Assembly (NCBI GenBank): GCA_026416095.1
Contig: JAOAFV010000037.1
Coordinates: 1-53,646 of the forward strand
Source of the DNA: Bacteroidales bacterium
GTDB taxonomy: Bacteria; Bacteroidota; Bacteroidia; Bacteroidales; GWA2-32-17
Direction of reading: 5' to 3'
Length of the DNA stretch: 53,646 nt
The notes under the pieces were generated by a model. That model saw nothing but the letters and a program-made list of their open reading frames with translations. It ran no database searches and was not told where the DNA came from. Position numbers and translations under genes: made by a program. Positions 1-53,646 of the stretch are shown piece by piece. How positions within the stretch are numbered: position 1 is the first letter of the stretch; every line of letters starts with the position of its first letter.

Positions 1-195
1 TTGGAAGCCTTGGGTTAAGATATTGTTAGTGGAATAAAAAGAAAGAATAACAGGTTCGCCTATTGTGGAGTAGATTTTTATAGGATTAGATTCGTTGTAA
101 ACACCACCAGCTGATATCACTGAGGGGGTAATACTTTGAGATAATGTACTTATAAAAAGTAATAAAAATAAATCGACTAAATAATAAGTTTTCAT
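1..195 (-). CDS. Secreted T9SS-associated protein, N-terminal part (runs off left edge)
   Basis: The reverse strand reads an open frame of 65 codons from an ATG at 195 to the window edge. It begins with a hydrophobic segment typical of a signal peptide (MKTYYLVDLFLLLFISTLSQ). After it come VISAGG, STIGEP and LTQGF in order. This spacing is a pattern I know from short Bacteroidota surface proteins that carry a C-terminal T9SS sorting domain further on. The C terminus is outside the window, so the sorting domain cannot be confirmed. A -7 box (TAACTTTG) lies 19 bases upstream. The function is not known; an exported cell-surface protein is the safe reading. Confidence 0.7.
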   Translation of the reverse strand, partial: MKTYYLVDLFLLLFISTLSQSITPSVISAGGVYNESNPIKIYSTIGEPVILSFYSTNNILTQGFQ

Positions 196-214
196 AAAAA
201 CATAAAATTTTATA

Positions 215-222
215 CAAAGTTA
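215..222 (-). promoter_or_regulatory. Bacteroidota -7 promoter box
   Basis: The reverse strand reads TAACTTTG, an exact match to TAnnTTTG, 19 bases before the ATG at 195. I see no clear -33 TTTG. Confidence 0.5.
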
Positions 223-304
223 TTATAAAAAATTAAATAAAAAAAAAAATATTTTTTAGTTAGTTAGAAATGTATTTTATTTGCATTATAATAAAAAATT
301 ACTT

Positions 305-3124
305 ATGAAATACTTAAGTGTTAGTTTGATTAGTATTTTGACGACCTACTTAGTGTGGTCGCAAAATTTTGATGAGAATCAACTTGTTCCAATTGATAAG
401 GAAATAAAATATGGTAAGTTAGATAATGGATTAGTGTATTATATAAAAAGAAATTTAAAACCCGAAAAGAGGATTGAATTACGTCTTGCAGTAAATGCAG
501 GGTCTATTTTGGAAACGGATGAACAACAAGGTTTAGCACATTTTTGTGAACACATGTGTTTTAATGGCACGAAGAATTTTCCGAAGAATGAATTAATAAA
601 TGTTATTGAAAGAATGGGCATTAAATTTGGGCCCGATTTAAATGCTTATACGAGTTTTGATGAAACTGTGTACATGCTAAAGGTGCCTACTGATCAGCCC
701 GATTTAATTGAAAAAGGATTTCAGATACTTGAAGAGTGGGCACATCTTGTTACTTTTGATGGTAAGGAAATAGAAAAAGAGAGAGGAGTAATACTTGAAG
801 AATGGCGTCTTGGGCTTGGAGCTGAAGATAGAATGCGTAAGAAGGCATTTCCAATAATATTTAAAGGTTCAAAATATGCCGAAAGGATTCCTATTGGTAA
901 ACCTGAAATCATTAAGAATTTCAAGCACGAAACATTAATTAATTTCTATAAAGATTGGTATCGTCCAGATTTAATGGCAGTGGTTGTAGTAGGTGACATT
1001 GATGTTAGTTATGCTGAAGAGAAAATAAAAAAACATTTTTCAGCAATAAAAAATCCACCTAATCCTAAAAAACGAGAAACGTTTGATATTCCCGACAATA
1101 AGGAACCACTTATAAGTATTCAGTCTGATCCAGAAGCAACTTCGAGTACCGTATCAATAATGATAAAGCACCCAAAAAAGAATATACAATACATAGGCGA
1201 TTATAAAAATTACTTTATCACACAATTAGTAACGGAAATGATAAATGCACGTTTAGACGAAATTGAAAAAAGTCCTGAATGTCCCTACATTATGAGTGGC
1301 GTTTATTATGGTAACTTTCTTGCAAGAACTAAAGATGCTTTTACCGCTTATGCAATGGCAAAAGAAAATCAAATAGAAAATTCTCTTGAAATTTTGTTAA
1401 CAGAAATTGAAAGAGCTCGAAGATATGGTTTTACTCAGGGAGAAATAGATAGAAAGAAATCTGACATTTTAAAGGATTACGAAATAAGAGCAAAAGAATA
1501 CGATAAAACTGAATCTGCTAATATAGCAATGAAGTGTGTATATCATTACTTAGCGAAAAATCCAATACCTTCTGCTCAAGATGAATATGATTATGCAAAG
1601 TATTTTATTCCTCAAATAACTCTTGATGATGTAAACACCAAAATAAAAGAATTCATAAAAGAAGATAATATAATTGTAATGATAACAGCACCACAAAAAG
1701 AAAATATTAAAATACCAACAGAAACCGATGTTTTATCGATATTTGAAAAAGTAAAGAAGAGCGAAATTAAAGCATATGAAGACAAAAATATTGATAAACC
1801 ATTCATAAATGAAACCTTAACTCCTGCAAATATTATATCGACCATAAAAAATGAACAATTTGGAATTACTGAATATACACTTTCCAATAATGTTAAAGTA
1901 ATTGTGAAACCTACCGATTTTAAGAATAATGAAATTCAGTTTTCTTCGTTTGGCTTGGGTGGTATTTCTTTAGCTTCAGATGAAGATGTTTTGAATGCAA
2001 TGTATGCTCCATCAATAGTAGATGAAATGGGGTTAAGCGAGTTTAGTCAAACTGACATAAAAAAGAAACTTTCTGGAAAAGACATTCAGATATATCCTTT
2101 TGCCGATGAATTGAAGCAAGGAGTGAAAGGAAAATGTGCCCCCGCCGACTTAGAAACAACTATGCAATTAATTTATTTATATTACACTAAACCTCGCAAA
2201 AGCGAAGATGAATTTAAATCTTTTATTTCTAAAACTAAAAATCAATTTAAATTTTTGCGAAATAACCCTCGTTTTAGTTTTGTAGAAAAATTTTATAAGT
2301 TAGTTACCCAAAATAATCCACGTAAAATAATAATACCTACCGACGAGCAGCTCGAAAAAGTTACCATAGATAAAGTATTAAGTTTTTACAATTCTGTTTT
2401 CGGAAATGCTAACGATGTAAAATTCTTTTTTGTTGGTAATATTAAAGAAGAAGAGTTTTTACCTTTAGCACAAAAGTATCTTGGAAACTTGCCTTCGTCG
2501 CAAGAAAAGTTAATCTGGCGTGATGTTTCTCCTACCTTTCCGTCGGGAATAGTTAATGAAACAGTTTATAAAGGTATAGAAGAGCAAGGATTTGTTGGAA
2601 TTGCTTTTAAATCTAAATTTGAATGGACGTATGAAAATCAAATAAAAGCAAACATGATGTTTCAGATATTGCAAATTATGTTAAGAGAAAACATAAGAGA
2701 AAAAGAAGGTGGAACTTATGGTGTTCAAGTCCAAGGTCAGATTGATAAATATCCTAAACCAGAATTACAGTTGTATGTAATTTTTGGATGTGAGCCTAAA
2801 AAACAAGATAAATTGTCTTCTATAGTATTTAAACAAATATCATTACTGCAAAAAAAAGGTCCTTCTGAAGATAATCTTAACAAAGTTAAAGAGCAATTAA
2901 AACGTGAGTTTGAAGTTAATATGAAAGAAAACAAATGGTGGCTATCAAGATTGGAAAATTCATATTTTTTAGATTTTAAACTTATTAATCAAGACGAATA
3001 TAACAAGCTTATTAATTCGGTAACTGCTGATGAAATTAAAAATTATGCAATTAAATACATCAATCTAAATAATTATGTGAAAGTATACTTAAAACCTGAA
3101 AAATCTCAAAAAAATGAAAAATAA
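305..3124 (+). CDS. M16 family zinc metallopeptidase (PqqL/pitrilysin-like)
   Basis: A protein of about 939 residues with a signal-peptide-like N terminus ending near SQN. The inverted zinc motif HFCEH (H79, E82, H83) is followed about 76 residues later by the third ligand Glu in ERGVILEE, the classic M16 layout. Length and the repeated peptidase/inactive-domain architecture fit the roughly 940-residue periplasmic M16 proteases of Bacteroidota. It probably degrades peptides in the periplasm or at the outer membrane. I chose the ATG at 305 over the TTG at 281 because it starts directly at the signal peptide. It overlaps the next gene by 11 bases, so the two are likely co-transcribed. Substrate unknown. 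Confidence 0.9.
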   Translation: MKYLSVSLISILTTYLVWSQNFDENQLVPIDKEIKYGKLDNGLVYYIKRNLKPEKRIELRLAVNAGSILETDEQQGLAHFCEHMCFNGTKNFPKNELINVIERMGIKFGPDLNAYTSFDETVYMLKVPTDQPDLIEKGFQILEEWAHLVTFDGKEIEKERGVILEEWRLGLGAEDRMRKKAFPIIFKGSKYAERIPIGKPEIIKNFKHETLINFYKDWYRPDLMAVVVVGDIDVSYAEEKIKKHFSAIKNPPNPKKRETFDIPDNKEPLISIQSDPEATSSTVSIMIKHPKKNIQYIGDYKNYFITQLVTEMINARLDEIEKSPECPYIMSGVYYGNFLARTKDAFTAYAMAKENQIENSLEILLTEIERARRYGFTQGEIDRKKSDILKDYEIRAKEYDKTESANIAMKCVYHYLAKNPIPSAQDEYDYAKYFIPQITLDDVNTKIKEFIKEDNIIVMITAPQKENIKIPTETDVLSIFEKVKKSEIKAYEDKNIDKPFINETLTPANIISTIKNEQFGITEYTLSNNVKVIVKPTDFKNNEIQFSSFGLGGISLASDEDVLNAMYAPSIVDEMGLSEFSQTDIKKKLSGKDIQIYPFADELKQGVKGKCAPADLETTMQLIYLYYTKPRKSEDEFKSFISKTKNQFKFLRNNPRFSFVEKFYKLVTQNNPRKIIIPTDEQLEKVTIDKVLSFYNSVFGNANDVKFFFVGNIKEEEFLPLAQKYLGNLPSSQEKLIWRDVSPTFPSGIVNETVYKGIEEQGFVGIAFKSKFEWTYENQIKANMMFQILQIMLRENIREKEGGTYGVQVQGQIDKYPKPELQLYVIFGCEPKKQDKLSSIVFKQISLLQKKGPSEDNLNKVKEQLKREFEVNMKENKWWLSRLENSYFLDFKLINQDEYNKLINSVTADEIKNYAIKYINLNNYVKVYLKPEKSQKNEK

Positions 3125-3749
3125 ACTTTTGGATATAATTGTTGCAATAATTGCTTTTGTATGTTTGGTAAATCTTATTATGCTTATTGTTTTGATCAAA
3201 AAAAATAGAAGTGAAAAAAAATTTTCGGATACAAAAACTATAATTTTAGCGCCCAGCGATAGTACAAATGCCATAGGTTTTAATATTGCTGTGATTGATG
3301 TTGATTCATTATTAAGAAATTATAAGTTTTATAAGGAACTTGAAAGTAAGCTTATTTTAAAACAAAAATCTTTAGAAGCCGATTTACAAAAACAAATGGC
3401 AAACTTTGAAAAAGAAGTCCAAGATTTTCAAAGAAAAGCCCAAACTGGTAGTTTTATATCGCAAGAAAGTGCAAAAATGCAAGAACAGGCATTATATGAA
3501 AAGCAACAAGATTTAATAAACAAAAGAGATGAATATTCGAAGCAGATGATAGAAGAACATCAAAAAGTTGAAAAACAATTGTACGATACAATTATTTCTG
3601 TTTTAAAAGCTTATAATTACGATAAAAAATATTCTGTAATAATAAATAAATCTTCGTTACTTATTGCGAGCGATTATCTTGAAATTACCGATACTGTATT
3701 GCAAATATTGAACGATAGATATGATAAATGGGCTATAAAGAGAAAGTAA
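3114..3749 (+). CDS. OmpH/Skp-like periplasmic chaperone, membrane-anchored
   Basis: 211 residues. Residues 7-28 form one hydrophobic anchor, followed by a short linker and then an OmpH-like start (IAVIDVDSLLRNYKFYKELE). The middle, about residues 75-150, is a long charged Lys/Glu/Gln-rich coiled coil like the Skp tentacle, and the C-terminal part returns to short beta-like sequence. The family binds unfolded outer-membrane proteins in the periplasm. The retained N-terminal anchor rather than a cleaved signal is common in Bacteroidota forms. It overlaps both neighbours (11 and 22 bases), which suggests a three-gene transcript with the M16 protease and a glycosyltransferase. Confidence 0.8.
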   Translation: MKNKLLDIIVAIIAFVCLVNLIMLIVLIKKNRSEKKFSDTKTIILAPSDSTNAIGFNIAVIDVDSLLRNYKFYKELESKLILKQKSLEADLQKQMANFEKEVQDFQRKAQTGSFISQESAKMQEQALYEKQQDLINKRDEYSKQMIEEHQKVEKQLYDTIISVLKAYNYDKKYSVIINKSSLLIASDYLEITDTVLQILNDRYDKWAIKRK

Positions 3750-4999
3750 ACTATCTTAAAAATTACATTACACAAAATAATTTAAGCCCGCACATTAAAG
3801 ATAAACCAGCAGATGGATTAAAAATTATTGTTGTTATTCCAGCTTATAACGAAGACAAATTATTTGATACATTAAAGTCTATACATGATTGTGAGCCTAC
3901 TAATTGTGATGTAGAAGTTATTATAGTTTTAAATTCCTCTGATGAGGAAAACGAAGAAGTTTTAAAATTACATAAAGAAATAAAAGAAAATTTTGCAAAG
4001 TGGAGCTTAGAGCTTAATAAAGAAAAGTTAAAATTTTTCTTAATAAATAAGGAATTTATACCCAGAAAAGAAATAGGAGTGGGGTATGCAAGAAAGGTAG
4101 GTATGGACGAAGCTTGTTTAAGGTTTTTAGTTTCTGGCAATTATGATGGTTCAATTGTAAGCCTTGATGCAGATTGCACTGTTAGCAGGAATTATTTAAA
4201 AGAAATAGAAAACTTATTTAGCAATAATAAAATTATTGGTTGTAACATACGATTTGAACATGAAGTAGAGGGCGAAAATTTTGGCAAAGATATTTATAAT
4301 GCCATAATTCAATACGAACTCTATTTACATTATTTTGTAATTGCTCTTAAATATATTGGGTATCCTTATTACTATCATACAATAGGTTCTGCTTTTGCTG
4401 TTAGAGCATATATATATGCTCAACAAGGTGGTATGAACAAAAAACAAGGTGGCGAAGATTTTTATTTTTTGCAAAAATTATTTCCACTTGAAAATTTTAA
4501 AGTAATAAAAAATGCTATAGTTTATCCTTCGCCACGTTTATCGTTCAGAGTACCTTTTGGAACTGGAATTACACTAAATAAGATAATAAAACAATCGAAC
4601 AATAGGTATTATGTTTATAATTTTAAGGCTTTTAATGATTTAAAAAGTTTCTTTGATTGTGTTGATAATATCTTTTACGAACAAAATTTTTTGTTCGTCA
4701 ATAAGCTTTCTGAGAGTCTTGTAATGTTTTTAAAAACAAATGAATATGAAGAAAGATTAAATGAAATTTTAAAAAATACTGCTTCTATAAATACTTTCAA
4801 AAAAAGATTTTTTAGATGGTTTAATACCTTTTTAATTATAAAATTTTTGAATGAATCGCACAAATATTATTATCAGAAACAATATATTTTGGAATCTATG
4901 AAGAATTTATTGAGTTCTTTATCACTAAAGCCACCAATAAACGACAGCTTATCATTGTTAAAATATGTTAGAAACTATGTGTACGAAAAATTGTATTGA
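3728..4999 (+). CDS. Family 2 glycosyltransferase
   Basis: 423 residues. An N-terminal GT-A fold is visible: VVIPAYNE near residue 36 begins the nucleotide-sugar site, and SLDADCTVS near residue 145 supplies a DxD-like metal motif. GGEDFYFLQKL around residue 238 resembles the ED motif of GT2 catalytic domains. The C-terminal 150 residues are charged and have no recognisable domain. No transmembrane helices are obvious, so it is probably a cytoplasmic or peripheral enzyme for surface glycans. It starts 22 bases inside the OmpH-like gene and ends 25 bases inside convergent thiD. Acceptor and donor are unknown. Confidence 0.82.
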   Translation: MGYKEKVNYLKNYITQNNLSPHIKDKPADGLKIIVVIPAYNEDKLFDTLKSIHDCEPTNCDVEVIIVLNSSDEENEEVLKLHKEIKENFAKWSLELNKEKLKFFLINKEFIPRKEIGVGYARKVGMDEACLRFLVSGNYDGSIVSLDADCTVSRNYLKEIENLFSNNKIIGCNIRFEHEVEGENFGKDIYNAIIQYELYLHYFVIALKYIGYPYYYHTIGSAFAVRAYIYAQQGGMNKKQGGEDFYFLQKLFPLENFKVIKNAIVYPSPRLSFRVPFGTGITLNKIIKQSNNRYYVYNFKAFNDLKSFFDCVDNIFYEQNFLFVNKLSESLVMFLKTNEYEERLNEILKNTASINTFKKRFFRWFNTFLIIKFLNESHKYYYQKQYILESMKNLLSSLSLKPPINDSLSLLKYVRNYVYEKLY

Positions 5000-5742
5000 T
5001 TATTCACTTTAGTGTAATATTTTATAATGTATTGTGTAGCTAATTTAGTAGCTTTAATAAGTGGAAGACCATTGGCAAGATTGCAAGCTAAGGCAGTAGA
5101 AAATGTACAACCTGTTCCATGAGTATACTTAAAGTTTAAACGTTTATGTTTGATTTGAGTAATTTTATTACTTTCTATGATATAGTCAGTTACTATCTTG
5201 TTATTTATATTTAAATGCCCTCCTTTTAAAATTACCACAATATTATAATCTCTGCACAGTTTTTTAATATTTTCCACGCTTTTGGCAATACTTTTAATTT
5301 TGCTACCAAGAATTTCTTCAACTTCGTACTTATTTGGCGTTAAAATAGTTATATAATTAATCAGCGATTTTAATAATTCTGAGTAGCTTGTTTTTAAAAA
5401 TGTGTACCCACTTGAAGAATTTAAGATAGGATCGAATATTACAGGTATTTTTTTATCTACTTTTTTTAAAAACTTTTTTATTTCTGTTATTTGAAAATTA
5501 TTATTTATTACTCCAATTTTAATAGCGTCTATTTTGAAATTTTGAAAAATAAAATTTAATTGTTTTTTAAAAAAGCAATTAGGTATTTCACAGTGTGTTT
5601 CTACTTTATTAAAAGTTTGTAAAGTAATAGAAGTAACACACGTTATTGGCCAACAATTATGGTCGTGAATTACCTTAATATCTTGATTAATACCAGCTCC
5701 ACTAGAACTATCGGTGGCAGCAATGGTGAGTATAGTTTTCAT
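4975..5742 (-). CDS. thiD: Hydroxymethylpyrimidine/phosphomethylpyrimidine kinase
   Basis: 255 residues of ribokinase-fold ThiD. It phosphorylates HMP and then HMP-P to give HMP-PP, the pyrimidine half of thiamine. The N terminus TILTIAATDSSSGAGINQD is the family signature around the HMP site. LTPNKYEVEEILG and KGGH follow, and the C-terminal anion-hole motif THGTGCTFSTALA contains the catalytic Cys/Asp-type loop. It is the last gene of the TPP-riboswitch operon, 10 bases after thiC. Its 3' end overlaps the convergent glycosyltransferase by 25 bases, leaving no room for a separate terminator. Confidence 0.95.
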   Translation of the reverse strand: MKTILTIAATDSSSGAGINQDIKVIHDHNCWPITCVTSITLQTFNKVETHCEIPNCFFKKQLNFIFQNFKIDAIKIGVINNNFQITEIKKFLKKVDKKIPVIFDPILNSSSGYTFLKTSYSELLKSLINYITILTPNKYEVEEILGSKIKSIAKSVENIKKLCRDYNIVVILKGGHLNINNKIVTDYIIESNKITQIKHKRLNFKYTHGTGCTFSTALACNLANGLPLIKATKLATQYIIKYYTKVNNQYNFSYT

Positions 5743-5752
5743 GGTAGAGTTG

Positions 5753-7027
5753 TTATTTTACTAGTTTGTCGGTTTTATAAGCGCAAAGAGATCCACATAT
5801 AGAGCAATATTCACCAATAAATTTATTTTCGTAACGTCTTTTTCGTGCTAATTCAGGATCAATAACATATTTAAACATTTCATCCCAATTAAGTTCATAT
5901 CGATACTTTGAAACCATGTAATCTCTTTCTATTTCAGATTTTATTCCTTTTACAATATTAGCTGCGTGTGCAGCTATTTTACTTGCTATAACTCCTTGTT
6001 TCACATCTTCTACGGTGGGCAAAGTAAGATGTTCGGCGGGTGTAACATAGCATAAAAAATCGGCACCAGCAACTGCTGCAATTGTACCTCCAATTGCTCC
6101 TACAATGTGATCGTAACCTGGAGCAATGTCGGTAACTAAAGGGCCTAAAACATAAAATGGTGCATTTTTAGTAACTTTTTTCATTATTTTAACATTAGCT
6201 TCAATTTCGTCAAGTGGCATATGACCTGGCCCTTCAACCATAACCTGAACATTGTGTTCTCTAGCTCTTTCTACTAACTCTCCTAAAACTAATAATTCGG
6301 CTAATTGTCCTCTATCTGAAGCATCGGCACATGCTCCTGGTCTAAGCCCGTCTCCTAAGCTTATTGTAACATCGTATTCGTAACAAATATCAAGTATTTT
6401 ATCATAGTGCTCGTATAGGGGGTTTTCTTTATTATTTTTTAGTATCCATGTTTTAAGAATTGAACCACCACGACTAACGATACCACAAACTCTCGGATCT
6501 TTTTGTAGGTAGCTTAGTGATGTTTTAGTAACGCCGCAATGTAAAGTCATAAAATCAACCCCAAGTTGAGCTTGGTATTCAATTTCTTTTAAAATATCGT
6601 CTATTGTTATTTCAGATAAATCACGATTATTTCTTATGTATTTTGTTGCTACTGCATATATAGGTACAGTACCCACAGGTACAGTACTTTTTTCGATTAT
6701 TGTTTTTAATATTAAATGTAAATCGCCACCTGTTGATAAATCCATAATTGTGTCGGCACCGTATTTAATTGCAGTATTTAGTTTATCAAGTTCTATATTT
6801 ATGTTGTTGCAAATTTCTGATGTTCCAATATTTGCATTAATTTTTGTTTTTAAACCTTTACCAATTCCACATGGCGAAACTACATGATTTTTATTTTTAG
6901 GTATAACAACTTGGCCTTCTTTAATAAGGTCCATTAAATTAGGTAGGTCTATATTTTCACTTTTTGCAACTTGTTCTATTTCTTTTGTTATTACTCCTTT
7001 CTTTGCGTATTCTAATTGAGTACTCAT
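5753..7027 (-). CDS. thiC: Phosphomethylpyrimidine synthase ThiC
   Basis: 424 residues, the short form without the N-terminal domain of the E. coli-type enzyme. ThiC is a radical-SAM enzyme that rearranges aminoimidazole ribotide to HMP-P. Visible motifs are IGTSEICNNINIELDK, DTIMDLSTGGDLH, LHCGVTKTS, SLGDGLRPG and MVEGPGHMPLDEI. The C-terminal cluster motif reads CSICGSLC (Cys-x2-Cys-x3-Cys), one residue shorter than the E. coli-type Cys-x2-Cys-x4-Cys. I believe this is normal for short anaerobe/archaeal-like forms, but it should be checked by alignment. It lies between thiE (3-base gap) and thiD. The oxygen-sensitive cluster fits an anaerobic lifestyle. Confidence 0.96.
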   Translation of the reverse strand: MSTQLEYAKKGVITKEIEQVAKSENIDLPNLMDLIKEGQVVIPKNKNHVVSPCGIGKGLKTKINANIGTSEICNNINIELDKLNTAIKYGADTIMDLSTGGDLHLILKTIIEKSTVPVGTVPIYAVATKYIRNNRDLSEITIDDILKEIEYQAQLGVDFMTLHCGVTKTSLSYLQKDPRVCGIVSRGGSILKTWILKNNKENPLYEHYDKILDICYEYDVTISLGDGLRPGACADASDRGQLAELLVLGELVERAREHNVQVMVEGPGHMPLDEIEANVKIMKKVTKNAPFYVLGPLVTDIAPGYDHIVGAIGGTIAAVAGADFLCYVTPAEHLTLPTVEDVKQGVIASKIAAHAANIVKGIKSEIERDYMVSKYRYELNWDEMFKYVIDPELARKRRYENKFIGEYCSICGSLCAYKTDKLVK

Positions 7028-7030
7028 AAG

Positions 7031-7654
7031 TTATTTTTTATCATGAATTATATCTAATATTTTTTTTAATTTATCTTCAAATTCACTAATATTTTTTGAT
7101 TCCATGAAGTATCTAACCATGCAAAAATTTTTTACTCCAGTAGTTAATATTTTATCTAGGTTGTAATCAAATATTCCTCCTATAGCAACCAAAGGTTTAT
7201 TATTCATTAGTTTAACAGCCTTTTTTAAATTACTTAATCCTACTTCCTTATAGGAAGGTTTGGTTGGAGTTTTAAATATAGGGCCAAAAGCATAATAATT
7301 ATAATTTTTTGTTAAACTTTCTTTAAGTTGTTTTATCGAGTGGTTTGAAATACCAATTTTTATTTTTTTATTTATTCGTCTAATATCTTCGTAAGCAATG
7401 TCGTCTTGACCTATGTGAATGTAGTCGGCATTTACAATTGTTGCAATGTCAAGACGATCATTAACTACAAAATTTGTATCGGTATTGTTAGTTATTTTTC
7501 TTATATCTTTTGCTATTTTAATAATCTCTTTATCGGGTATACTTTTTTCGCGTAATTGTATCATTTTAATTTTATACTTAACACATACTTCAGCAATTTT
7601 GGTATGTTTAATTATAGGATTTGTTATAATTATGTACAAACCAAAGTTATTCAT
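7031..7654 (-). CDS. thiE: Thiamine-phosphate synthase
   Basis: 207 residues, TIM-barrel ThiE. It joins HMP-PP with thiazole phosphate to make thiamine phosphate. Supporting motifs are IQLREKSIPDKEI near residue 33, VNDRLDIA near 83, HIGQDD near 95, the phosphate-binding YAFGPIFKTPTKPS near 137 and VAIGGI near 156. It starts 8 bases inside thi4 and is followed by thiC after 3 bases, so it is translationally coupled in the operon. Catalytic and pyrophosphate-binding regions look complete. Confidence 0.94.
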   Translation of the reverse strand: MNNFGLYIIITNPIIKHTKIAEVCVKYKIKMIQLREKSIPDKEIIKIAKDIRKITNNTDTNFVVNDRLDIATIVNADYIHIGQDDIAYEDIRRINKKIKIGISNHSIKQLKESLTKNYNYYAFGPIFKTPTKPSYKEVGLSNLKKAVKLMNNKPLVAIGGIFDYNLDKILTTGVKNFCMVRYFMESKNISEFEDKLKKILDIIHDKK

Positions 7655-8420
7655 TCTTAATAAGGGTTAGAATCAAATTAGCAACTTTTTCGCCCGATAA
7701 TAACATTCCACCAAATATTGGTCCCATTCTAAAGCTACCACATACACCATTAGCAGCCATTCCAGTAATGAATAATCCAGGATAAATTTCTTTTGTATTT
7801 TCAATTGTTGTTTTTTCGGCTTCTTCGGCAGAAAGGGAACGTTCTCCTTCAATTTTGCCACTAGGAGTATTAAGAATAACCTTGTTTTTCTTTTCAAGTA
7901 CTTTTGTTACCTCAGAATCGTGACCTGTAGCATCGATTACGTATTTTGCCATAACAATTAAAGGATCAACATGTAATTGCTCTCTATGAACAGGAGCCCA
8001 ATTAACAACAATTCCACAAACTTTATTATTTTTAAGTATAACATCTTCAATGGAGAAGCAATTAAAAATTGTAGCTCCGTTTTTTGTTGCATTATAAATT
8101 AAAGCCGATGTAGCATGTACTGAGTCGGCTGTATAAAGATTAAATTCGTATTGTTTATAACTTATTCCAAACATGTCGAGTAAGTGAGTTGCTTCTTTTT
8201 GTACAACTATTTGATTAAACATCATTGCTCCACCCCACATACCACCACCAGGAGCAAGTTTTCTTTCAAATATTCCTACTTTTACATTGTTATTAGCCAA
8301 AATAGCACCTGCAACTAATCCTGATGGCCCTGCTCCTACTATTGCAACATCTAAATCAATGCTATTGATTAATTTTTCGAAATATGTCTTTACAATGATC
8401 TCTGATATTTGCTTTTCCAT
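7647..8420 (-). CDS. thi4: Thi4-type thiazole synthase, His (sulfide-dependent) variant
   Basis: 257 residues. An FAD/NAD-type Rossmann motif (VGAGPSGLVAG) near residue 28 is followed by the Thi4 hallmark APGGGMWGGAMMFNQIVVQ. These features identify the ADP-thiazole synthase family, which builds the thiazole ring of thiamine from NAD and glycine. In yeast Thi4 one active-site Cys gives up its sulfur and the enzyme dies after one turnover. Here the equivalent site reads QLHVDP, with His150, as in methanogen enzymes that use free sulfide catalytically. It is the first gene after the TPP riboswitch and overlaps thiE by 8 bases. No thiS, thiF, thiG or thiH is present nearby, consistent with Thi4 replacing them. 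That this copy uses sulfide is inference from the residue. Confidence 0.92.
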   Translation of the reverse strand: MEKQISEIIVKTYFEKLINSIDLDVAIVGAGPSGLVAGAILANNNVKVGIFERKLAPGGGMWGGAMMFNQIVVQKEATHLLDMFGISYKQYEFNLYTADSVHATSALIYNATKNGATIFNCFSIEDVILKNNKVCGIVVNWAPVHREQLHVDPLIVMAKYVIDATGHDSEVTKVLEKKNKVILNTPSGKIEGERSLSAEEAEKTTIENTKEIYPGLFITGMAANGVCGSFRMGPIFGGMLLSGEKVANLILTLIKNE

Positions 8421-8460
8421 AATTTATTTTATTCTTTTTAGGTAGTATCTTAGAGAAAGT

Positions 8461-8525
8461 TGAGAATATATCTTGAACTCCCTTCGCAGGTATTACCCTG
8501 TTCAGGTTCAAAGGGTATATTCTCA
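8461..8525 (-). promoter_or_regulatory. Candidate riboswitch expression platform: 10-base anti-aptamer pairing
   Basis: The bases 8516-8525 inside the aptamer (reverse-strand UGAGAAUAUA, covering most of the conserved CUGAGA box) are perfectly complementary to 8461-8470 just downstream of P1 (reverse-strand UAUAUUCUCA). Pairing of the two would destroy the TPP site; ligand binding would free the downstream strand. I see no U-run terminator, so the control step is not clear; translation initiation of thi4 is the likelier target. Confidence 0.6.
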
Positions 8526-8552
8526 GCCTTCTACTAAGGCACCCCCGTTCAC
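8473..8552 (-). promoter_or_regulatory. TPP riboswitch (THI element)
   Basis: On the reverse strand the aptamer opens with P1 UGAAC (8551-8547), then GGGGGUGCC, a small P3 hairpin, the conserved GGCUGAGA core (pyrimidine site), CCUGAACAGG with UAAUACC, and the conserved GCGAAGGGA. It closes with GUUCA (8474-8478), the P1 partner. All core THI-box elements are present, so it should bind thiamine pyrophosphate and repress thi4-thiE-thiC-thiD. About 52 bases separate it from the thi4 start. The -7 box immediately upstream places the transcript start at or next to P1. Confidence 0.96.
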
Positions 8553-8555
8553 AAA

Positions 8556-8563
8556 CAAAAGTA
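8556..8563 (-). promoter_or_regulatory. -7 promoter box of the thiamine operon
   Basis: The reverse strand reads TACTTTTG, matching TAnnTTTG, ending 4 bases before the riboswitch P1 strand. The transcript would therefore begin directly with the aptamer. No clear -33 TTTG is seen in the A/T-run upstream. Confidence 0.6.
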
Positions 8564-8595
8564 TACATATATTTTTTTTTTTTTTATAACTTTTA

Positions 8596-9585
8596 TCACA
8601 TTTGAATAAAAAATTTTCTGTAAAACCTTGTTTTCAAGTAATGGTACTTATATTTTAGCGAAGATTGCAAATTAAGTTTTACAAAATATTTTTTTATGCC
8701 ACTTATGCCGCTTCTGTTTTTTTTTATTTTATCGTAGTAATTTAGAACGATTGCAATAAGGATTTTTTCTATCTTAGATAAGCATTTGTATTCGTCTGGT
8801 ATGTTAATATTGAAAAAATAATTAGATAAGTTTAAGGTAATTTTTATCATCCTTAAATTATTGTGATGGCAAGCATATTCTTTGAATTTTTGCCAATCTA
8901 TTGTATTTTTTTTTATTAGTAATGCTACATCGGCAAGGTAGCCTAATAAAGCCCAATTATGTATAGCACAGTGTGCAATTAGGTAATGCATTGTCCATTC
9001 TGGTTGATAGGTATTAAATAAACTGCTATGATTAGATGTTTTGAATATATTTTCTATATCGTTGAATAAGAATTCGGGTATCATTAGTCTAAAATGTACT
9101 TCGATACTAATTTTTTTTGATGTGTTTAGGTATATGATTTCCTTTAAGTACTTTTGCTTTTGTTGCGTAATTTTACTCAGACATTTAGGGAATATAAGTG
9201 TATAACCTGCTTCGTTTAATATGTTATGTACGTTATTAAAATCGTTATAACTTATAAATATGTCGATGTCTCTGGTAATTCTATAAGTTATATCGTTAAA
9301 AAATTGATTAGAAAAAGATAATCCTTTTATTAAATATGCTTTTATGTTCTGGTTATTCAATTTCTCCTTAATTCTTTGCCATTCATTTGCGAGTAATAAA
9401 TTATGTTGTTTTTTTTTATTATATAAAGAGCGTATTTGGGTAAATAAAATAGCATAGTCGTCGATATTAGTGTTAAATGCTATCCAGTGAAATAAATTGT
9501 GAAATTCAATAAATTTTACTATTGATTCAAATTTTTTGGTAATATCAACTTCTTTGGCCTGAAGGTATTTAATGAATTTATCCAT
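8596..9585 (-). CDS. Nucleotidyltransferase-fold family protein (NTP_transf_5-like)
   Basis: 329 residues. The region near residues 95-140 reads LIKGLSFSNQFF...TRDIDIFI, the GS-like strand followed by D-x-D of the uncharacterised nucleotidyltransferase family (Pfam NTP_transf_5). An adjoining HFR, H-rich segment near 165-215 (EVHFRL, HYLIAHCAIHNW) is also typical. Members often sit near polysaccharide or lasso-peptide/exopolysaccharide genes; their substrate is not known. It is a single leftward gene behind the thiamine operon, with its own -7 box only 4 bases before the ATG, which implies a leaderless message. A role in surface glycan synthesis is a guess from family context only. Confidence 0.75.
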   Translation of the reverse strand: MDKFIKYLQAKEVDITKKFESIVKFIEFHNLFHWIAFNTNIDDYAILFTQIRSLYNKKKQHNLLLANEWQRIKEKLNNQNIKAYLIKGLSFSNQFFNDITYRITRDIDIFISYNDFNNVHNILNEAGYTLIFPKCLSKITQQKQKYLKEIIYLNTSKKISIEVHFRLMIPEFLFNDIENIFKTSNHSSLFNTYQPEWTMHYLIAHCAIHNWALLGYLADVALLIKKNTIDWQKFKEYACHHNNLRMIKITLNLSNYFFNINIPDEYKCLSKIEKILIAIVLNYYDKIKKNRSGISGIKKYFVKLNLQSSLKYKYHYLKTRFYRKFFIQM

Positions 9586-9589
9586 TTTT

Positions 9590-9597
9590 CAAAGATA
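9590..9597 (-). promoter_or_regulatory. -7 promoter box, leaderless arrangement
   Basis: The reverse strand reads TATCTTTG, matching TAnnTTTG, and ends 4 bases before the ATG at 9585. Transcription would start at or next to the start codon. No convincing -33 element. Confidence 0.5.
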
Positions 9598-9830
9598 TAC
9601 ATAATTTTTTTATTTTAGTACTTTATTCGTAATAATATGAGTAAAAAAATATCATTAACTTAAAATTTTGTTGGGAGTGGGAAGAGTTTTTACTAAGGTG
9701 TTTCTTTTAAATATTGTTTAAGAGCACTCAGAATTTTAAAAATAGAAATGTTTTTTTAAAAACTTATAAGGCTTAATAATTTTTTTTCGAGCAAATATAT
9801 TTGGTGTACATAATGTTTATTTTTTTTTTA

Positions 9831-9838
9831 TAACTTTG
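9831..9838 (+). promoter_or_regulatory. -7 promoter box
   Basis: TAACTTTG matches TAnnTTTG, 25 bases before the ATG at 9864. A TTTG at 9800-9803 lies upstream, but the 27-base spacing is longer than the usual 19-21. Confidence 0.5.
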
Positions 9839-9863
9839 CGTGTTAGTTACTAAATTTAAGATT

Positions 9864-10316
9864 ATGAAAAAGTTTTTTTTATTAGGTATTTTAGTTTTAT
9901 GTTTTGATTTATTTAGCCAAAGGTACGAATATGCAATAATAACCACAGTTGAATCAATTATACCTGGAGGAATTGGTCGTTCGAGAATGCTTTTTGCTAA
10001 ACAAGCAATTGATTATAAAAATTTTACTACCGAACGTAAAGAAGGAAAAGATAGTAAACAAGGTGACATAGATCGGTCGGAAATTAAAATTGATAATTTC
10101 GAAGAAACTAAATTATTAAACTTTTTTAGCATGGTAGGAATAAATTTTCAGAATATAGCATCTAACGATGCTGTTATAATGTCGAAATTGAATGAAATGG
10201 CATCGCAGGGGTGGGAACTAGCTTTTGTTACAAGTGGGGTTGAAAGTAATGCTGGTAAAGACGATAAAGAAGGAATATTTATAACTCGTTATATATTAAA
10301 AAGACAAGTTAAATAG
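9864..10316 (+). CDS. Small secreted protein of unknown function
   Basis: 150 residues from the ATG at 9864. The ORF can be read from a GTG at 9840, but that lies almost on the -7 box and precedes the signal peptide. The N terminus (MKKFFLLGILVLCFDLFSQ) is a signal peptide. The mature part is charged and hydrophilic. Near the C terminus LNEMASQGWELAFVTSG resembles the LNxxGxxGWELV pattern of DUF4177-like small proteins. It is monocistronic, with its own -7 box, and its end overlaps the convergent dehydratase gene by 8 bases. No function can be assigned; a periplasmic or surface location is likely. Confidence 0.65.
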   Translation: MKKFFLLGILVLCFDLFSQRYEYAIITTVESIIPGGIGRSRMLFAKQAIDYKNFTTERKEGKDSKQGDIDRSEIKIDNFEETKLLNFFSMVGINFQNIASNDAVIMSKLNEMASQGWELAFVTSGVESNAGKDDKEGIFITRYILKRQVK

Positions 10317-12201
10317 TACTATTATCTAAAAAATACCTAGGATTAGCTGGTTTGAAGTCTGGTAACATTTTTTGAATTTCTTTAATTATTTGGTGATTAT
10401 CGAAAGTATGTGATATATTAATGAGATGTTCTATTTGATTATTTAATTGTGTATATTCAATGGGTTTAACTTTGGATATCATAATTTGGGGGTTATAGGT
10501 TTTTAAGGTATCTTCATAATCGCTAATCAGTTCTTCGTAAAGTTTTTCACCAGGTCTTAATCCAGTATACACTATTTTAATGTCGATGTTTTCGATAAAG
10601 CCTGCAAGACGAATCATTTTACGTGCAAGGTCGACAATTTTAATAGGGTTGCCCATATCGAATATAAATATTTCATTTTGCTTTCCCATTGCGCTTGCTT
10701 CAAGTACTAAATTGCAAGCCTCGGGAATTGTCATAAAATAGCGAGTAACGTCGGGATGTGTTACAGTAACTGGACCACCTTTTTCAATTTGTTTACGAAA
10801 TCGTTCAACAACTGAGCCATTTGAGCCAAGTACGTTGCCAAACCGAGTTGTAATATATTTTGTATTTGATATTGTGCCAAGCGATTGGCAATACATTTCG
10901 GCAATTCGTTTTGTGGCACCCATTATACCTGAGGGCTTTATTGCTTTGTCGGTAGATATCATTATAAATTTTTCTACGTTGTATTTGTTTGCCAAATCGG
11001 CAAGTAATTTAGTACCGTAAACGTTTACAAGGATAGCTTCGGAAGCGTTTATTTCCAAAACTGGCACATGTTTGTATGCAGCTGCATGGTAAATTATTTC
11101 AGGCTTGTATCTTTTAATTACATATTCAATTCGTTGTTGATTAGTTATATCGCCAAGAATGTATTTATAGTCAATAAAATTATGTACTTCTTCAAGTTCT
11201 AAGGTTAATTCATATAAAGCTGTTTCTGATTGATCGTATAGTATAATTAGTTCTGGTTTATATTTTATTATTTGTCGTACAAGTTCTTGGCCTATTGATC
11301 CAGCTGCTCCTGTTATTAAAATTTTCTTTTGAAAAAGTTGTTTTGCTATGTTCTCTTTATTAATTTGTATAACATCTCTTTCTAATAAATCTTCTAATTT
11401 TATTTTTTTTAGTTGGCTTAAATGTAATTCACCGCCAATCCATTCTTTTATTGTAGGCACTTCATATACTCTTATATTGTGTTCTATAGCTTTTTCACTA
11501 ATTTTTTTCTTAACACTTTTAGGTAAGTGTTCTTCGGCAAGTATTATTGAATCTATTTCTTTTATATGTTTTTCGTAGTCTTCTAAATTCCAAATTTTTA
11601 TTCCTTCTAGCCTTAGCCCTTTTTTATGACCTTTATAATCTATAAATGCTTTTGTATTATACAGAATGCTAAAATCGTTATCTAGTGAGCGTTTTACTGA
11701 GATAGCAAAATTACTTGTACCAACAATAGCAATGTTAGAAAATATTTTATTTCTTAATGCTATTTCTCTAAATATTAATTTTATAAACAAACGTATGAAA
11801 AATATTAAAAAATATGTAACAATAAATTCAAGGATAATTATCGAAAAGGGTATCACGAATAAGTTGTATAATGTATAAGTAAATAGATTGACGATAATAA
11901 ATATTAAGCTTCCGAGCGCTATTATTTTTAATGTTCTCCATAAGTCTTCGATACTTGTATATCTTATTATGCCTGAATATAACTTAAAAATTATAAACAA
12001 AATTATTCTTGTAAAAAGTATGATTGGAAGAGAATATTTTAAGAATAATTGTAATTCAAGTTTTGGAATTTTGAAGTTAAATCTAATTAAGTATGATAAA
12101 TATAGGGATATTAAAACTATTGATACATCAATAAAAAAAACAATCCATCGGGGTGTATTTCTTCTAAGTCTGTATAATTTAAACACATCAGATATTGTCA
12201 T
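10309..12201 (-). CDS. Membrane nucleotide-sugar dehydratase/epimerase (CapD/WbpM/PglF family)
   Basis: About 630 residues from the ATG at 12201; a longer reading from 12231 would run into mqnD. Four hydrophobic helices in the first 150 residues are followed by a degenerate nucleotide-binding domain. The catalytic extended-SDR domain has ITGAAGSIGQELVRQI, DITN, HAAAYKHVPVLE, STDKAIKPSGIMGATKR and TTRFGNVLGSNGSV. The family converts UDP-GlcNAc to a 4-keto-6-deoxy sugar for O-antigen, capsule or protein glycans. It follows mqnD by 1 base, so it shares the mqnB-mqnD transcript. A link of that kind between quinone and glycan genes is probably just operon packing. Confidence 0.9.
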   Translation of the reverse strand: MTISDVFKLYRLRRNTPRWIVFFIDVSIVLISLYLSYLIRFNFKIPKLELQLFLKYSLPIILFTRIILFIIFKLYSGIIRYTSIEDLWRTLKIIALGSLIFIIVNLFTYTLYNLFVIPFSIIILEFIVTYFLIFFIRLFIKLIFREIALRNKIFSNIAIVGTSNFAISVKRSLDNDFSILYNTKAFIDYKGHKKGLRLEGIKIWNLEDYEKHIKEIDSIILAEEHLPKSVKKKISEKAIEHNIRVYEVPTIKEWIGGELHLSQLKKIKLEDLLERDVIQINKENIAKQLFQKKILITGAAGSIGQELVRQIIKYKPELIILYDQSETALYELTLELEEVHNFIDYKYILGDITNQQRIEYVIKRYKPEIIYHAAAYKHVPVLEINASEAILVNVYGTKLLADLANKYNVEKFIMISTDKAIKPSGIMGATKRIAEMYCQSLGTISNTKYITTRFGNVLGSNGSVVERFRKQIEKGGPVTVTHPDVTRYFMTIPEACNLVLEASAMGKQNEIFIFDMGNPIKIVDLARKMIRLAGFIENIDIKIVYTGLRPGEKLYEELISDYEDTLKTYNPQIMISKVKPIEYTQLNNQIEHLINISHTFDNHQIIKEIQKMLPDFKPANPRYFLDNSTI

Positions 12202-12202
12202 G

Positions 12203-13015
12203 TTACAAGTTTTTATTTTTATATTCTTCAAATAGTTTATTTATTGCTTTTTCGCCAATATAGCCCATATCTAAGGAAAAAGTATTGACAAATGTTTCTA
12301 TATGCCGTCTTAAAATATCTTCATTTTTTATGTGTGCATATTTTTTTATAAGTTCTTTTGAATCGTTTGGATTTTGAAAAGCATGCATTATACTTCTTTT
12401 TATTAACAGCTCAAAATAACTAAACATTTCTTTGTTTACATTATTATTTATTCCAATTACTGCTAGAGGTAAGGGTAAAAAGTGTTTATTATACCATAAG
12501 TCGCTAAAATTGCTTATAACATTTACTTTATATTTTTCAATGGTAAATCTTTGTTCATGAATTAAAATTCCTGCATCAATTTCGTTATCCATTATAGCTT
12601 CAAAAATTTGGTTATATTTGTATTCCTTTATAATCAAGTCGTTTGTTTCGTAAAATAATTTAAGCAATGAGTAGGCAGTAGTGTTTTTACCAGGTATGCC
12701 TATTTTTACATATGGAATTTCATCTGGATAAATCTTTTTTTTAGAAATTAATAATGGTCCGTTTTCGAATCCTATTACCGCCCCACTTTTAGAATGTTTA
12801 TATTTTTCTTGCAGCCTATAATACGTGTAAGTGCTAAGTTTAATAACATCTATGTTTTCTTTTTCTGCTAAAGCGTTAAGAGAAGAAATATCTTCAATAA
12901 GAAATTCAATCATAATATTCTTGTCTATAGAAATCCTTTTATTAATGATGGCTTCGAACATAAAAATATCGTTAGGGCAAGGGCTTATTCCAATTATGTA
13001 TTTATCTTTATTCAT
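12203..13015 (-). CDS. mqnD: 1,4-dihydroxy-6-naphthoate synthase
   Basis: 270 residues of the periplasmic-binding-like MqnD fold. MqnD converts cyclic dehypoxanthinyl futalosine to 1,4-dihydroxy-6-naphthoate in the futalosine pathway to menaquinone. The N terminus IGISPCPNDIFMFEA is the family signature. GIPGKNTTAYSLLKL is the substrate-binding turn, and His153 in DAGILIHEQRF matches the catalytic His of characterised MqnD. It overlaps mqnB by 8 bases and is followed by the dehydratase gene. mqnA, mqnC and mqnE are not in the window. Confidence 0.93.
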   Translation of the reverse strand: MNKDKYIIGISPCPNDIFMFEAIINKRISIDKNIMIEFLIEDISSLNALAEKENIDVIKLSTYTYYRLQEKYKHSKSGAVIGFENGPLLISKKKIYPDEIPYVKIGIPGKNTTAYSLLKLFYETNDLIIKEYKYNQIFEAIMDNEIDAGILIHEQRFTIEKYKVNVISNFSDLWYNKHFLPLPLAVIGINNNVNKEMFSYFELLIKRSIMHAFQNPNDSKELIKKYAHIKNEDILRRHIETFVNTFSLDMGYIGEKAINKLFEEYKNKNL

Positions 13016-13631
13016 AAAATTTTGTGTTTTTTAATATATTTAATAATGTGTTAGATAAGTTTTCAACAGCTAGTTTAATATTCCACTTACTTCTGTCTTT
13101 TTGGCCTACATAATTAGAGATTGCTCTTATACAAATGCTATTGATGTTGTAATGTTTACAAACGTACATAATAGCTGCACCTTCCATGGTTTCAATGTCG
13201 GGGTTAAATTTTTTTTTATAAAAATCTCTAATTTTATTTGAATAAAATAAAGAATTTACTGTAATTCCATTTAATTGTTTAAGGTTTATGCTAACGTTAT
13301 AATTATTCGTAAAAATTGGATATATTTCGAAGGTTTCGTAAATATGTTTTATTTCATAATTTTTATAAGGTAACAAAAAATCGGCAAAAACATCGGAAAC
13401 TACTAAACCAACCTCACCAATTTTTAGAGATTTTGCAAAAGCACCAGCTATGCCAGCGTTTATTAACACTAATGGTTTGTTGAAGTTTAAATATTTTGTT
13501 AAGTTAAGAATTGTAGAAGGAACTCCAATCCCTGTGTATACGATATCAATATTATTTTCAACAATATAATTTGTAATTTCATTATTTATTTCTTTTTCGG
13601 TTGAAACTGCTATGCAAATTTTTTTATTCAC
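13008..13631 (-). CDS. mqnB: Futalosine hydrolase
   Basis: 207 residues of the purine nucleoside phosphorylase/MTA nucleosidase fold. It cleaves hypoxanthine from futalosine in menaquinone synthesis. Supporting motifs are VYTGIGVPSTILNLT, INAGIAGAFAKSLKIGEVGLV, the ribose-binding IETMEGAAIMYVC and a C-terminal IRAISNYVG. The start is GTG at 13631; no ATG lies in frame nearby. A perfect -7 box ends only 5 bases upstream, so the mRNA is probably leaderless. It is coupled to mqnD by an 8-base overlap, which strengthens both calls. Confidence 0.92.
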   Translation of the reverse strand: MNKKICIAVSTEKEINNEITNYIVENNIDIVYTGIGVPSTILNLTKYLNFNKPLVLINAGIAGAFAKSLKIGEVGLVVSDVFADFLLPYKNYEIKHIYETFEIYPIFTNNYNVSINLKQLNGITVNSLFYSNKIRDFYKKKFNPDIETMEGAAIMYVCKHYNINSICIRAISNYVGQKDRSKWNIKLAVENLSNTLLNILKNTKFYE

Positions 13632-13636
13632 AATTG

Positions 13637-13666
13637 CAAAGTTACAATTTTTATGTATTAAATTTG
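13637..13666. promoter_or_regulatory. Divergent promoter pair between mqnB and the GWxTD gene
   Basis: Leftward: the reverse strand of 13637-13644 reads TAACTTTG, 5 bases from the mqnB GTG. Rightward: 13659-13666 reads TAAATTTG, 24 bases before the ATG at 13691, with TTG at 13634-13636 as a possible -33. The two -7 boxes are 14 bases apart, so RNA polymerase cannot sit on both at once. Confidence 0.6.
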
Positions 13667-13690
13667 TTAAAATATTTTAGATCATTTCCG

Positions 13691-15139
13691 ATGAAGGGTA
13701 TTTGTTTTTACATACTATTCTTGTTAGGAACTTTTAAGTTGTTTTCTGTGAAAGTGTTTTATTATTATTTAACATTTTACGATCCCGAAAATAAACCTTA
13801 CATAGAATTTTATTTTGCATTTGTAGGAACATCTGTAAAATATAAAATCGATGAAACTACAGGTTTGTACAGGTCAATGATTAATATGAATATAAAAATC
13901 TATAAAAACGATACTTCTATGTTTTATCAAAAGTATCACATATCAAGTCCTTTGCTAAATGATACATTAAATTTAACCTCTTACATTTTTGTAGAAAGAA
14001 TATATATTATGCCAGGTCGATATATGGCAATTTACGAAATAACAGATAGCTTAAATAAAACAGATATGCTTATATTTTCAGACAGTTTGTATGTAGATAA
14101 TTTTGATGTAAACAATATTTTTTTCTCAGATATTCAACCTATAGAAAGGTTTGAAAAGTCCGATAAAATTTCAATTTTAAATAAAAGTGGGTATTTAGTA
14201 AATCCTTATGTATCTGATTTTTATCCCGAAAAAACTAATATTCTTGCAGCTTATGTAGAAGTGTACAATACCCTTGATATACTTGGAAAAGATAAAAAGT
14301 TTGCTGTAAAATATTACATAAACAAAACTTATTCTACAACTCCTTATGAGAATTACCAGTATGTTAGAGTATTTCAAACTCAAAAAATTGTGCCTTTTTT
14401 TATTCAATTTGATATTAGTAACCTTCCATCAGGTAATTATTACTTGACAATAGAATGCTTGAATAATGAAAATAAGTTGTTGGCTAAAAGACAGTATTAT
14501 TTTCAAAGGCTTAATAATATAACAGAAAATAGAATTAAAGCTAATTTAGAATCTTTAAATTCAGAATTCTTTACAAAATATAGTAATGTTGATACTTTAA
14601 AAATGTACTTAAAGTGTCTTATACCAATTGCGCAGTCGTACGAAATTGATAATCTTAATTCAGCAATTAAATCGAATGAATTAAAACAAATGCAAGTTAC
14701 TTTTTTAAATTTTTGGCAACAGCGTAATTTTCAGGAGCCAGAAATAGAATGGTTAAAATATTACGAGAAGATAAAATATGTTAATTCTGTTTATGGTTAT
14801 AAAAAAGTACTTGGATGCTTGACAGATAGAGGAAGAATTTACTTGAAATATGGCGCACCAGATCAGATTATAGAAAGTAAACACGAACCTTCGGCATACC
14901 CTTATGAAATATGGCAATATTACGTTATTAAAAATTATCGTAACAGACATTTTGTTTTTTATAACCCAACTCTTGCTTATAAAGAATATATACTATTACA
15001 CTCCGATATGCCTGGAGAAATATACGACAGAAATTGGGAACGACGCTTACATTCAAGAAATAATAGTATGTATAACTTCGATGCTACCGAAAGCGATGAA
15101 CAGTTTGGAAGTAGAGCAAAAGAAAATTATAATAAATAA
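13691..15139 (+). CDS. GWxTD domain-containing secreted protein
   Basis: 482 residues from the ATG at 13691; the earlier possible start at 13601 lies inside mqnB. A signal-like hydrophobic stretch leads (GICFYILFLLGTFKLFSV). The first 300 residues are beta-rich and bind no recognised ligand. The C-terminal 120 residues match the Bacteroidota GWxTD domain region, with LTDRGRIYLKYGAPDQI, YPYEIWQYY and FVFYNP. Family members are abundant in Bacteroidota and their function is not established; an envelope or periplasmic role is assumed. It has its own promoter, divergent from mqnB. Confidence 0.8.
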   Translation: MKGICFYILFLLGTFKLFSVKVFYYYLTFYDPENKPYIEFYFAFVGTSVKYKIDETTGLYRSMINMNIKIYKNDTSMFYQKYHISSPLLNDTLNLTSYIFVERIYIMPGRYMAIYEITDSLNKTDMLIFSDSLYVDNFDVNNIFFSDIQPIERFEKSDKISILNKSGYLVNPYVSDFYPEKTNILAAYVEVYNTLDILGKDKKFAVKYYINKTYSTTPYENYQYVRVFQTQKIVPFFIQFDISNLPSGNYYLTIECLNNENKLLAKRQYYFQRLNNITENRIKANLESLNSEFFTKYSNVDTLKMYLKCLIPIAQSYEIDNLNSAIKSNELKQMQVTFLNFWQQRNFQEPEIEWLKYYEKIKYVNSVYGYKKVLGCLTDRGRIYLKYGAPDQIIESKHEPSAYPYEIWQYYVIKNYRNRHFVFYNPTLAYKEYILLHSDMPGEIYDRNWERRLHSRNNSMYNFDATESDEQFGSRAKENYNK

Positions 15140-15141
15140 AT

Positions 15142-15149
15142 TACATTTG
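15142..15149 (+). promoter_or_regulatory. -7 promoter box
   Basis: TACATTTG matches TAnnTTTG, right after the GWxTD stop codon and 13 bases before the GTG at 15163. No -33 is evident, so read-through from upstream may also serve. Confidence 0.4.
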
Positions 15150-15162
15150 TATTTAATTTTTT

Positions 15163-16206
15163 GTGAAACTTGTAGCAGTTGCAATATTAAACTGGAACGG
15201 CGAAGATCTTTTAAAAAAATTCTTACCCATAGTGCTTGAAAATACTTCGTCGGAAATAGCAAATGTTTATGTAATAGACAATGGTAGTTCCGATAATTCA
15301 GTAAAATTCGTAAGAGAAAATTTTCCACTTGTAAAAGTTATTGAATTAGGCAATAATTATGGTTTTGCTGAGGGGTATAATAAAGGCATTCAATACCTTT
15401 CGGAAAAATATGTTATCTTATTAAACTCCGATGTAGAAGTTACTACAAATTGGATAGTACCCATGTTAGAACTAATGGAAAGAGATGAAAATATTGGAGC
15501 ATGTCAGCCTAAAATTCTTTCGTATTCAAAAAGATCAGAGTTTGAATATGCAGGAGCATGCGGTGGATTTATCGATAAATTTGGGTACCCTTTTTGTAGA
15601 GGAAGATTATTTAATGTGTTTGAAGAAGATTTTGGGCAATACGATTTTGCTTCTCCTATTTTTTGGGCAAGTGGAGCATGTATTATGACTCGAACAGAAT
15701 TATACAAATCTATTGGTGGTCTGGATGCAGATTTTTTTGCTCATATGGAAGAAATTGATTATTGCTGGCGTTTATGGGCCAGAGGCTTTAAAGTATATTG
15801 TGTACCTAATTCTGTTGTATATCATGTTGGAGGTGCTACTCTCAGTAAAACAAATCCTCATAAAACTTTTTTAAATTTTAGAAACAACTTATTTTTACTT
15901 TACAAAAATTTACCATCTGAATTTTTTTCAGTGTTTTTTATAAGATATTTGCTTGATTTTATTGCTTTTATAAAATTTATTTTCTCTTGCGAATTTAACA
16001 ATGCTTTTTCGGTTATTAAGGCTCATTATTATTTTGTGTTAAGTTTCAAAAAAATAAAAATTAAAAGAAAAGAAAATCTTAGCAAGACGCTTATAAAAAA
16101 TATTCCTGTAATTTATAAGGGTAGTGTAGTAATAGAATTTTTCATTAAAAAAAAGCGAAAGTTTAATGAATTAGGTTTTAAATATGGAATTAATAAAAAC
16201 TCTTGA
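15163..16206 (+). CDS. Family 2 glycosyltransferase (rhamnosyltransferase-like)
   Basis: 347 residues starting at GTG. The GT2 GT-A core is clear: VAVAILNWNGEDLL at the start, VIDNGSSDNS, NNYGFAEGYNKGI, the LLNSDVEV metal-binding motif, SGACIMTR, and the HMEEIDYCWRLW general-base region near residue 200, followed by VYHVGGATL. This set is typical of rhamnosyl- and related transferases for lipopolysaccharide or surface glycans. The C-terminal 80 residues have a hydrophobic patch that may give membrane contact. It overlaps the following tRNA-methyltransferase gene by 23 bases. Donor sugar cannot be told from sequence. Confidence 0.88.
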   Translation: MKLVAVAILNWNGEDLLKKFLPIVLENTSSEIANVYVIDNGSSDNSVKFVRENFPLVKVIELGNNYGFAEGYNKGIQYLSEKYVILLNSDVEVTTNWIVPMLELMERDENIGACQPKILSYSKRSEFEYAGACGGFIDKFGYPFCRGRLFNVFEEDFGQYDFASPIFWASGACIMTRTELYKSIGGLDADFFAHMEEIDYCWRLWARGFKVYCVPNSVVYHVGGATLSKTNPHKTFLNFRNNLFLLYKNLPSEFFSVFFIRYLLDFIAFIKFIFSCEFNNAFSVIKAHYYFVLSFKKIKIKRKENLSKTLIKNIPVIYKGSVVIEFFIKKKRKFNELGFKYGINKNS

Positions 16207-16828
16207 TGGTTCTTATACATTAAAACATTTACATTTTAACGAAACATACCATTCTATATTTGGTGCAAGAACAGAAACAATGTATATATTTGTTAATAAT
16301 GTTTCACCTCTTATCGATGTAAAAGATGTTGTTAAAATATTCGAAGTAGGCTTCGGTACTGGTTTTAACACTTTACTTACTTGTGTTAATTTACCACATC
16401 TTAACATATACTATGAAACAATAGAAAATAATATTTTACCCGACGAATTATTACAAAAGTTTAAAGCTACCCTACCATACGAAGAACAGAATATATACGA
16501 GAAAATAATTAAAGCACAATGGAATAGTGTAGAGCTAATAAATTCGAATTTTAAAATTTATAAAGTAAATGCCGATATAAAAAATTATTCTTTTTTAGAT
16601 AATTTTCATTATGTATTTTACGACATGTTTTCGCCAAATGTTCAACCAGATGTATGGACTTTCGAAATTTTTAAGAAAATTTATGATGCTTTATACAAAA
16701 ATGGAGTATTACTTACATACACTTCGAAGGGGCAAGTTAAAAGAATATTAAATGAAGCTGGTTTTAAAGTTCAGCGATTAATGGGGCCTCCTGGCAAGCG
16801 ACATTTTATAAGGGCAGTTAAAATTTGA
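16184..16828 (+). CDS. mnmD: MnmD-like tRNA (mnm5s2U34) methyltransferase
   Basis: 214 residues of the Methyltransf_30 family. It corresponds to the N-terminal methyltransferase half of E. coli MnmC, without the FAD oxidase half. It methylates aminomethyl-2-thiouridine at the tRNA wobble position using SAM. Visible features are the start LIKTLDGSYTL, YHSIFGARTET, the SAM-binding VFEVGFGTGFNTLLT-like motif (IFEVGFGTGFNTLLT), YDMFSPNVQPDVWT and a C-terminal LMGPPGKRHFIRA. Stand-alone MnmD occurs in many bacteria. The gene begins inside the glycosyltransferase gene. Confidence 0.85.
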   Translation: MELIKTLDGSYTLKHLHFNETYHSIFGARTETMYIFVNNVSPLIDVKDVVKIFEVGFGTGFNTLLTCVNLPHLNIYYETIENNILPDELLQKFKATLPYEEQNIYEKIIKAQWNSVELINSNFKIYKVNADIKNYSFLDNFHYVFYDMFSPNVQPDVWTFEIFKKIYDALYKNGVLLTYTSKGQVKRILNEAGFKVQRLMGPPGKRHFIRAVKI

Positions 16829-16838
16829 TATATAAGTT

Positions 16839-17411
16839 ATGTTTAAGATGTACTTTAATTTGGGTATTGATCATATATTAAACATAGATGCATATGATCA
16901 TATTTTATTTTTGGCTACTTTAGTGTCAATTTATTCTTTTAAAAAGTGGAAAGAATTAATTATTATTGTTAGTTCTTTTACTATTGGGCATACTATATCT
17001 CTTTTTCTTGGAACTTTTAAAATAATTAATGTACCATCAAAATATGTTGAATTGTTTGTTATTTTAACAATATTATTTACTGCTGTATGGAACATAGTTA
17101 AAATAAATTTTCTTAATAATTTCAATAAAATGAAATTTTACTTACCATCATTATTATTTGGAATGATTCATGGGCTTGGTTTTTCTTATACCTTGCAACA
17201 GTTACTTTTTGTTGAAAAAGAAATTTTTATCGCTTTACTGGCTTTTAATGTAGGAGTTGAAATTGGACAACTAATTGTAATTCCTGTTTTTTTAATTTTG
17301 AACACTTTATTACATTGGTGTTTTAATAGAATAACTGTTATTGTTAGTTCATTAAATTTGATAATTATTTTTGTTTCAATTTACTTAATCTTTATTCGCT
17401 GGCCTGCTTAA
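16839..17411 (+). CDS. HupE/UreJ-like integral membrane protein
   Basis: 190 residues with about six hydrophobic segments. The N-terminal LGIDHILNIDAYDHILFLATL and SFTIGHTISLFLG, and later GMIHGLGFSYTLQQ and FNVGVEIGQL, carry the His/Asp-rich membrane motifs of the HupE/UreJ_2 family. The family is linked to metal (nickel or cobalt) uptake in some species, but no nickel enzyme genes are near, and the Bacteroidota members are uncharacterised. It lies 10 bases after mnmD. The reading as a transporter or permease-like protein is moderately sure; the substrate is not. Confidence 0.78.
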   Translation: MFKMYFNLGIDHILNIDAYDHILFLATLVSIYSFKKWKELIIIVSSFTIGHTISLFLGTFKIINVPSKYVELFVILTILFTAVWNIVKINFLNNFNKMKFYLPSLLFGMIHGLGFSYTLQQLLFVEKEIFIALLAFNVGVEIGQLIVIPVFLILNTLLHWCFNRITVIVSSLNLIIIFVSIYLIFIRWPA

Positions 17412-17517
17412 AAATTAATGTTTGTTGTTTAAATTACCGTATTATAAAATTGAGGCATGAAAGCAACAATTACAAAAAAAATTACCCTAAGAGTTTTATT
17501 TTTTCATATTTCTGTGG

Positions 17518-17525
17518 TATTTTTG
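17518..17525 (+). promoter_or_regulatory. -7 promoter box
   Basis: TATTTTTG matches TAnnTTTG, 17 bases before the ATG at 17543. It sits inside the longer reading from TTG 17450 and so argues for the shorter start. Confidence 0.45.
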
Positions 17526-17542
17526 AAAAAAAATTTTTTTAT

Positions 17543-18007
17543 ATGAAAGATATTTTATCGGTGGTAGGGCGACCAGGTTTATTTAGAATTTTATCGAAAG
17601 GGCAAAATAAATTACTTGTTCAATCATTAGAAGACGGAAGTAAAACATTCCTTTTTCCTGGCCATCAGAAAATTATTTCTTTATGTGATATTTTGGTGTT
17701 TACTGAAACTGGTAACAAATTGTTGAGTGAAGTTTTTAAAGATATTTATGTATGTTTTGAAAAAAAAATTATTGAATATAATCCAAAAGATGAAAAACAA
17801 ATTAGAGAATTATTTGCAAAAGCAGTTCCAGACTACAGCAAAGAAAAAATACATTTGTCAGATATGAAAAAAATTTTTAAATGGTACAATTTACTTGTTA
17901 AAAATAACATCGATCTCGAAGCAGAGTTTAATAAATTAAACGAAAACATTTCTAATAATAATTCTAATAATAATGGTTTAGAAACCGAAAAAAATTGTGT
18001 ACAATGA
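17543..18007 (+). CDS. DUF5606-like conserved Bacteroidota protein
   Basis: 154 residues from the ATG at 17543. The start MKDILSVVGRPGLFRIL and the following KTFLFPGHQKIISLCDI fit the short Bacteroidota-specific DUF5606 proteins as I remember them. Residues 100-130 are charged and helical, with a low-complexity Asn/Ser tail near the C terminus (ENISNNNSNNNG). No signal peptide, so cytoplasmic. The family has no established function. Its stop overlaps the ATG of the next gene (ATGA), which couples it to the secreted C39 protein, an odd partner for a cytoplasmic protein. Confidence 0.72.
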   Translation: MKDILSVVGRPGLFRILSKGQNKLLVQSLEDGSKTFLFPGHQKIISLCDILVFTETGNKLLSEVFKDIYVCFEKKIIEYNPKDEKQIRELFAKAVPDYSKEKIHLSDMKKIFKWYNLLVKNNIDLEAEFNKLNENISNNNSNNNGLETEKNCVQ

Positions 18008-21000
18008 TTTGTGTAATTTTATTTTTAATATCGTTTTATGTTAATGCTCAACTTAAATCGTATGAATTAGAAAATCGAGGCTACATTTCAAGAGTTTATG
18101 CTGTAAAAAATGGTTATATAATTACTTTAAGTTTACAAAACGATATTTATTATTTAAAGAATAATAAGTTAATTAAGCTTATTTCGGCACCTGGTTGTGC
18201 AAGGTATTTATCTGTGAACTACGACAAATCTTTTATTGGATTTAAATTGATTGATAGCGTAGGACTTCAGCAACCTGTTATTTTAAATATTGAAACTGGA
18301 AAAATCAAAAAACTTTATTCAGCAGTCACACAAGTAGGTCAACCTGTTTTTGATATGTATGGAAATGTCTATTTTACAATTGGTAAAAACTTATATAAAT
18401 ATGCTAATGATTCATTGATATTTATTTACAACATTGGTGAATATGTAAATTATATAGCCGTTTCAAAATCGGGTAAATATATTGCTTATTCGATCGATGA
18501 AAAAGGACTTTTTATATTAAATACCACTAATTCATCGGTATCTAAAATTGATGGTTTATCCTTTTTTTATCCTAAATTTTCCCCCTCTGAAAGATATGTT
18601 GCTTTTGCAACTAATCCTGATGTTTTAATAGTATATGATTTATTTACTGAAAATATTGTGGGTACTTATTGTTTAACTGGTTTTTCATGGCATAATATTT
18701 ATGATAAAATAATAGGATTACAAACTAAGATAGAAAATTTTGATATAGTTAATTCAGATATTATTGAAGTTAATATTACTACAGGCACCATTGATACTTT
18801 AATAAAAACTCCAAACATAATTGAAAGCATTCCATACTATTTTAATGATTACATTATTTATGCCGACAAAGAAAATTATTTAATTTATAAATACTTAGTT
18901 AATAATAAAGAAAAATACATTGTATATAAAGCAAACAAAATAGCACAGTCGTATGTATTTCCGAAAAATAATAAAGCCGATATATTAGTTCCAGGTACTG
19001 TACCTTATGTACATCAAGTATACGACACGCCTTCGTGGCATGAAGGGTGGGGAAGTTGTGCACCAACTACCGCAATTATGGCAATAGCATACTATAATAA
19101 GTTACCTCAGTGGCCAACTACTGTTAATCATGGGTATTCTTGGGATCCGCATGTTAGCCTTTATGGATCTTATGTGGCCGATAAATATAGATATAATGAA
19201 TGGTATTATCAGGAATCGGCCAATGCCTATGGTACCACTGCTTATGGAGGTTATGGTTACATGTGGACAGGATCATATTCTCCAAGCACCAGAATGAAAA
19301 ATTATATTCAAAATCACTATTTAACTTCCAATCAATATTGGACAACTTCTTGCACCTTTAATGCTACTGTTAATGAAATAAATAATGGCTATGTTCACCC
19401 TATATGTTCGTACTTAACATCGTCGGGCCATTTAACATTGGCTATTGGGTATGTGAGTGGGCAATATACTTTAATTTTTAATGACCCATATGGTAATAAA
19501 AACACTCCGGGTTATCCAAGTTACGATGGTGCTGGTGCTAAATACGATTGGCCAGGATATAATTACGGTTACCAAAATCTTGATGCCGATGGTTCTCATG
19601 GTTATGTTGCATGGACTGTAACAGCAAGAGGGTCGCAGCCAACTTACAACGACACTTTGATAGATGATTTATTTTTTAATCACGGCTTTTTTATGAATAA
19701 TTTTGCTAATGGTTCGCATATGCGTTTCTTTAGAGATTTTAATGTGGGTTACAATAATCATTGCTGGTATACCCTCGGTGTTGCTTCGGGTGGTGATGTG
19801 TGTTATGTAAAATGGACTCCTACTATTAATCAGGCTGGGCACTATTCAGTAAAAGCATTTATTCCTTCGAAAGGTTGTAATACTCAATCGGCTAAATATA
19901 AAATATATCATGCTAATGGTGTTGATTCTGTTATAATTAATCAACATATTAACCGAAATCAATGGGTTAATTTAGGAACTTATTATTTTAATGCAGGTAC
20001 CAGTGGCTATGTTTACTTAGGCGATATGACAGGAACAGATGGCGACTCCATTGCTTTCGATGCTGTATGTTTTTCGCGTGTTCAGGTAGACAATACCCCT
20101 CCAACAACAACCATAAATTATCAAGGAAACTGGCAAACAGGAAGCTTTAATTGCAATTTTATAGATACAGATAATTACGGTATAGAAAAAGCATTTTACC
20201 AAGTTCTTGATTTCGATGGGCAGTATTGGGGAGCAAATGCTCAACGTGGTTTCTTTGGTGACAATTTCGATATAATGCAACCGCATTGGAATGTTTATAG
20301 TGGTACTTGGTCGGTAGCAAATGGCGAATTAATACAAACCGACGAACAATTAAATAATACCAATATTTATGCTTTTTTAAATCAAAATCTTTCAAACAGA
20401 TATCTTTATCATTTTATAGCCAAATATGAGTCTACAAGCTCTACGCCCCGGTTTGGATTTCACTTTTTTTCAGATAGCGCAAATTGCACTAATCGTAATA
20501 ATTCCTATTTTGTCTGGTTCAGAATTGCTACAAATACTATAGAATTTTATAAAGTTGTTAATAATTCATTTTCGTCGCCTGTTTATACAATAAGCAATGT
20601 AACATTACATCAAAATCAGTGGTACGATTTTAAAATTACTTACGATAGAATTACTGGAGAAATAGCAGTTTGGATAAACAACTCTTTTAAAGGATCGTGG
20701 ATAGACAGCTCACCTTTTAGTTCAAATGGTAAATATATCAGTTTTCGTACTGGAAATTCAAAACTTTATGTAACTGAATTAAAAGTGTATAGATCGCGGT
20801 ATCCTTCCGTTACAATTAATGTAAGTCCCACTGGTGATATAAGGTACCAAAATCCTAATCCTCAAACACCTTCGGGTAGAATTAAATCGATTGTTGTAGA
20901 TATTTATAAAAATTTATCATCAATAGCCCATACTAATGTAAATGTTGATTGGACACCCCCCTCGTTTGTCACAATTTATGACAATAGTTACCCTGATTGT

Positions 21001-21786
21001 GATACCATTTTCTCGGTTACAAATGTTAATGCTATTTTTACTTCTTCTACTGATAGCAATAGTGGTGTGCTAAATTATAAAGTTTCTATTGGTACTCAAC
21101 CATGTGTAGATAACATTTTTCAGTGGACTGTAGTGAACGACACTACCTATTTGATGCAAAACTTGAATTTACAGCTAAATACCCCATATTATATTAATGT
21201 AAAAGCTATCAACAATGCTATGTTAGAAAGTACTTGCTCTAATTCAGATGGTTTTATTGTTTTCAATAATGTTTATGCAAATTTTTATGCTATCGATACT
21301 ATTTTATATTTGCCTAATGCTTATGCAATTTTTGTAAATACTTCGCAAAATGCTACTTCGTACTTTTGGGATTTTGGCGATGGGCAATTTAGTACCGAAT
21401 TTTCTCCCTACCATTTATATAGTGATACAGGACTTTATACTGTTAAATTATACGCGTACAATAATGGTTTATCCGATTCCTTAGTAAGACAAAATTATAT
21501 ACACGTTAAGCTTTTTAACCTACTGAACGATATTTCTAATGATTTAATTACCGTTTTGCTTGATGGCAACAAACTTATTATTGTTAATGGTGCTAATTCT
21601 AAAATGGAATATTCAATAATGGACATAAGTGGAAGAATTATACTTAAAGATTACATATTCAATAGAATTAACGAAATAAATATTTCTCAATTAAGTTCAG
21701 GAGTTTACTTTATTAAAATAAATAATTTTGTAAAAAAATTTTTAATAAATAATACTCTAAATTACTACTTTTATAAAAAATTTTAA
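18004..21786 (+). CDS. Large secreted C39-type cysteine peptidase, multidomain, T9SS type A tail
   Basis: 1260 residues from the ATG that overlaps the previous stop. In order: a signal peptide ending near NAQ; a TolB-like beta-propeller (about 20-310) with repeats such as KSGKYIAYS; a C39_2 peptidase domain (about 330-560) with active Cys near 352 in GWGSCAPTTA, His in GHLTLAIGY and Asp in NDPYG; a golvesin-like domain (about 580-700); a LamG-like beta-sandwich (about 750-930); a fibronectin-like region; a PKD domain (FWDFGDG, about 1135-1175); and a type A T9SS tail (MDISGRIIL, SSGVYFIKI). It should be exported and anchored at the cell surface. Substrate and partner are unknown. Confidence 0.88.
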   Translation: MICVILFLISFYVNAQLKSYELENRGYISRVYAVKNGYIITLSLQNDIYYLKNNKLIKLISAPGCARYLSVNYDKSFIGFKLIDSVGLQQPVILNIETGKIKKLYSAVTQVGQPVFDMYGNVYFTIGKNLYKYANDSLIFIYNIGEYVNYIAVSKSGKYIAYSIDEKGLFILNTTNSSVSKIDGLSFFYPKFSPSERYVAFATNPDVLIVYDLFTENIVGTYCLTGFSWHNIYDKIIGLQTKIENFDIVNSDIIEVNITTGTIDTLIKTPNIIESIPYYFNDYIIYADKENYLIYKYLVNNKEKYIVYKANKIAQSYVFPKNNKADILVPGTVPYVHQVYDTPSWHEGWGSCAPTTAIMAIAYYNKLPQWPTTVNHGYSWDPHVSLYGSYVADKYRYNEWYYQESANAYGTTAYGGYGYMWTGSYSPSTRMKNYIQNHYLTSNQYWTTSCTFNATVNEINNGYVHPICSYLTSSGHLTLAIGYVSGQYTLIFNDPYGNKNTPGYPSYDGAGAKYDWPGYNYGYQNLDADGSHGYVAWTVTARGSQPTYNDTLIDDLFFNHGFFMNNFANGSHMRFFRDFNVGYNNHCWYTLGVASGGDVCYVKWTPTINQAGHYSVKAFIPSKGCNTQSAKYKIYHANGVDSVIINQHINRNQWVNLGTYYFNAGTSGYVYLGDMTGTDGDSIAFDAVCFSRVQVDNTPPTTTINYQGNWQTGSFNCNFIDTDNYGIEKAFYQVLDFDGQYWGANAQRGFFGDNFDIMQPHWNVYSGTWSVANGELIQTDEQLNNTNIYAFLNQNLSNRYLYHFIAKYESTSSTPRFGFHFFSDSANCTNRNNSYFVWFRIATNTIEFYKVVNNSFSSPVYTISNVTLHQNQWYDFKITYDRITGEIAVWINNSFKGSWIDSSPFSSNGKYISFRTGNSKLYVTELKVYRSRYPSVTINVSPTGDIRYQNPNPQTPSGRIKSIVVDIYKNLSSIAHTNVNVDWTPPSFVTIYDNSYPDCDTIFSVTNVNAIFTSSTDSNSGVLNYKVSIGTQPCVDNIFQWTVVNDTTYLMQNLNLQLNTPYYINVKAINNAMLESTCSNSDGFIVFNNVYANFYAIDTILYLPNAYAIFVNTSQNATSYFWDFGDGQFSTEFSPYHLYSDTGLYTVKLYAYNNGLSDSLVRQNYIHVKLFNLLNDISNDLITVLLDGNKLIIVNGANSKMEYSIMDISGRIILKDYIFNRINEINISQLSSGVYFIKINNFVKKFLINNTLNYYFYKKF

Positions 21787-21789
21787 AAA

Positions 21790-22410
21790 ATGGGATTACA
21801 TGTTGCAGTAGCAGGAAATATAGGTTCTGGTAAAACAACCTTAACTACTTTGCTAGCTAAACACTATAAATGGAAAGCATATTATGAAGACGTTACAAAT
21901 AATCCTTATTTAGCAGATTTTTATGACGACATGCACCGGTGGTCGTTTAACCTTCAAATTTTTTTTCTAAGCAGTCGTTTAAGCCAAATTATTGAGATAA
22001 AACGATCTAATAAACCAGTTATTCAAGATAGAACTATTTATGAAGATGCTTATATTTTTGCTCCAAATTTGCATTCAATGGGATTGATGTCTACAAGAGA
22101 CTTTGAAACTTATTTCTCTTTATTCAAAATAATGATTTCTTTAGTAAGTCCTCCCGATTTAATTATTTACTTGCAAGCTTCTATTGCTAAGCTTGTTGAA
22201 CAAATACAAAAAAGGGGAAGAGAATACGAACAATCAATAAGCATTGAATATTTAAAACGACTTAACGAACGATACGAAGAGTGGGCATCGTCGTTTAATG
22301 CAACCAAACTTCTCGTAATCAATGTCGATAATCTTGACTTTTACAATAGAAAAGAAGATTTAAGTGGAATAATTAATCTTATAGATGCTAACCTCTTTGG
22401 ATTACTTTAA
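21790..22410 (+). CDS. Deoxynucleoside kinase
   Basis: 206 residues of the dNK/dGK family. It phosphorylates deoxynucleosides for salvage. The Walker A loop is GNIGSGKTT at residues 9-17; YYEDVTNNPYLADFY carries the substrate-binding Glu; SSRLSQI and QDRTIYEDA give the DRS-like catalytic motif; and the lid Arg-rich region RGREYEQSISIEYLKRL follows near residue 140. The start is 3 bases after the C39 gene stop. Which base it prefers (dA/dG versus dC/dT) is not decided by what I can see. Downstream are uvrB and recG, so DNA metabolism is a shared theme. Confidence 0.9.
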   Translation: MGLHVAVAGNIGSGKTTLTTLLAKHYKWKAYYEDVTNNPYLADFYDDMHRWSFNLQIFFLSSRLSQIIEIKRSNKPVIQDRTIYEDAYIFAPNLHSMGLMSTRDFETYFSLFKIMISLVSPPDLIIYLQASIAKLVEQIQKRGREYEQSISIEYLKRLNERYEEWASSFNATKLLVINVDNLDFYNRKEDLSGIINLIDANLFGLL

Positions 22411-22463
22411 TATAACAATATTAAATACCACTTAAGCCTGTAATTCTATAGAATTAATTCTTT

Positions 22464-24491
22464 ATGAAATTCAAACTAATTTCTGATTTTAAACCAACAG
22501 GCGATCAACCTCAGGCAATTGAACAATTATATAATAGCATAGTTTCAGGTAATAAATTTCAAACACTACTTGGAGTTACTGGTTCTGGAAAAACCTTTAC
22601 CATTGCAAATGTTATTGAAAGACTTAATAAGCCGGTTCTAGTATTAAGTCATAATAAAACTCTTGCAGCACAGTTATATGCAGAATTTAAACGTTTTTTT
22701 CCAGAAAATAAAGTAGAATACTTTGTTTCGTATTACGATTATTATCAGCCCGAAGCATATATACCTGCCACCGATACATATATTGAAAAAGATCTTTCTA
22801 TCAACGATGAAATTGAAAGGTTGAGAATTAAAACAACATCGTCGCTTATTTCTGGCCGTCGCGATGTAATTGTTGTTTCTTCTGTAAGCTGTATTTATGG
22901 CATCGGTAATCCGGCCGATTTTTATTCTTGTATTTTTAAAATATACAAAAATCAAAAAATAACAAAAGAAAATTTTTTATTAAAACTTGTAGATAATTTA
23001 TATAACCGAACCGACGACGTTCTTAAATTTGGTACTTTTAGAACTAAAGGAGAAAACGTCGACTTACAACTTACAACAGAAAATGAAACACTACGTATAA
23101 CCTTTTATAACAATTCAATCGAAGAAATTTATTCCTATAATTCAATTACTGGCGAAAAAATTATCGATTATGACGAGTTTTATATTTATCCGGCAAATAT
23201 TTTTGTAACATCAAGAAATAAGATAGAGAAAGCTATAAAGGAAATTTATCGCGATCTTGTGGTGCAAATAGATTATTTTAAAAAACAAAATCGTTTTGTA
23301 GAAGCTAAACGAATTGAAGAACGTGTTAATTTTGATATTGAAATGTTAAGAGAATTAGGTTATTGCTCAGGTATTGAAAATTACTCAAGATATTTTGATG
23401 GTAGACCACCCGGCATGCGCCCATTCTGCTTATTAGATTATTTTCCTAAAGATTTTATAACAATTATTGACGAAAGTCATGTAACATTACCACAAATAAA
23501 AGGCATGTATGCTGGCGACCGCAGTCGCAAAGAAACGTTAGTTGAATATGGTTTTAGGTTACCAGCAGCTCTCGATAATAGACCTTTACGCTACGAAGAG
23601 TTTATGGAACTTGTTAATCAAGTTATATTTGTTAGTGCTACACCTGCAGAAGAAGAACGAGAATTATCGAAAAATATTATAATTGAACAAATTGTAAGAC
23701 CAACAGGTATTTTAGACCCAGAAATAGAAGTAAGGCCATCTCAGTTTCAAATTGACGATTTAATGAGCGAAATTAAAAAAAGAGTAAAAAAAAGACAACG
23801 TGTTCTGGTTACTACTTTAACCAAACGAATGGCAGAAGAGTTATCAAAGTATTTAAAAGAATTTAATATTAAATCGGATTTTATACATTCCGATGTAGAT
23901 ACACTCGATAGAGTTGATATTATTGATAACTTGAGAAAAGGAAAAATAGATGTGCTTGTTGGTGTAAATCTACTTAGAGAAGGTTTAGATTTACCCGAAG
24001 TAAGTTTAGTAATTATACTTGACGCTGATAAAGAAGGTTTTTTGAGAAGCGAAAGATCTTTGACGCAAATTGCAGGCAGAGCTGCTCGTCATATCGATGG
24101 TAAAGTAATAATGTATGCCGATAAAATAACCGATGCAATGAAAAAAATGATTGACGAAACAAACCGACGACGTGAAATACAAATTAAATATAACATCGAA
24201 CACAATATTGATCCTAAACAAATTAGTAAGCCTGTAAAATCATTGTATGAAGAGCTGAAAGGTAAAGAAAAAAAGGAATATGAATTCGTAGAAGAAAAAA
24301 AATTGATTGCTGCCGATCCGGTTGTTAATTATATGACAGAAGAACAATTAAAAAAAGCAATTAACGAAGCAAAAAAAAGAATGAAAGAAGCAGCAGAAAA
24401 TCTAAATTTTATTGATGCTGCTATGTATCGCGATGAAATGTTTAATTTGAAAAAAATTTACAACATCCGTTTTAAAAAGAATGTTCAATAA
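22464..24491 (+). CDS. uvrB: Excinuclease ABC subunit B
   Basis: 675 residues, full length. UvrB is the damage-verifying helicase of nucleotide excision repair. Motifs: Walker A GVTGSGKTFTIANV near residue 35; the beta-hairpin YYDYYQPEAYIP near 92; DESH; the GYCSGIENYSRY region; RPTGILDPEIEVRP; helicase motifs VGVNLLREGLDLPEV and QIAGRAARH; and a C-terminal UVR domain near 630-670 (AMYRDEM) for binding UvrC. It overlaps or abuts recG. No uvrA or uvrC is in the window. Confidence 0.97.
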   Translation: MKFKLISDFKPTGDQPQAIEQLYNSIVSGNKFQTLLGVTGSGKTFTIANVIERLNKPVLVLSHNKTLAAQLYAEFKRFFPENKVEYFVSYYDYYQPEAYIPATDTYIEKDLSINDEIERLRIKTTSSLISGRRDVIVVSSVSCIYGIGNPADFYSCIFKIYKNQKITKENFLLKLVDNLYNRTDDVLKFGTFRTKGENVDLQLTTENETLRITFYNNSIEEIYSYNSITGEKIIDYDEFYIYPANIFVTSRNKIEKAIKEIYRDLVVQIDYFKKQNRFVEAKRIEERVNFDIEMLRELGYCSGIENYSRYFDGRPPGMRPFCLLDYFPKDFITIIDESHVTLPQIKGMYAGDRSRKETLVEYGFRLPAALDNRPLRYEEFMELVNQVIFVSATPAEEERELSKNIIIEQIVRPTGILDPEIEVRPSQFQIDDLMSEIKKRVKKRQRVLVTTLTKRMAEELSKYLKEFNIKSDFIHSDVDTLDRVDIIDNLRKGKIDVLVGVNLLREGLDLPEVSLVIILDADKEGFLRSERSLTQIAGRAARHIDGKVIMYADKITDAMKKMIDETNRRREIQIKYNIEHNIDPKQISKPVKSLYEELKGKEKKEYEFVEEKKLIAADPVVNYMTEEQLKKAINEAKKRMKEAAENLNFIDAAMYRDEMFNLKKIYNIRFKKNVQ

Positions 24492-24495
24492 TAAA

Positions 24496-26586
24496 ATGGA
24501 CATAGATTCGCCCATAAGATATTTACCAGGTGTTGGGCCTAAAAAAGCTGATCTTTTAGAAAAATACCTTCAAATAAAAACAGTTGAAGATTTATTGTAT
24601 TACTTTCCTTTTAAACATATCGATAAAAGCAAATTTTATGAACTTAATTCAATACCTACCGAAGATATTCATGTATTAGTAAAAGGTAGAATTATAGACT
24701 ATCAAGAAATTGTTACAGAGCGTGGAAAAAGGTTAATAGCTAAATTTGTCGATAAATATGCTATAGCTGAAATAATATGGTTTAATAATTATGAATGGAT
24801 ACAAAAATTTTTTCCTATAGGATGTGAAGTTGTTATATGCGGAAAACCTTCTTTCTTCTTTAATTCGGTAAGCTTTGTACACCCAGAAATTGAACATCAC
24901 GATAAATTTATGAAAAATTACATTCCATGTTTAGAACCAAATTATTCTATACCTGAAAAACTAAAAGAATATTCCATAAACTCAAAATTTATTAGGAAAT
25001 TGTTATTATATGTTTTTGAAAATATTGGTGAAATAATAGATCCTTTACCTCAAGATATAATAAACAGACATAATTTATATCCGTTAAAAGATGCACTTAA
25101 ATATATTCATTTTCCTGATAACTACGAAATTTTAAAAAAAGCAAAAGAACGTTTAAAATTCGATGAGTTATTTTTTTCACAATTACCACTTGTGAAATTA
25201 AAAATTGAGAGAAATAATACAATTAAAGGTTATGTGTTTTACAAAGAAAATGATTATTATACTAAAATTGTGTACAAAAATTTACATTTTACGCTAACTA
25301 AAGCACAAATAAAAGTTTTGCAAGAAATAAGAAACGATGTTGTAAGTGGAAAACAAATGAATAGGTTGTTACAAGGCGATGTTGGAAGTGGGAAAACCAT
25401 TGTTGCCCTGTTTGCTATGCTTATGGGTGTCGATAATGGCTATCAAGCATGTTTAATGGCTCCAACCGAAATTCTGGCAAAGCAACATTTTGTAAACATA
25501 ACCGAAATCTGCAAAAATACCGAAATAAAAATTTCTTTACTAACTGGCTCGACTAAACCTAAAGAGCGAACTGAAATACTTGAAAACCTTGCCAACGGAA
25601 CAATAAACATTCTAATTGGTACCCATGCTCTTATAGAAGAAAGAGTTCAGTTTAAAAATCTTGGTATTATTGTTATCGACGAGCAGCAGCGTTTTGGTGT
25701 GGCTCAACGTGCCCAATTATGGAAAAAAAGCGAATACGAACCTCATATTCTTATTATGACTGCAACTCCAATACCTCGTACTCTTGCTTTAACTCAGTAC
25801 GGCGACCTTGATGTGTCGGTAATAGATGAATTGCCACCTCATAGAGTACAAGTTAAAACAATTCATTTTTCTGAAAACCAACGTTTATTAATGTTTAATT
25901 TAGTTAAGCAAAAAATTAAACAAGGTGATCAAGTTTTTGTAGTATTTCCATTAATATATGAATCGGAAAAATTAAACTTACAAAATATTCAGGAAGGCGA
26001 AAAGTTGTATAAAAAATTTTTTCCAGAACCAGAATATTCAATCATTACTGTTCACGGTCAAATGTCAACGGCTGAAAAAGATAGTGCAATGCAGCGTTTT
26101 TTAAATAAAGAAGCCCAAATATTAATTTCAACTACAGTAATTGAAGTTGGTGTTGATGTACCTAATGCAACAATAATGATAATTGAAAATGCAGAACGTT
26201 ATGGCCTTGCTCAACTGCACCAGTTAAGAGGTAGAGTTGGAAGAGGTAAAAAAGAGTCGTATTGTTTCCTTATTACACCTGTTAACTTATCAAAAGAAGC
26301 AATGAAAAGAATAGAAATAATAACATCAACAACAAACGGATTTGAAATAGCTCAAAAAGATCTCGAAATGCGTGGGCCTGGTGAAATCGATGGTACACTA
26401 CAAAGTGGTTATACATTTAATTTTAAACTTGCCGAGTTAAGTAGCAACGAAAACTTATTATCAAAAGCAAGAGAAGAAGCTTACAATCTATTATTAGTAG
26501 ATAAAGATCTAATAAATTATCCTTATTTGCTACAAAAATTAAAGCAATGGAAAAACGAAATTATTGATTGGTGTAAAATAGGGTAA
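24496..26586 (+). CDS. recG: ATP-dependent DNA helicase RecG
   Basis: About 696 residues. RecG reverses stalled replication forks and processes recombination intermediates. The N-terminal wedge/OB domain starts with IRYLPGVGPKKADLL. Helicase motifs: Walker A LLQGDVGSGKTI near residue 290, MAPTEILAKQH, DEQQRFGVAQR (motif II, with Gln where E. coli RecG has His), TATPIPRTLAL, then STTVIEVGVDVPNA and QLRGRVGRG. The C-terminal TRG-like part is present. I prefer the ATG at 24496 because it begins at the conserved family start; the ATG at 24481 would overlap uvrB by 11 bases. Confidence 0.96.
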   Translation: MDIDSPIRYLPGVGPKKADLLEKYLQIKTVEDLLYYFPFKHIDKSKFYELNSIPTEDIHVLVKGRIIDYQEIVTERGKRLIAKFVDKYAIAEIIWFNNYEWIQKFFPIGCEVVICGKPSFFFNSVSFVHPEIEHHDKFMKNYIPCLEPNYSIPEKLKEYSINSKFIRKLLLYVFENIGEIIDPLPQDIINRHNLYPLKDALKYIHFPDNYEILKKAKERLKFDELFFSQLPLVKLKIERNNTIKGYVFYKENDYYTKIVYKNLHFTLTKAQIKVLQEIRNDVVSGKQMNRLLQGDVGSGKTIVALFAMLMGVDNGYQACLMAPTEILAKQHFVNITEICKNTEIKISLLTGSTKPKERTEILENLANGTINILIGTHALIEERVQFKNLGIIVIDEQQRFGVAQRAQLWKKSEYEPHILIMTATPIPRTLALTQYGDLDVSVIDELPPHRVQVKTIHFSENQRLLMFNLVKQKIKQGDQVFVVFPLIYESEKLNLQNIQEGEKLYKKFFPEPEYSIITVHGQMSTAEKDSAMQRFLNKEAQILISTTVIEVGVDVPNATIMIIENAERYGLAQLHQLRGRVGRGKKESYCFLITPVNLSKEAMKRIEIITSTTNGFEIAQKDLEMRGPGEIDGTLQSGYTFNFKLAELSSNENLLSKAREEAYNLLLVDKDLINYPYLLQKLKQWKNEIIDWCKIG

Positions 26587-26720
26587 TAAGTATTATTCGT
26601 AATACATAATTGTTTTTTGTATTAACTTATCACATTTTCAGATATTTTTAAAATATTTGCGTTAATTAAAGATAGTATATTTTCACTAAAAAGATCATAC
26701 TTTAATTCAAGTAAAAATAT

Positions 26721-26728
26721 TACATTTG
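26721..26728 (+). promoter_or_regulatory. -7 promoter box
   Basis: TACATTTG matches TAnnTTTG, 17 bases before the ATG at 26746. No clean -33 TTTG at the expected distance. Confidence 0.45.
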
Positions 26729-26745
26729 AAAAATTAAAGTTAGAA

Positions 26746-27444
26746 ATGAAAAAGCTTGTAGTTCTTACTGGTGCGGGTATAAGTGCCGAAAGTGGTATTT
26801 CAACATTTAGAGATAGTGGAGGATTGTGGGAACAATATCGCATTGAAGATGTAGCAACTCCCGAAGCATGGGAAAAAAATCCTCAACTTGTATTAGAGTT
26901 TTATAATCAACGTCGTAAACAATTGCTTGAATGTAAACCAAATGAAGCTCATTTAATACTTGCCGAATTAGAAAAATGGTTCGAAGTATATATCATAACT
27001 CAAAATGTAGATGATTTGCACGAAAGAGCAGGCAGTAAAAATGTTTTGCACTTACACGGTGAATTAAAAAAAGCTCGGAGTACTGTTGATCCAAATTTAA
27101 TATATGAAATTGATGGTTGGGAATTAAAATGGGGCGATAAATGTGAAAAAGGAAGTCAATTGCGGCCACATATTGTTTGGTTTGGTGAACCTGTCCCTAA
27201 AATGGCTGAGGCAATTGCTATTACCGAAAAAGCAGATATTTTTGTTATTATTGGTACATCGCTTGTTGTTTATCCTGCCGCTTCGCTTATATATTTTGTA
27301 CCTCAAACTACTCCTATTTATCTTATTGATCCTGCCGATTTTAATTTACCTAACAAAAATATTACCCACATTAAAGAAAAAGCAACTAAAGGATGTAAAA
27401 TTTTAAAGAATCTTATTTTAGACCAAGCAGATAAAGAAATATAA
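26746..27444 (+). CDS. cobB: NAD-dependent protein deacylase, class III sirtuin
   Basis: 232 residues of Sir2 fold. NAD-binding GAGISAESGISTFR starts at residue 9, TQNVDDLHERAG at 85-96, catalytic His104 in LHLHGEL, and RPHIVWFGE, GTSLVVYPAA follow. Tyr53 and Arg56 in FYNQRR match the Y-x-x-R pair that lets SIRT5/CobB-type enzymes remove succinyl and malonyl groups. The two CxxC pairs of zinc-binding sirtuins are absent; only isolated Cys residues remain, so this is a zinc-less form as often seen in Bacteroidota. It is monocistronic with its own -7 box. Acyl preference is inference. Confidence 0.92.
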   Translation: MKKLVVLTGAGISAESGISTFRDSGGLWEQYRIEDVATPEAWEKNPQLVLEFYNQRRKQLLECKPNEAHLILAELEKWFEVYIITQNVDDLHERAGSKNVLHLHGELKKARSTVDPNLIYEIDGWELKWGDKCEKGSQLRPHIVWFGEPVPKMAEAIAITEKADIFVIIGTSLVVYPAASLIYFVPQTTPIYLIDPADFNLPNKNITHIKEKATKGCKILKNLILDQADKEI

Positions 27445-27470
27445 AATATTTTGTTTTTCAATATTTTTCT

Positions 27471-27495
27471 GAAAAAATAAAAAATTAATTTTTTC
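27471..27495 (+). terminator. Weak hairpin after cobB, possible terminator
   Basis: An 8-base inverted repeat (GAAAAAAT at 27471-27478 and ATTTTTTC at 27488-27495) lies 26 bases after the cobB stop. The stem has a single G-C pair, so stability is low; a role as bidirectional terminator is only possible. Confidence 0.25.
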
Positions 27496-27711
27496 GAAAA
27501 TTTCAATGCTTTTACACAGCTAAACTCATTTAATGATTGTTAATTTGTGAATTAACTTTGTATAGTGAATGTAATTTTCAAATGAAGAAAAAATAAAAAA
27601 AACTCTAAAAAGGTTTTTGCTATTAAAGATGTAATTAAACTAAAATTTTGTTAAGAAAATTATATTTTTCTTATGAAGCACACATGTTGAACCCTTTTTT
27701 TAGATAATTTT

Positions 27712-27735
27712 AATGAATAGAAAAGCTTATTCATT
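27712..27735. repeat. Small perfect inverted repeat
   Basis: AATGAATA (27712-27719) and TATTCATT (27728-27735) form an 8-base stem with an 8-base loop, just upstream of the first paired element. Confidence 0.45.
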
Positions 27736-27752
27736 GAGAGATATGTAAAAAG

Positions 27753-27857
27753 ACCTTTGCAAAATTACCTAAAAATAATTTTTTAACAATTTAATATGAT
27801 TGAAAATCAATATTTTTCAAAATATTAAGATAGTTTTACAAAAGGTTTTGCAAAGGT
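27753..27857. repeat. Structured repeat element, copy A
   Basis: About 105 bases bounded by a perfect 12-base inverted repeat: ACCTTTGCAAAA (27753-27764) and TTTTGCAAAGGT (27846-27857). Inside is a second hairpin (TTGAAAA ... TTTTTCAA). The interior aligns over its whole length with copy B at 28075-28181. It may be a structured RNA, a DNA hairpin element or the remnant of a small transposable element. Confidence 0.55.
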
Positions 27858-28073
27858 TACAATGTGTGAATTTTAATTTGTCGAATTTTTAATTTCTATT
27901 ATTTTAAAAGAAATAATTTTTTTTAACTACCTCTATTTCTTTTATTTTTATAAATTTATTTAAAGTATTATTTTAAGTTTTTTAAATTTATTTTTCTGCT
28001 TAAATAAGCTTATAAAACAAGAAATTTATCTTTTTTTTTAATTCTAGGGATTAAAAAAGAAGTGTTAAGAAAT

Positions 28074-28182
28074 AAAATCTTTGAAAAATTAGATGAAAAC
28101 ATTTTTTTACAATTAATTGAAATTGAAAATCAACATTTTCAAAATACTGAGAGATCTTTACGAAAGGTTTTATAAAGATTTT
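28074..28182. repeat. Structured repeat element, copy B
   Basis: Bounded by AAAATCTTT (28074-28082) and AAAGATTTT (28174-28182), a perfect 9-base inverted repeat. In the arms C-to-T on the left is matched by G-to-A on the right relative to copy A, keeping the pair. The inner hairpin TTGAAAA-N6-TTTTCAA is also kept. Both copies are followed by AATTTGTCG further on. Confidence 0.55.
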
Positions 28183-28489
28183 GAAATTTAACCAGTAACA
28201 ATTTGTCGCTAATGTTTTCGCTGTGACAGATTAAAATGGAAGTATTAAGAAATTTAATAGTTATAAAACTTTTTCTTTTGAAAAATAATTCTAAAAATTA
28301 ATTTTTTTCGATAAAAACATTAAAATAGTTAAGTTAACAAAAAGATTATTAAAAACTTTCGACTAATTTTATTATGTGTTGTTTTTAAAATAAAGTTTCA
28401 ATGCTATTTAGAACGAAGTTTTGTTTTACTAAAAAATTACTTACAAATAAAGTTAATTTGTAGCAAAATTATTATGTTACTAAAGAAAA

Positions 28490-30832
28490 TTATATCGACA
28501 GCACATATTGTAAGGAAATGTTTCTTGGAGGTCCGATGTCGCCAGGTCGTTCCATATATTCTTTGTTAAATACATTTTTAATTACAAGCGATAATTTACT
28601 TTGCTCATTAATATTCCAAGATATGCGATAATCAACTATTACAAAACCTTTATTGTTTTTTTGTCGATATTCATATAAGCCTGGTAAAATTTCGTAACCC
28701 CCCGGACCATCGCCTAAAAAGTCTTCAAACACCTTATCGATATTAACTATGAAGCTACGATAAGTTAAATTGATACCAGTAGAAATTTTTCTTAAATCTA
28801 ATTGAAAATCGCTTTTAAAACTATGTTTGTATCTATATTTTAACATATTAGACGAAGTACTTTTAGATGTGTCAGATTTATTGAGGTCAATAGGGTCCAT
28901 GTAAGTGTAACCAATAAGAAGTGTTGCAGGGATACCAAAAAACTTACCCCTTCCATTTAAACTTATTTCAAAACCCCTTATAAGAGCATTTCCAATGTTT
29001 CTAGATTGAAACCCAAGTGTTTTAAAACCATGAGTTGCAATAATATTTAAATCAGCAGAATCTTTAATGTTTAATGGTCTAAAAGAAATAGGATCGTAAA
29101 AACCAAAAATAAATTCCATCATTTTGTGGTATTCTGTCCAGAATGCTGAAATGTCCAATAGTCCTGTCCATTTTGAAATTACAAGTCCTTGTTTTATTCC
29201 TATTTCTGAGCTCCAACCTGTTTCGGGTTTTATTTGGGGGCTTGGAAATATATTTATTCCTCCTAACGATGTATAAGTATATTTTTCAGCAATTGATGGG
29301 AACCTATAACCTTGACCAAACGATGCTCGCAAAAAAGTATGTTCAAAAAGTTGATAATTTAAGCCAAATCTTCCTACAGGATATATTGGCATTTCTTTTA
29401 TAGTATCTCCCTGTATAATTGTTTTACTTTCCATTTTGTCGATACGATAATATTCTGCTCTTAAGCCTAATACTATTATTAGTTTATTTATTTTTTTATC
29501 TACTTGTCCAAATATTGCAATGTTACTTGCATCGTGTTTTTCAAATAATCCACCTTTAATGTTGTTGTATATATTTAATGCTCCTATTGTATATGTAAGA
29601 TTATTCTTAGCTTTTTTCTGAAATAAATATTCAAGATAATACATATTAGAATTACTATTTTTAGAGGTATCGTTTGGAATTCTATTTTTTACCCAAAAAT
29701 ATCGAGTTCGTAAAGTATGTTTTAAGCTATCGTTTTTGAAGTAAATTAAAGATGGGTCAATATTTAGTCTGGTGCCTATATTTCTTGTTATAGTTTGAGG
29801 GTTTTGACGATAAGCTCCTGAATCGGCATTCTGCCACAAAAAAAATTCTGTTTTATCGAAGTTCATAAAATTTGTGTTTAAACCTACTGATAAACCTTTT
29901 ACTTTTTTAAATCTGTATCTTAAATTTATGTTGCCACGTAATCTTTCTTCGGTTTCTTTTTCTCTGTAGCCACTATTACTGTACCCATGAGCTCCTACAA
30001 CTATATCAAGATTTTTTATTTTTTGCATATGAAAAACATTTGCACCAGCAAATAATGGTTGAGATTCGTGCCACCATATTAATTCTTTTCTTTTTGGATT
30101 CATATACAAACCATTAAAGATAATAACTTTTGTTTCGGGTTTATCTTTTGGATATGCAGTTCTTATGTTTATTACTCCATTAAGTGCCGATGAACCAAAA
30201 AGCGATGAAGAAGCACCTTTTATTACTTCAACCTGCGAAATGTTTTCTACAGGAATAAAATTCCATTTAATATCGGCTGCATCGGGCGATAACATTGGCA
30301 TATCGTCTACTAATAATAATACCCTGCTACCTGTTCCGTAACTATATCCACTTCCTCCTCTTATACTTGGTTGTGATGAAAGAACATCGACTCCAGGCAA
30401 ATTCTTAATTGCCATGTCCATTTGTGTAACATTATTATTTTCAAGAAATTTTGGTTTAATAACTTCCATCGACACAACTGTTTCGGTAATTTTTTGTTCG
30501 TATCTGGAAGCACTAACCACAATTTCTTCGAAAACTTGAATATCTTCTTTCATTTCTACATTTAATTCAATTATTTTATTTTTTTCCAAATAAATAGTTT
30601 TTACAATTTTTTTGTACCCAACAAAATTAAAAGAAATTTCAAGTTTTCCTTCTAGGTTTGTTTCTAATTTGTAATAACCATTATTATCGCTAACACAGCC
30701 TGAACCATCATCTAGCAATACATTGACTAAAGGTAACGGATCTTTAGTCTCACTATCAATTATCTTACCTTTTATTATAGTCTGAGCATTTATTACATAA
30801 CATGCTAGTATAAAAAAGATAACTTCTCTCAC
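28490..30832 (-). CDS. TonB-dependent outer-membrane receptor with CarboxypepD_reg-like domain
   Basis: 780 residues starting at GTG. A signal peptide (ending INAQ) is followed by a carboxypeptidase-regulatory-like domain (residues 20-100: GKIIDSETKDPLPLVNVLL), then the plug domain (IVVSASRYEQKITETVVSMEVI, LPGVDVLSSQPSIRGGSGYSYG, VEVIKGASSSLFGSSALNGVINI), then a 22-strand-type beta-barrel ending in an aromatic-rich strand (NISLQYVLSI). It moves a large or scarce nutrient across the outer membrane with TonB energy. No SusD, peptidase or siderophore genes adjoin, so the ligand is unknown. A -7 box lies 10 bases before the GTG. Confidence 0.93.
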   Translation of the reverse strand: MREVIFFILACYVINAQTIIKGKIIDSETKDPLPLVNVLLDDGSGCVSDNNGYYKLETNLEGKLEISFNFVGYKKIVKTIYLEKNKIIELNVEMKEDIQVFEEIVVSASRYEQKITETVVSMEVIKPKFLENNNVTQMDMAIKNLPGVDVLSSQPSIRGGSGYSYGTGSRVLLLVDDMPMLSPDAADIKWNFIPVENISQVEVIKGASSSLFGSSALNGVINIRTAYPKDKPETKVIIFNGLYMNPKRKELIWWHESQPLFAGANVFHMQKIKNLDIVVGAHGYSNSGYREKETEERLRGNINLRYRFKKVKGLSVGLNTNFMNFDKTEFFLWQNADSGAYRQNPQTITRNIGTRLNIDPSLIYFKNDSLKHTLRTRYFWVKNRIPNDTSKNSNSNMYYLEYLFQKKAKNNLTYTIGALNIYNNIKGGLFEKHDASNIAIFGQVDKKINKLIIVLGLRAEYYRIDKMESKTIIQGDTIKEMPIYPVGRFGLNYQLFEHTFLRASFGQGYRFPSIAEKYTYTSLGGINIFPSPQIKPETGWSSEIGIKQGLVISKWTGLLDISAFWTEYHKMMEFIFGFYDPISFRPLNIKDSADLNIIATHGFKTLGFQSRNIGNALIRGFEISLNGRGKFFGIPATLLIGYTYMDPIDLNKSDTSKSTSSNMLKYRYKHSFKSDFQLDLRKISTGINLTYRSFIVNIDKVFEDFLGDGPGGYEILPGLYEYRQKNNKGFVIVDYRISWNINEQSKLSLVIKNVFNKEYMERPGDIGPPRNISLQYVLSI

Positions 30833-30842
30833 TTTTTTTTTG

Positions 30843-30850
30843 CAAAAATA
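30843..30850 (-). promoter_or_regulatory. -7 promoter box of the TonB receptor gene
   Basis: The reverse strand reads TATTTTTG, matching TAnnTTTG, 10 bases before the GTG at 30832, implying a leader of only a few bases. This also supports the GTG start. Confidence 0.45.
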
Positions 30851-31014
30851 ATTTAAAATTGAAATATGAAATAATTCAATGCGAAATAATAAAAATTTTT
30901 AAAATAGTTATTAAAATCATTTTATTATTTTTTTAAATCGTACTCATTAAAAACATTTGTATTTCGTCATTTTTGAATCCTCAAAATTATTTTTTTAAAA
31001 TTATTCAAAAAAAT

Positions 31015-31045
31015 TTTGTGAAAAGTTTTTAAATATATAATTTTG
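31015..31045 (+). promoter_or_regulatory. Complete Bacteroidota promoter of rpsA
   Basis: TTTG at 31015-31018 and TAATTTTG at 31038-31045, separated by exactly 19 bases. This is the best match in the window to the Bacteroidota housekeeping promoter (TTTG, 19-21 bases, TAnnTTTG). The leader to the ATG at 31092 is about 40 bases. Confidence 0.75.
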
Positions 31046-31091
31046 CAAAAATATTTATTTAAGTACATTTAACAAATTATGTGAAAATACT

Positions 31092-33011
31092 ATGGTTAAA
31101 AAGACAAACGATCAGGCAGATAAGATTAATTTAGCTCAAATTGATGATGAAAGTGTAATTATTAAGGAAGAAACAAAAGCAGAAAATTTTGAGCAATATC
31201 AACAAGAAGAAGAGGTAAATCTTAGTGGAATTAAAAAAGAAATAACCGAGATAGATTGGGATAGAATGGGCAAACACGATATTGAGTACTGCCCGGAAGA
31301 AAAAAAGAGATTAGAATCGATTTACGAGAAAACATTATCGCAAATTACTGAAAATGAGTTACTCGAAGGTACTGTTGTTGCAATAACTAAAAAAGAAGTG
31401 GTAGTAAATGTTGGATATAAGTCGGAAGGAGTAATTAGCATTAATGAATTCAGATACAAGCCTGACTTAAAGGTAGGAGATAAAGTAGAAGTTATAGTAG
31501 AATCGCAAGAAGATGCTAATGGTCAATTAGTGCTTTCACATAAAAAAGCAAGAGCATTAAAAGCTTGGAAAAGAATTAACGAAGCATACGAGAAAAATGA
31601 AACAGTTATTGGTTATATTAAATGTAGAACAAAGGGAGGAATGATTGTTGATTTATGGGGTATAGAAACTTTTTTACCTGGCTCGCAAATAGACATAAAG
31701 CCAATAAAAGATTATGATGTTTTTGTTGGAAAAACAATGGAATTTAAAGTTGTAAAAATTAATCCTGAATTTAAAAATGTAGTTGTTTCGCATAAAGCAA
31801 TAATTGAAGAAGAAATTGAAGCTCAGAAAAAAGATATATTTGCCAAATTAGAAAAAGGTCAAATTCTAAAAGGAGAAATTAAAAATATCACTTCGTACGG
31901 AGCATTTGTAGACCTGGGCGGAATTGATGGTTTAATACATATAACCGATTTAAGTTGGTCTCGCATTAATCATCCCGAAGAAGTAGTATCAATTGGTCAA
32001 GAAGTTGATGTAGTTATTCTTGATTTTGATCATGAAAAGAAAAGAATTTCGCTTGGGTTAAAACAACTTCAAAAACATCCATGGGAAACATTAGATCCTG
32101 AATTAAAAGTTGGTAGTAAAGTAAAAGGAAAAGTAACAGTACTTGCCGATTATGGTGCGTTTGTAGAAATTATACCTGGTGTTGAAGGATTAATTCATGT
32201 AACAGAAATGTCGTGGTCGCAACACTTAAGAAGTGCACAAGATTTCTTAAAAATAGGCGATGAAGTTGAAGCGGTAATAACAGCTATTAATAGAGAAGAA
32301 AGAAAATTATCTTTGAGTATCAAACAACTTCAACCCGATCCATGGATAAACATAGAGAAAAAATATCCTGTAAAAAGTAAGCATAAAGGAATTGTTAGAA
32401 ATTTTACAAATTTTGGAGTTTTTGTTGAACTTGAAGAAGGTATTGATGGCTTAATTCACATAAGTGATCTTTCATGGACAAAAAAGATTAAACACCCGTC
32501 GGAATATTGTAAAATAGGCGATGAAATCGATGTAATTATTTTAGACATAGACAAGGAAAATCGTAGGTTAACCTTAGGTCATAAACAATTAGAAGAAAAC
32601 CCATGGGATGTATTTGAAACTATATTCAAAGTCGATTCGATTCACGAAGGAACCGTTATGTCGATTGGCGATAAGTATGCGGTAATATTATTACCTTATG
32701 GTGTAGAAGCTGTTGCTACTCTTAAAAATATTGTTAAAGAAGATGGTACAAGATTGAAGGTGGATGAAAAAGCTAATTTTAAAATTGTTGAATTTTCTAA
32801 GGAAAATAAACGTATTGTAGTATCTCATTCAAAAGTTTACCAGGATGCTAAAAAACAAGAAATCGAAGAAAAGAAAAAGCAACAAAAAAGAATAAAAAAA
32901 GCCGATACTGTGAAAAGCGACAAAACTACTCTTGGCGATTTCATGGATATTACAGGGATTAAAGAACAGTTAATTAAAAAAGAAAATGACGAAAAAAAGA
33001 AAAGTAATTAA
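31092..33011 (+). CDS. rpsA: 30S ribosomal protein S1
   Basis: 639 residues with six S1 RNA-binding repeats, at about 95-160, 180-250, 265-335, 350-420, 435-505 and 520-590. Repeats 3 to 5 are the strongest (for example SYGAFVDLGGIDGLIHITDLSW). Repeats 1, 2 and 6 are more diverged. Both ends are charged and low in structure: an acidic/Gln-rich N-terminal tail of about 60 residues and a Lys-rich C-terminal tail. S1 helps mRNA bind the 30S subunit. Here no Shine-Dalgarno sites are seen and some messages look leaderless, so its role may differ from that in E. coli. It has a strong promoter. Confidence 0.95.
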   Translation: MVKKTNDQADKINLAQIDDESVIIKEETKAENFEQYQQEEEVNLSGIKKEITEIDWDRMGKHDIEYCPEEKKRLESIYEKTLSQITENELLEGTVVAITKKEVVVNVGYKSEGVISINEFRYKPDLKVGDKVEVIVESQEDANGQLVLSHKKARALKAWKRINEAYEKNETVIGYIKCRTKGGMIVDLWGIETFLPGSQIDIKPIKDYDVFVGKTMEFKVVKINPEFKNVVVSHKAIIEEEIEAQKKDIFAKLEKGQILKGEIKNITSYGAFVDLGGIDGLIHITDLSWSRINHPEEVVSIGQEVDVVILDFDHEKKRISLGLKQLQKHPWETLDPELKVGSKVKGKVTVLADYGAFVEIIPGVEGLIHVTEMSWSQHLRSAQDFLKIGDEVEAVITAINREERKLSLSIKQLQPDPWINIEKKYPVKSKHKGIVRNFTNFGVFVELEEGIDGLIHISDLSWTKKIKHPSEYCKIGDEIDVIILDIDKENRRLTLGHKQLEENPWDVFETIFKVDSIHEGTVMSIGDKYAVILLPYGVEAVATLKNIVKEDGTRLKVDEKANFKIVEFSKENKRIVVSHSKVYQDAKKQEIEEKKKQQKRIKKADTVKSDKTTLGDFMDITGIKEQLIKKENDEKKKSN

Positions 33012-33022
33012 CTAATAAATAT

Positions 33023-33373
33023 ATGGAATTTATAGTTGAAAAAAAAGATAATTATACATTAATAAAAGTTCTATCTGAAAAATTAGATACTCATATTGCA
33101 CCATCTTTAAAGGCTGAACTTGTTTTAATTTCTGGTAAAGGTGAAAAAAATATAATTCTTGACCTTAGTAATTGTCGGTATTGTGATTCGAGTGGTTTGA
33201 GTGCTATTTTAGTCGCAAATAGATTATGTAAAAATGCTAATGGTACTTTTGTTTTAACGGGATTACAACCTTCGGTTGATCGTTTAATAACAATTTCGCA
33301 ACTTGATACAGTTTTAAAAATAGCTAAAGATCCAGAAAAAGCACCAGAACTTATTTTAAAACAAGACATTTGA
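33023..33373 (+). CDS. STAS domain protein (anti-sigma factor antagonist-like)
   Basis: 116 residues, a single STAS domain. Strand 1 VEKKDNYTLIKV, then LDTHIAPSLKAEL, ILDLSNCRYCDSSGLSAIL with the Ser that is phosphorylated by anti-sigma kinases in SpoIIAA-type proteins, and LTGLQPSVDRLI. No partner kinase (SpoIIAB/RsbW-like) or sigma gene is near, and Bacteroidota members of this conserved position before rnz are uncharacterised. It starts 11 bases after rpsA and overlaps rnz by 4 bases (TTGA). Confidence 0.85.
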   Translation: MEFIVEKKDNYTLIKVLSEKLDTHIAPSLKAELVLISGKGEKNIILDLSNCRYCDSSGLSAILVANRLCKNANGTFVLTGLQPSVDRLITISQLDTVLKIAKDPEKAPELILKQDI

Positions 33374-34275
33374 GAGAATTTTCATTAAAAATTTTAGGAA
33401 CTTCGGCATCAATTCCAACTTCTAAAAATTTTTTATCGTCTTGTGTAGTTAAATATAACGAGTCTTATTATCTCATAGATTGTGGCGAAGCCACTCAGTT
33501 TCGATTATTTGAATATAAAATACCTATCATGAAAATTAACAATATTTTTATTTCTCATTTGCATGGCGATCACTATTTTGGCCTTTTTGGCTTACTTTCA
33601 ACTTATCAGCTTTTAAATAGAACAGGAACATTAAACATATATGCTTTCGAAGAACTTAAACCTATTATTGAAAAAGTTATTGGTAAAGACTTTCAGTTTA
33701 ATATTAATTATTTTAATTTAAACAACTCATATGAAAAAATATACGAAGATAAAAATATTGAGGTTTTTTCATTCCCACTTAAACATACTGTTAAAACGTG
33801 TGGATTTATTTTTGCAGAAAAACCGCAAATGTTGAAAATAAAAAAAGAAAAAATTAACGAATATAAACTTTCAATAAGTGATATACGTCGTATAAAAGCA
33901 GGTGAAGATTATATTACAAACGATGGAAAAATAATTCCTAATGCAGAACTTACATATCCCCCATTACCCTTAAGAAAATTTGCTTATTTAATAGACACTT
34001 CTTATGAAGAATCGTACTTAAATTACCTTCAGGGGGTTACAACTTTATTGTGCGATTCTACTTTCTTACAAAAAGATTTGGAACTAGCTCAATTAACTGG
34101 TCATTGTACTTCGCGAAATGCTGCTTTGATTGCTTCAAAAATAAATGCAAATACCCTTATCTTGTCTCACTTTTCAACAAGATATAAAAATAAAGAAGAT
34201 TTTTATTTAGAAGCAAAAGAAATTTTCAAAAACGTTATAATTGCAGAAGAAGGCATTCGTATAGAGGTAAATTAA
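33370..34275 (+). CDS. rnz: Ribonuclease Z
   Basis: 301 residues of the metallo-beta-lactamase fold. It cleaves the 3' trailer of tRNA precursors. The start is TTG overlapping the STAS stop (TTGA); the protein begins REFSLKILGTSASIPT, the usual RNase Z beginning. The zinc motif HLHGDH is at 63-68. IDTSYEESYL, LLCDSTF, GHCTSRNAA and ILSHFSTRY carry the remaining His and Asp ligands. The flexible arm region around 85-150 is short. Length is normal for bacterial enzymes. Confidence 0.94.
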   Translation: MREFSLKILGTSASIPTSKNFLSSCVVKYNESYYLIDCGEATQFRLFEYKIPIMKINNIFISHLHGDHYFGLFGLLSTYQLLNRTGTLNIYAFEELKPIIEKVIGKDFQFNINYFNLNNSYEKIYEDKNIEVFSFPLKHTVKTCGFIFAEKPQMLKIKKEKINEYKLSISDIRRIKAGEDYITNDGKIIPNAELTYPPLPLRKFAYLIDTSYEESYLNYLQGVTTLLCDSTFLQKDLELAQLTGHCTSRNAALIASKINANTLILSHFSTRYKNKEDFYLEAKEIFKNVIIAEEGIRIEVN

Positions 34276-34307
34276 AATTTTAATTTTATTGATAATTCAT
34301 TTTTTTT

Positions 34308-34315
34308 TAATTTTG
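34308..34315 (+). promoter_or_regulatory. -7 promoter box
   Basis: TAATTTTG matches TAnnTTTG, ending 8 bases before the ATG at 34324, so the transcript would have almost no leader. TTG at 34289-34291 is a weak -33 candidate. Confidence 0.45.
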
Positions 34316-34323
34316 AGCAAAAA

Positions 34324-36372
34324 ATGATAAACAATCAATTAATTAACCCACAAAGTATAGTAGTTGTTGGTGGTTCTAATAATTTACAAAAGCCTGGTGG
34401 TAAGGTTTTATATAATATAATAAGTAACAACTATAAAGGGAAGTTGTATGTTGTTAACCCCAAGGAAAAGGAGGTACAGGGAATTCAATCGTTTACCACA
34501 ATACAAGAATTACCCGAAAATATCGATTTAGCAATACTTGCAATACCGTCGAATTTTTGCAAAGATGCCGTAAAAGAATTAGCCTTTTTTAAAAACACTA
34601 AAGCGTTTATAATTTTATCTGCAGGTTTTAGCGAAGAAAGTGAGGCAGGAGCAAAATTAGAAAAAGAAATAGTAGAAATAATTAGTTCAACAAAAGGGTG
34701 TTTAATTGGTCCAAATTGTATTGGAGTATTAACTGCAAATTATGCCGGAGTCTTTACTACACCCATACCATCTCTCGACCAAAACGGATGTGATTTTATA
34801 AGTGGTAGTGGTGCAACAGCTGTTTTTATAATGGAATCTGGTATTCCTAAAGGGCTAAGATTTTCTAGTATTTTTTCGGTTGGTAATTCTGCTCAAATAG
34901 GTGTCGAAGAAGTGCTAGAATATCTCGACGAAAATTTCGATCCTGATAAAAGTTCTAAAATAAAACTTCTTTACCTTGAAAGTATTAAAAATCCTTCGAA
35001 ATTGCTTAAACATGCGCATAGCTTAATAAAAAAAGGATGCTTCATTGTTGCTATAAAGGCGGGTTCGTCGGAAGCGGGTAGTAGAGCAGCATCGTCTCAT
35101 ACAGGAGCAATGGCTAGCCCCGATATTTTTGTTGATGCATTAATGAAAAAGGCAGGAATAATAAGATGTAATAGTAGAGATGAAATTACCAATGTAGCTT
35201 CTATACTTCAAAGTAAAAAATTAACAGGTAAAAGGTTTGCCATAATTACTCATGCTGGAGGGCCAGCAGTTATGCTAACCGATGCACTTTCTAATAATGG
35301 ATATGAGGTTCCATTAATAGAAGGTCAGCATGCCCAAGAACTTTTATCGCATCTTTATCCTGGCTCTTCGGTTAAAAACCCTATTGATTTTCTTGCCACT
35401 GGTACCGCCGAACAACTAGATAAAATTATAGACTACTGTGAAAATTATTTTAATAACATCGATGCAATGGCTGTAATATTTGGTAGTCCGGGCCTTTTCC
35501 CTGTTGATAATGTCTATAATGTACTTCACAATAAAATGCGTACTTGTAAAAAACCAATATATCCTATATTACCATCGGTAATCAATGCATCCAATGAAAT
35601 AAAGGAATTTATTAAAAAAAATAATGTTTTTTTCCCAGATGAAGTAGTATTTGCTAATTCATTAAAAAAAGTTTATTCAGAACGAATTATCCCTGAAAAG
35701 ATTGTTGATTATTATAACATAGAAAATATAAAATGTTCAAGCTATAGCAATGGATATTTGCCACCGGAAGAGGTTAAAGTTTTACTTAAAAAGTATAATA
35801 TACCAATAGTCGACGAATATGTTGTTTATGAAGAAGAAGATCTTATTGAAAAATTTAATATGTTAAGTTTACCAGTGGTAATGAAAATAATTGGCCCAAT
35901 TCACAAGACCGATGTTGGTGGTGTAATTTTAAATATTGATACAAAACAAAAAGCCTTAGAATGTTTTAGAAAACTTATGTCACTTAAAGATGCTAAAGGG
36001 GTTTTAATACAACCTATGTTATCTGGAATAGAACTTTACATCGGAGCAATAAGAAACGAACAATACGGACATTTAGTAATGTTTGGAATAGGTGGGGTTT
36101 TTATTGAAGTATATAGAGATGTAGTATCTTGTCTTTGTCCGGTTACAAAAGAAGAAGCTTTATTTTACCTTAAGCAACTTAGGGCTTACAAAATACTTGA
36201 AGGATATAGAAATAAAAAAGGAGTAAATATCGATAAATTTGCTGAAATAATTGTAAATGTGTCGGATTTATTAGTTAATGTACCAGAGATTTACGAAATG
36301 GATATTAACCCATTAATTGCTAATGAAAATGAAATTTATGCAGTAGACACAAGAATAAGAATTGAAAAATAA
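34324..36372 (+). CDS. ADP-forming acetyl/acyl-CoA synthetase, fused subunits
   Basis: 682 residues. Residues 1-460 are the alpha part: a CoA-binding domain (INPQSIVVVGGSNN) and succinyl-CoA-ligase-like domains, with the phosphorylated His259 in ASSHTGAMA. Residues 470-682 are the beta ATP-grasp part (LPPEEVKVLLKKYNIPIVDE, VMKIIGPIHKTDVGGV, MDINPLIA). The enzyme makes ATP from acetyl- or other acyl-CoA with release of the acid, a common last step of anaerobic fermentation; some bacterial relatives are protein acetyltransferases (Pat), but the His and complete ATP-grasp domain favour the synthetase. It has a close -7 box. Confidence 0.9.
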   Translation: MINNQLINPQSIVVVGGSNNLQKPGGKVLYNIISNNYKGKLYVVNPKEKEVQGIQSFTTIQELPENIDLAILAIPSNFCKDAVKELAFFKNTKAFIILSAGFSEESEAGAKLEKEIVEIISSTKGCLIGPNCIGVLTANYAGVFTTPIPSLDQNGCDFISGSGATAVFIMESGIPKGLRFSSIFSVGNSAQIGVEEVLEYLDENFDPDKSSKIKLLYLESIKNPSKLLKHAHSLIKKGCFIVAIKAGSSEAGSRAASSHTGAMASPDIFVDALMKKAGIIRCNSRDEITNVASILQSKKLTGKRFAIITHAGGPAVMLTDALSNNGYEVPLIEGQHAQELLSHLYPGSSVKNPIDFLATGTAEQLDKIIDYCENYFNNIDAMAVIFGSPGLFPVDNVYNVLHNKMRTCKKPIYPILPSVINASNEIKEFIKKNNVFFPDEVVFANSLKKVYSERIIPEKIVDYYNIENIKCSSYSNGYLPPEEVKVLLKKYNIPIVDEYVVYEEEDLIEKFNMLSLPVVMKIIGPIHKTDVGGVILNIDTKQKALECFRKLMSLKDAKGVLIQPMLSGIELYIGAIRNEQYGHLVMFGIGGVFIEVYRDVVSCLCPVTKEEALFYLKQLRAYKILEGYRNKKGVNIDKFAEIIVNVSDLLVNVPEIYEMDINPLIANENEIYAVDTRIRIEK

Positions 36373-36378
36373 CTTACT

Positions 36379-37110
36379 ATGAAAAAACAAGACATATTAT
36401 TTATATTAATTTTCACTGTAATAGTTTTGCCTTTCATTCCTTTTAGTTTATTTGAAACTTTTCAATCTAATTTTTTGTATAATGAAAAATATTGGTTAAT
36501 AACAAGCTTTTTGAAATTTGCTCTTTTAGCAACATTAGGCGAGGTTATTGGCCTTAGAATACAAAAAGGTATTTATTATGAAAAAAATTTTGGTCTTTTA
36601 TCAAGAATGTTTGTGTGGGGAGTATTGGGTATTACTATAAAAATTGCTTTTGTTTTGTATGCTGCAGGGGTACCCTTTTTACTTGAAAAATATTTTTTTG
36701 TAAACAATGCCATTGAAGCTATGAATTTAAAGGATATTTTTGAGGCTTCAAACATGAATCTTGGATTCGTAAGGTTTCTTGATGCTTTTACTATTAGTAC
36801 AATTATGAACTTAACTTATGCACCAGTAATGATGACGTTTCATAAAATAACTGATACACATATTTTAAATACTAATGGGAAATTTTTAAAGTTTTTTTCT
36901 CCAATAAAGTTTAAAACCATAATTCCTTCGCTAAACTGGAACATTTTATGGAACTTTATTTTTAAGAAAACAATACCATTATTCTGGATACCTATGCAAA
37001 CTATTAATTTTTTATTACCGTCTGAATTTAGAGTAGTTGTGGCTGCTTTTTTAGGCATAATGCTTGGAATATTACTTTCAATAGCGGCAATAAAAAGTAA
37101 AAAAGTATGA
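36379..37110 (+). CDS. Integral membrane protein resembling Mpv17/PMP22
   Basis: 243 residues with about five hydrophobic segments, no signal peptide. The C-terminal part FWIPMQTINFLLPSEFRVVVAA resembles the WP-x-x-Q-x-x-NF-x-x-VP-x-x-x-R signature of eukaryotic Mpv17/PMP22 membrane proteins, and the preceding FLDAFTISTIMNLTYAPVMMTF fits the region before it. The assignment rests on this motif alone and needs a profile search. The family may form membrane channels. It lies 6 bases after the acyl-CoA synthetase and overlaps nif3 by 4 bases (ATGA), so it belongs to the same operon. Confidence 0.5.
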   Translation: MKKQDILFILIFTVIVLPFIPFSLFETFQSNFLYNEKYWLITSFLKFALLATLGEVIGLRIQKGIYYEKNFGLLSRMFVWGVLGITIKIAFVLYAAGVPFLLEKYFFVNNAIEAMNLKDIFEASNMNLGFVRFLDAFTISTIMNLTYAPVMMTFHKITDTHILNTNGKFLKFFSPIKFKTIIPSLNWNILWNFIFKKTIPLFWIPMQTINFLLPSEFRVVVAAFLGIMLGILLSIAAIKSKKV

Positions 37111-38207
37111 TAAAGATTAGCGAAATTGTAAATTATATTGAAGATAATTATCCACCTTTATATCAAGAAAAATACGATAATTCGGGTTATCAGATTTTTT
37201 GTGGAGATGATATATGTACGGGTGTTTTGTTATGTCTTGACATAAATATTAAAATTTTAAAGGAAGCTAAAGAAAATAAATTAAATTTAGTTATTTCTCA
37301 CCACCCATTCTTATTTTATTCTTTGCAAAGAATCGATGTATCTGAAAATAAAGGTAAAATAATTGAGTATGCTTTAAAAAATAAAATAAATGTTTATTCA
37401 TTACATACAAATTACGACAAGTCAATTTATGGTATAAATCTTGAAATAGCAAAATTATTAGATTTAAAAACGGTAGAGATTATCAATAAAGAACAAAACC
37501 GATTAAAAAAACTTGTGACGTTTGTACCACACAATTATGCCGATAAGGTTAGAGAGGCAATATTTAAAGCAGGCGGAGGCGTTATAGGTAATTATGATTG
37601 TTGTAGCTATAATATTGAAGGGTATGGTACATTTAAAGGAGGGGAAAATACAAATCCTTTTGTCGGCCAAAAAGGCAAAATTCACAAAGAACCTGAAACA
37701 AGAATTGAAGTAATATTTCCAGAACATTTGCAACAAAAAATAATAGATTCAATGCTTAAAGAGCATCCTTATGAAGAAGTAGCTTATGATATTTATCCTT
37801 TATCTAATAAGTATCCTTTATTTGGACATGGACTTTCGGGTTATTTAGAAAATCCTATGAAAAAGGAAGCTTTTTTTGATTACCTTAAAGAAAAGCTAAA
37901 AATTGTTGTGTTAAAATACAATAGTAATTTTTCTAAAAACATCATAAGAAAAATTGCTATATGTAGTGGTTCAGGTTCGTTTTTAATTAGCTCTTTAATT
38001 TATAATAACTACGATTGCTTTATAACATCCGATCTTAAATATCATGATTTTGTCGATGTTCCTGAAGATATACTTCTTATCGACGTTGGTCATTTTGAAA
38101 TGGAGGTATTTTTTACAAAGAGTATTTATAATTTTTTATCAAAAAAATTTGATAAATTTGCAATTAAAATTTCGGAAAATATTACTAATCCAATAAATTA
38201 TTATTAA
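37107..38207 (+). CDS. Nif3-like dinuclear metal-centre protein (GTP cyclohydrolase 1 type 2 homologue)
   Basis: 366 residues, the long Nif3 form with a PII-like insert at about 135-235 (KLVTFVPHNYADKVREAIF ... EVIFPEHLQQKIID). The two outer parts form the metal site: VISHHPFLFYSLQRI near residue 64, LHTNYDKSIYGIN near 98, GLSGYLE, CSGSGSFLI near 295, and GHFEMEV near 332. The family is nearly universal; its activity is not firmly known. It starts with ATGA overlap. It is followed 3 bases later by the zinc-ribbon protein, a gene pairing that is frequent in Bacteroidota and other phyla. Confidence 0.92.
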   Translation: MIKISEIVNYIEDNYPPLYQEKYDNSGYQIFCGDDICTGVLLCLDINIKILKEAKENKLNLVISHHPFLFYSLQRIDVSENKGKIIEYALKNKINVYSLHTNYDKSIYGINLEIAKLLDLKTVEIINKEQNRLKKLVTFVPHNYADKVREAIFKAGGGVIGNYDCCSYNIEGYGTFKGGENTNPFVGQKGKIHKEPETRIEVIFPEHLQQKIIDSMLKEHPYEEVAYDIYPLSNKYPLFGHGLSGYLENPMKKEAFFDYLKEKLKIVVLKYNSNFSKNIIRKIAICSGSGSFLISSLIYNNYDCFITSDLKYHDFVDVPEDILLIDVGHFEMEVFFTKSIYNFLSKKFDKFAIKISENITNPINYY

Positions 38208-38210
38208 AGT

Positions 38211-39020
38211 ATGAGAAAGATAAAAGATACTACCAATGAAGAAACAATAAAAAATGAAAACCAACCAGAAAAAGATGGTGTTGAATCATCGGAAGTTACA
38301 ATAGAAGAAAAGTTAAAGAATCTTTATGAATTACAGAAAATAGAAACACAGTTAGATAATATAGAAAAGCTTCGAGGCGAGCTCCCAATGGAAGTTGAAG
38401 ATTTAGAGGATGAATTAACAGGGGCAAAAACACGGTATCAAAAATTTTTAGATGAAATTGATTCTTTAGAAAAAAAGATTTCTGCAAAGAAAATAGAAAT
38501 TAAAAATGCTGAAGCTAAAATTAAAAAATATACAGAACAGCAAAAAGATGTAAGAAATAATCGTGAATACGATGCTCTAAATAAAGAAATTGAATTTCAA
38601 CAATTAGAAATTCAGCTTTGTGAGAAAAACATTAAAGAATTTCAAGCAATGATTGAAAAACTTAAACCCGAGTGCAACCAGGTACTTGTTTTGATCGAGA
38701 AGCTCAGTCACGACCTTCAAATGAAACAAAAAGAACTACAAGAAATTATTAAAGAAACTGAAAAAGAAGAAGAAATAATAAAGAAAAAGATTGAAAAAAT
38801 AGAAAGAAAAATCGATCCACGTCTTTTAACTGCATTTAAAAGAATACGAAAAAATATGAAAAATGGGCTTGCTGTTGTCAAAATAGAAAGAGATGCGTGT
38901 GGTGGTTGTTTTGCTAAAATTCCACCTCAACGGCAACTAGAAATTAAAATGAGAAAAAAAATAATTGTTTGTGAATACTGTGGTAGAATTCTGGTAGACC
39001 CTGATATAGATAAAAATTAA
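38211..39020 (+). CDS. Coiled-coil protein with C4 zinc ribbon (zf-RING_7/CT398-like)
   Basis: 269 residues. Residues 30-205 form a long, strongly charged coiled coil of two helices. Residues 225-265 form a C4 zinc ribbon with CGGC ... CEYCG and the typical RLLTAFKRI lead-in and PPQ between the Cys pairs. The N-terminal 30 residues are an acidic, low-complexity tail. Chlamydia CT398 belongs to this family; partners proposed there include sigma-54 and secretion components, which is not proven here. It is coupled with nif3. The next gene's frame begins at its stop codon. Confidence 0.88.
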   Translation: MRKIKDTTNEETIKNENQPEKDGVESSEVTIEEKLKNLYELQKIETQLDNIEKLRGELPMEVEDLEDELTGAKTRYQKFLDEIDSLEKKISAKKIEIKNAEAKIKKYTEQQKDVRNNREYDALNKEIEFQQLEIQLCEKNIKEFQAMIEKLKPECNQVLVLIEKLSHDLQMKQKELQEIIKETEKEEEIIKKKIEKIERKIDPRLLTAFKRIRKNMKNGLAVVKIERDACGGCFAKIPPQRQLEIKMRKKIIVCEYCGRILVDPDIDKN

Positions 39021-40215
39021 ATTTATTAAATATCAAAAAAATAATTATTGCTTCGTTTTTGTAGCCCTTGGAGATAAAAAGTACATTGAAACGTTAAATT
39101 TTTCACTGCAAGCTTTAAAGAAGTATAGTTATTATCCTATTATAGTTGTTACCGACAATAAAAGAAATAAAAGAGATATTATACATAATAATGTTATATC
39201 GGTAGATACCCCATCTGAATTAGATGATCACAAAGCAAGTATTTGGTTGAAAACTTCTTTACATAAAATTTTGCCACCTAATGGTATTTATTGTTACCTT
39301 GATTCAGATGTTATAGCTTTAAATACAGGATGCAACAATATTTTCTATTATTATAAGCCTCCTATAACTTTTGCAAGAGACCTTACTACTATTAATAATT
39401 TTAGTCCTTATGCTGTAAATTGTGGATGTCTTGAAAAGTTTTATAAAGAAAAAGAGAATTTCGAAAATCTTGTTAAAAAAATTGTTAATCATAAAAACTA
39501 TCCATCACACTATACTGTAAATGAATTTAGAAAATGGGATCGTATAAATAAACAATTAGTAAGAAACCCTTTTTTAATTATTAAAGTACTTATAAAGAAT
39601 TTATTGCGTCTTAATTTTACCCAAATAGAAATTACTGAAAACATAAAGCTCGATATTAAAAATAAAGAATGGGTAATCGATAGTTCTTTTAGTTATCCTG
39701 CGCTTATATTATATAAAAAAGAAATTAAAGAAAAAACAGGCTATAAATTTTCATTTATATACCATAAGTGGCACAAAAATAATGAAGTATATGTAGACGA
39801 CTCATATAGTTGTAATCATTTAAAAGAATTGTTAAATGCAAATTATAATATAAACATTCCTAAAAAATGGCATCATTGGAATGGGGGAGTTTTTTTGTTC
39901 GATTGTAATTCATATAATATTATGGAAATGTGGCATAATGTAACAATTGAGATTTTCAACGATCAAAGATGGAAGACAAGAGACCAAAGCTCACTTATAA
40001 TTACTGTTTTTCGTAATAAACTTCAAAACCATTCGGTTTTGCCAGAAGAATTTAACTTTATTGCCGACTTTTATAATACTGATATAACAGCTACTGAAAA
40101 ACAAGGGGTTTTTAAAAAAGGCAATAAACTCGTAAAACCATCGTTTATTCACATTTATCATGAATGGGGGAATATAAATTGGGACGTGTGGAAAAAAATT
40201 ATTTCGGAAATTTAA
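39016..40215 (+). CDS. Glycosyltransferase-like protein with non-standard start
   Basis: About 399 residues. The frame is open from 39010 and there is no ATG, GTG or TTG before 39247, yet the upstream 76 codons clearly belong to it: CFVFVALGDKKYIETLNFSL, YYPIIVVTDNK, then LDSDVIALN, the DxD motif of a GT8/GT-A-like fold. I therefore put the start at an ATT at 39016 (ATA 39010 and ATT 39025 are also possible), overlapping the zinc-ribbon stop. The C-terminal part (HHWNGGVFLFDC, QSSLIITVF, HIYHEWG) fits hexose transferases of this kind. Donor and acceptor are unknown. A sequencing error or re-initiation could also explain the missing start. Confidence 0.62.
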   Translation: MKFIKYQKNNYCFVFVALGDKKYIETLNFSLQALKKYSYYPIIVVTDNKRNKRDIIHNNVISVDTPSELDDHKASIWLKTSLHKILPPNGIYCYLDSDVIALNTGCNNIFYYYKPPITFARDLTTINNFSPYAVNCGCLEKFYKEKENFENLVKKIVNHKNYPSHYTVNEFRKWDRINKQLVRNPFLIIKVLIKNLLRLNFTQIEITENIKLDIKNKEWVIDSSFSYPALILYKKEIKEKTGYKFSFIYHKWHKNNEVYVDDSYSCNHLKELLNANYNINIPKKWHHWNGGVFLFDCNSYNIMEMWHNVTIEIFNDQRWKTRDQSSLIITVFRNKLQNHSVLPEEFNFIADFYNTDITATEKQGVFKKGNKLVKPSFIHIYHEWGNINWDVWKKIISEI

Positions 40216-40218
40216 TTA

Positions 40219-41010
40219 CTACTTTTTTTTCTTAAATGTCTGCATTTGGTTATCGAAGTTAATAAAATAATCGCCTTTCTTTAAAGATGATATATCAATT
40301 CTACTTCCTATGCCCTTCATTATTCTATTGCCATAATAATCATATATTTCGTACATCGTTTCACGACTAAATACTATCTCGTTTTCGAATTTACTATTAG
40401 TAATGGTTACGGGGGGCTCAAGTGATTTAAATGTTGCTTCGGGACTCATTCTCGGTTTTTTTGTATAATCAATTTGTTTAACTCTGAATTTATTAACTCC
40501 AGAGTGTAAATTAACTTTCACCGAATAATTCGCAGTTCCTGATGTTCCTTTCCCTTCAACCTCGGCCACTTTTATCCATTTATTCCAGCGATATTGCTCT
40601 ACTATATATGGCAACGATCCCGATTCGCCAGTAGTTGTCCACTGTAAGCTCCCATCTTTTGTAACTTCTATCTTTACAATATTGAACGTACTTTTTGGTT
40701 TTAAAACCTCTGGATTTAGCACTTTTGGCAAACAATTATCTTTATGTTTTATAACTACAGTAATCTTATCTCCAATATTAAACTGAAATAACGATAAATC
40801 TATTTCGAATGCACTCGAATTAATTTCGTCTGTTGTAACTTTGCCATTTACTGTTACTTCATAAACACAAAACCCCACACCTGCCGACGAAAAAGGATTC
40901 AATACATATAAATTTTTACCCTGATAAATTCCATCAAGTACAATTTCTCCACAGTAAATCTTACTGCTTATGTACAATAATATTAAAAGAATAAATATCT
41001 TTTTACTCAT
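40219..41010 (-). CDS. Secreted beta-rich protein with T9SS-like C-terminal segment
   Basis: 263 residues from the ATG at 41010; a TTG at 41031 would add seven residues ahead of the signal peptide. Signal peptide MSKKIFILLILLYISSKIYCG. The mature part is beta-rich with no family I recognise. The end (YEIYDYYGNRIMKGIGS ... ISSLKKGDYFINF) has the shape of a T9SS type A sorting domain: a D-x-x-G-x-x-I/M segment followed by L-x-x-G-x-Y-x-x-x. A -7 box lies 31 bases upstream. An exported surface protein is the best reading; function unknown. Confidence 0.65.
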   Translation of the reverse strand: MSKKIFILLILLYISSKIYCGEIVLDGIYQGKNLYVLNPFSSAGVGFCVYEVTVNGKVTTDEINSSAFEIDLSLFQFNIGDKITVVIKHKDNCLPKVLNPEVLKPKSTFNIVKIEVTKDGSLQWTTTGESGSLPYIVEQYRWNKWIKVAEVEGKGTSGTANYSVKVNLHSGVNKFRVKQIDYTKKPRMSPEATFKSLEPPVTITNSKFENEIVFSRETMYEIYDYYGNRIMKGIGSRIDISSLKKGDYFINFDNQMQTFKKKK

Positions 41011-41041
41011 TAAATGTATTAATAATCGCAATACTTACGCA

Positions 41042-41049
41042 CAAAAGTA
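41042..41049 (-). promoter_or_regulatory. -7 promoter box
   Basis: The reverse strand reads TACTTTTG, matching TAnnTTTG, 31 bases before the ATG at 41010. A reverse-strand TTTG lies 16 bases further upstream (41066-41069), a little short of the normal spacing. Confidence 0.5.
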
Positions 41050-41116
41050 TAAAAATTTTCAAAACCAAAAAAATTTAATAAAAAAATTTTTTTCTGTTTT
41101 TCTTTACAAAATTAAG

Positions 41117-41124
41117 TAACTTTG
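41117..41124 (+). promoter_or_regulatory. -7 promoter box
   Basis: TAACTTTG matches TAnnTTTG, 13 bases before the ATG at 41138. It heads the long rightward run to 49336. Confidence 0.5.
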
Positions 41125-41137
41125 TGAAAAAATCAAA

Positions 41138-42166
41138 ATGAAGAAACTTTTTTTCATTATAATTTCAGTAGCATTAATCAGTGGTTGTAAAAACGAGACA
41201 ATAAAAAGAAATTGTAATAAAGTAAACGGTGGTACTCTAAGAATTGCTTTTCAGGAAAAATGTATTTCTTTGTTCCCTTCGTCATTGAATAACATTTTAG
41301 CATTTAATATTGCAAACCTAATACATACTGGTTTGGTATATTACAACGCCGAAACAATGGAAGTACTTCCATATCTTTCAAAAAAATGGACTGTAGATTC
41401 GAATTATTCTAAATATACTTTTTATATTAATACAAATGCATACTTTAACGACGACAAGTGTTTTTCTGGTTTGGCCGACAGAAAAATTACCGCTAAAGAT
41501 GTTTATTTTAGTTATAAGCTACTTTGTACAAGGTCTGAGAATAATTATTATTACGATATTCTATTTAACGAAATTGAAGGTGTTGATGTATTTGAGAAAA
41601 ATAATTTTAAGGGAGAAATATCGGGTATAAAAATTATAAACGATAGTACAATAGTGTTTAAACTTAAAAAACCAAATCCATTATTTATATATTCAATAGC
41701 TTCACCTGTTTTTTCTATAATTCCCGAAAAAGCATATAATGTGTACAAACATAGTATAAGTATTGGTGGAGGGCCATTTTATATTAAAAAGTTCGAGGAT
41801 AAAAGTTCCCCTTTTGTTTTAGTAAAAAACGAGAATTTCTTTTTAAACGATAAACAAAATAATTGTCTACCTTTTCTTGATACTATTATAATATACACTA
41901 ACGTGCCTATAAACACTCAATTAGAAATGCTTAAAAACGGTAAATTAGATGTTATTCTAAATATTGATGATGAAACACTTATTGAATTTATGGAAAAAAA
42001 TATCATGTTATTTGAAGGAGAAAATCCTCCTTACAAAGTTCTTTCAGCAAATCTTACTAATGCTAATTTTCCATATAAGTATATAATTAGCTCCAAAGTC
42101 GAGAACTTTTTTATTAATCAACAAAACCTTTTAAGTTTACTTACAACGAAAATAAAAAAAAGATAA
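41138..42166 (+). CDS. Shortened oligopeptide-binding lipoprotein (SBP_bac_5-like)
   Basis: 342 residues. The signal peptide ends in a lipobox (LISGC), so it is a lipoprotein. The fold starts like peptide-binding proteins of ABC transporters: GGTLRIAFQEKCISLFP, LIHTGLVYYN, LPYLSKKWTVD, KITAKDVYFSYKLL, and GGGPFYIKKF. Such proteins are normally 500 or more residues; here the last third (the third lobe, which closes the ligand cleft) is missing, and the stop is followed after 1 base by the next gene. No permease or ATPase gene adjoins. It is either a functional domain used differently, or a decayed gene; the intact frame and good signal favour continued use. Confidence 0.72.
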   Translation: MKKLFFIIISVALISGCKNETIKRNCNKVNGGTLRIAFQEKCISLFPSSLNNILAFNIANLIHTGLVYYNAETMEVLPYLSKKWTVDSNYSKYTFYINTNAYFNDDKCFSGLADRKITAKDVYFSYKLLCTRSENNYYYDILFNEIEGVDVFEKNNFKGEISGIKIINDSTIVFKLKKPNPLFIYSIASPVFSIIPEKAYNVYKHSISIGGGPFYIKKFEDKSSPFVLVKNENFFLNDKQNNCLPFLDTIIIYTNVPINTQLEMLKNGKLDVILNIDDETLIEFMEKNIMLFEGENPPYKVLSANLTNANFPYKYIISSKVENFFINQQNLLSLLTTKIKKR

Positions 42167-42167
42167 A

Positions 42168-43997
42168 ATGCTTTTTATTTTTTTTCTATTATTTTTGACA
42201 CAAATAGCATTGTCACAGGAAAACGACCAAAATATTGCGTTTGACTATTTTAGGAATAAAGAATATGACAAGGCTGCCGATCTTTTTTTTAAAATTTATA
42301 AAGAAAAAAATGCTATTTTCTATTATAATTATTACATTTCTTGTTTAGTTCAACAGCAAAAATGCGATGAAGCTCAAAATTCAGCTTTAAACGAATTTAA
42401 AAAGTCAAAAAAAAATTATCAGTATAAGGTAGCTCTTGCCTACGTATACAAGTCGTGTAATAAAACCGACGATTATAATAAAACTATAATTGAAATTCTT
42501 AAAAATATTCCCGATAATACTGGAGGAATAATAAATCTTGCTAATCAATGCATTTCGTTTCAAGACTATTCGCTTGCCGAACAAATATATATTGAAGCTC
42601 GTAAGTTACGTAATGTCGATTATAAATTTTATATTGAACTTGCAAATGTTTATAGAGCACAAGGTTATTACGACAAAATGATCGATGAATATCTTGAAAT
42701 GTTGAACGATGATCCATCTTCTCTTCAAGTAGTTCAGAATCAACTTCAAAATACAATTTATTCAAGTAGAAACAAAGAGCTTTTAGATTTACTTATTAAA
42801 AGAATTATTCTAAAAATTAATCAAACTAAAGAAAATAATATACTTAACGAATTATTGTTGTGGTTATATATTCAAAAGAAAGATTATAGTAAGGCATATC
42901 AGATTGCAATTAATCTTGTTAAAAAAAATAATGAGGATGGTGGAAGAATATTTCAGCTTGGTAGTATAGCATATAATAACGAAGATTACGAAATAGCTCA
43001 AAATTGTTTTAAATTTTTTATTGATAAAGGAGAATTTAATTTTTGGTATTTCGAGGCTTTTTCTTATTACATATTATCAGTATACTATCAAAAAATAAAA
43101 AATAAATTTAACGAACATGATGTAGCTGAACTAAATCGAATGTTTGAAAAATATATTGCCCAGTTTGGCGTTAATAAAAATACCTTTAGTGTCATAATAG
43201 CTTTTTCTGATTTCATTGTTTCTCAATTTAACGATACCGACAAAGCAATAACTTTAATAACGCATTTATTAAACGATAAAAATCTAAGTTTAGAACAACA
43301 ACTCAATGCAAAACTAAAACTTGCTGATATATATTTAAAAAAAGATGATTTTTCAGAAGCAATTATTTTATATACTCAAATAGAAAAAACAAAAAGCGAT
43401 ATTGCTGTAGTTCACGAGGCTAAATATAAAAAAGCTCTTGTTGCTTATTACACTGGTGACTTTGAATGGGCAAATGCTCAATTTGAGGTACTTAAAGGGT
43501 CAACATCTAAATTGCCGTCTAACGATGCAATACAGTTATCTGCTTTGATCGAAAAATTTTTTGAAATTGATACAACCTACAGGTTATTGCAATTAATAGC
43601 TAAAACCGACTTTTTCCTTTTTAAACAAAAAATAAACGAAGCTAAAGTTTTTTTAGACTCTCTTAAACAAGATAAAAGTTTATCTGAAATAAACGATATA
43701 GTGTTATTTAAAGAGGCTGAGATAAATATTTTAGAAAAGAATTTTCAGTTTGCATTAAATATTTTTGATACTCTAATAAATAAATACCCTAGTAGTATTT
43801 ATGTTCCACATGCTTTGTATCAGTGTGGGTTAATTTACGAAAATACTTTAAAAAATACAACTAAAGCTATGGAATATTACGAAAGGTTGTTTATAAAATA
43901 CCCACAAAGTTATTATTCCGAAGAGGCCCGTAAGCGTTATAGAACATTAAGAGGAGATATTATTGCGACTAATGATGACGAAAATATTTTCCAATGA
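42168..43997 (+). CDS. Periplasmic TPR-repeat protein
   Basis: 609 residues with a signal peptide ending near LSQEN. Several TPR-like units are visible through the length, for example AFDYFRNKEYDKAADLFFKI near residue 25, LAEQIYIEARKL near 135, YYDKMIDEYLEML near 165, KAYQIAINLVKK near 245 and a YbgF-like pair at the end (ALYQCGLIYENTLKNTTKAM, YERLFIKYPQSYYSEEARKR). TPR proteins hold partners in envelope complexes; the partner is not evident. It starts 1 base after the binding lipoprotein and runs 26 bases into the EamA gene. Confidence 0.8.
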   Translation: MLFIFFLLFLTQIALSQENDQNIAFDYFRNKEYDKAADLFFKIYKEKNAIFYYNYYISCLVQQQKCDEAQNSALNEFKKSKKNYQYKVALAYVYKSCNKTDDYNKTIIEILKNIPDNTGGIINLANQCISFQDYSLAEQIYIEARKLRNVDYKFYIELANVYRAQGYYDKMIDEYLEMLNDDPSSLQVVQNQLQNTIYSSRNKELLDLLIKRIILKINQTKENNILNELLLWLYIQKKDYSKAYQIAINLVKKNNEDGGRIFQLGSIAYNNEDYEIAQNCFKFFIDKGEFNFWYFEAFSYYILSVYYQKIKNKFNEHDVAELNRMFEKYIAQFGVNKNTFSVIIAFSDFIVSQFNDTDKAITLITHLLNDKNLSLEQQLNAKLKLADIYLKKDDFSEAIILYTQIEKTKSDIAVVHEAKYKKALVAYYTGDFEWANAQFEVLKGSTSKLPSNDAIQLSALIEKFFEIDTTYRLLQLIAKTDFFLFKQKINEAKVFLDSLKQDKSLSEINDIVLFKEAEINILEKNFQFALNIFDTLINKYPSSIYVPHALYQCGLIYENTLKNTTKAMEYYERLFIKYPQSYYSEEARKRYRTLRGDIIATNDDENIFQ

Positions 43998-44907
43998 TTC
44001 TCAAAAGTTAGCTACAGCTTATGCTTTGCTAGCTGTTTTTTGCTGGAGTACTATTGCAACTGTTTTTAAGATGGCTCTTAGCTCAACATCTATTGTAATT
44101 GTTTTATTTATTTCTACAATAACGAGTTTTCTACTTTATTTTATTGTTGTACTTAAGAAAAACAATTTTTCTCTAAAAGTTTTTTTGAAAATTAAATTAA
44201 ACGAGCTTATTAAATCGGCTTATCTTGGTCTTTTAAACCCAGTTTGTTATTATCTAGTGTTATTTAATGCTTATAGTATTCTCCCAGCTCATATAGCTCA
44301 ACCTTTGAATTATACATGGCCATTTGTACTAACAGTCTTTTCTTCTTTTATTCTTAAAGAAAAATTTAATGTAAATTCAATAATTTCGATTCTTATATGC
44401 ATAATTGGGATCACTTTTTTAAGTTTGTCTGCTCAAAAATATAATTCTGAAAATTGCTGGTATGGTGTAATACTTGCAACTTCGAGTAGTATAGTATGGG
44501 CATTGTATTGGATATTAAACAAAAAAGATGGAAGAGAAGTTATAAATAAATTGTTTTTAAATTTCTTTTTTGCATCAATTTATACAACACTAATTATAAT
44601 TTCAACAGAGCCACACTTTTATAAATCCCTTACAATTAAGGCATTTTTTTTATCGGTATATATTGGCTTGTTTGAAATGGGGGTTACATTTATTTTATGG
44701 TTAAAAGCTCTTGAGTTGTCAACTAGAAGCGATAAAATAAGTATATACATCTACTTGTCGCCTGTTATTTCATTAATTTTTATTAATTTTATACTGAAAG
44801 AAACTTTTAATATATTTTCACTACTAGGCATTGTACTTATATTTGCCGGAATACTTAAATTGAATTATAAAATCTTAAAAACCATTATATGTCCGAAAAA
44901 AGCATGA
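43972..44907 (+). CDS. EamA family (DMT) transporter
   Basis: About 311 residues with ten hydrophobic helices in two EamA halves. Typical landmarks are FCWSTIATVFK in helix 1, LLNPVCYYLVLFNAYSILPA and QPLNYTWPFV (helices 3-4), ATSSSIVWALYWILNKK at the start of the second half, and LSPVISLIFINFILKE (helices 9-10). These drug/metabolite transporters export amino acids or metabolites; the substrate cannot be told. The start is one of two adjacent ATGs (43972 or 43975) inside the TPR gene. It is coupled to ruvC by an ATGA overlap. Confidence 0.88.
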   Translation: MMTKIFSNDSQKLATAYALLAVFCWSTIATVFKMALSSTSIVIVLFISTITSFLLYFIVVLKKNNFSLKVFLKIKLNELIKSAYLGLLNPVCYYLVLFNAYSILPAHIAQPLNYTWPFVLTVFSSFILKEKFNVNSIISILICIIGITFLSLSAQKYNSENCWYGVILATSSSIVWALYWILNKKDGREVINKLFLNFFFASIYTTLIIISTEPHFYKSLTIKAFFLSVYIGLFEMGVTFILWLKALELSTRSDKISIYIYLSPVISLIFINFILKETFNIFSLLGIVLIFAGILKLNYKILKTIICPKKA

Positions 44908-45455
44908 AAATTATTGGAATAGATCCAGGCACTTTATTTACAGGATATTGTATTCTCGAAGCATTTAATAATAATCCAAAGATAGTTGATTTTGGAATTA
45001 TTAAATTAAGAAGTAATATTTCGCATTTTGATAGACTGAAAATAATAGCCGATCGCATTCAAGAACTTATAAAAATAAATAAACCCCAAGATTTAGCAAT
45101 AGAAGCACCCTTTTATGGCAAAAATGCTCAATCTATGCTAAAATTAGGAAGAACGCAAGGGGCTATAATTGCTATGGCTCAAATTAATAATTTAAATATT
45201 TACGAATATTCACCCACAGAAGTTAAGTTGAGCGTAACAGGTTATGGTAATGCTTCTAAACAACAAGTATCTAAAACTGTGTGTAAACTATTAGGCTTGA
45301 CTTTAAAGAAAAAAACAAAATACGACGCAACCGATGCTATTGCAATTGCTCTGTGCCATTATTATAAAACAAATAAAATAATCGATAACACTTCAGGTAA
45401 AATTTATAATTCGTGGGCTGATTTTGTAAGAAATAACCCACATTTGGTGGTTTAA
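44904..45455 (+). CDS. ruvC: Holliday junction resolvase RuvC
   Basis: 183 residues from the ATG at 44904 that overlaps the EamA stop (ATGA); an ATG at 44889 would add five residues. RuvC cuts four-way junctions in recombination. The acidic tetrad is visible: Asp7 in GIDPG, Glu67 in AIEAPF, Asp141 and Asp144 in YDATDAIAIAL. FYGKNAQSMLKLGRTQGAI is the typical dimer/DNA-binding region. The C-terminal 25 residues extend past the usual core. recG lies 18 kb upstream in this window; ruvA and ruvB do not. Confidence 0.95.
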   Translation: MKIIGIDPGTLFTGYCILEAFNNNPKIVDFGIIKLRSNISHFDRLKIIADRIQELIKINKPQDLAIEAPFYGKNAQSMLKLGRTQGAIIAMAQINNLNIYEYSPTEVKLSVTGYGNASKQQVSKTVCKLLGLTLKKKTKYDATDAIAIALCHYYKTNKIIDNTSGKIYNSWADFVRNNPHLVV

Positions 45456-45457
45456 AA

Positions 45458-45910
45458 ATGTTTGATAATATAAAATTATATTTTCCTGAGTTTGAACTGA
45501 AAATAATTAAAAGCAATAACACTTACTTAATTTTTGATAGAATACGAAAGAAATATATTAAATTAACTCCCGAAGAATATGTGAGACAAAATTTAGTACA
45601 TTATCTAATAGAAATTAAAAAATATCCGGAAAAACTTATTTCATTAGAAGAAAAACTTGTATATGCAAATAAAACATACAGGGCCGATTTAATATGCTAC
45701 AACAATTATTTAACTCCTATACTTATTGCTGAATGCAAGTCGCCTTTTGTTTCGATTGACTATAAAACACTATACCAAATAACAAATTACGAAAATTTTA
45801 AGAATTCAGTAATACTTCATTTAACTAATGGCATTCAACAGTTTACCTTGCATAAAATAAATAACAAGTGGCAAATTATTCAAGAAATCCCCGATTATAA
45901 TCTAATTTGA
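45458..45910 (+). CDS. Stand-alone HsdR N-terminal-like nuclease-fold protein
   Basis: 150 residues matching the type I restriction enzyme R-subunit N-terminal domain (HSDR_N_2). The PD-(D/E)xK core is seen as YRADLICYNNYLTPILIAECKSP: Asp in RAD, then E-x-K in AECK. There are no helicase, HsdM or HsdS genes near, so it is not part of a restriction system. In Bacteroidota small proteins of this type often sit beside DNA-replication or recombination genes, here 2 bases after ruvC. A structural or nuclease role in DNA repair is possible, but unproven. Confidence 0.8.
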   Translation: MFDNIKLYFPEFELKIIKSNNTYLIFDRIRKKYIKLTPEEYVRQNLVHYLIEIKKYPEKLISLEEKLVYANKTYRADLICYNNYLTPILIAECKSPFVSIDYKTLYQITNYENFKNSVILHLTNGIQQFTLHKINNKWQIIQEIPDYNLI

Positions 45911-45981
45911 ATAAATTGTGCTTCTTGTAACAAATAAGCATTGAATAATTTTTGAAAATTATTTATAAAATCTATATATTC

Positions 45982-46001
45982 GCAAAATTTTGAAATTTTG
46001 C
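45982..46001 (+). repeat. Inverted repeat over the lpxK start
   Basis: GCAAAATTT (45982-45990) and AAATTTTGC (45993-46001) form a perfect 9-base inverted repeat with a 2-base centre, covering the proposed TTG start of lpxK. It contains the 10-base palindrome CAAAATTTTG that also occurs before ubiX. Could be an operator or a start-blocking hairpin. Confidence 0.45.
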
Positions 46002-47098
46002 ATTTGCGAAAAAAATACGGTTGTTTATTATTACCTTTATCATGGTTATACTGTTTACTTGTAGATTTAAGACACTTTTTATATAACATAGGTTTTTTTA
46101 AGACACACGAATTTAACATTCCTATAATTTGTGTTGGCAATATCACAGTAGGCGGTACAGGAAAAACTCCTCATGTTGAATTTATAGTTAATTTACTTAA
46201 AGAGCATTTTAAAGTTGCTATACTTAGTAGGGGATACAAGCGAAAAACAAAAGGTTATCGCGAAGTATTTATTGATTCAACAACCGACGAAGTAGGCGAC
46301 GAACCACTTCAACTTAAAAGAAAATTTCCCGATGTTACTGTAGTTGTATGCGAAAAAAGAGCATTTGCTATTAAGAAACTTCAGAGTAATAAAGAATATC
46401 CTGTTAATGTTATTGTGATGGACGATGGCTTTCAACATCTTAGCGTACAGGCAGGAATTAATATTTTACTTATTGATTATAATAATCCAATAAATAAAGA
46501 TAAATTGTTACCTTATGGAAACTTAAGAGAAAGAATTGCGTATATTAAAAAAGCAAATATCGTTATTATTACTAATACACCCGAAAATATAAAACCAATA
46601 GAAAGAAGAATTTTATTGAAAAATTTAAATTTGTATTCCTTTCAAAAAGTATTTTTTTCGAAAGTTAAATATAAAAAGCCTGTCGTTTTGTTTGAAGATC
46701 ATACTAACATATTAAAGTATAATTTTACTAAAAATAAGTATTACGTGATTATTTTGACTGCAATAGCAAATCCTGAACCTTTTGTTGAATACGTTAAAAC
46801 ATCTTTTGCTGAAAATTATATCCTTCTTAAATATCCAGATCATTATTATTTTAAACAAAAAGATTTAGAGTTTTTATTGAAAAAGTTTAATTCAATTCCC
46901 GAAAAAAATAAAATAATTGTCACAACAGAAAAAGATGGTATAAGATTGAAAGAGTCTTCGAGTGCGCACTTAATAATCGATTTGCCTGTATTTTACATAC
47001 CTATTGAAATTGAAATACTATTTAATCAGGAAGAAGAGTTTAATAAACAATTAATAAACTATGTTAGAAAAAATCAAGCAATCGACAGAATTTATTAA
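45998..47098 (+). CDS. lpxK: Tetraacyldisaccharide 4'-kinase
   Basis: 366 residues. LpxK adds the 4'-phosphate to the lipid A precursor at the inner face of the cytoplasmic membrane. The N-terminal hydrophobic segment LLLPLSWLYCLLVDLRHFLYN is the membrane helix; the Walker A loop is GGTGKTPH near residue 53. DDGFQH near 146 is the conserved motif of the active site, and TEKDG near 308 lies close to the end. The start is uncertain: TTG at 45998 is used here, TTG at 46004 is also possible, and no ATG lies in frame. Shows the cell makes lipid A. It overlaps the next gene by 38 bases. Confidence 0.93.
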   Translation: MHLRKKYGCLLLPLSWLYCLLVDLRHFLYNIGFFKTHEFNIPIICVGNITVGGTGKTPHVEFIVNLLKEHFKVAILSRGYKRKTKGYREVFIDSTTDEVGDEPLQLKRKFPDVTVVVCEKRAFAIKKLQSNKEYPVNVIVMDDGFQHLSVQAGINILLIDYNNPINKDKLLPYGNLRERIAYIKKANIVIITNTPENIKPIERRILLKNLNLYSFQKVFFSKVKYKKPVVLFEDHTNILKYNFTKNKYYVIILTAIANPEPFVEYVKTSFAENYILLKYPDHYYFKQKDLEFLLKKFNSIPEKNKIIVTTEKDGIRLKESSSAHLIIDLPVFYIPIEIEILFNQEEEFNKQLINYVRKNQAIDRIY

Positions 47099-47870
47099 AA
47101 ATAGAATTAATACATTCCCTGATGTGGGAATAATTTTGGGGACAGGATTGGGAGGACTAGTTAAAGAAATTGAAATTGAGCATGAGTTTTCGTATTCTGA
47201 GATTCCTAATTTTCCAATATCAACAGTTGAAGGTCATGTTGGCAAATTAATAGTGGGAAAATTGTCTGGCAAAAATGTTATTGCGATGCAAGGACGTTTT
47301 CACTATTACGAAGGCTATTCCATGCAAGAAATCACTTTGCCCATTAGAGTTATGAAATTTCTAGGAATCAAGTATCTAATTATCTCTAATGCTAGTGGTG
47401 GAGTAAACCCTGATTTTGAAATAGGAGATTTAATGATTATAACCGATCATATTAATTTAATTCCAAATCCCTTAATAGGAAAAAATTATGAAGAATTAGG
47501 TCCTCGTTTTCCAGATATGAGTGATGCTTATGATAAAGAGCTTATAGATAAAGCAGAAAAAATTGCCAAAAGACTGAATATAAAGGTTCAAAAAGGAGTA
47601 TATGTTGCAGTATCAGGCCCTACGCTTGAAACTCCAGCTGAATATAGATACATTAGAATTATTGGTGGCGATGCTGTTGGCATGAGCACTGTTCCGGAAG
47701 TAATAGTTGCTCGTCATATGGGGTTACCTTGTTTTGCAATTTCTATTATTACCGATTTGGGAGTTCCAGGTAAGATTGTAAAAGTTACTCACGAAGATGT
47801 GCAAAGAGTGGCTTCACAGTCTGAACCTAAAATGACAAAAATAATTAAAGAACTTATTTCTGAATTGTAA
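47061..47870 (+). CDS. punA: Purine nucleoside phosphorylase
   Basis: 269 residues of the trimeric PNP family. It splits inosine or guanosine with phosphate in purine salvage. Visible motifs: IILGTGLGGLVKEI near residue 26, QGRFHYYEGYS near 80, SNASGGVNPDFEIGDLMI near 112 with the purine- and phosphate-binding residues, GPTLETPAEYRY near 192, and VGMSTVPEVIVARHMG near 213 with the ribose-binding Met. Its ATG lies 38 bases inside lpxK, so it is translated from the same message. Confidence 0.95.
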   Translation: MLEKIKQSTEFIKNRINTFPDVGIILGTGLGGLVKEIEIEHEFSYSEIPNFPISTVEGHVGKLIVGKLSGKNVIAMQGRFHYYEGYSMQEITLPIRVMKFLGIKYLIISNASGGVNPDFEIGDLMIITDHINLIPNPLIGKNYEELGPRFPDMSDAYDKELIDKAEKIAKRLNIKVQKGVYVAVSGPTLETPAEYRYIRIIGGDAVGMSTVPEVIVARHMGLPCFAISIITDLGVPGKIVKVTHEDVQRVASQSEPKMTKIIKELISEL

Positions 47871-47881
47871 AATAATATTAA

Positions 47882-49336
47882 TTGGGAATATTTAGGCAAC
47901 TTGCTAGTCAAACCCTTATTTACGGGTTTAGTACTATAATAGGACGTTTCTTAAATTATTTATTAGTACCCTTATATACAAATATATTTTCTCCTTCGGA
48001 GTATGGTATAATAACCGAATTATACGCTTATTCATCTTTTTTGTTAATTATTCTGACTTATGGCATGGAAACAGCTTTTTTTCGCTATTCACAAAAATAT
48101 GACCTTATAAAAGTTTATTCTACAGCTTTAACTTCCTTAATTTTAACCTCAACAATTTTTGTTTTGTTGTTTTTCGTGTTTTTTTTTAAAATAGCAAGTA
48201 TATTAGGCTATAATGGTAATGAAAATTTATTGTTGCTATTAGTTTTTATTCTTTATACCGACACAATTTCTTCTATAGCTTTTGCATTAATCAGATTACA
48301 AGGCAAAGCCAAAAAGTTTGCAACGCTTAAGTTATTTAATATATCTGTAAATATTTTATTAAATATAATTTTCTACATTATTCTGCCTTTAATTTCGCAA
48401 AATGTAAGTAACAACTTTCATTTTAATATTTCTGTAAAATATGTTTTTATTTCCAATCTCATAGCTAATGTTTTTACGGTCATTTTATTACATAAAGAGT
48501 TACTAATTAAGATATCTTTTAATTTTCAATTATGGCGTGAAATGATTACATATGCAATTCCTCTTTTATTTGCTGGCCTTGCTGGAATGGTAAACGAAAC
48601 ATTCGATAGAGCTATAATAAAACACTTAATACAAGATCAAAACGAAGCATTAAAACAGTTGGGCATATATGGAGCAAACTATAAAATTTCTATATTGATG
48701 ACGCTTTTTATTCAAACTTTTCGATTTGCAATCGAACCTTTTTTCTTCTCCTATTCTAAAAACAAAGATGCTCCTGAAATGTATGCAAAAATAATGAAAT
48801 ATTTTATTATATCTGGATTATTTATTTTTCTTTTCGTAATGTTATTCATTCATTATATCCAATACTTTATTGGAAAAGAGTTTAGAGAAGGATTACATAT
48901 TGTCCCAATTTTATTAATGGCTAATCTTTTCTTGGGCATATACTATAATTTATCGATTTGGTATAAGCTAACAAATAAAACAATATATGGTGCCATAATA
49001 TCTAGCATTGGTGCTTTAATTACAATCGTACTAAATTTTACACTGGTCCCTTTAATGGGGTACAAAGGTGCTGCATTGGCAACCTTTATTTGTTACTTGT
49101 CTATTACAATTATTTCTTATACAATGGGTCGAAAATTTTATAAAATTCCTTATGAAATTTATGATATTCTTTTTTATTTTTTTATAACTTTTATAGTTTA
49201 CTTAACATCTTGCTTATTACTACCTCAAACAAATAATCTTACAAAAAATCTTTTTGGAATAACTTTTCTTGTGATTTTTATTATGATATGTTTTTTTAAA
49301 GAAAAAAAAGAAATAAAACAAATATTGAAAAAGTAA
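47882..49336 (+). CDS. Polysaccharide flippase (Wzx/MATE-like)
   Basis: 484 residues with 14 or so hydrophobic segments, starting at TTG. The beginning (RQLASQTLIYGFSTIIGRFLNYLLVPLYT) is the hallmark of O-antigen/teichoic-acid export flippases of the MOP superfamily. It probably moves lipid-linked sugar units across the inner membrane. No polymerase (Wzy) is adjacent, though several glycosyltransferases are in this window. It is the last gene of the rightward run from 41138. Confidence 0.88.
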   Translation: MGIFRQLASQTLIYGFSTIIGRFLNYLLVPLYTNIFSPSEYGIITELYAYSSFLLIILTYGMETAFFRYSQKYDLIKVYSTALTSLILTSTIFVLLFFVFFFKIASILGYNGNENLLLLLVFILYTDTISSIAFALIRLQGKAKKFATLKLFNISVNILLNIIFYIILPLISQNVSNNFHFNISVKYVFISNLIANVFTVILLHKELLIKISFNFQLWREMITYAIPLLFAGLAGMVNETFDRAIIKHLIQDQNEALKQLGIYGANYKISILMTLFIQTFRFAIEPFFFSYSKNKDAPEMYAKIMKYFIISGLFIFLFVMLFIHYIQYFIGKEFREGLHIVPILLMANLFLGIYYNLSIWYKLTNKTIYGAIISSIGALITIVLNFTLVPLMGYKGAALATFICYLSITIISYTMGRKFYKIPYEIYDILFYFFITFIVYLTSCLLLPQTNNLTKNLFGITFLVIFIMICFFKEKKEIKQILKK

Positions 49337-49545
49337 TTAAACGTTTTTTATTAAATAAACTATGTAGGTTTAATACTATCTTTTTAGTTATTTTTTAGTT
49401 CTACTTAATTAAAAAAACATTTAAAACATTTTATGGCTTATTAAATATTAAAAGCTGATTATTAACTGATATATGTTTAAAACGTTGTTTACTAAATTGA
49501 TATTGAATTATATTATTTTTATTAAAATTGTATGGCAATTTGCTA

Positions 49546-52539
49546 ATGAAACTTTTTATCGTAAATATAAGTAGGTATCTGATTTTAGTCATTTACACTT
49601 ATATAGCATCTGATGTTTTTGCTAATGATTTAAAAACAAATTCAATTCCACCAACAAGTTATATTTACGATAATATTGATTATAGATGGGTAGATTCTGT
49701 TTTTAACATGCTTACTCTTGAAGAAAAAATTGGTCAGCTTTTAATGATAGATGCACATCCTGCAAAAAATTTAAAACATTGGAATGATGTACTATCGTAT
49801 GTAAGAGATTATAAAGTAGGCGGTATAATTTTATTTAAAGGTGGTCCAGTTCAATATGCTAATATGATAAATATGCTTCAGGATGCTAGCAAAATACCTT
49901 TATTAGTTGCTTTAGATGCTGAATGGGGGCTTGCCATGCGAATGGATAGTGCAATTTCTTTTCCTATGGCAATGGCTTTAAGTGCCATCGACGACGAAGA
50001 AGAAATTTATACAGCAGCTAGAGTTATTGCCCAACAATTAAAACGATTAGGTATACATATAAACTTTGCACCTGTCCTCGACGTAAATAATAATCCACAA
50101 AATCCAGTAATTAACACACGTTCTTTTAGCGATAATAAAAAACATGTTGTTTATAAAGCTTCTTACTATATGCGTGGTCTTCACGACGAAAAAATTCTTG
50201 CAGTTGGTAAACACTTTCCTGGCCATGGAAATACCGATATTGATTCTCATAAAGATCTTCCGCAATTGAATTGTACCTATAAACAATTAGATACTCTTGA
50301 ATTATATCCATTTAAGCAATTATTCAAAAAAGGATTAAGCAGTGTAATGATTGCTCATCTTGATTTACCTAAAATTACTGGAAAAAATAATTTACCCGCA
50401 ACATTATCGGAAGAAATAATTAATAATATTCTTCGCCGGAAAATGAAGTTTAATGGTATAGTATTTACAGATGCCTTAAATATGAAAGGTGTTACAAAAT
50501 ATTATTCGACAAAGCAAATTGCAGTAATGGCCTTAAAAGCAGGAGCTGATGTGTTACTTTACCCCGAAAGTGTGCCTGAAGCTTTTAAAGCTATAAAGGA
50601 AGCAATAGAGGATAGTATAATATGCATCGATGAACTAAATGAAAAAGTAAAAAAAATTCTTAAACTAAAGTACTGGGTTGGCCTTTATGATTGTAAAAAA
50701 GTAGATTTAACTAATTTGTACAAAGATCTTAATAATGAATGCATTAAAGCATTGGCCAAGCGACTCTATAATAAATCGGTTACTGTACTTCGAAACGATA
50801 AAAACCTAATTCCTCTTAAACGTTTAGATACACTAAAAATTGCTTATTTAAACTTTTACAATAATACAACAAATACCTTTCAGACTTATTTAAAATACTA
50901 TGCTAATATAAAAACTTTTAATTTTAACGAAAAATATAATGAAGAACAACTTAAGTTATTAAAAGACTCGTTAAATAAATATAATCTTATTATTACTTCT
51001 TTACACCAAATTAATAGATATGCTGTTAAAACGTTTAACGTATCAAAACAATTTCTTTCTTTTTTAGAAAAAGTTGATTCACTTAATATAAAAATTATCA
51101 TGTGTTTTTTTACAAGCCCTTACTTGCTTAATAAAATGCCGTGGTTAAAGAACATTGAAACAATAATATTGTGTTACGAAAACAATAACATACTTCAAGA
51201 AATTGTACCCCAAATAATATTTGGTGGCTTAACATTTGAAGGTAAATTGCCAGTTAATGTTTCGGAATTTAAGTTTGAAACTGGATATAAAAGCGATAAA
51301 ATTATAAGATTAAGTTATGTGTTTCCAGAAGAATTAGGGATCTCTTCGGAATTTTTAAACAATAAAATAGATAGTGTAATTAATAATGCAATAAAATCAA
51401 AGATTTTTCCGGGTTGTCAGATTCTAGCTGCTCAAAATGGAAAAGTTTTTTATTATAAAAGTTTTGGCAATTTATTTTACGACAGCATTCCTGTTACAAA
51501 TTTTACAATTTATGACTTGGCATCCTTAACAAAACCTTTATCTACTACTATTTCTTTAATGAAGTTATACGACGATAATTTAATAAGCTTGAAAAGTAGA
51601 ATTTCAGATATTTTAGATTATACATCGAATACAAATAAAGCTGATCTAATTCTATCAGATATTTTGGCCCATCAAGCACGTTTGCAAGCTTGGATTCCAT
51701 TCTACAAATCTTTATTGTCCGATACAATAAATTACTATAAATATTTTTCCAATACTTTTTCTCAACATTATTCTATTAAAATTGCCGATAATTTTTATAC
51801 TACAAAATTTGTATTGGACACAATAAGGAAAATGATTTTGCATTCTCACCTATTAAAAGAAAAAAAATATTTATATAGCGACCTTGGGTTTTATTTGTTA
51901 AAAGATGTAATTGAAATTAAAACAGGACAGCCATTAAATACATATAGCGAAAATATGTTTTATAAAAAATTAGGAGCATATACTACAACATTTAATCCAT
52001 TAGAAAAGTTTAACAAACAAATTATTGCTCCAACAGAAAATGATATTTATTTTCGGAAACAATTAGTATGGGGTTATGTTCATGATCAAGGAGCTGCCTT
52101 ATTTGGCGGTGTACAAGGTCATGCAGGACTTTTTAGTAATGCGAACGATATTGCTAAAATATTACAAATGCTTTTAAATGGTGGCACTTATGCCGATGAA
52201 TTTTATCTTAATAAAAATACTATTAATTTATTTACTTCTTGTTATAATTGTCCACAAAACAGAAGAGGACTTGGCTTCGATAAACCAGAACCTAATTACG
52301 AAAAAGAATCGCCGGTAACACGAAGGGTATCTATGAAAACCTATGGCCATCAGGGGTTTACTGGAACATGTTTTTGGACTGATCCTGAAAAAAAACTAAT
52401 TTTTATTTTCCTTTCTAACAGAGTACATCCTTCTGCTGATAACAATAAAATAAATAAGTTAAATATTCGTAATAAAATACTTGATATCTTTTACGAAGCT
52501 ATTGATAATAAATTTACACTACCATATCTTCCCAACTAG
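49546..52539 (+). CDS. GH3 beta-N-acetylhexosaminidase fused to a beta-lactamase-type serine hydrolase
   Basis: About 997 residues from the ATG at 49546, after which a signal peptide runs to near FAND. Residues 50-390 form a NagZ-like GH3 barrel with KHFPGHGNTDIDSH containing the catalytic His/Asp pair and VFTDALNMKGV with the nucleophile Asp. Residues 390-600 resemble the GH3 C-terminal alpha/beta domain. Residues 610-997 form a class C beta-lactamase-like domain with SLTK (S-x-x-K), YSD (Y-x-N-like) and HQGFTGT (K-T-G-like). The pairing fits trimming of peptidoglycan sugars and peptides in the periplasm. Its end overlaps convergent ubiX by 26 bases. Confidence 0.92.
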   Translation: MKLFIVNISRYLILVIYTYIASDVFANDLKTNSIPPTSYIYDNIDYRWVDSVFNMLTLEEKIGQLLMIDAHPAKNLKHWNDVLSYVRDYKVGGIILFKGGPVQYANMINMLQDASKIPLLVALDAEWGLAMRMDSAISFPMAMALSAIDDEEEIYTAARVIAQQLKRLGIHINFAPVLDVNNNPQNPVINTRSFSDNKKHVVYKASYYMRGLHDEKILAVGKHFPGHGNTDIDSHKDLPQLNCTYKQLDTLELYPFKQLFKKGLSSVMIAHLDLPKITGKNNLPATLSEEIINNILRRKMKFNGIVFTDALNMKGVTKYYSTKQIAVMALKAGADVLLYPESVPEAFKAIKEAIEDSIICIDELNEKVKKILKLKYWVGLYDCKKVDLTNLYKDLNNECIKALAKRLYNKSVTVLRNDKNLIPLKRLDTLKIAYLNFYNNTTNTFQTYLKYYANIKTFNFNEKYNEEQLKLLKDSLNKYNLIITSLHQINRYAVKTFNVSKQFLSFLEKVDSLNIKIIMCFFTSPYLLNKMPWLKNIETIILCYENNNILQEIVPQIIFGGLTFEGKLPVNVSEFKFETGYKSDKIIRLSYVFPEELGISSEFLNNKIDSVINNAIKSKIFPGCQILAAQNGKVFYYKSFGNLFYDSIPVTNFTIYDLASLTKPLSTTISLMKLYDDNLISLKSRISDILDYTSNTNKADLILSDILAHQARLQAWIPFYKSLLSDTINYYKYFSNTFSQHYSIKIADNFYTTKFVLDTIRKMILHSHLLKEKKYLYSDLGFYLLKDVIEIKTGQPLNTYSENMFYKKLGAYTTTFNPLEKFNKQIIAPTENDIYFRKQLVWGYVHDQGAALFGGVQGHAGLFSNANDIAKILQMLLNGGTYADEFYLNKNTINLFTSCYNCPQNRRGLGFDKPEPNYEKESPVTRRVSMKTYGHQGFTGTCFWTDPEKKLIFIFLSNRVHPSADNNKINKLNIRNKILDIFYEAIDNKFTLPYLPN

Positions 52540-53080
52540 GATATTCATCTGTCTTAATTTCTATTTGATTTAGCACCTTATTAACTACGCTAACTACAAG
52601 TTCGTTTATATTTGATGGCTTTTGATAAAACGATGGACTTGCAGGTATTATTATTGACCCACATAATATTAATTTCCGCATGTTTTCTATATGAATTAAA
52701 TTATAAGGCATTTCGCGAGGAACAATTATTAATTTCTTTTTCTCTTTTAATATTACATCTGCCGCTCTACTTATTAAATCGTTTGAAATACCATTTGCAA
52801 TTCTGGCTAACATTCCCATTGAACAAGGAATTATTATCATATAATCATAATTCGATGACCCACTTGATGGGGGAGCAAATAAATTACTATTTTCGTATAT
52901 TTTAATTCTTTCTGTCTCTGTTATAACATTTTCGTTTAATTCAAATTGCCATATTTCTTTTGCTGTCTCGGTGTATATAACTGATAAATAATATTCAGAA
53001 TATTTTAAAACTTTTTCTATTAATATTTTTGCATAAATGCTACCACTCGCTCCTGTTATGCCTATTAAAATTTTTTTCAT
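52514..53080 (-). CDS. ubiX: Flavin prenyltransferase UbiX
   Basis: 188 residues of the UbiX/Pad1 flavoprotein family. It prenylates FMN to the cofactor used by UbiD-type decarboxylases. Motifs: KILIGITGASGSIYAK at the start for FMN, the PPSSGSSNYD loop near residue 68, IIPCSMGMLARIANGISNDLISRAADV near 84, and the RPR/PREMPYNLIHIENM segment near 120. Some futalosine-pathway bacteria use a UbiX/UbiD pair late in menaquinone synthesis, and mqnB and mqnD are in this window, so that is a likely use here. No ubiD lies in the window. Confidence 0.93.
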   Translation of the reverse strand: MKKILIGITGASGSIYAKILIEKVLKYSEYYLSVIYTETAKEIWQFELNENVITETERIKIYENSNLFAPPSSGSSNYDYMIIIPCSMGMLARIANGISNDLISRAADVILKEKKKLIIVPREMPYNLIHIENMRKLILCGSIIIPASPSFYQKPSNINELVVSVVNKVLNQIEIKTDEYPSWEDMVV

Positions 53081-53088
53081 GAGAGCAC

Positions 53089-53102
53089 CTCAAAATTTTG
53101 AG
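53089..53102 (-). repeat. 14-base perfect palindrome at the ubiX start region
   Basis: CTCAAAATTTTGAG lies between the -7-like box and the ubiX ATG, at the expected transcription start. Its core CAAAATTTTG is shared with the palindrome at lpxK. Candidate operator. Confidence 0.45.
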
Positions 53103-53110
53103 TAAAGGTA
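53103..53110 (-). promoter_or_regulatory. Near-match -7 box of ubiX
   Basis: The reverse strand reads TACCTTTA, one base away from TAnnTTTG, 22 bases before the ATG at 53080. Confidence 0.3.
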
Positions 53111-53231
53111 AAAAGAAATCATTAATGAAGAAAGTTAAAAAAATAAGGAGTTAATTGCAAAAAATACATAATAAAAAAGAATTCTCTTAGCCAATTTTTA
53201 GAATCGAAAAAATTTTGTTAAAAAACGTTTG

Positions 53232-53263
53232 AATGGTGTATCATAAAACTAAGCGACACCATT
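53232..53263. repeat. 8-base inverted repeat in the gap before the RHS remnant
   Basis: AATGGTGT (53232-53239) and ACACCATT (53256-53263) can form a stem with a 16-base loop. It stands at the point where base composition changes from very A/T-rich to more mixed. It may mark the edge of acquired DNA; I could not match it to a known insertion-sequence end. Confidence 0.35.
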
Positions 53264-53340
53264 ATAGCGGGTGTAGATAAGTTAGAGTAAATGATACGAG
53301 ATATGATGTTGGTGATTGAAAATTAAATAACAATAAGGAG

Positions 53341-53646
53341 ATGCACTTGAGTAATGTAAGCAACATTAATTACAGATTGCACGGTTTGAGTAGTGGAGTG
53401 AATAAAATGGCTCGACAGGTGTCGATGTTATTTATTGTGAGGAAAAGCAATGCAGTTAATTATCAACGAGGAAATCCCGACGAGTGGGTACATGTTTATA
53501 AATGTAACACCAATCAATTATCGCACATAAACGATAATATAAGTAACAATGTGGTTGAATACGATATAGATAATCAGCAGCTGAACAATTACCGATACGA
53601 TAAATGTGGTAACATGCTATTAGATTTACAAGAAAAGATAAATTTA
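53341..53646 (+). pseudogene. RHS/YD-repeat protein, partial and probably degraded (runs off right edge)
   Basis: An open frame of 102 codons from an ATG at 53341 to the edge. It carries NPDEWVHVYK, then VVEYDIDNQQLNNYRYDKCGN and LLDLQE, the YD-repeat pattern of RHS/wall-associated proteins. Upstream in the same frame NDTRYDVGD is followed by a TGA at 53317-53319, and neighbouring frames also stop, which suggests the 5' part has decayed. Normal RHS proteins are several times longer. No signal peptide is present. Base composition is less A/T-rich than the rest of the window. The 3' part lies outside, so a re-start as an intact gene cannot be excluded. Confidence 0.6.

Follow-up and report, generated by a model that had tools for sequence, protein, structure and literature searches.

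In this Bacteroidales genome, a Sir2-family gene and a TonB-dependent receptor gene flank a gap that holds two repeats. With a probability that we put at about 95%, both repeats are miniature non-autonomous elements (MITEs) that are related to an insertion sequence (IS) of the IS5 family. The family to which they belong is a lineage-restricted MITE with IS5-type ends, an ordinary genomic passenger and not a new RNA. The coordinates of the two copies, A and B, and of their surroundings are collected in Table 1 and refer to the window, by which we mean the whole stretch of 53,646 nucleotides that was analyzed.

Table 1. Features of the two MITE copies and of the gap that holds them, in window coordinates.
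Feature	Position	Strand	Remarks
MITE copy A	27750..27860	+	111 bp, family-consensus identity 87%
Copy A left terminal inverted repeat	27750..27764	+	AAGACCTTTGCAAAA, one change from GAGACCTTTGCAAAA
Copy A right terminal inverted repeat	27846..27860	-	TTTTGCAAAGGTTAC as written on the + strand
MITE copy B	28074..28182	+	109 bp, more diverged, consensus identity 78%
Copy B left target-site duplication	28069..28073	.	GAAAT
Copy B right target-site duplication	28183..28187	.	GAAAT
Sir2-family gene	26746..27444	+	left neighbor of the gap, outside the element
TonB-dependent receptor gene	28490..30832	-	outside the element, convergent with the Sir2 gene

A first-pass annotation of the same DNA had described two related structured elements in the only long gene-free gap, reading them either as sequences under selection for structure or as a decayed miniature transposable element. 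The relationship is real, as local alignment of A with B scored 93, whereas none of 1,000 dinucleotide shuffles exceeded 49, and in the family alignment the two share 76% identity in a nearly full-length match. The perfect 12-base inverted ends of copy A (ACCTTTGCAAAA at 27753-27764 and TTTTGCAAAGGT at 27846-27857) and the 9-base ends of copy B (AAAATCTTT and AAAGATTTT, 28074-28082 and 28174-28182) read in the sequence as claimed, as does the TTGAAAA...TTTTCAA hairpin that both copies hold. The limits of copy B stood unchanged, but for copy A the family alignment replaces 27753-27857 by the interval in Table 1. The gap itself, 27445-28489, is indeed the sole one longer than 300 bp in the window according to a crude ORF caller. 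A simple scan found no terminator-like site in it, and the spacer between A and B gave only short matches in the same genome (30-84 bases at 71-90%). The gene content, for instance a TonB-dependent receptor that carries a carboxypeptidase-regulatory domain, agrees with an origin in the Bacteroidota.

The family is abundant in its own genome (2.46 Mb in 62 contigs). A DNA query with positions 27700-28230 returned at least 44 matches including the window, with the best 40 of 409 first-look candidates scored, and an iterated profile over 35 regions plus the window likewise found 44, of which two are clearly partial. Alignment A2, which comprises 43 copies and leaves out L062:2068-2163 (partial) and the short L072 and L085, was the basis of a sequence-only family model. 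This model found at least 60 matches at E ≤ 0.001 in the genome, where, as in each genome searched, the best 150 of thousands of first-look candidates were scored, a depth at which weak copies may escape. At least 47 of the 60 have a near-full span (model positions ≤4 to ≥107); two of these are shortened to 80-92 bp and one is weak (29.5 bits). The remaining 13 include IS ends, partial copies and fragments. Four model matches (C7:84279, C27:546, C62:2304 and the weak C21:109576) stand outside A2 and the flank tests; L072 and L085 were kept in the tests of target duplications, neighbor setting and spanning ORFs. We rejected solo 32-bp palindromes as a separate class, since six of the seven places found at ≤3 mismatches are the right end of a longer model match, and the remaining one, C34:13486-13517, is covered by the model's right half only.

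The search for further copies that the first-pass annotation had proposed thus succeeded within the genome but gave none at E ≤ 0.001 in three same-genus genomes, with the best 150 candidates scored in each. Across 20 relatives at this depth, G005, G008 and G015 had one weak model match each (22-24 bits), and the other 17, the same-genus genomes included, had none. A DNA search with copy A against 59 relatives returned short partial matches in 14 genomes. All three same-genus genomes were among them, with 38-41 bits over 26-59 bases, and the highest-scoring match reached 47 bits over 47 bases; we rejected these as real copies and took them as A/T-rich chance. In five relatives, about 4.1 kb beyond the 3′ end of the TonB gene held no element (best E 0.11), at a site that is not comparable, as no Sir2 gene is found there.

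When copies are aligned with their flanks, a block that opens with GAGACC and closes near TCTC is bordered by unrelated sequence outside both ends, which looks like the result of separate insertions. The sole exception is a common right flank of L060:2013-2122 and L046:4904-5014, which are not independent, and neither is among the copies with a target duplication. Pair identities range from two identical copies at different loci (L032 and L033), through further pairs at 97-98%, to a median pair of 79%, suggesting a spread over a period of time.

The family consensus has 15-bp inverted ends, GAGACCTTTGCAAAA and TTTTGCAAAGGTCTC, in an element of ~111 bp, far below the length needed for a transposase gene. 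At least 11 of the 15 end positions match in 37 of the 43 copies, and the 15-bp end at ≤1 mismatch occurs at 61 places in the genome, compared with 0 for a reversed control pattern. Target-site duplications, which had been suggested as a check around extra copies, were found: 16 of 45 copies have exact 5-bp flanking duplications, one of them a run of T, whereas shuffling the right flanks among the 45 copies 1,000 times gave a mean of 1.13 and never reached 16. Several of these duplications had been seen by eye ahead of the formal test. Exact flank matches of lengths 2-4 and 6-10 at the same boundaries were at background level, signals at offset 1 with length 3 and offset -1 with length 7 are the 5-bp signal shifted, and the mean flank identity at length 10 was equalled by 20 of 1,000 shuffles. 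Because the chance of a 5-bp match at a single copy is ~2.5% (1.13/45), the GAAAT pair around copy B has weight only together with the family; copy A has no exact 5-bp duplication (GTAAA / AATGT). Inverted ends, 5-bp duplications, about fifty dispersed copies and matching IS ends in the genome all agree with the decayed miniature transposable element of the first-pass annotation.

Columns 88-102 of A2 (27829-27843 in copy A) hold a third, internal and less exact copy of the terminal repeat, which faces the right end and pairs in 77% of cells, turning the last 32 bases of the MITE into a palindrome in the better copies. It is doubtful, and we would rate it as quite improbable, that this repeat offers the transposase two alternative left ends and hence two mobile units; such a composite design was not met in the limited MITE literature compared.

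Evidence on the parent comes from transposase remnants in the same genome, where a search with DDE_Tnp_1 (PF01609) gave three matches. One of them, at a contig end (C52:17680-17922), encodes the C-terminal 81 amino acids of an IS5-type transposase. With NF033581 it scores 64 bits (E = 1.4e-17), which, for a fragment, falls short of the 140-bit cut-off set for whole proteins; the IS1182 model came next at 1.7e-9. It lies ~190 bases from an exact GAGACCTTTGCAAAA at C52:17479. Past the 15-bp repeat, this IS end matches the MITE left end with a score of 68, and the IS end on C39 does likewise with a score of 52, neither being equalled in 200 shuffles. The likeness covers the first ~58 bp of the MITE, at its left end only; on the right side, each of seven IS ends was equalled by 18 or more of 200 shuffles. 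By this comparison of sequences, the left end of the MITE is that of a local IS5-type element. Its likely parent is an IS5-family IS, from which the MITE would have originated, and it was probably moved by the IS5-family enzyme of such a larger element.

A search of the genome, an assembly of 62 contigs that may miss a repeated IS, did not reveal an intact transposase of this type, and present mobility is therefore unproven. The transposase matches are either cut at contig ends (C52, C39) or stop-broken or fragmentary (C13, C8, C62, C25, C45, C32). A complete relative of 1,378 bp exists in the same-genus genome G001 (L088:551-1928), with a 339-amino-acid IS5-family transposase above the model cut-off (NF033581, E = 1.6e-68) and the ends GAGACCTTTGCAAGG and GAGACCTTTGCAAAA. 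Past the repeat, the IS ends of G001 and G002 resemble the MITE left end no better than 98 to 184 of 200 shuffles. An end scan of 14 loci with related transposases found GAGA- or AAGACC-type pairs at L088 and L102 (both G001), L092 (G036) and L107 (G095), none of them with a perfect 5-bp duplication. The flanks of the complete G001 relative (TAATT / ATATT) show none that is clear, those in G036 (ATAAT / ATAGT) have one mismatch, and G095 has none, so that the 5-bp duplication of the MITE is not tied directly to its parent. IS5-family elements mostly give target duplications of lengths other than 5.

Two other loci are also of note. L069 (G000:C13) holds, at 181-1278 and 6658-7812, an open gene for a 365-amino-acid IS4-family transposase (NF033592, 205 bits) and a stop-ridden relative of the G001 IS5-type transposase over nearly its whole length. 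L067 (G000:C55, 2-2843) looks like a diversity-generating retroelement. It encodes a reverse transcriptase (PF00078), a bAvd-like accessory protein (PF22296) and a Fib_succ_major protein that is truncated where the contig begins. Its 85-bp template-like repeat (2756-2840) has 14 mismatches, 9 of which fall at an A in what is presumed to be the template, and a single isolated MITE-type end follows closely at C55:2859-2873.

The mechanism that we propose goes beyond what the ends, the duplications, the copy number and the likeness to the IS ends show directly. The MITE has the terminal inverted repeats of such an IS and ~58 bp of its 3′ end but lacks the transposase gene. A full-length relative would supply an IS5-family DDE transposase that binds the 15-bp ends in trans and then excises or copies the MITE. 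Joining to a 5-base staggered cut, followed by repair, would leave the 5-bp duplications. On this reading, the hairpin potential follows from the inverted repeats as a by-product, and the two window copies are passengers that share one roomy gap, with no host function required.

Alternatively, the repeats could be regulatory small RNAs or RNA hairpins that act in cis and are under selection on structure. In favor of this, copy A (z = -5.5), L032 (z = -3.6), L039 (z = -4.7) and a typed consensus (z = -6.1) fold better than shuffles, as a long inverted repeat would. Copy B, however, folds no better than shuffles (z = -0.8, 41 of 200 as good). The terminal stem is paired in 86.2% of cells, a share slightly above the 85.4% of shuffles and reached by 25 of 500 of them, and 8 of its cells are changed on both sides compared with 5.4 (73 of 500 as high), but counted as pairs changed on both sides the terminal stem has 4 compared with 3.7, the inner right-end stem 7 compared with 6.4 and the TTGAAAA hairpin 2 compared with 1.5. 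Compensatory changes beyond chance were thus found in none of the three, and the inner stem is at or below the level of shuffles, the hairpin at that level. RNAalifold gave no consensus pair on A1, a weak test as this alignment lacks the outermost end bases. The covarying pair that had been noted, C to T opposite G to A, is present between A and B at columns 5 and 115 of A2, but it is broken in 24 of the 42 distinct copies, a standard pair being kept in 18 (C-G 15, U-G 2, U-A 1). The mismatch C-T stands there in 19 of the 43 rows of A2 and in every copy of the twelve most similar pairs. As the pair is broken in most copies and C-T is found in the closest ones, the covariation most plausibly reflects chance in two copies together with the symmetry of the ends, and selection on structure finds no support. 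Rfam gave no family at the gathering score over the element and, in the window, only a TPP riboswitch elsewhere. The riboswitch lies at 8462-8556 on the minus strand (82 bits, gathering score 54). With neighbor settings that are also varied, we consider the RNA reading very improbable.

These settings bear equally on whether the MITE copies have since acquired a use, for example by terminating transcription or by stabilizing mRNA as intergenic hairpins. The end repeats could form a hairpin, and among the 38 copies for which both neighbors were called, 14 lie between convergent genes, both window copies included. Over all 45 copies, however, the split of 15 tandem, 14 convergent and 9 divergent, with 7 at the edge of the analyzed piece, is near that of chance insertion: the intergenic bases of the window are 1,048 convergent (gap included), 1,060 tandem and 879 divergent, a background of one window under a crude ORF caller. 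A preference for gene ends is therefore not evident. The absence of a terminator-like site in the gap also speaks against such a use, which we regard as unlikely. Copies inside an ORF numbered 0 of 45, which says little under a crude caller and because an insertion would itself break the ORF. After removal of the element and one 5-mer, an ORF of ≥90 amino acids spanned 2 of 45 sites, whereas for positions drawn at random from these loci the figure was 576 of 760, suggesting that the copies tend to stay out of genes or have been eliminated there. Many short palindromic repeats between genes would also be expected of REP-type palindromes moved by a RAYT (Y1 HUH) transposase, but REPs are shorter and are not known to be flanked by target duplications, and the 5-bp duplications of this family and its likeness to DDE-type IS ends make that origin exceedingly improbable.

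A MITE with IS5-type ends has counterparts in the literature. Among the papers searched, two contain the 15-letter end, PMC4596501 and PMC5070880. According to the former, ISNme1 (IS5 family) has ends printed as GAGACCTTTGCAAAA and TTTTGCAAAGGTCTC and is the proposed parent, by its ends, of the ATR MITE found 19 times in Neisseria meningitidis; these 15-bp ends equal the consensus ends of the window family letter for letter, a likeness that concerns the ends alone. BrickBuilt, a MITE of Porphyromonas gingivalis, has near-identical IS5-type ends (GAGACCTTTGCA and TGCAAAGGTCTC in its best copy), but it has 23-nt tandem repeats, 19 loci and flanking repeats of variable length (PMC4596501), whereas the window family has no tandem array and a 5-bp duplication. 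BrickBuilt is reported as strictly intergenic in a review, which describes MITEs as typically AT-rich, mostly intergenic and able to give stable stem-loops (PMC10969869). MITECca01 of Cardinium cOegib, described in PMC9769881, is similar in being a lineage-specific burst not found in related strains, in retaining part of the end of a local IS and in being mostly intergenic; it differs in its IS982-family parent, its length of ~240 bp and its 169 copies. An exact 27-position left-end pattern had no match in genome_contigs or viral_contigs, from which records of the genome itself are perhaps absent, and we recognized no report of this family among the papers returned by searches on MITEs with Bacteroidetes, IS5 or Neisseria.

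In conclusion, the family is a case in which the target duplication of a MITE with ISNme1-type ends was measured, at 5 bp, and it illustrates that covariation between two copies may not survive comparison of the whole family. That the repeat is, most likely, a passenger of mobile origin helps the annotation of this species and opens no larger question.
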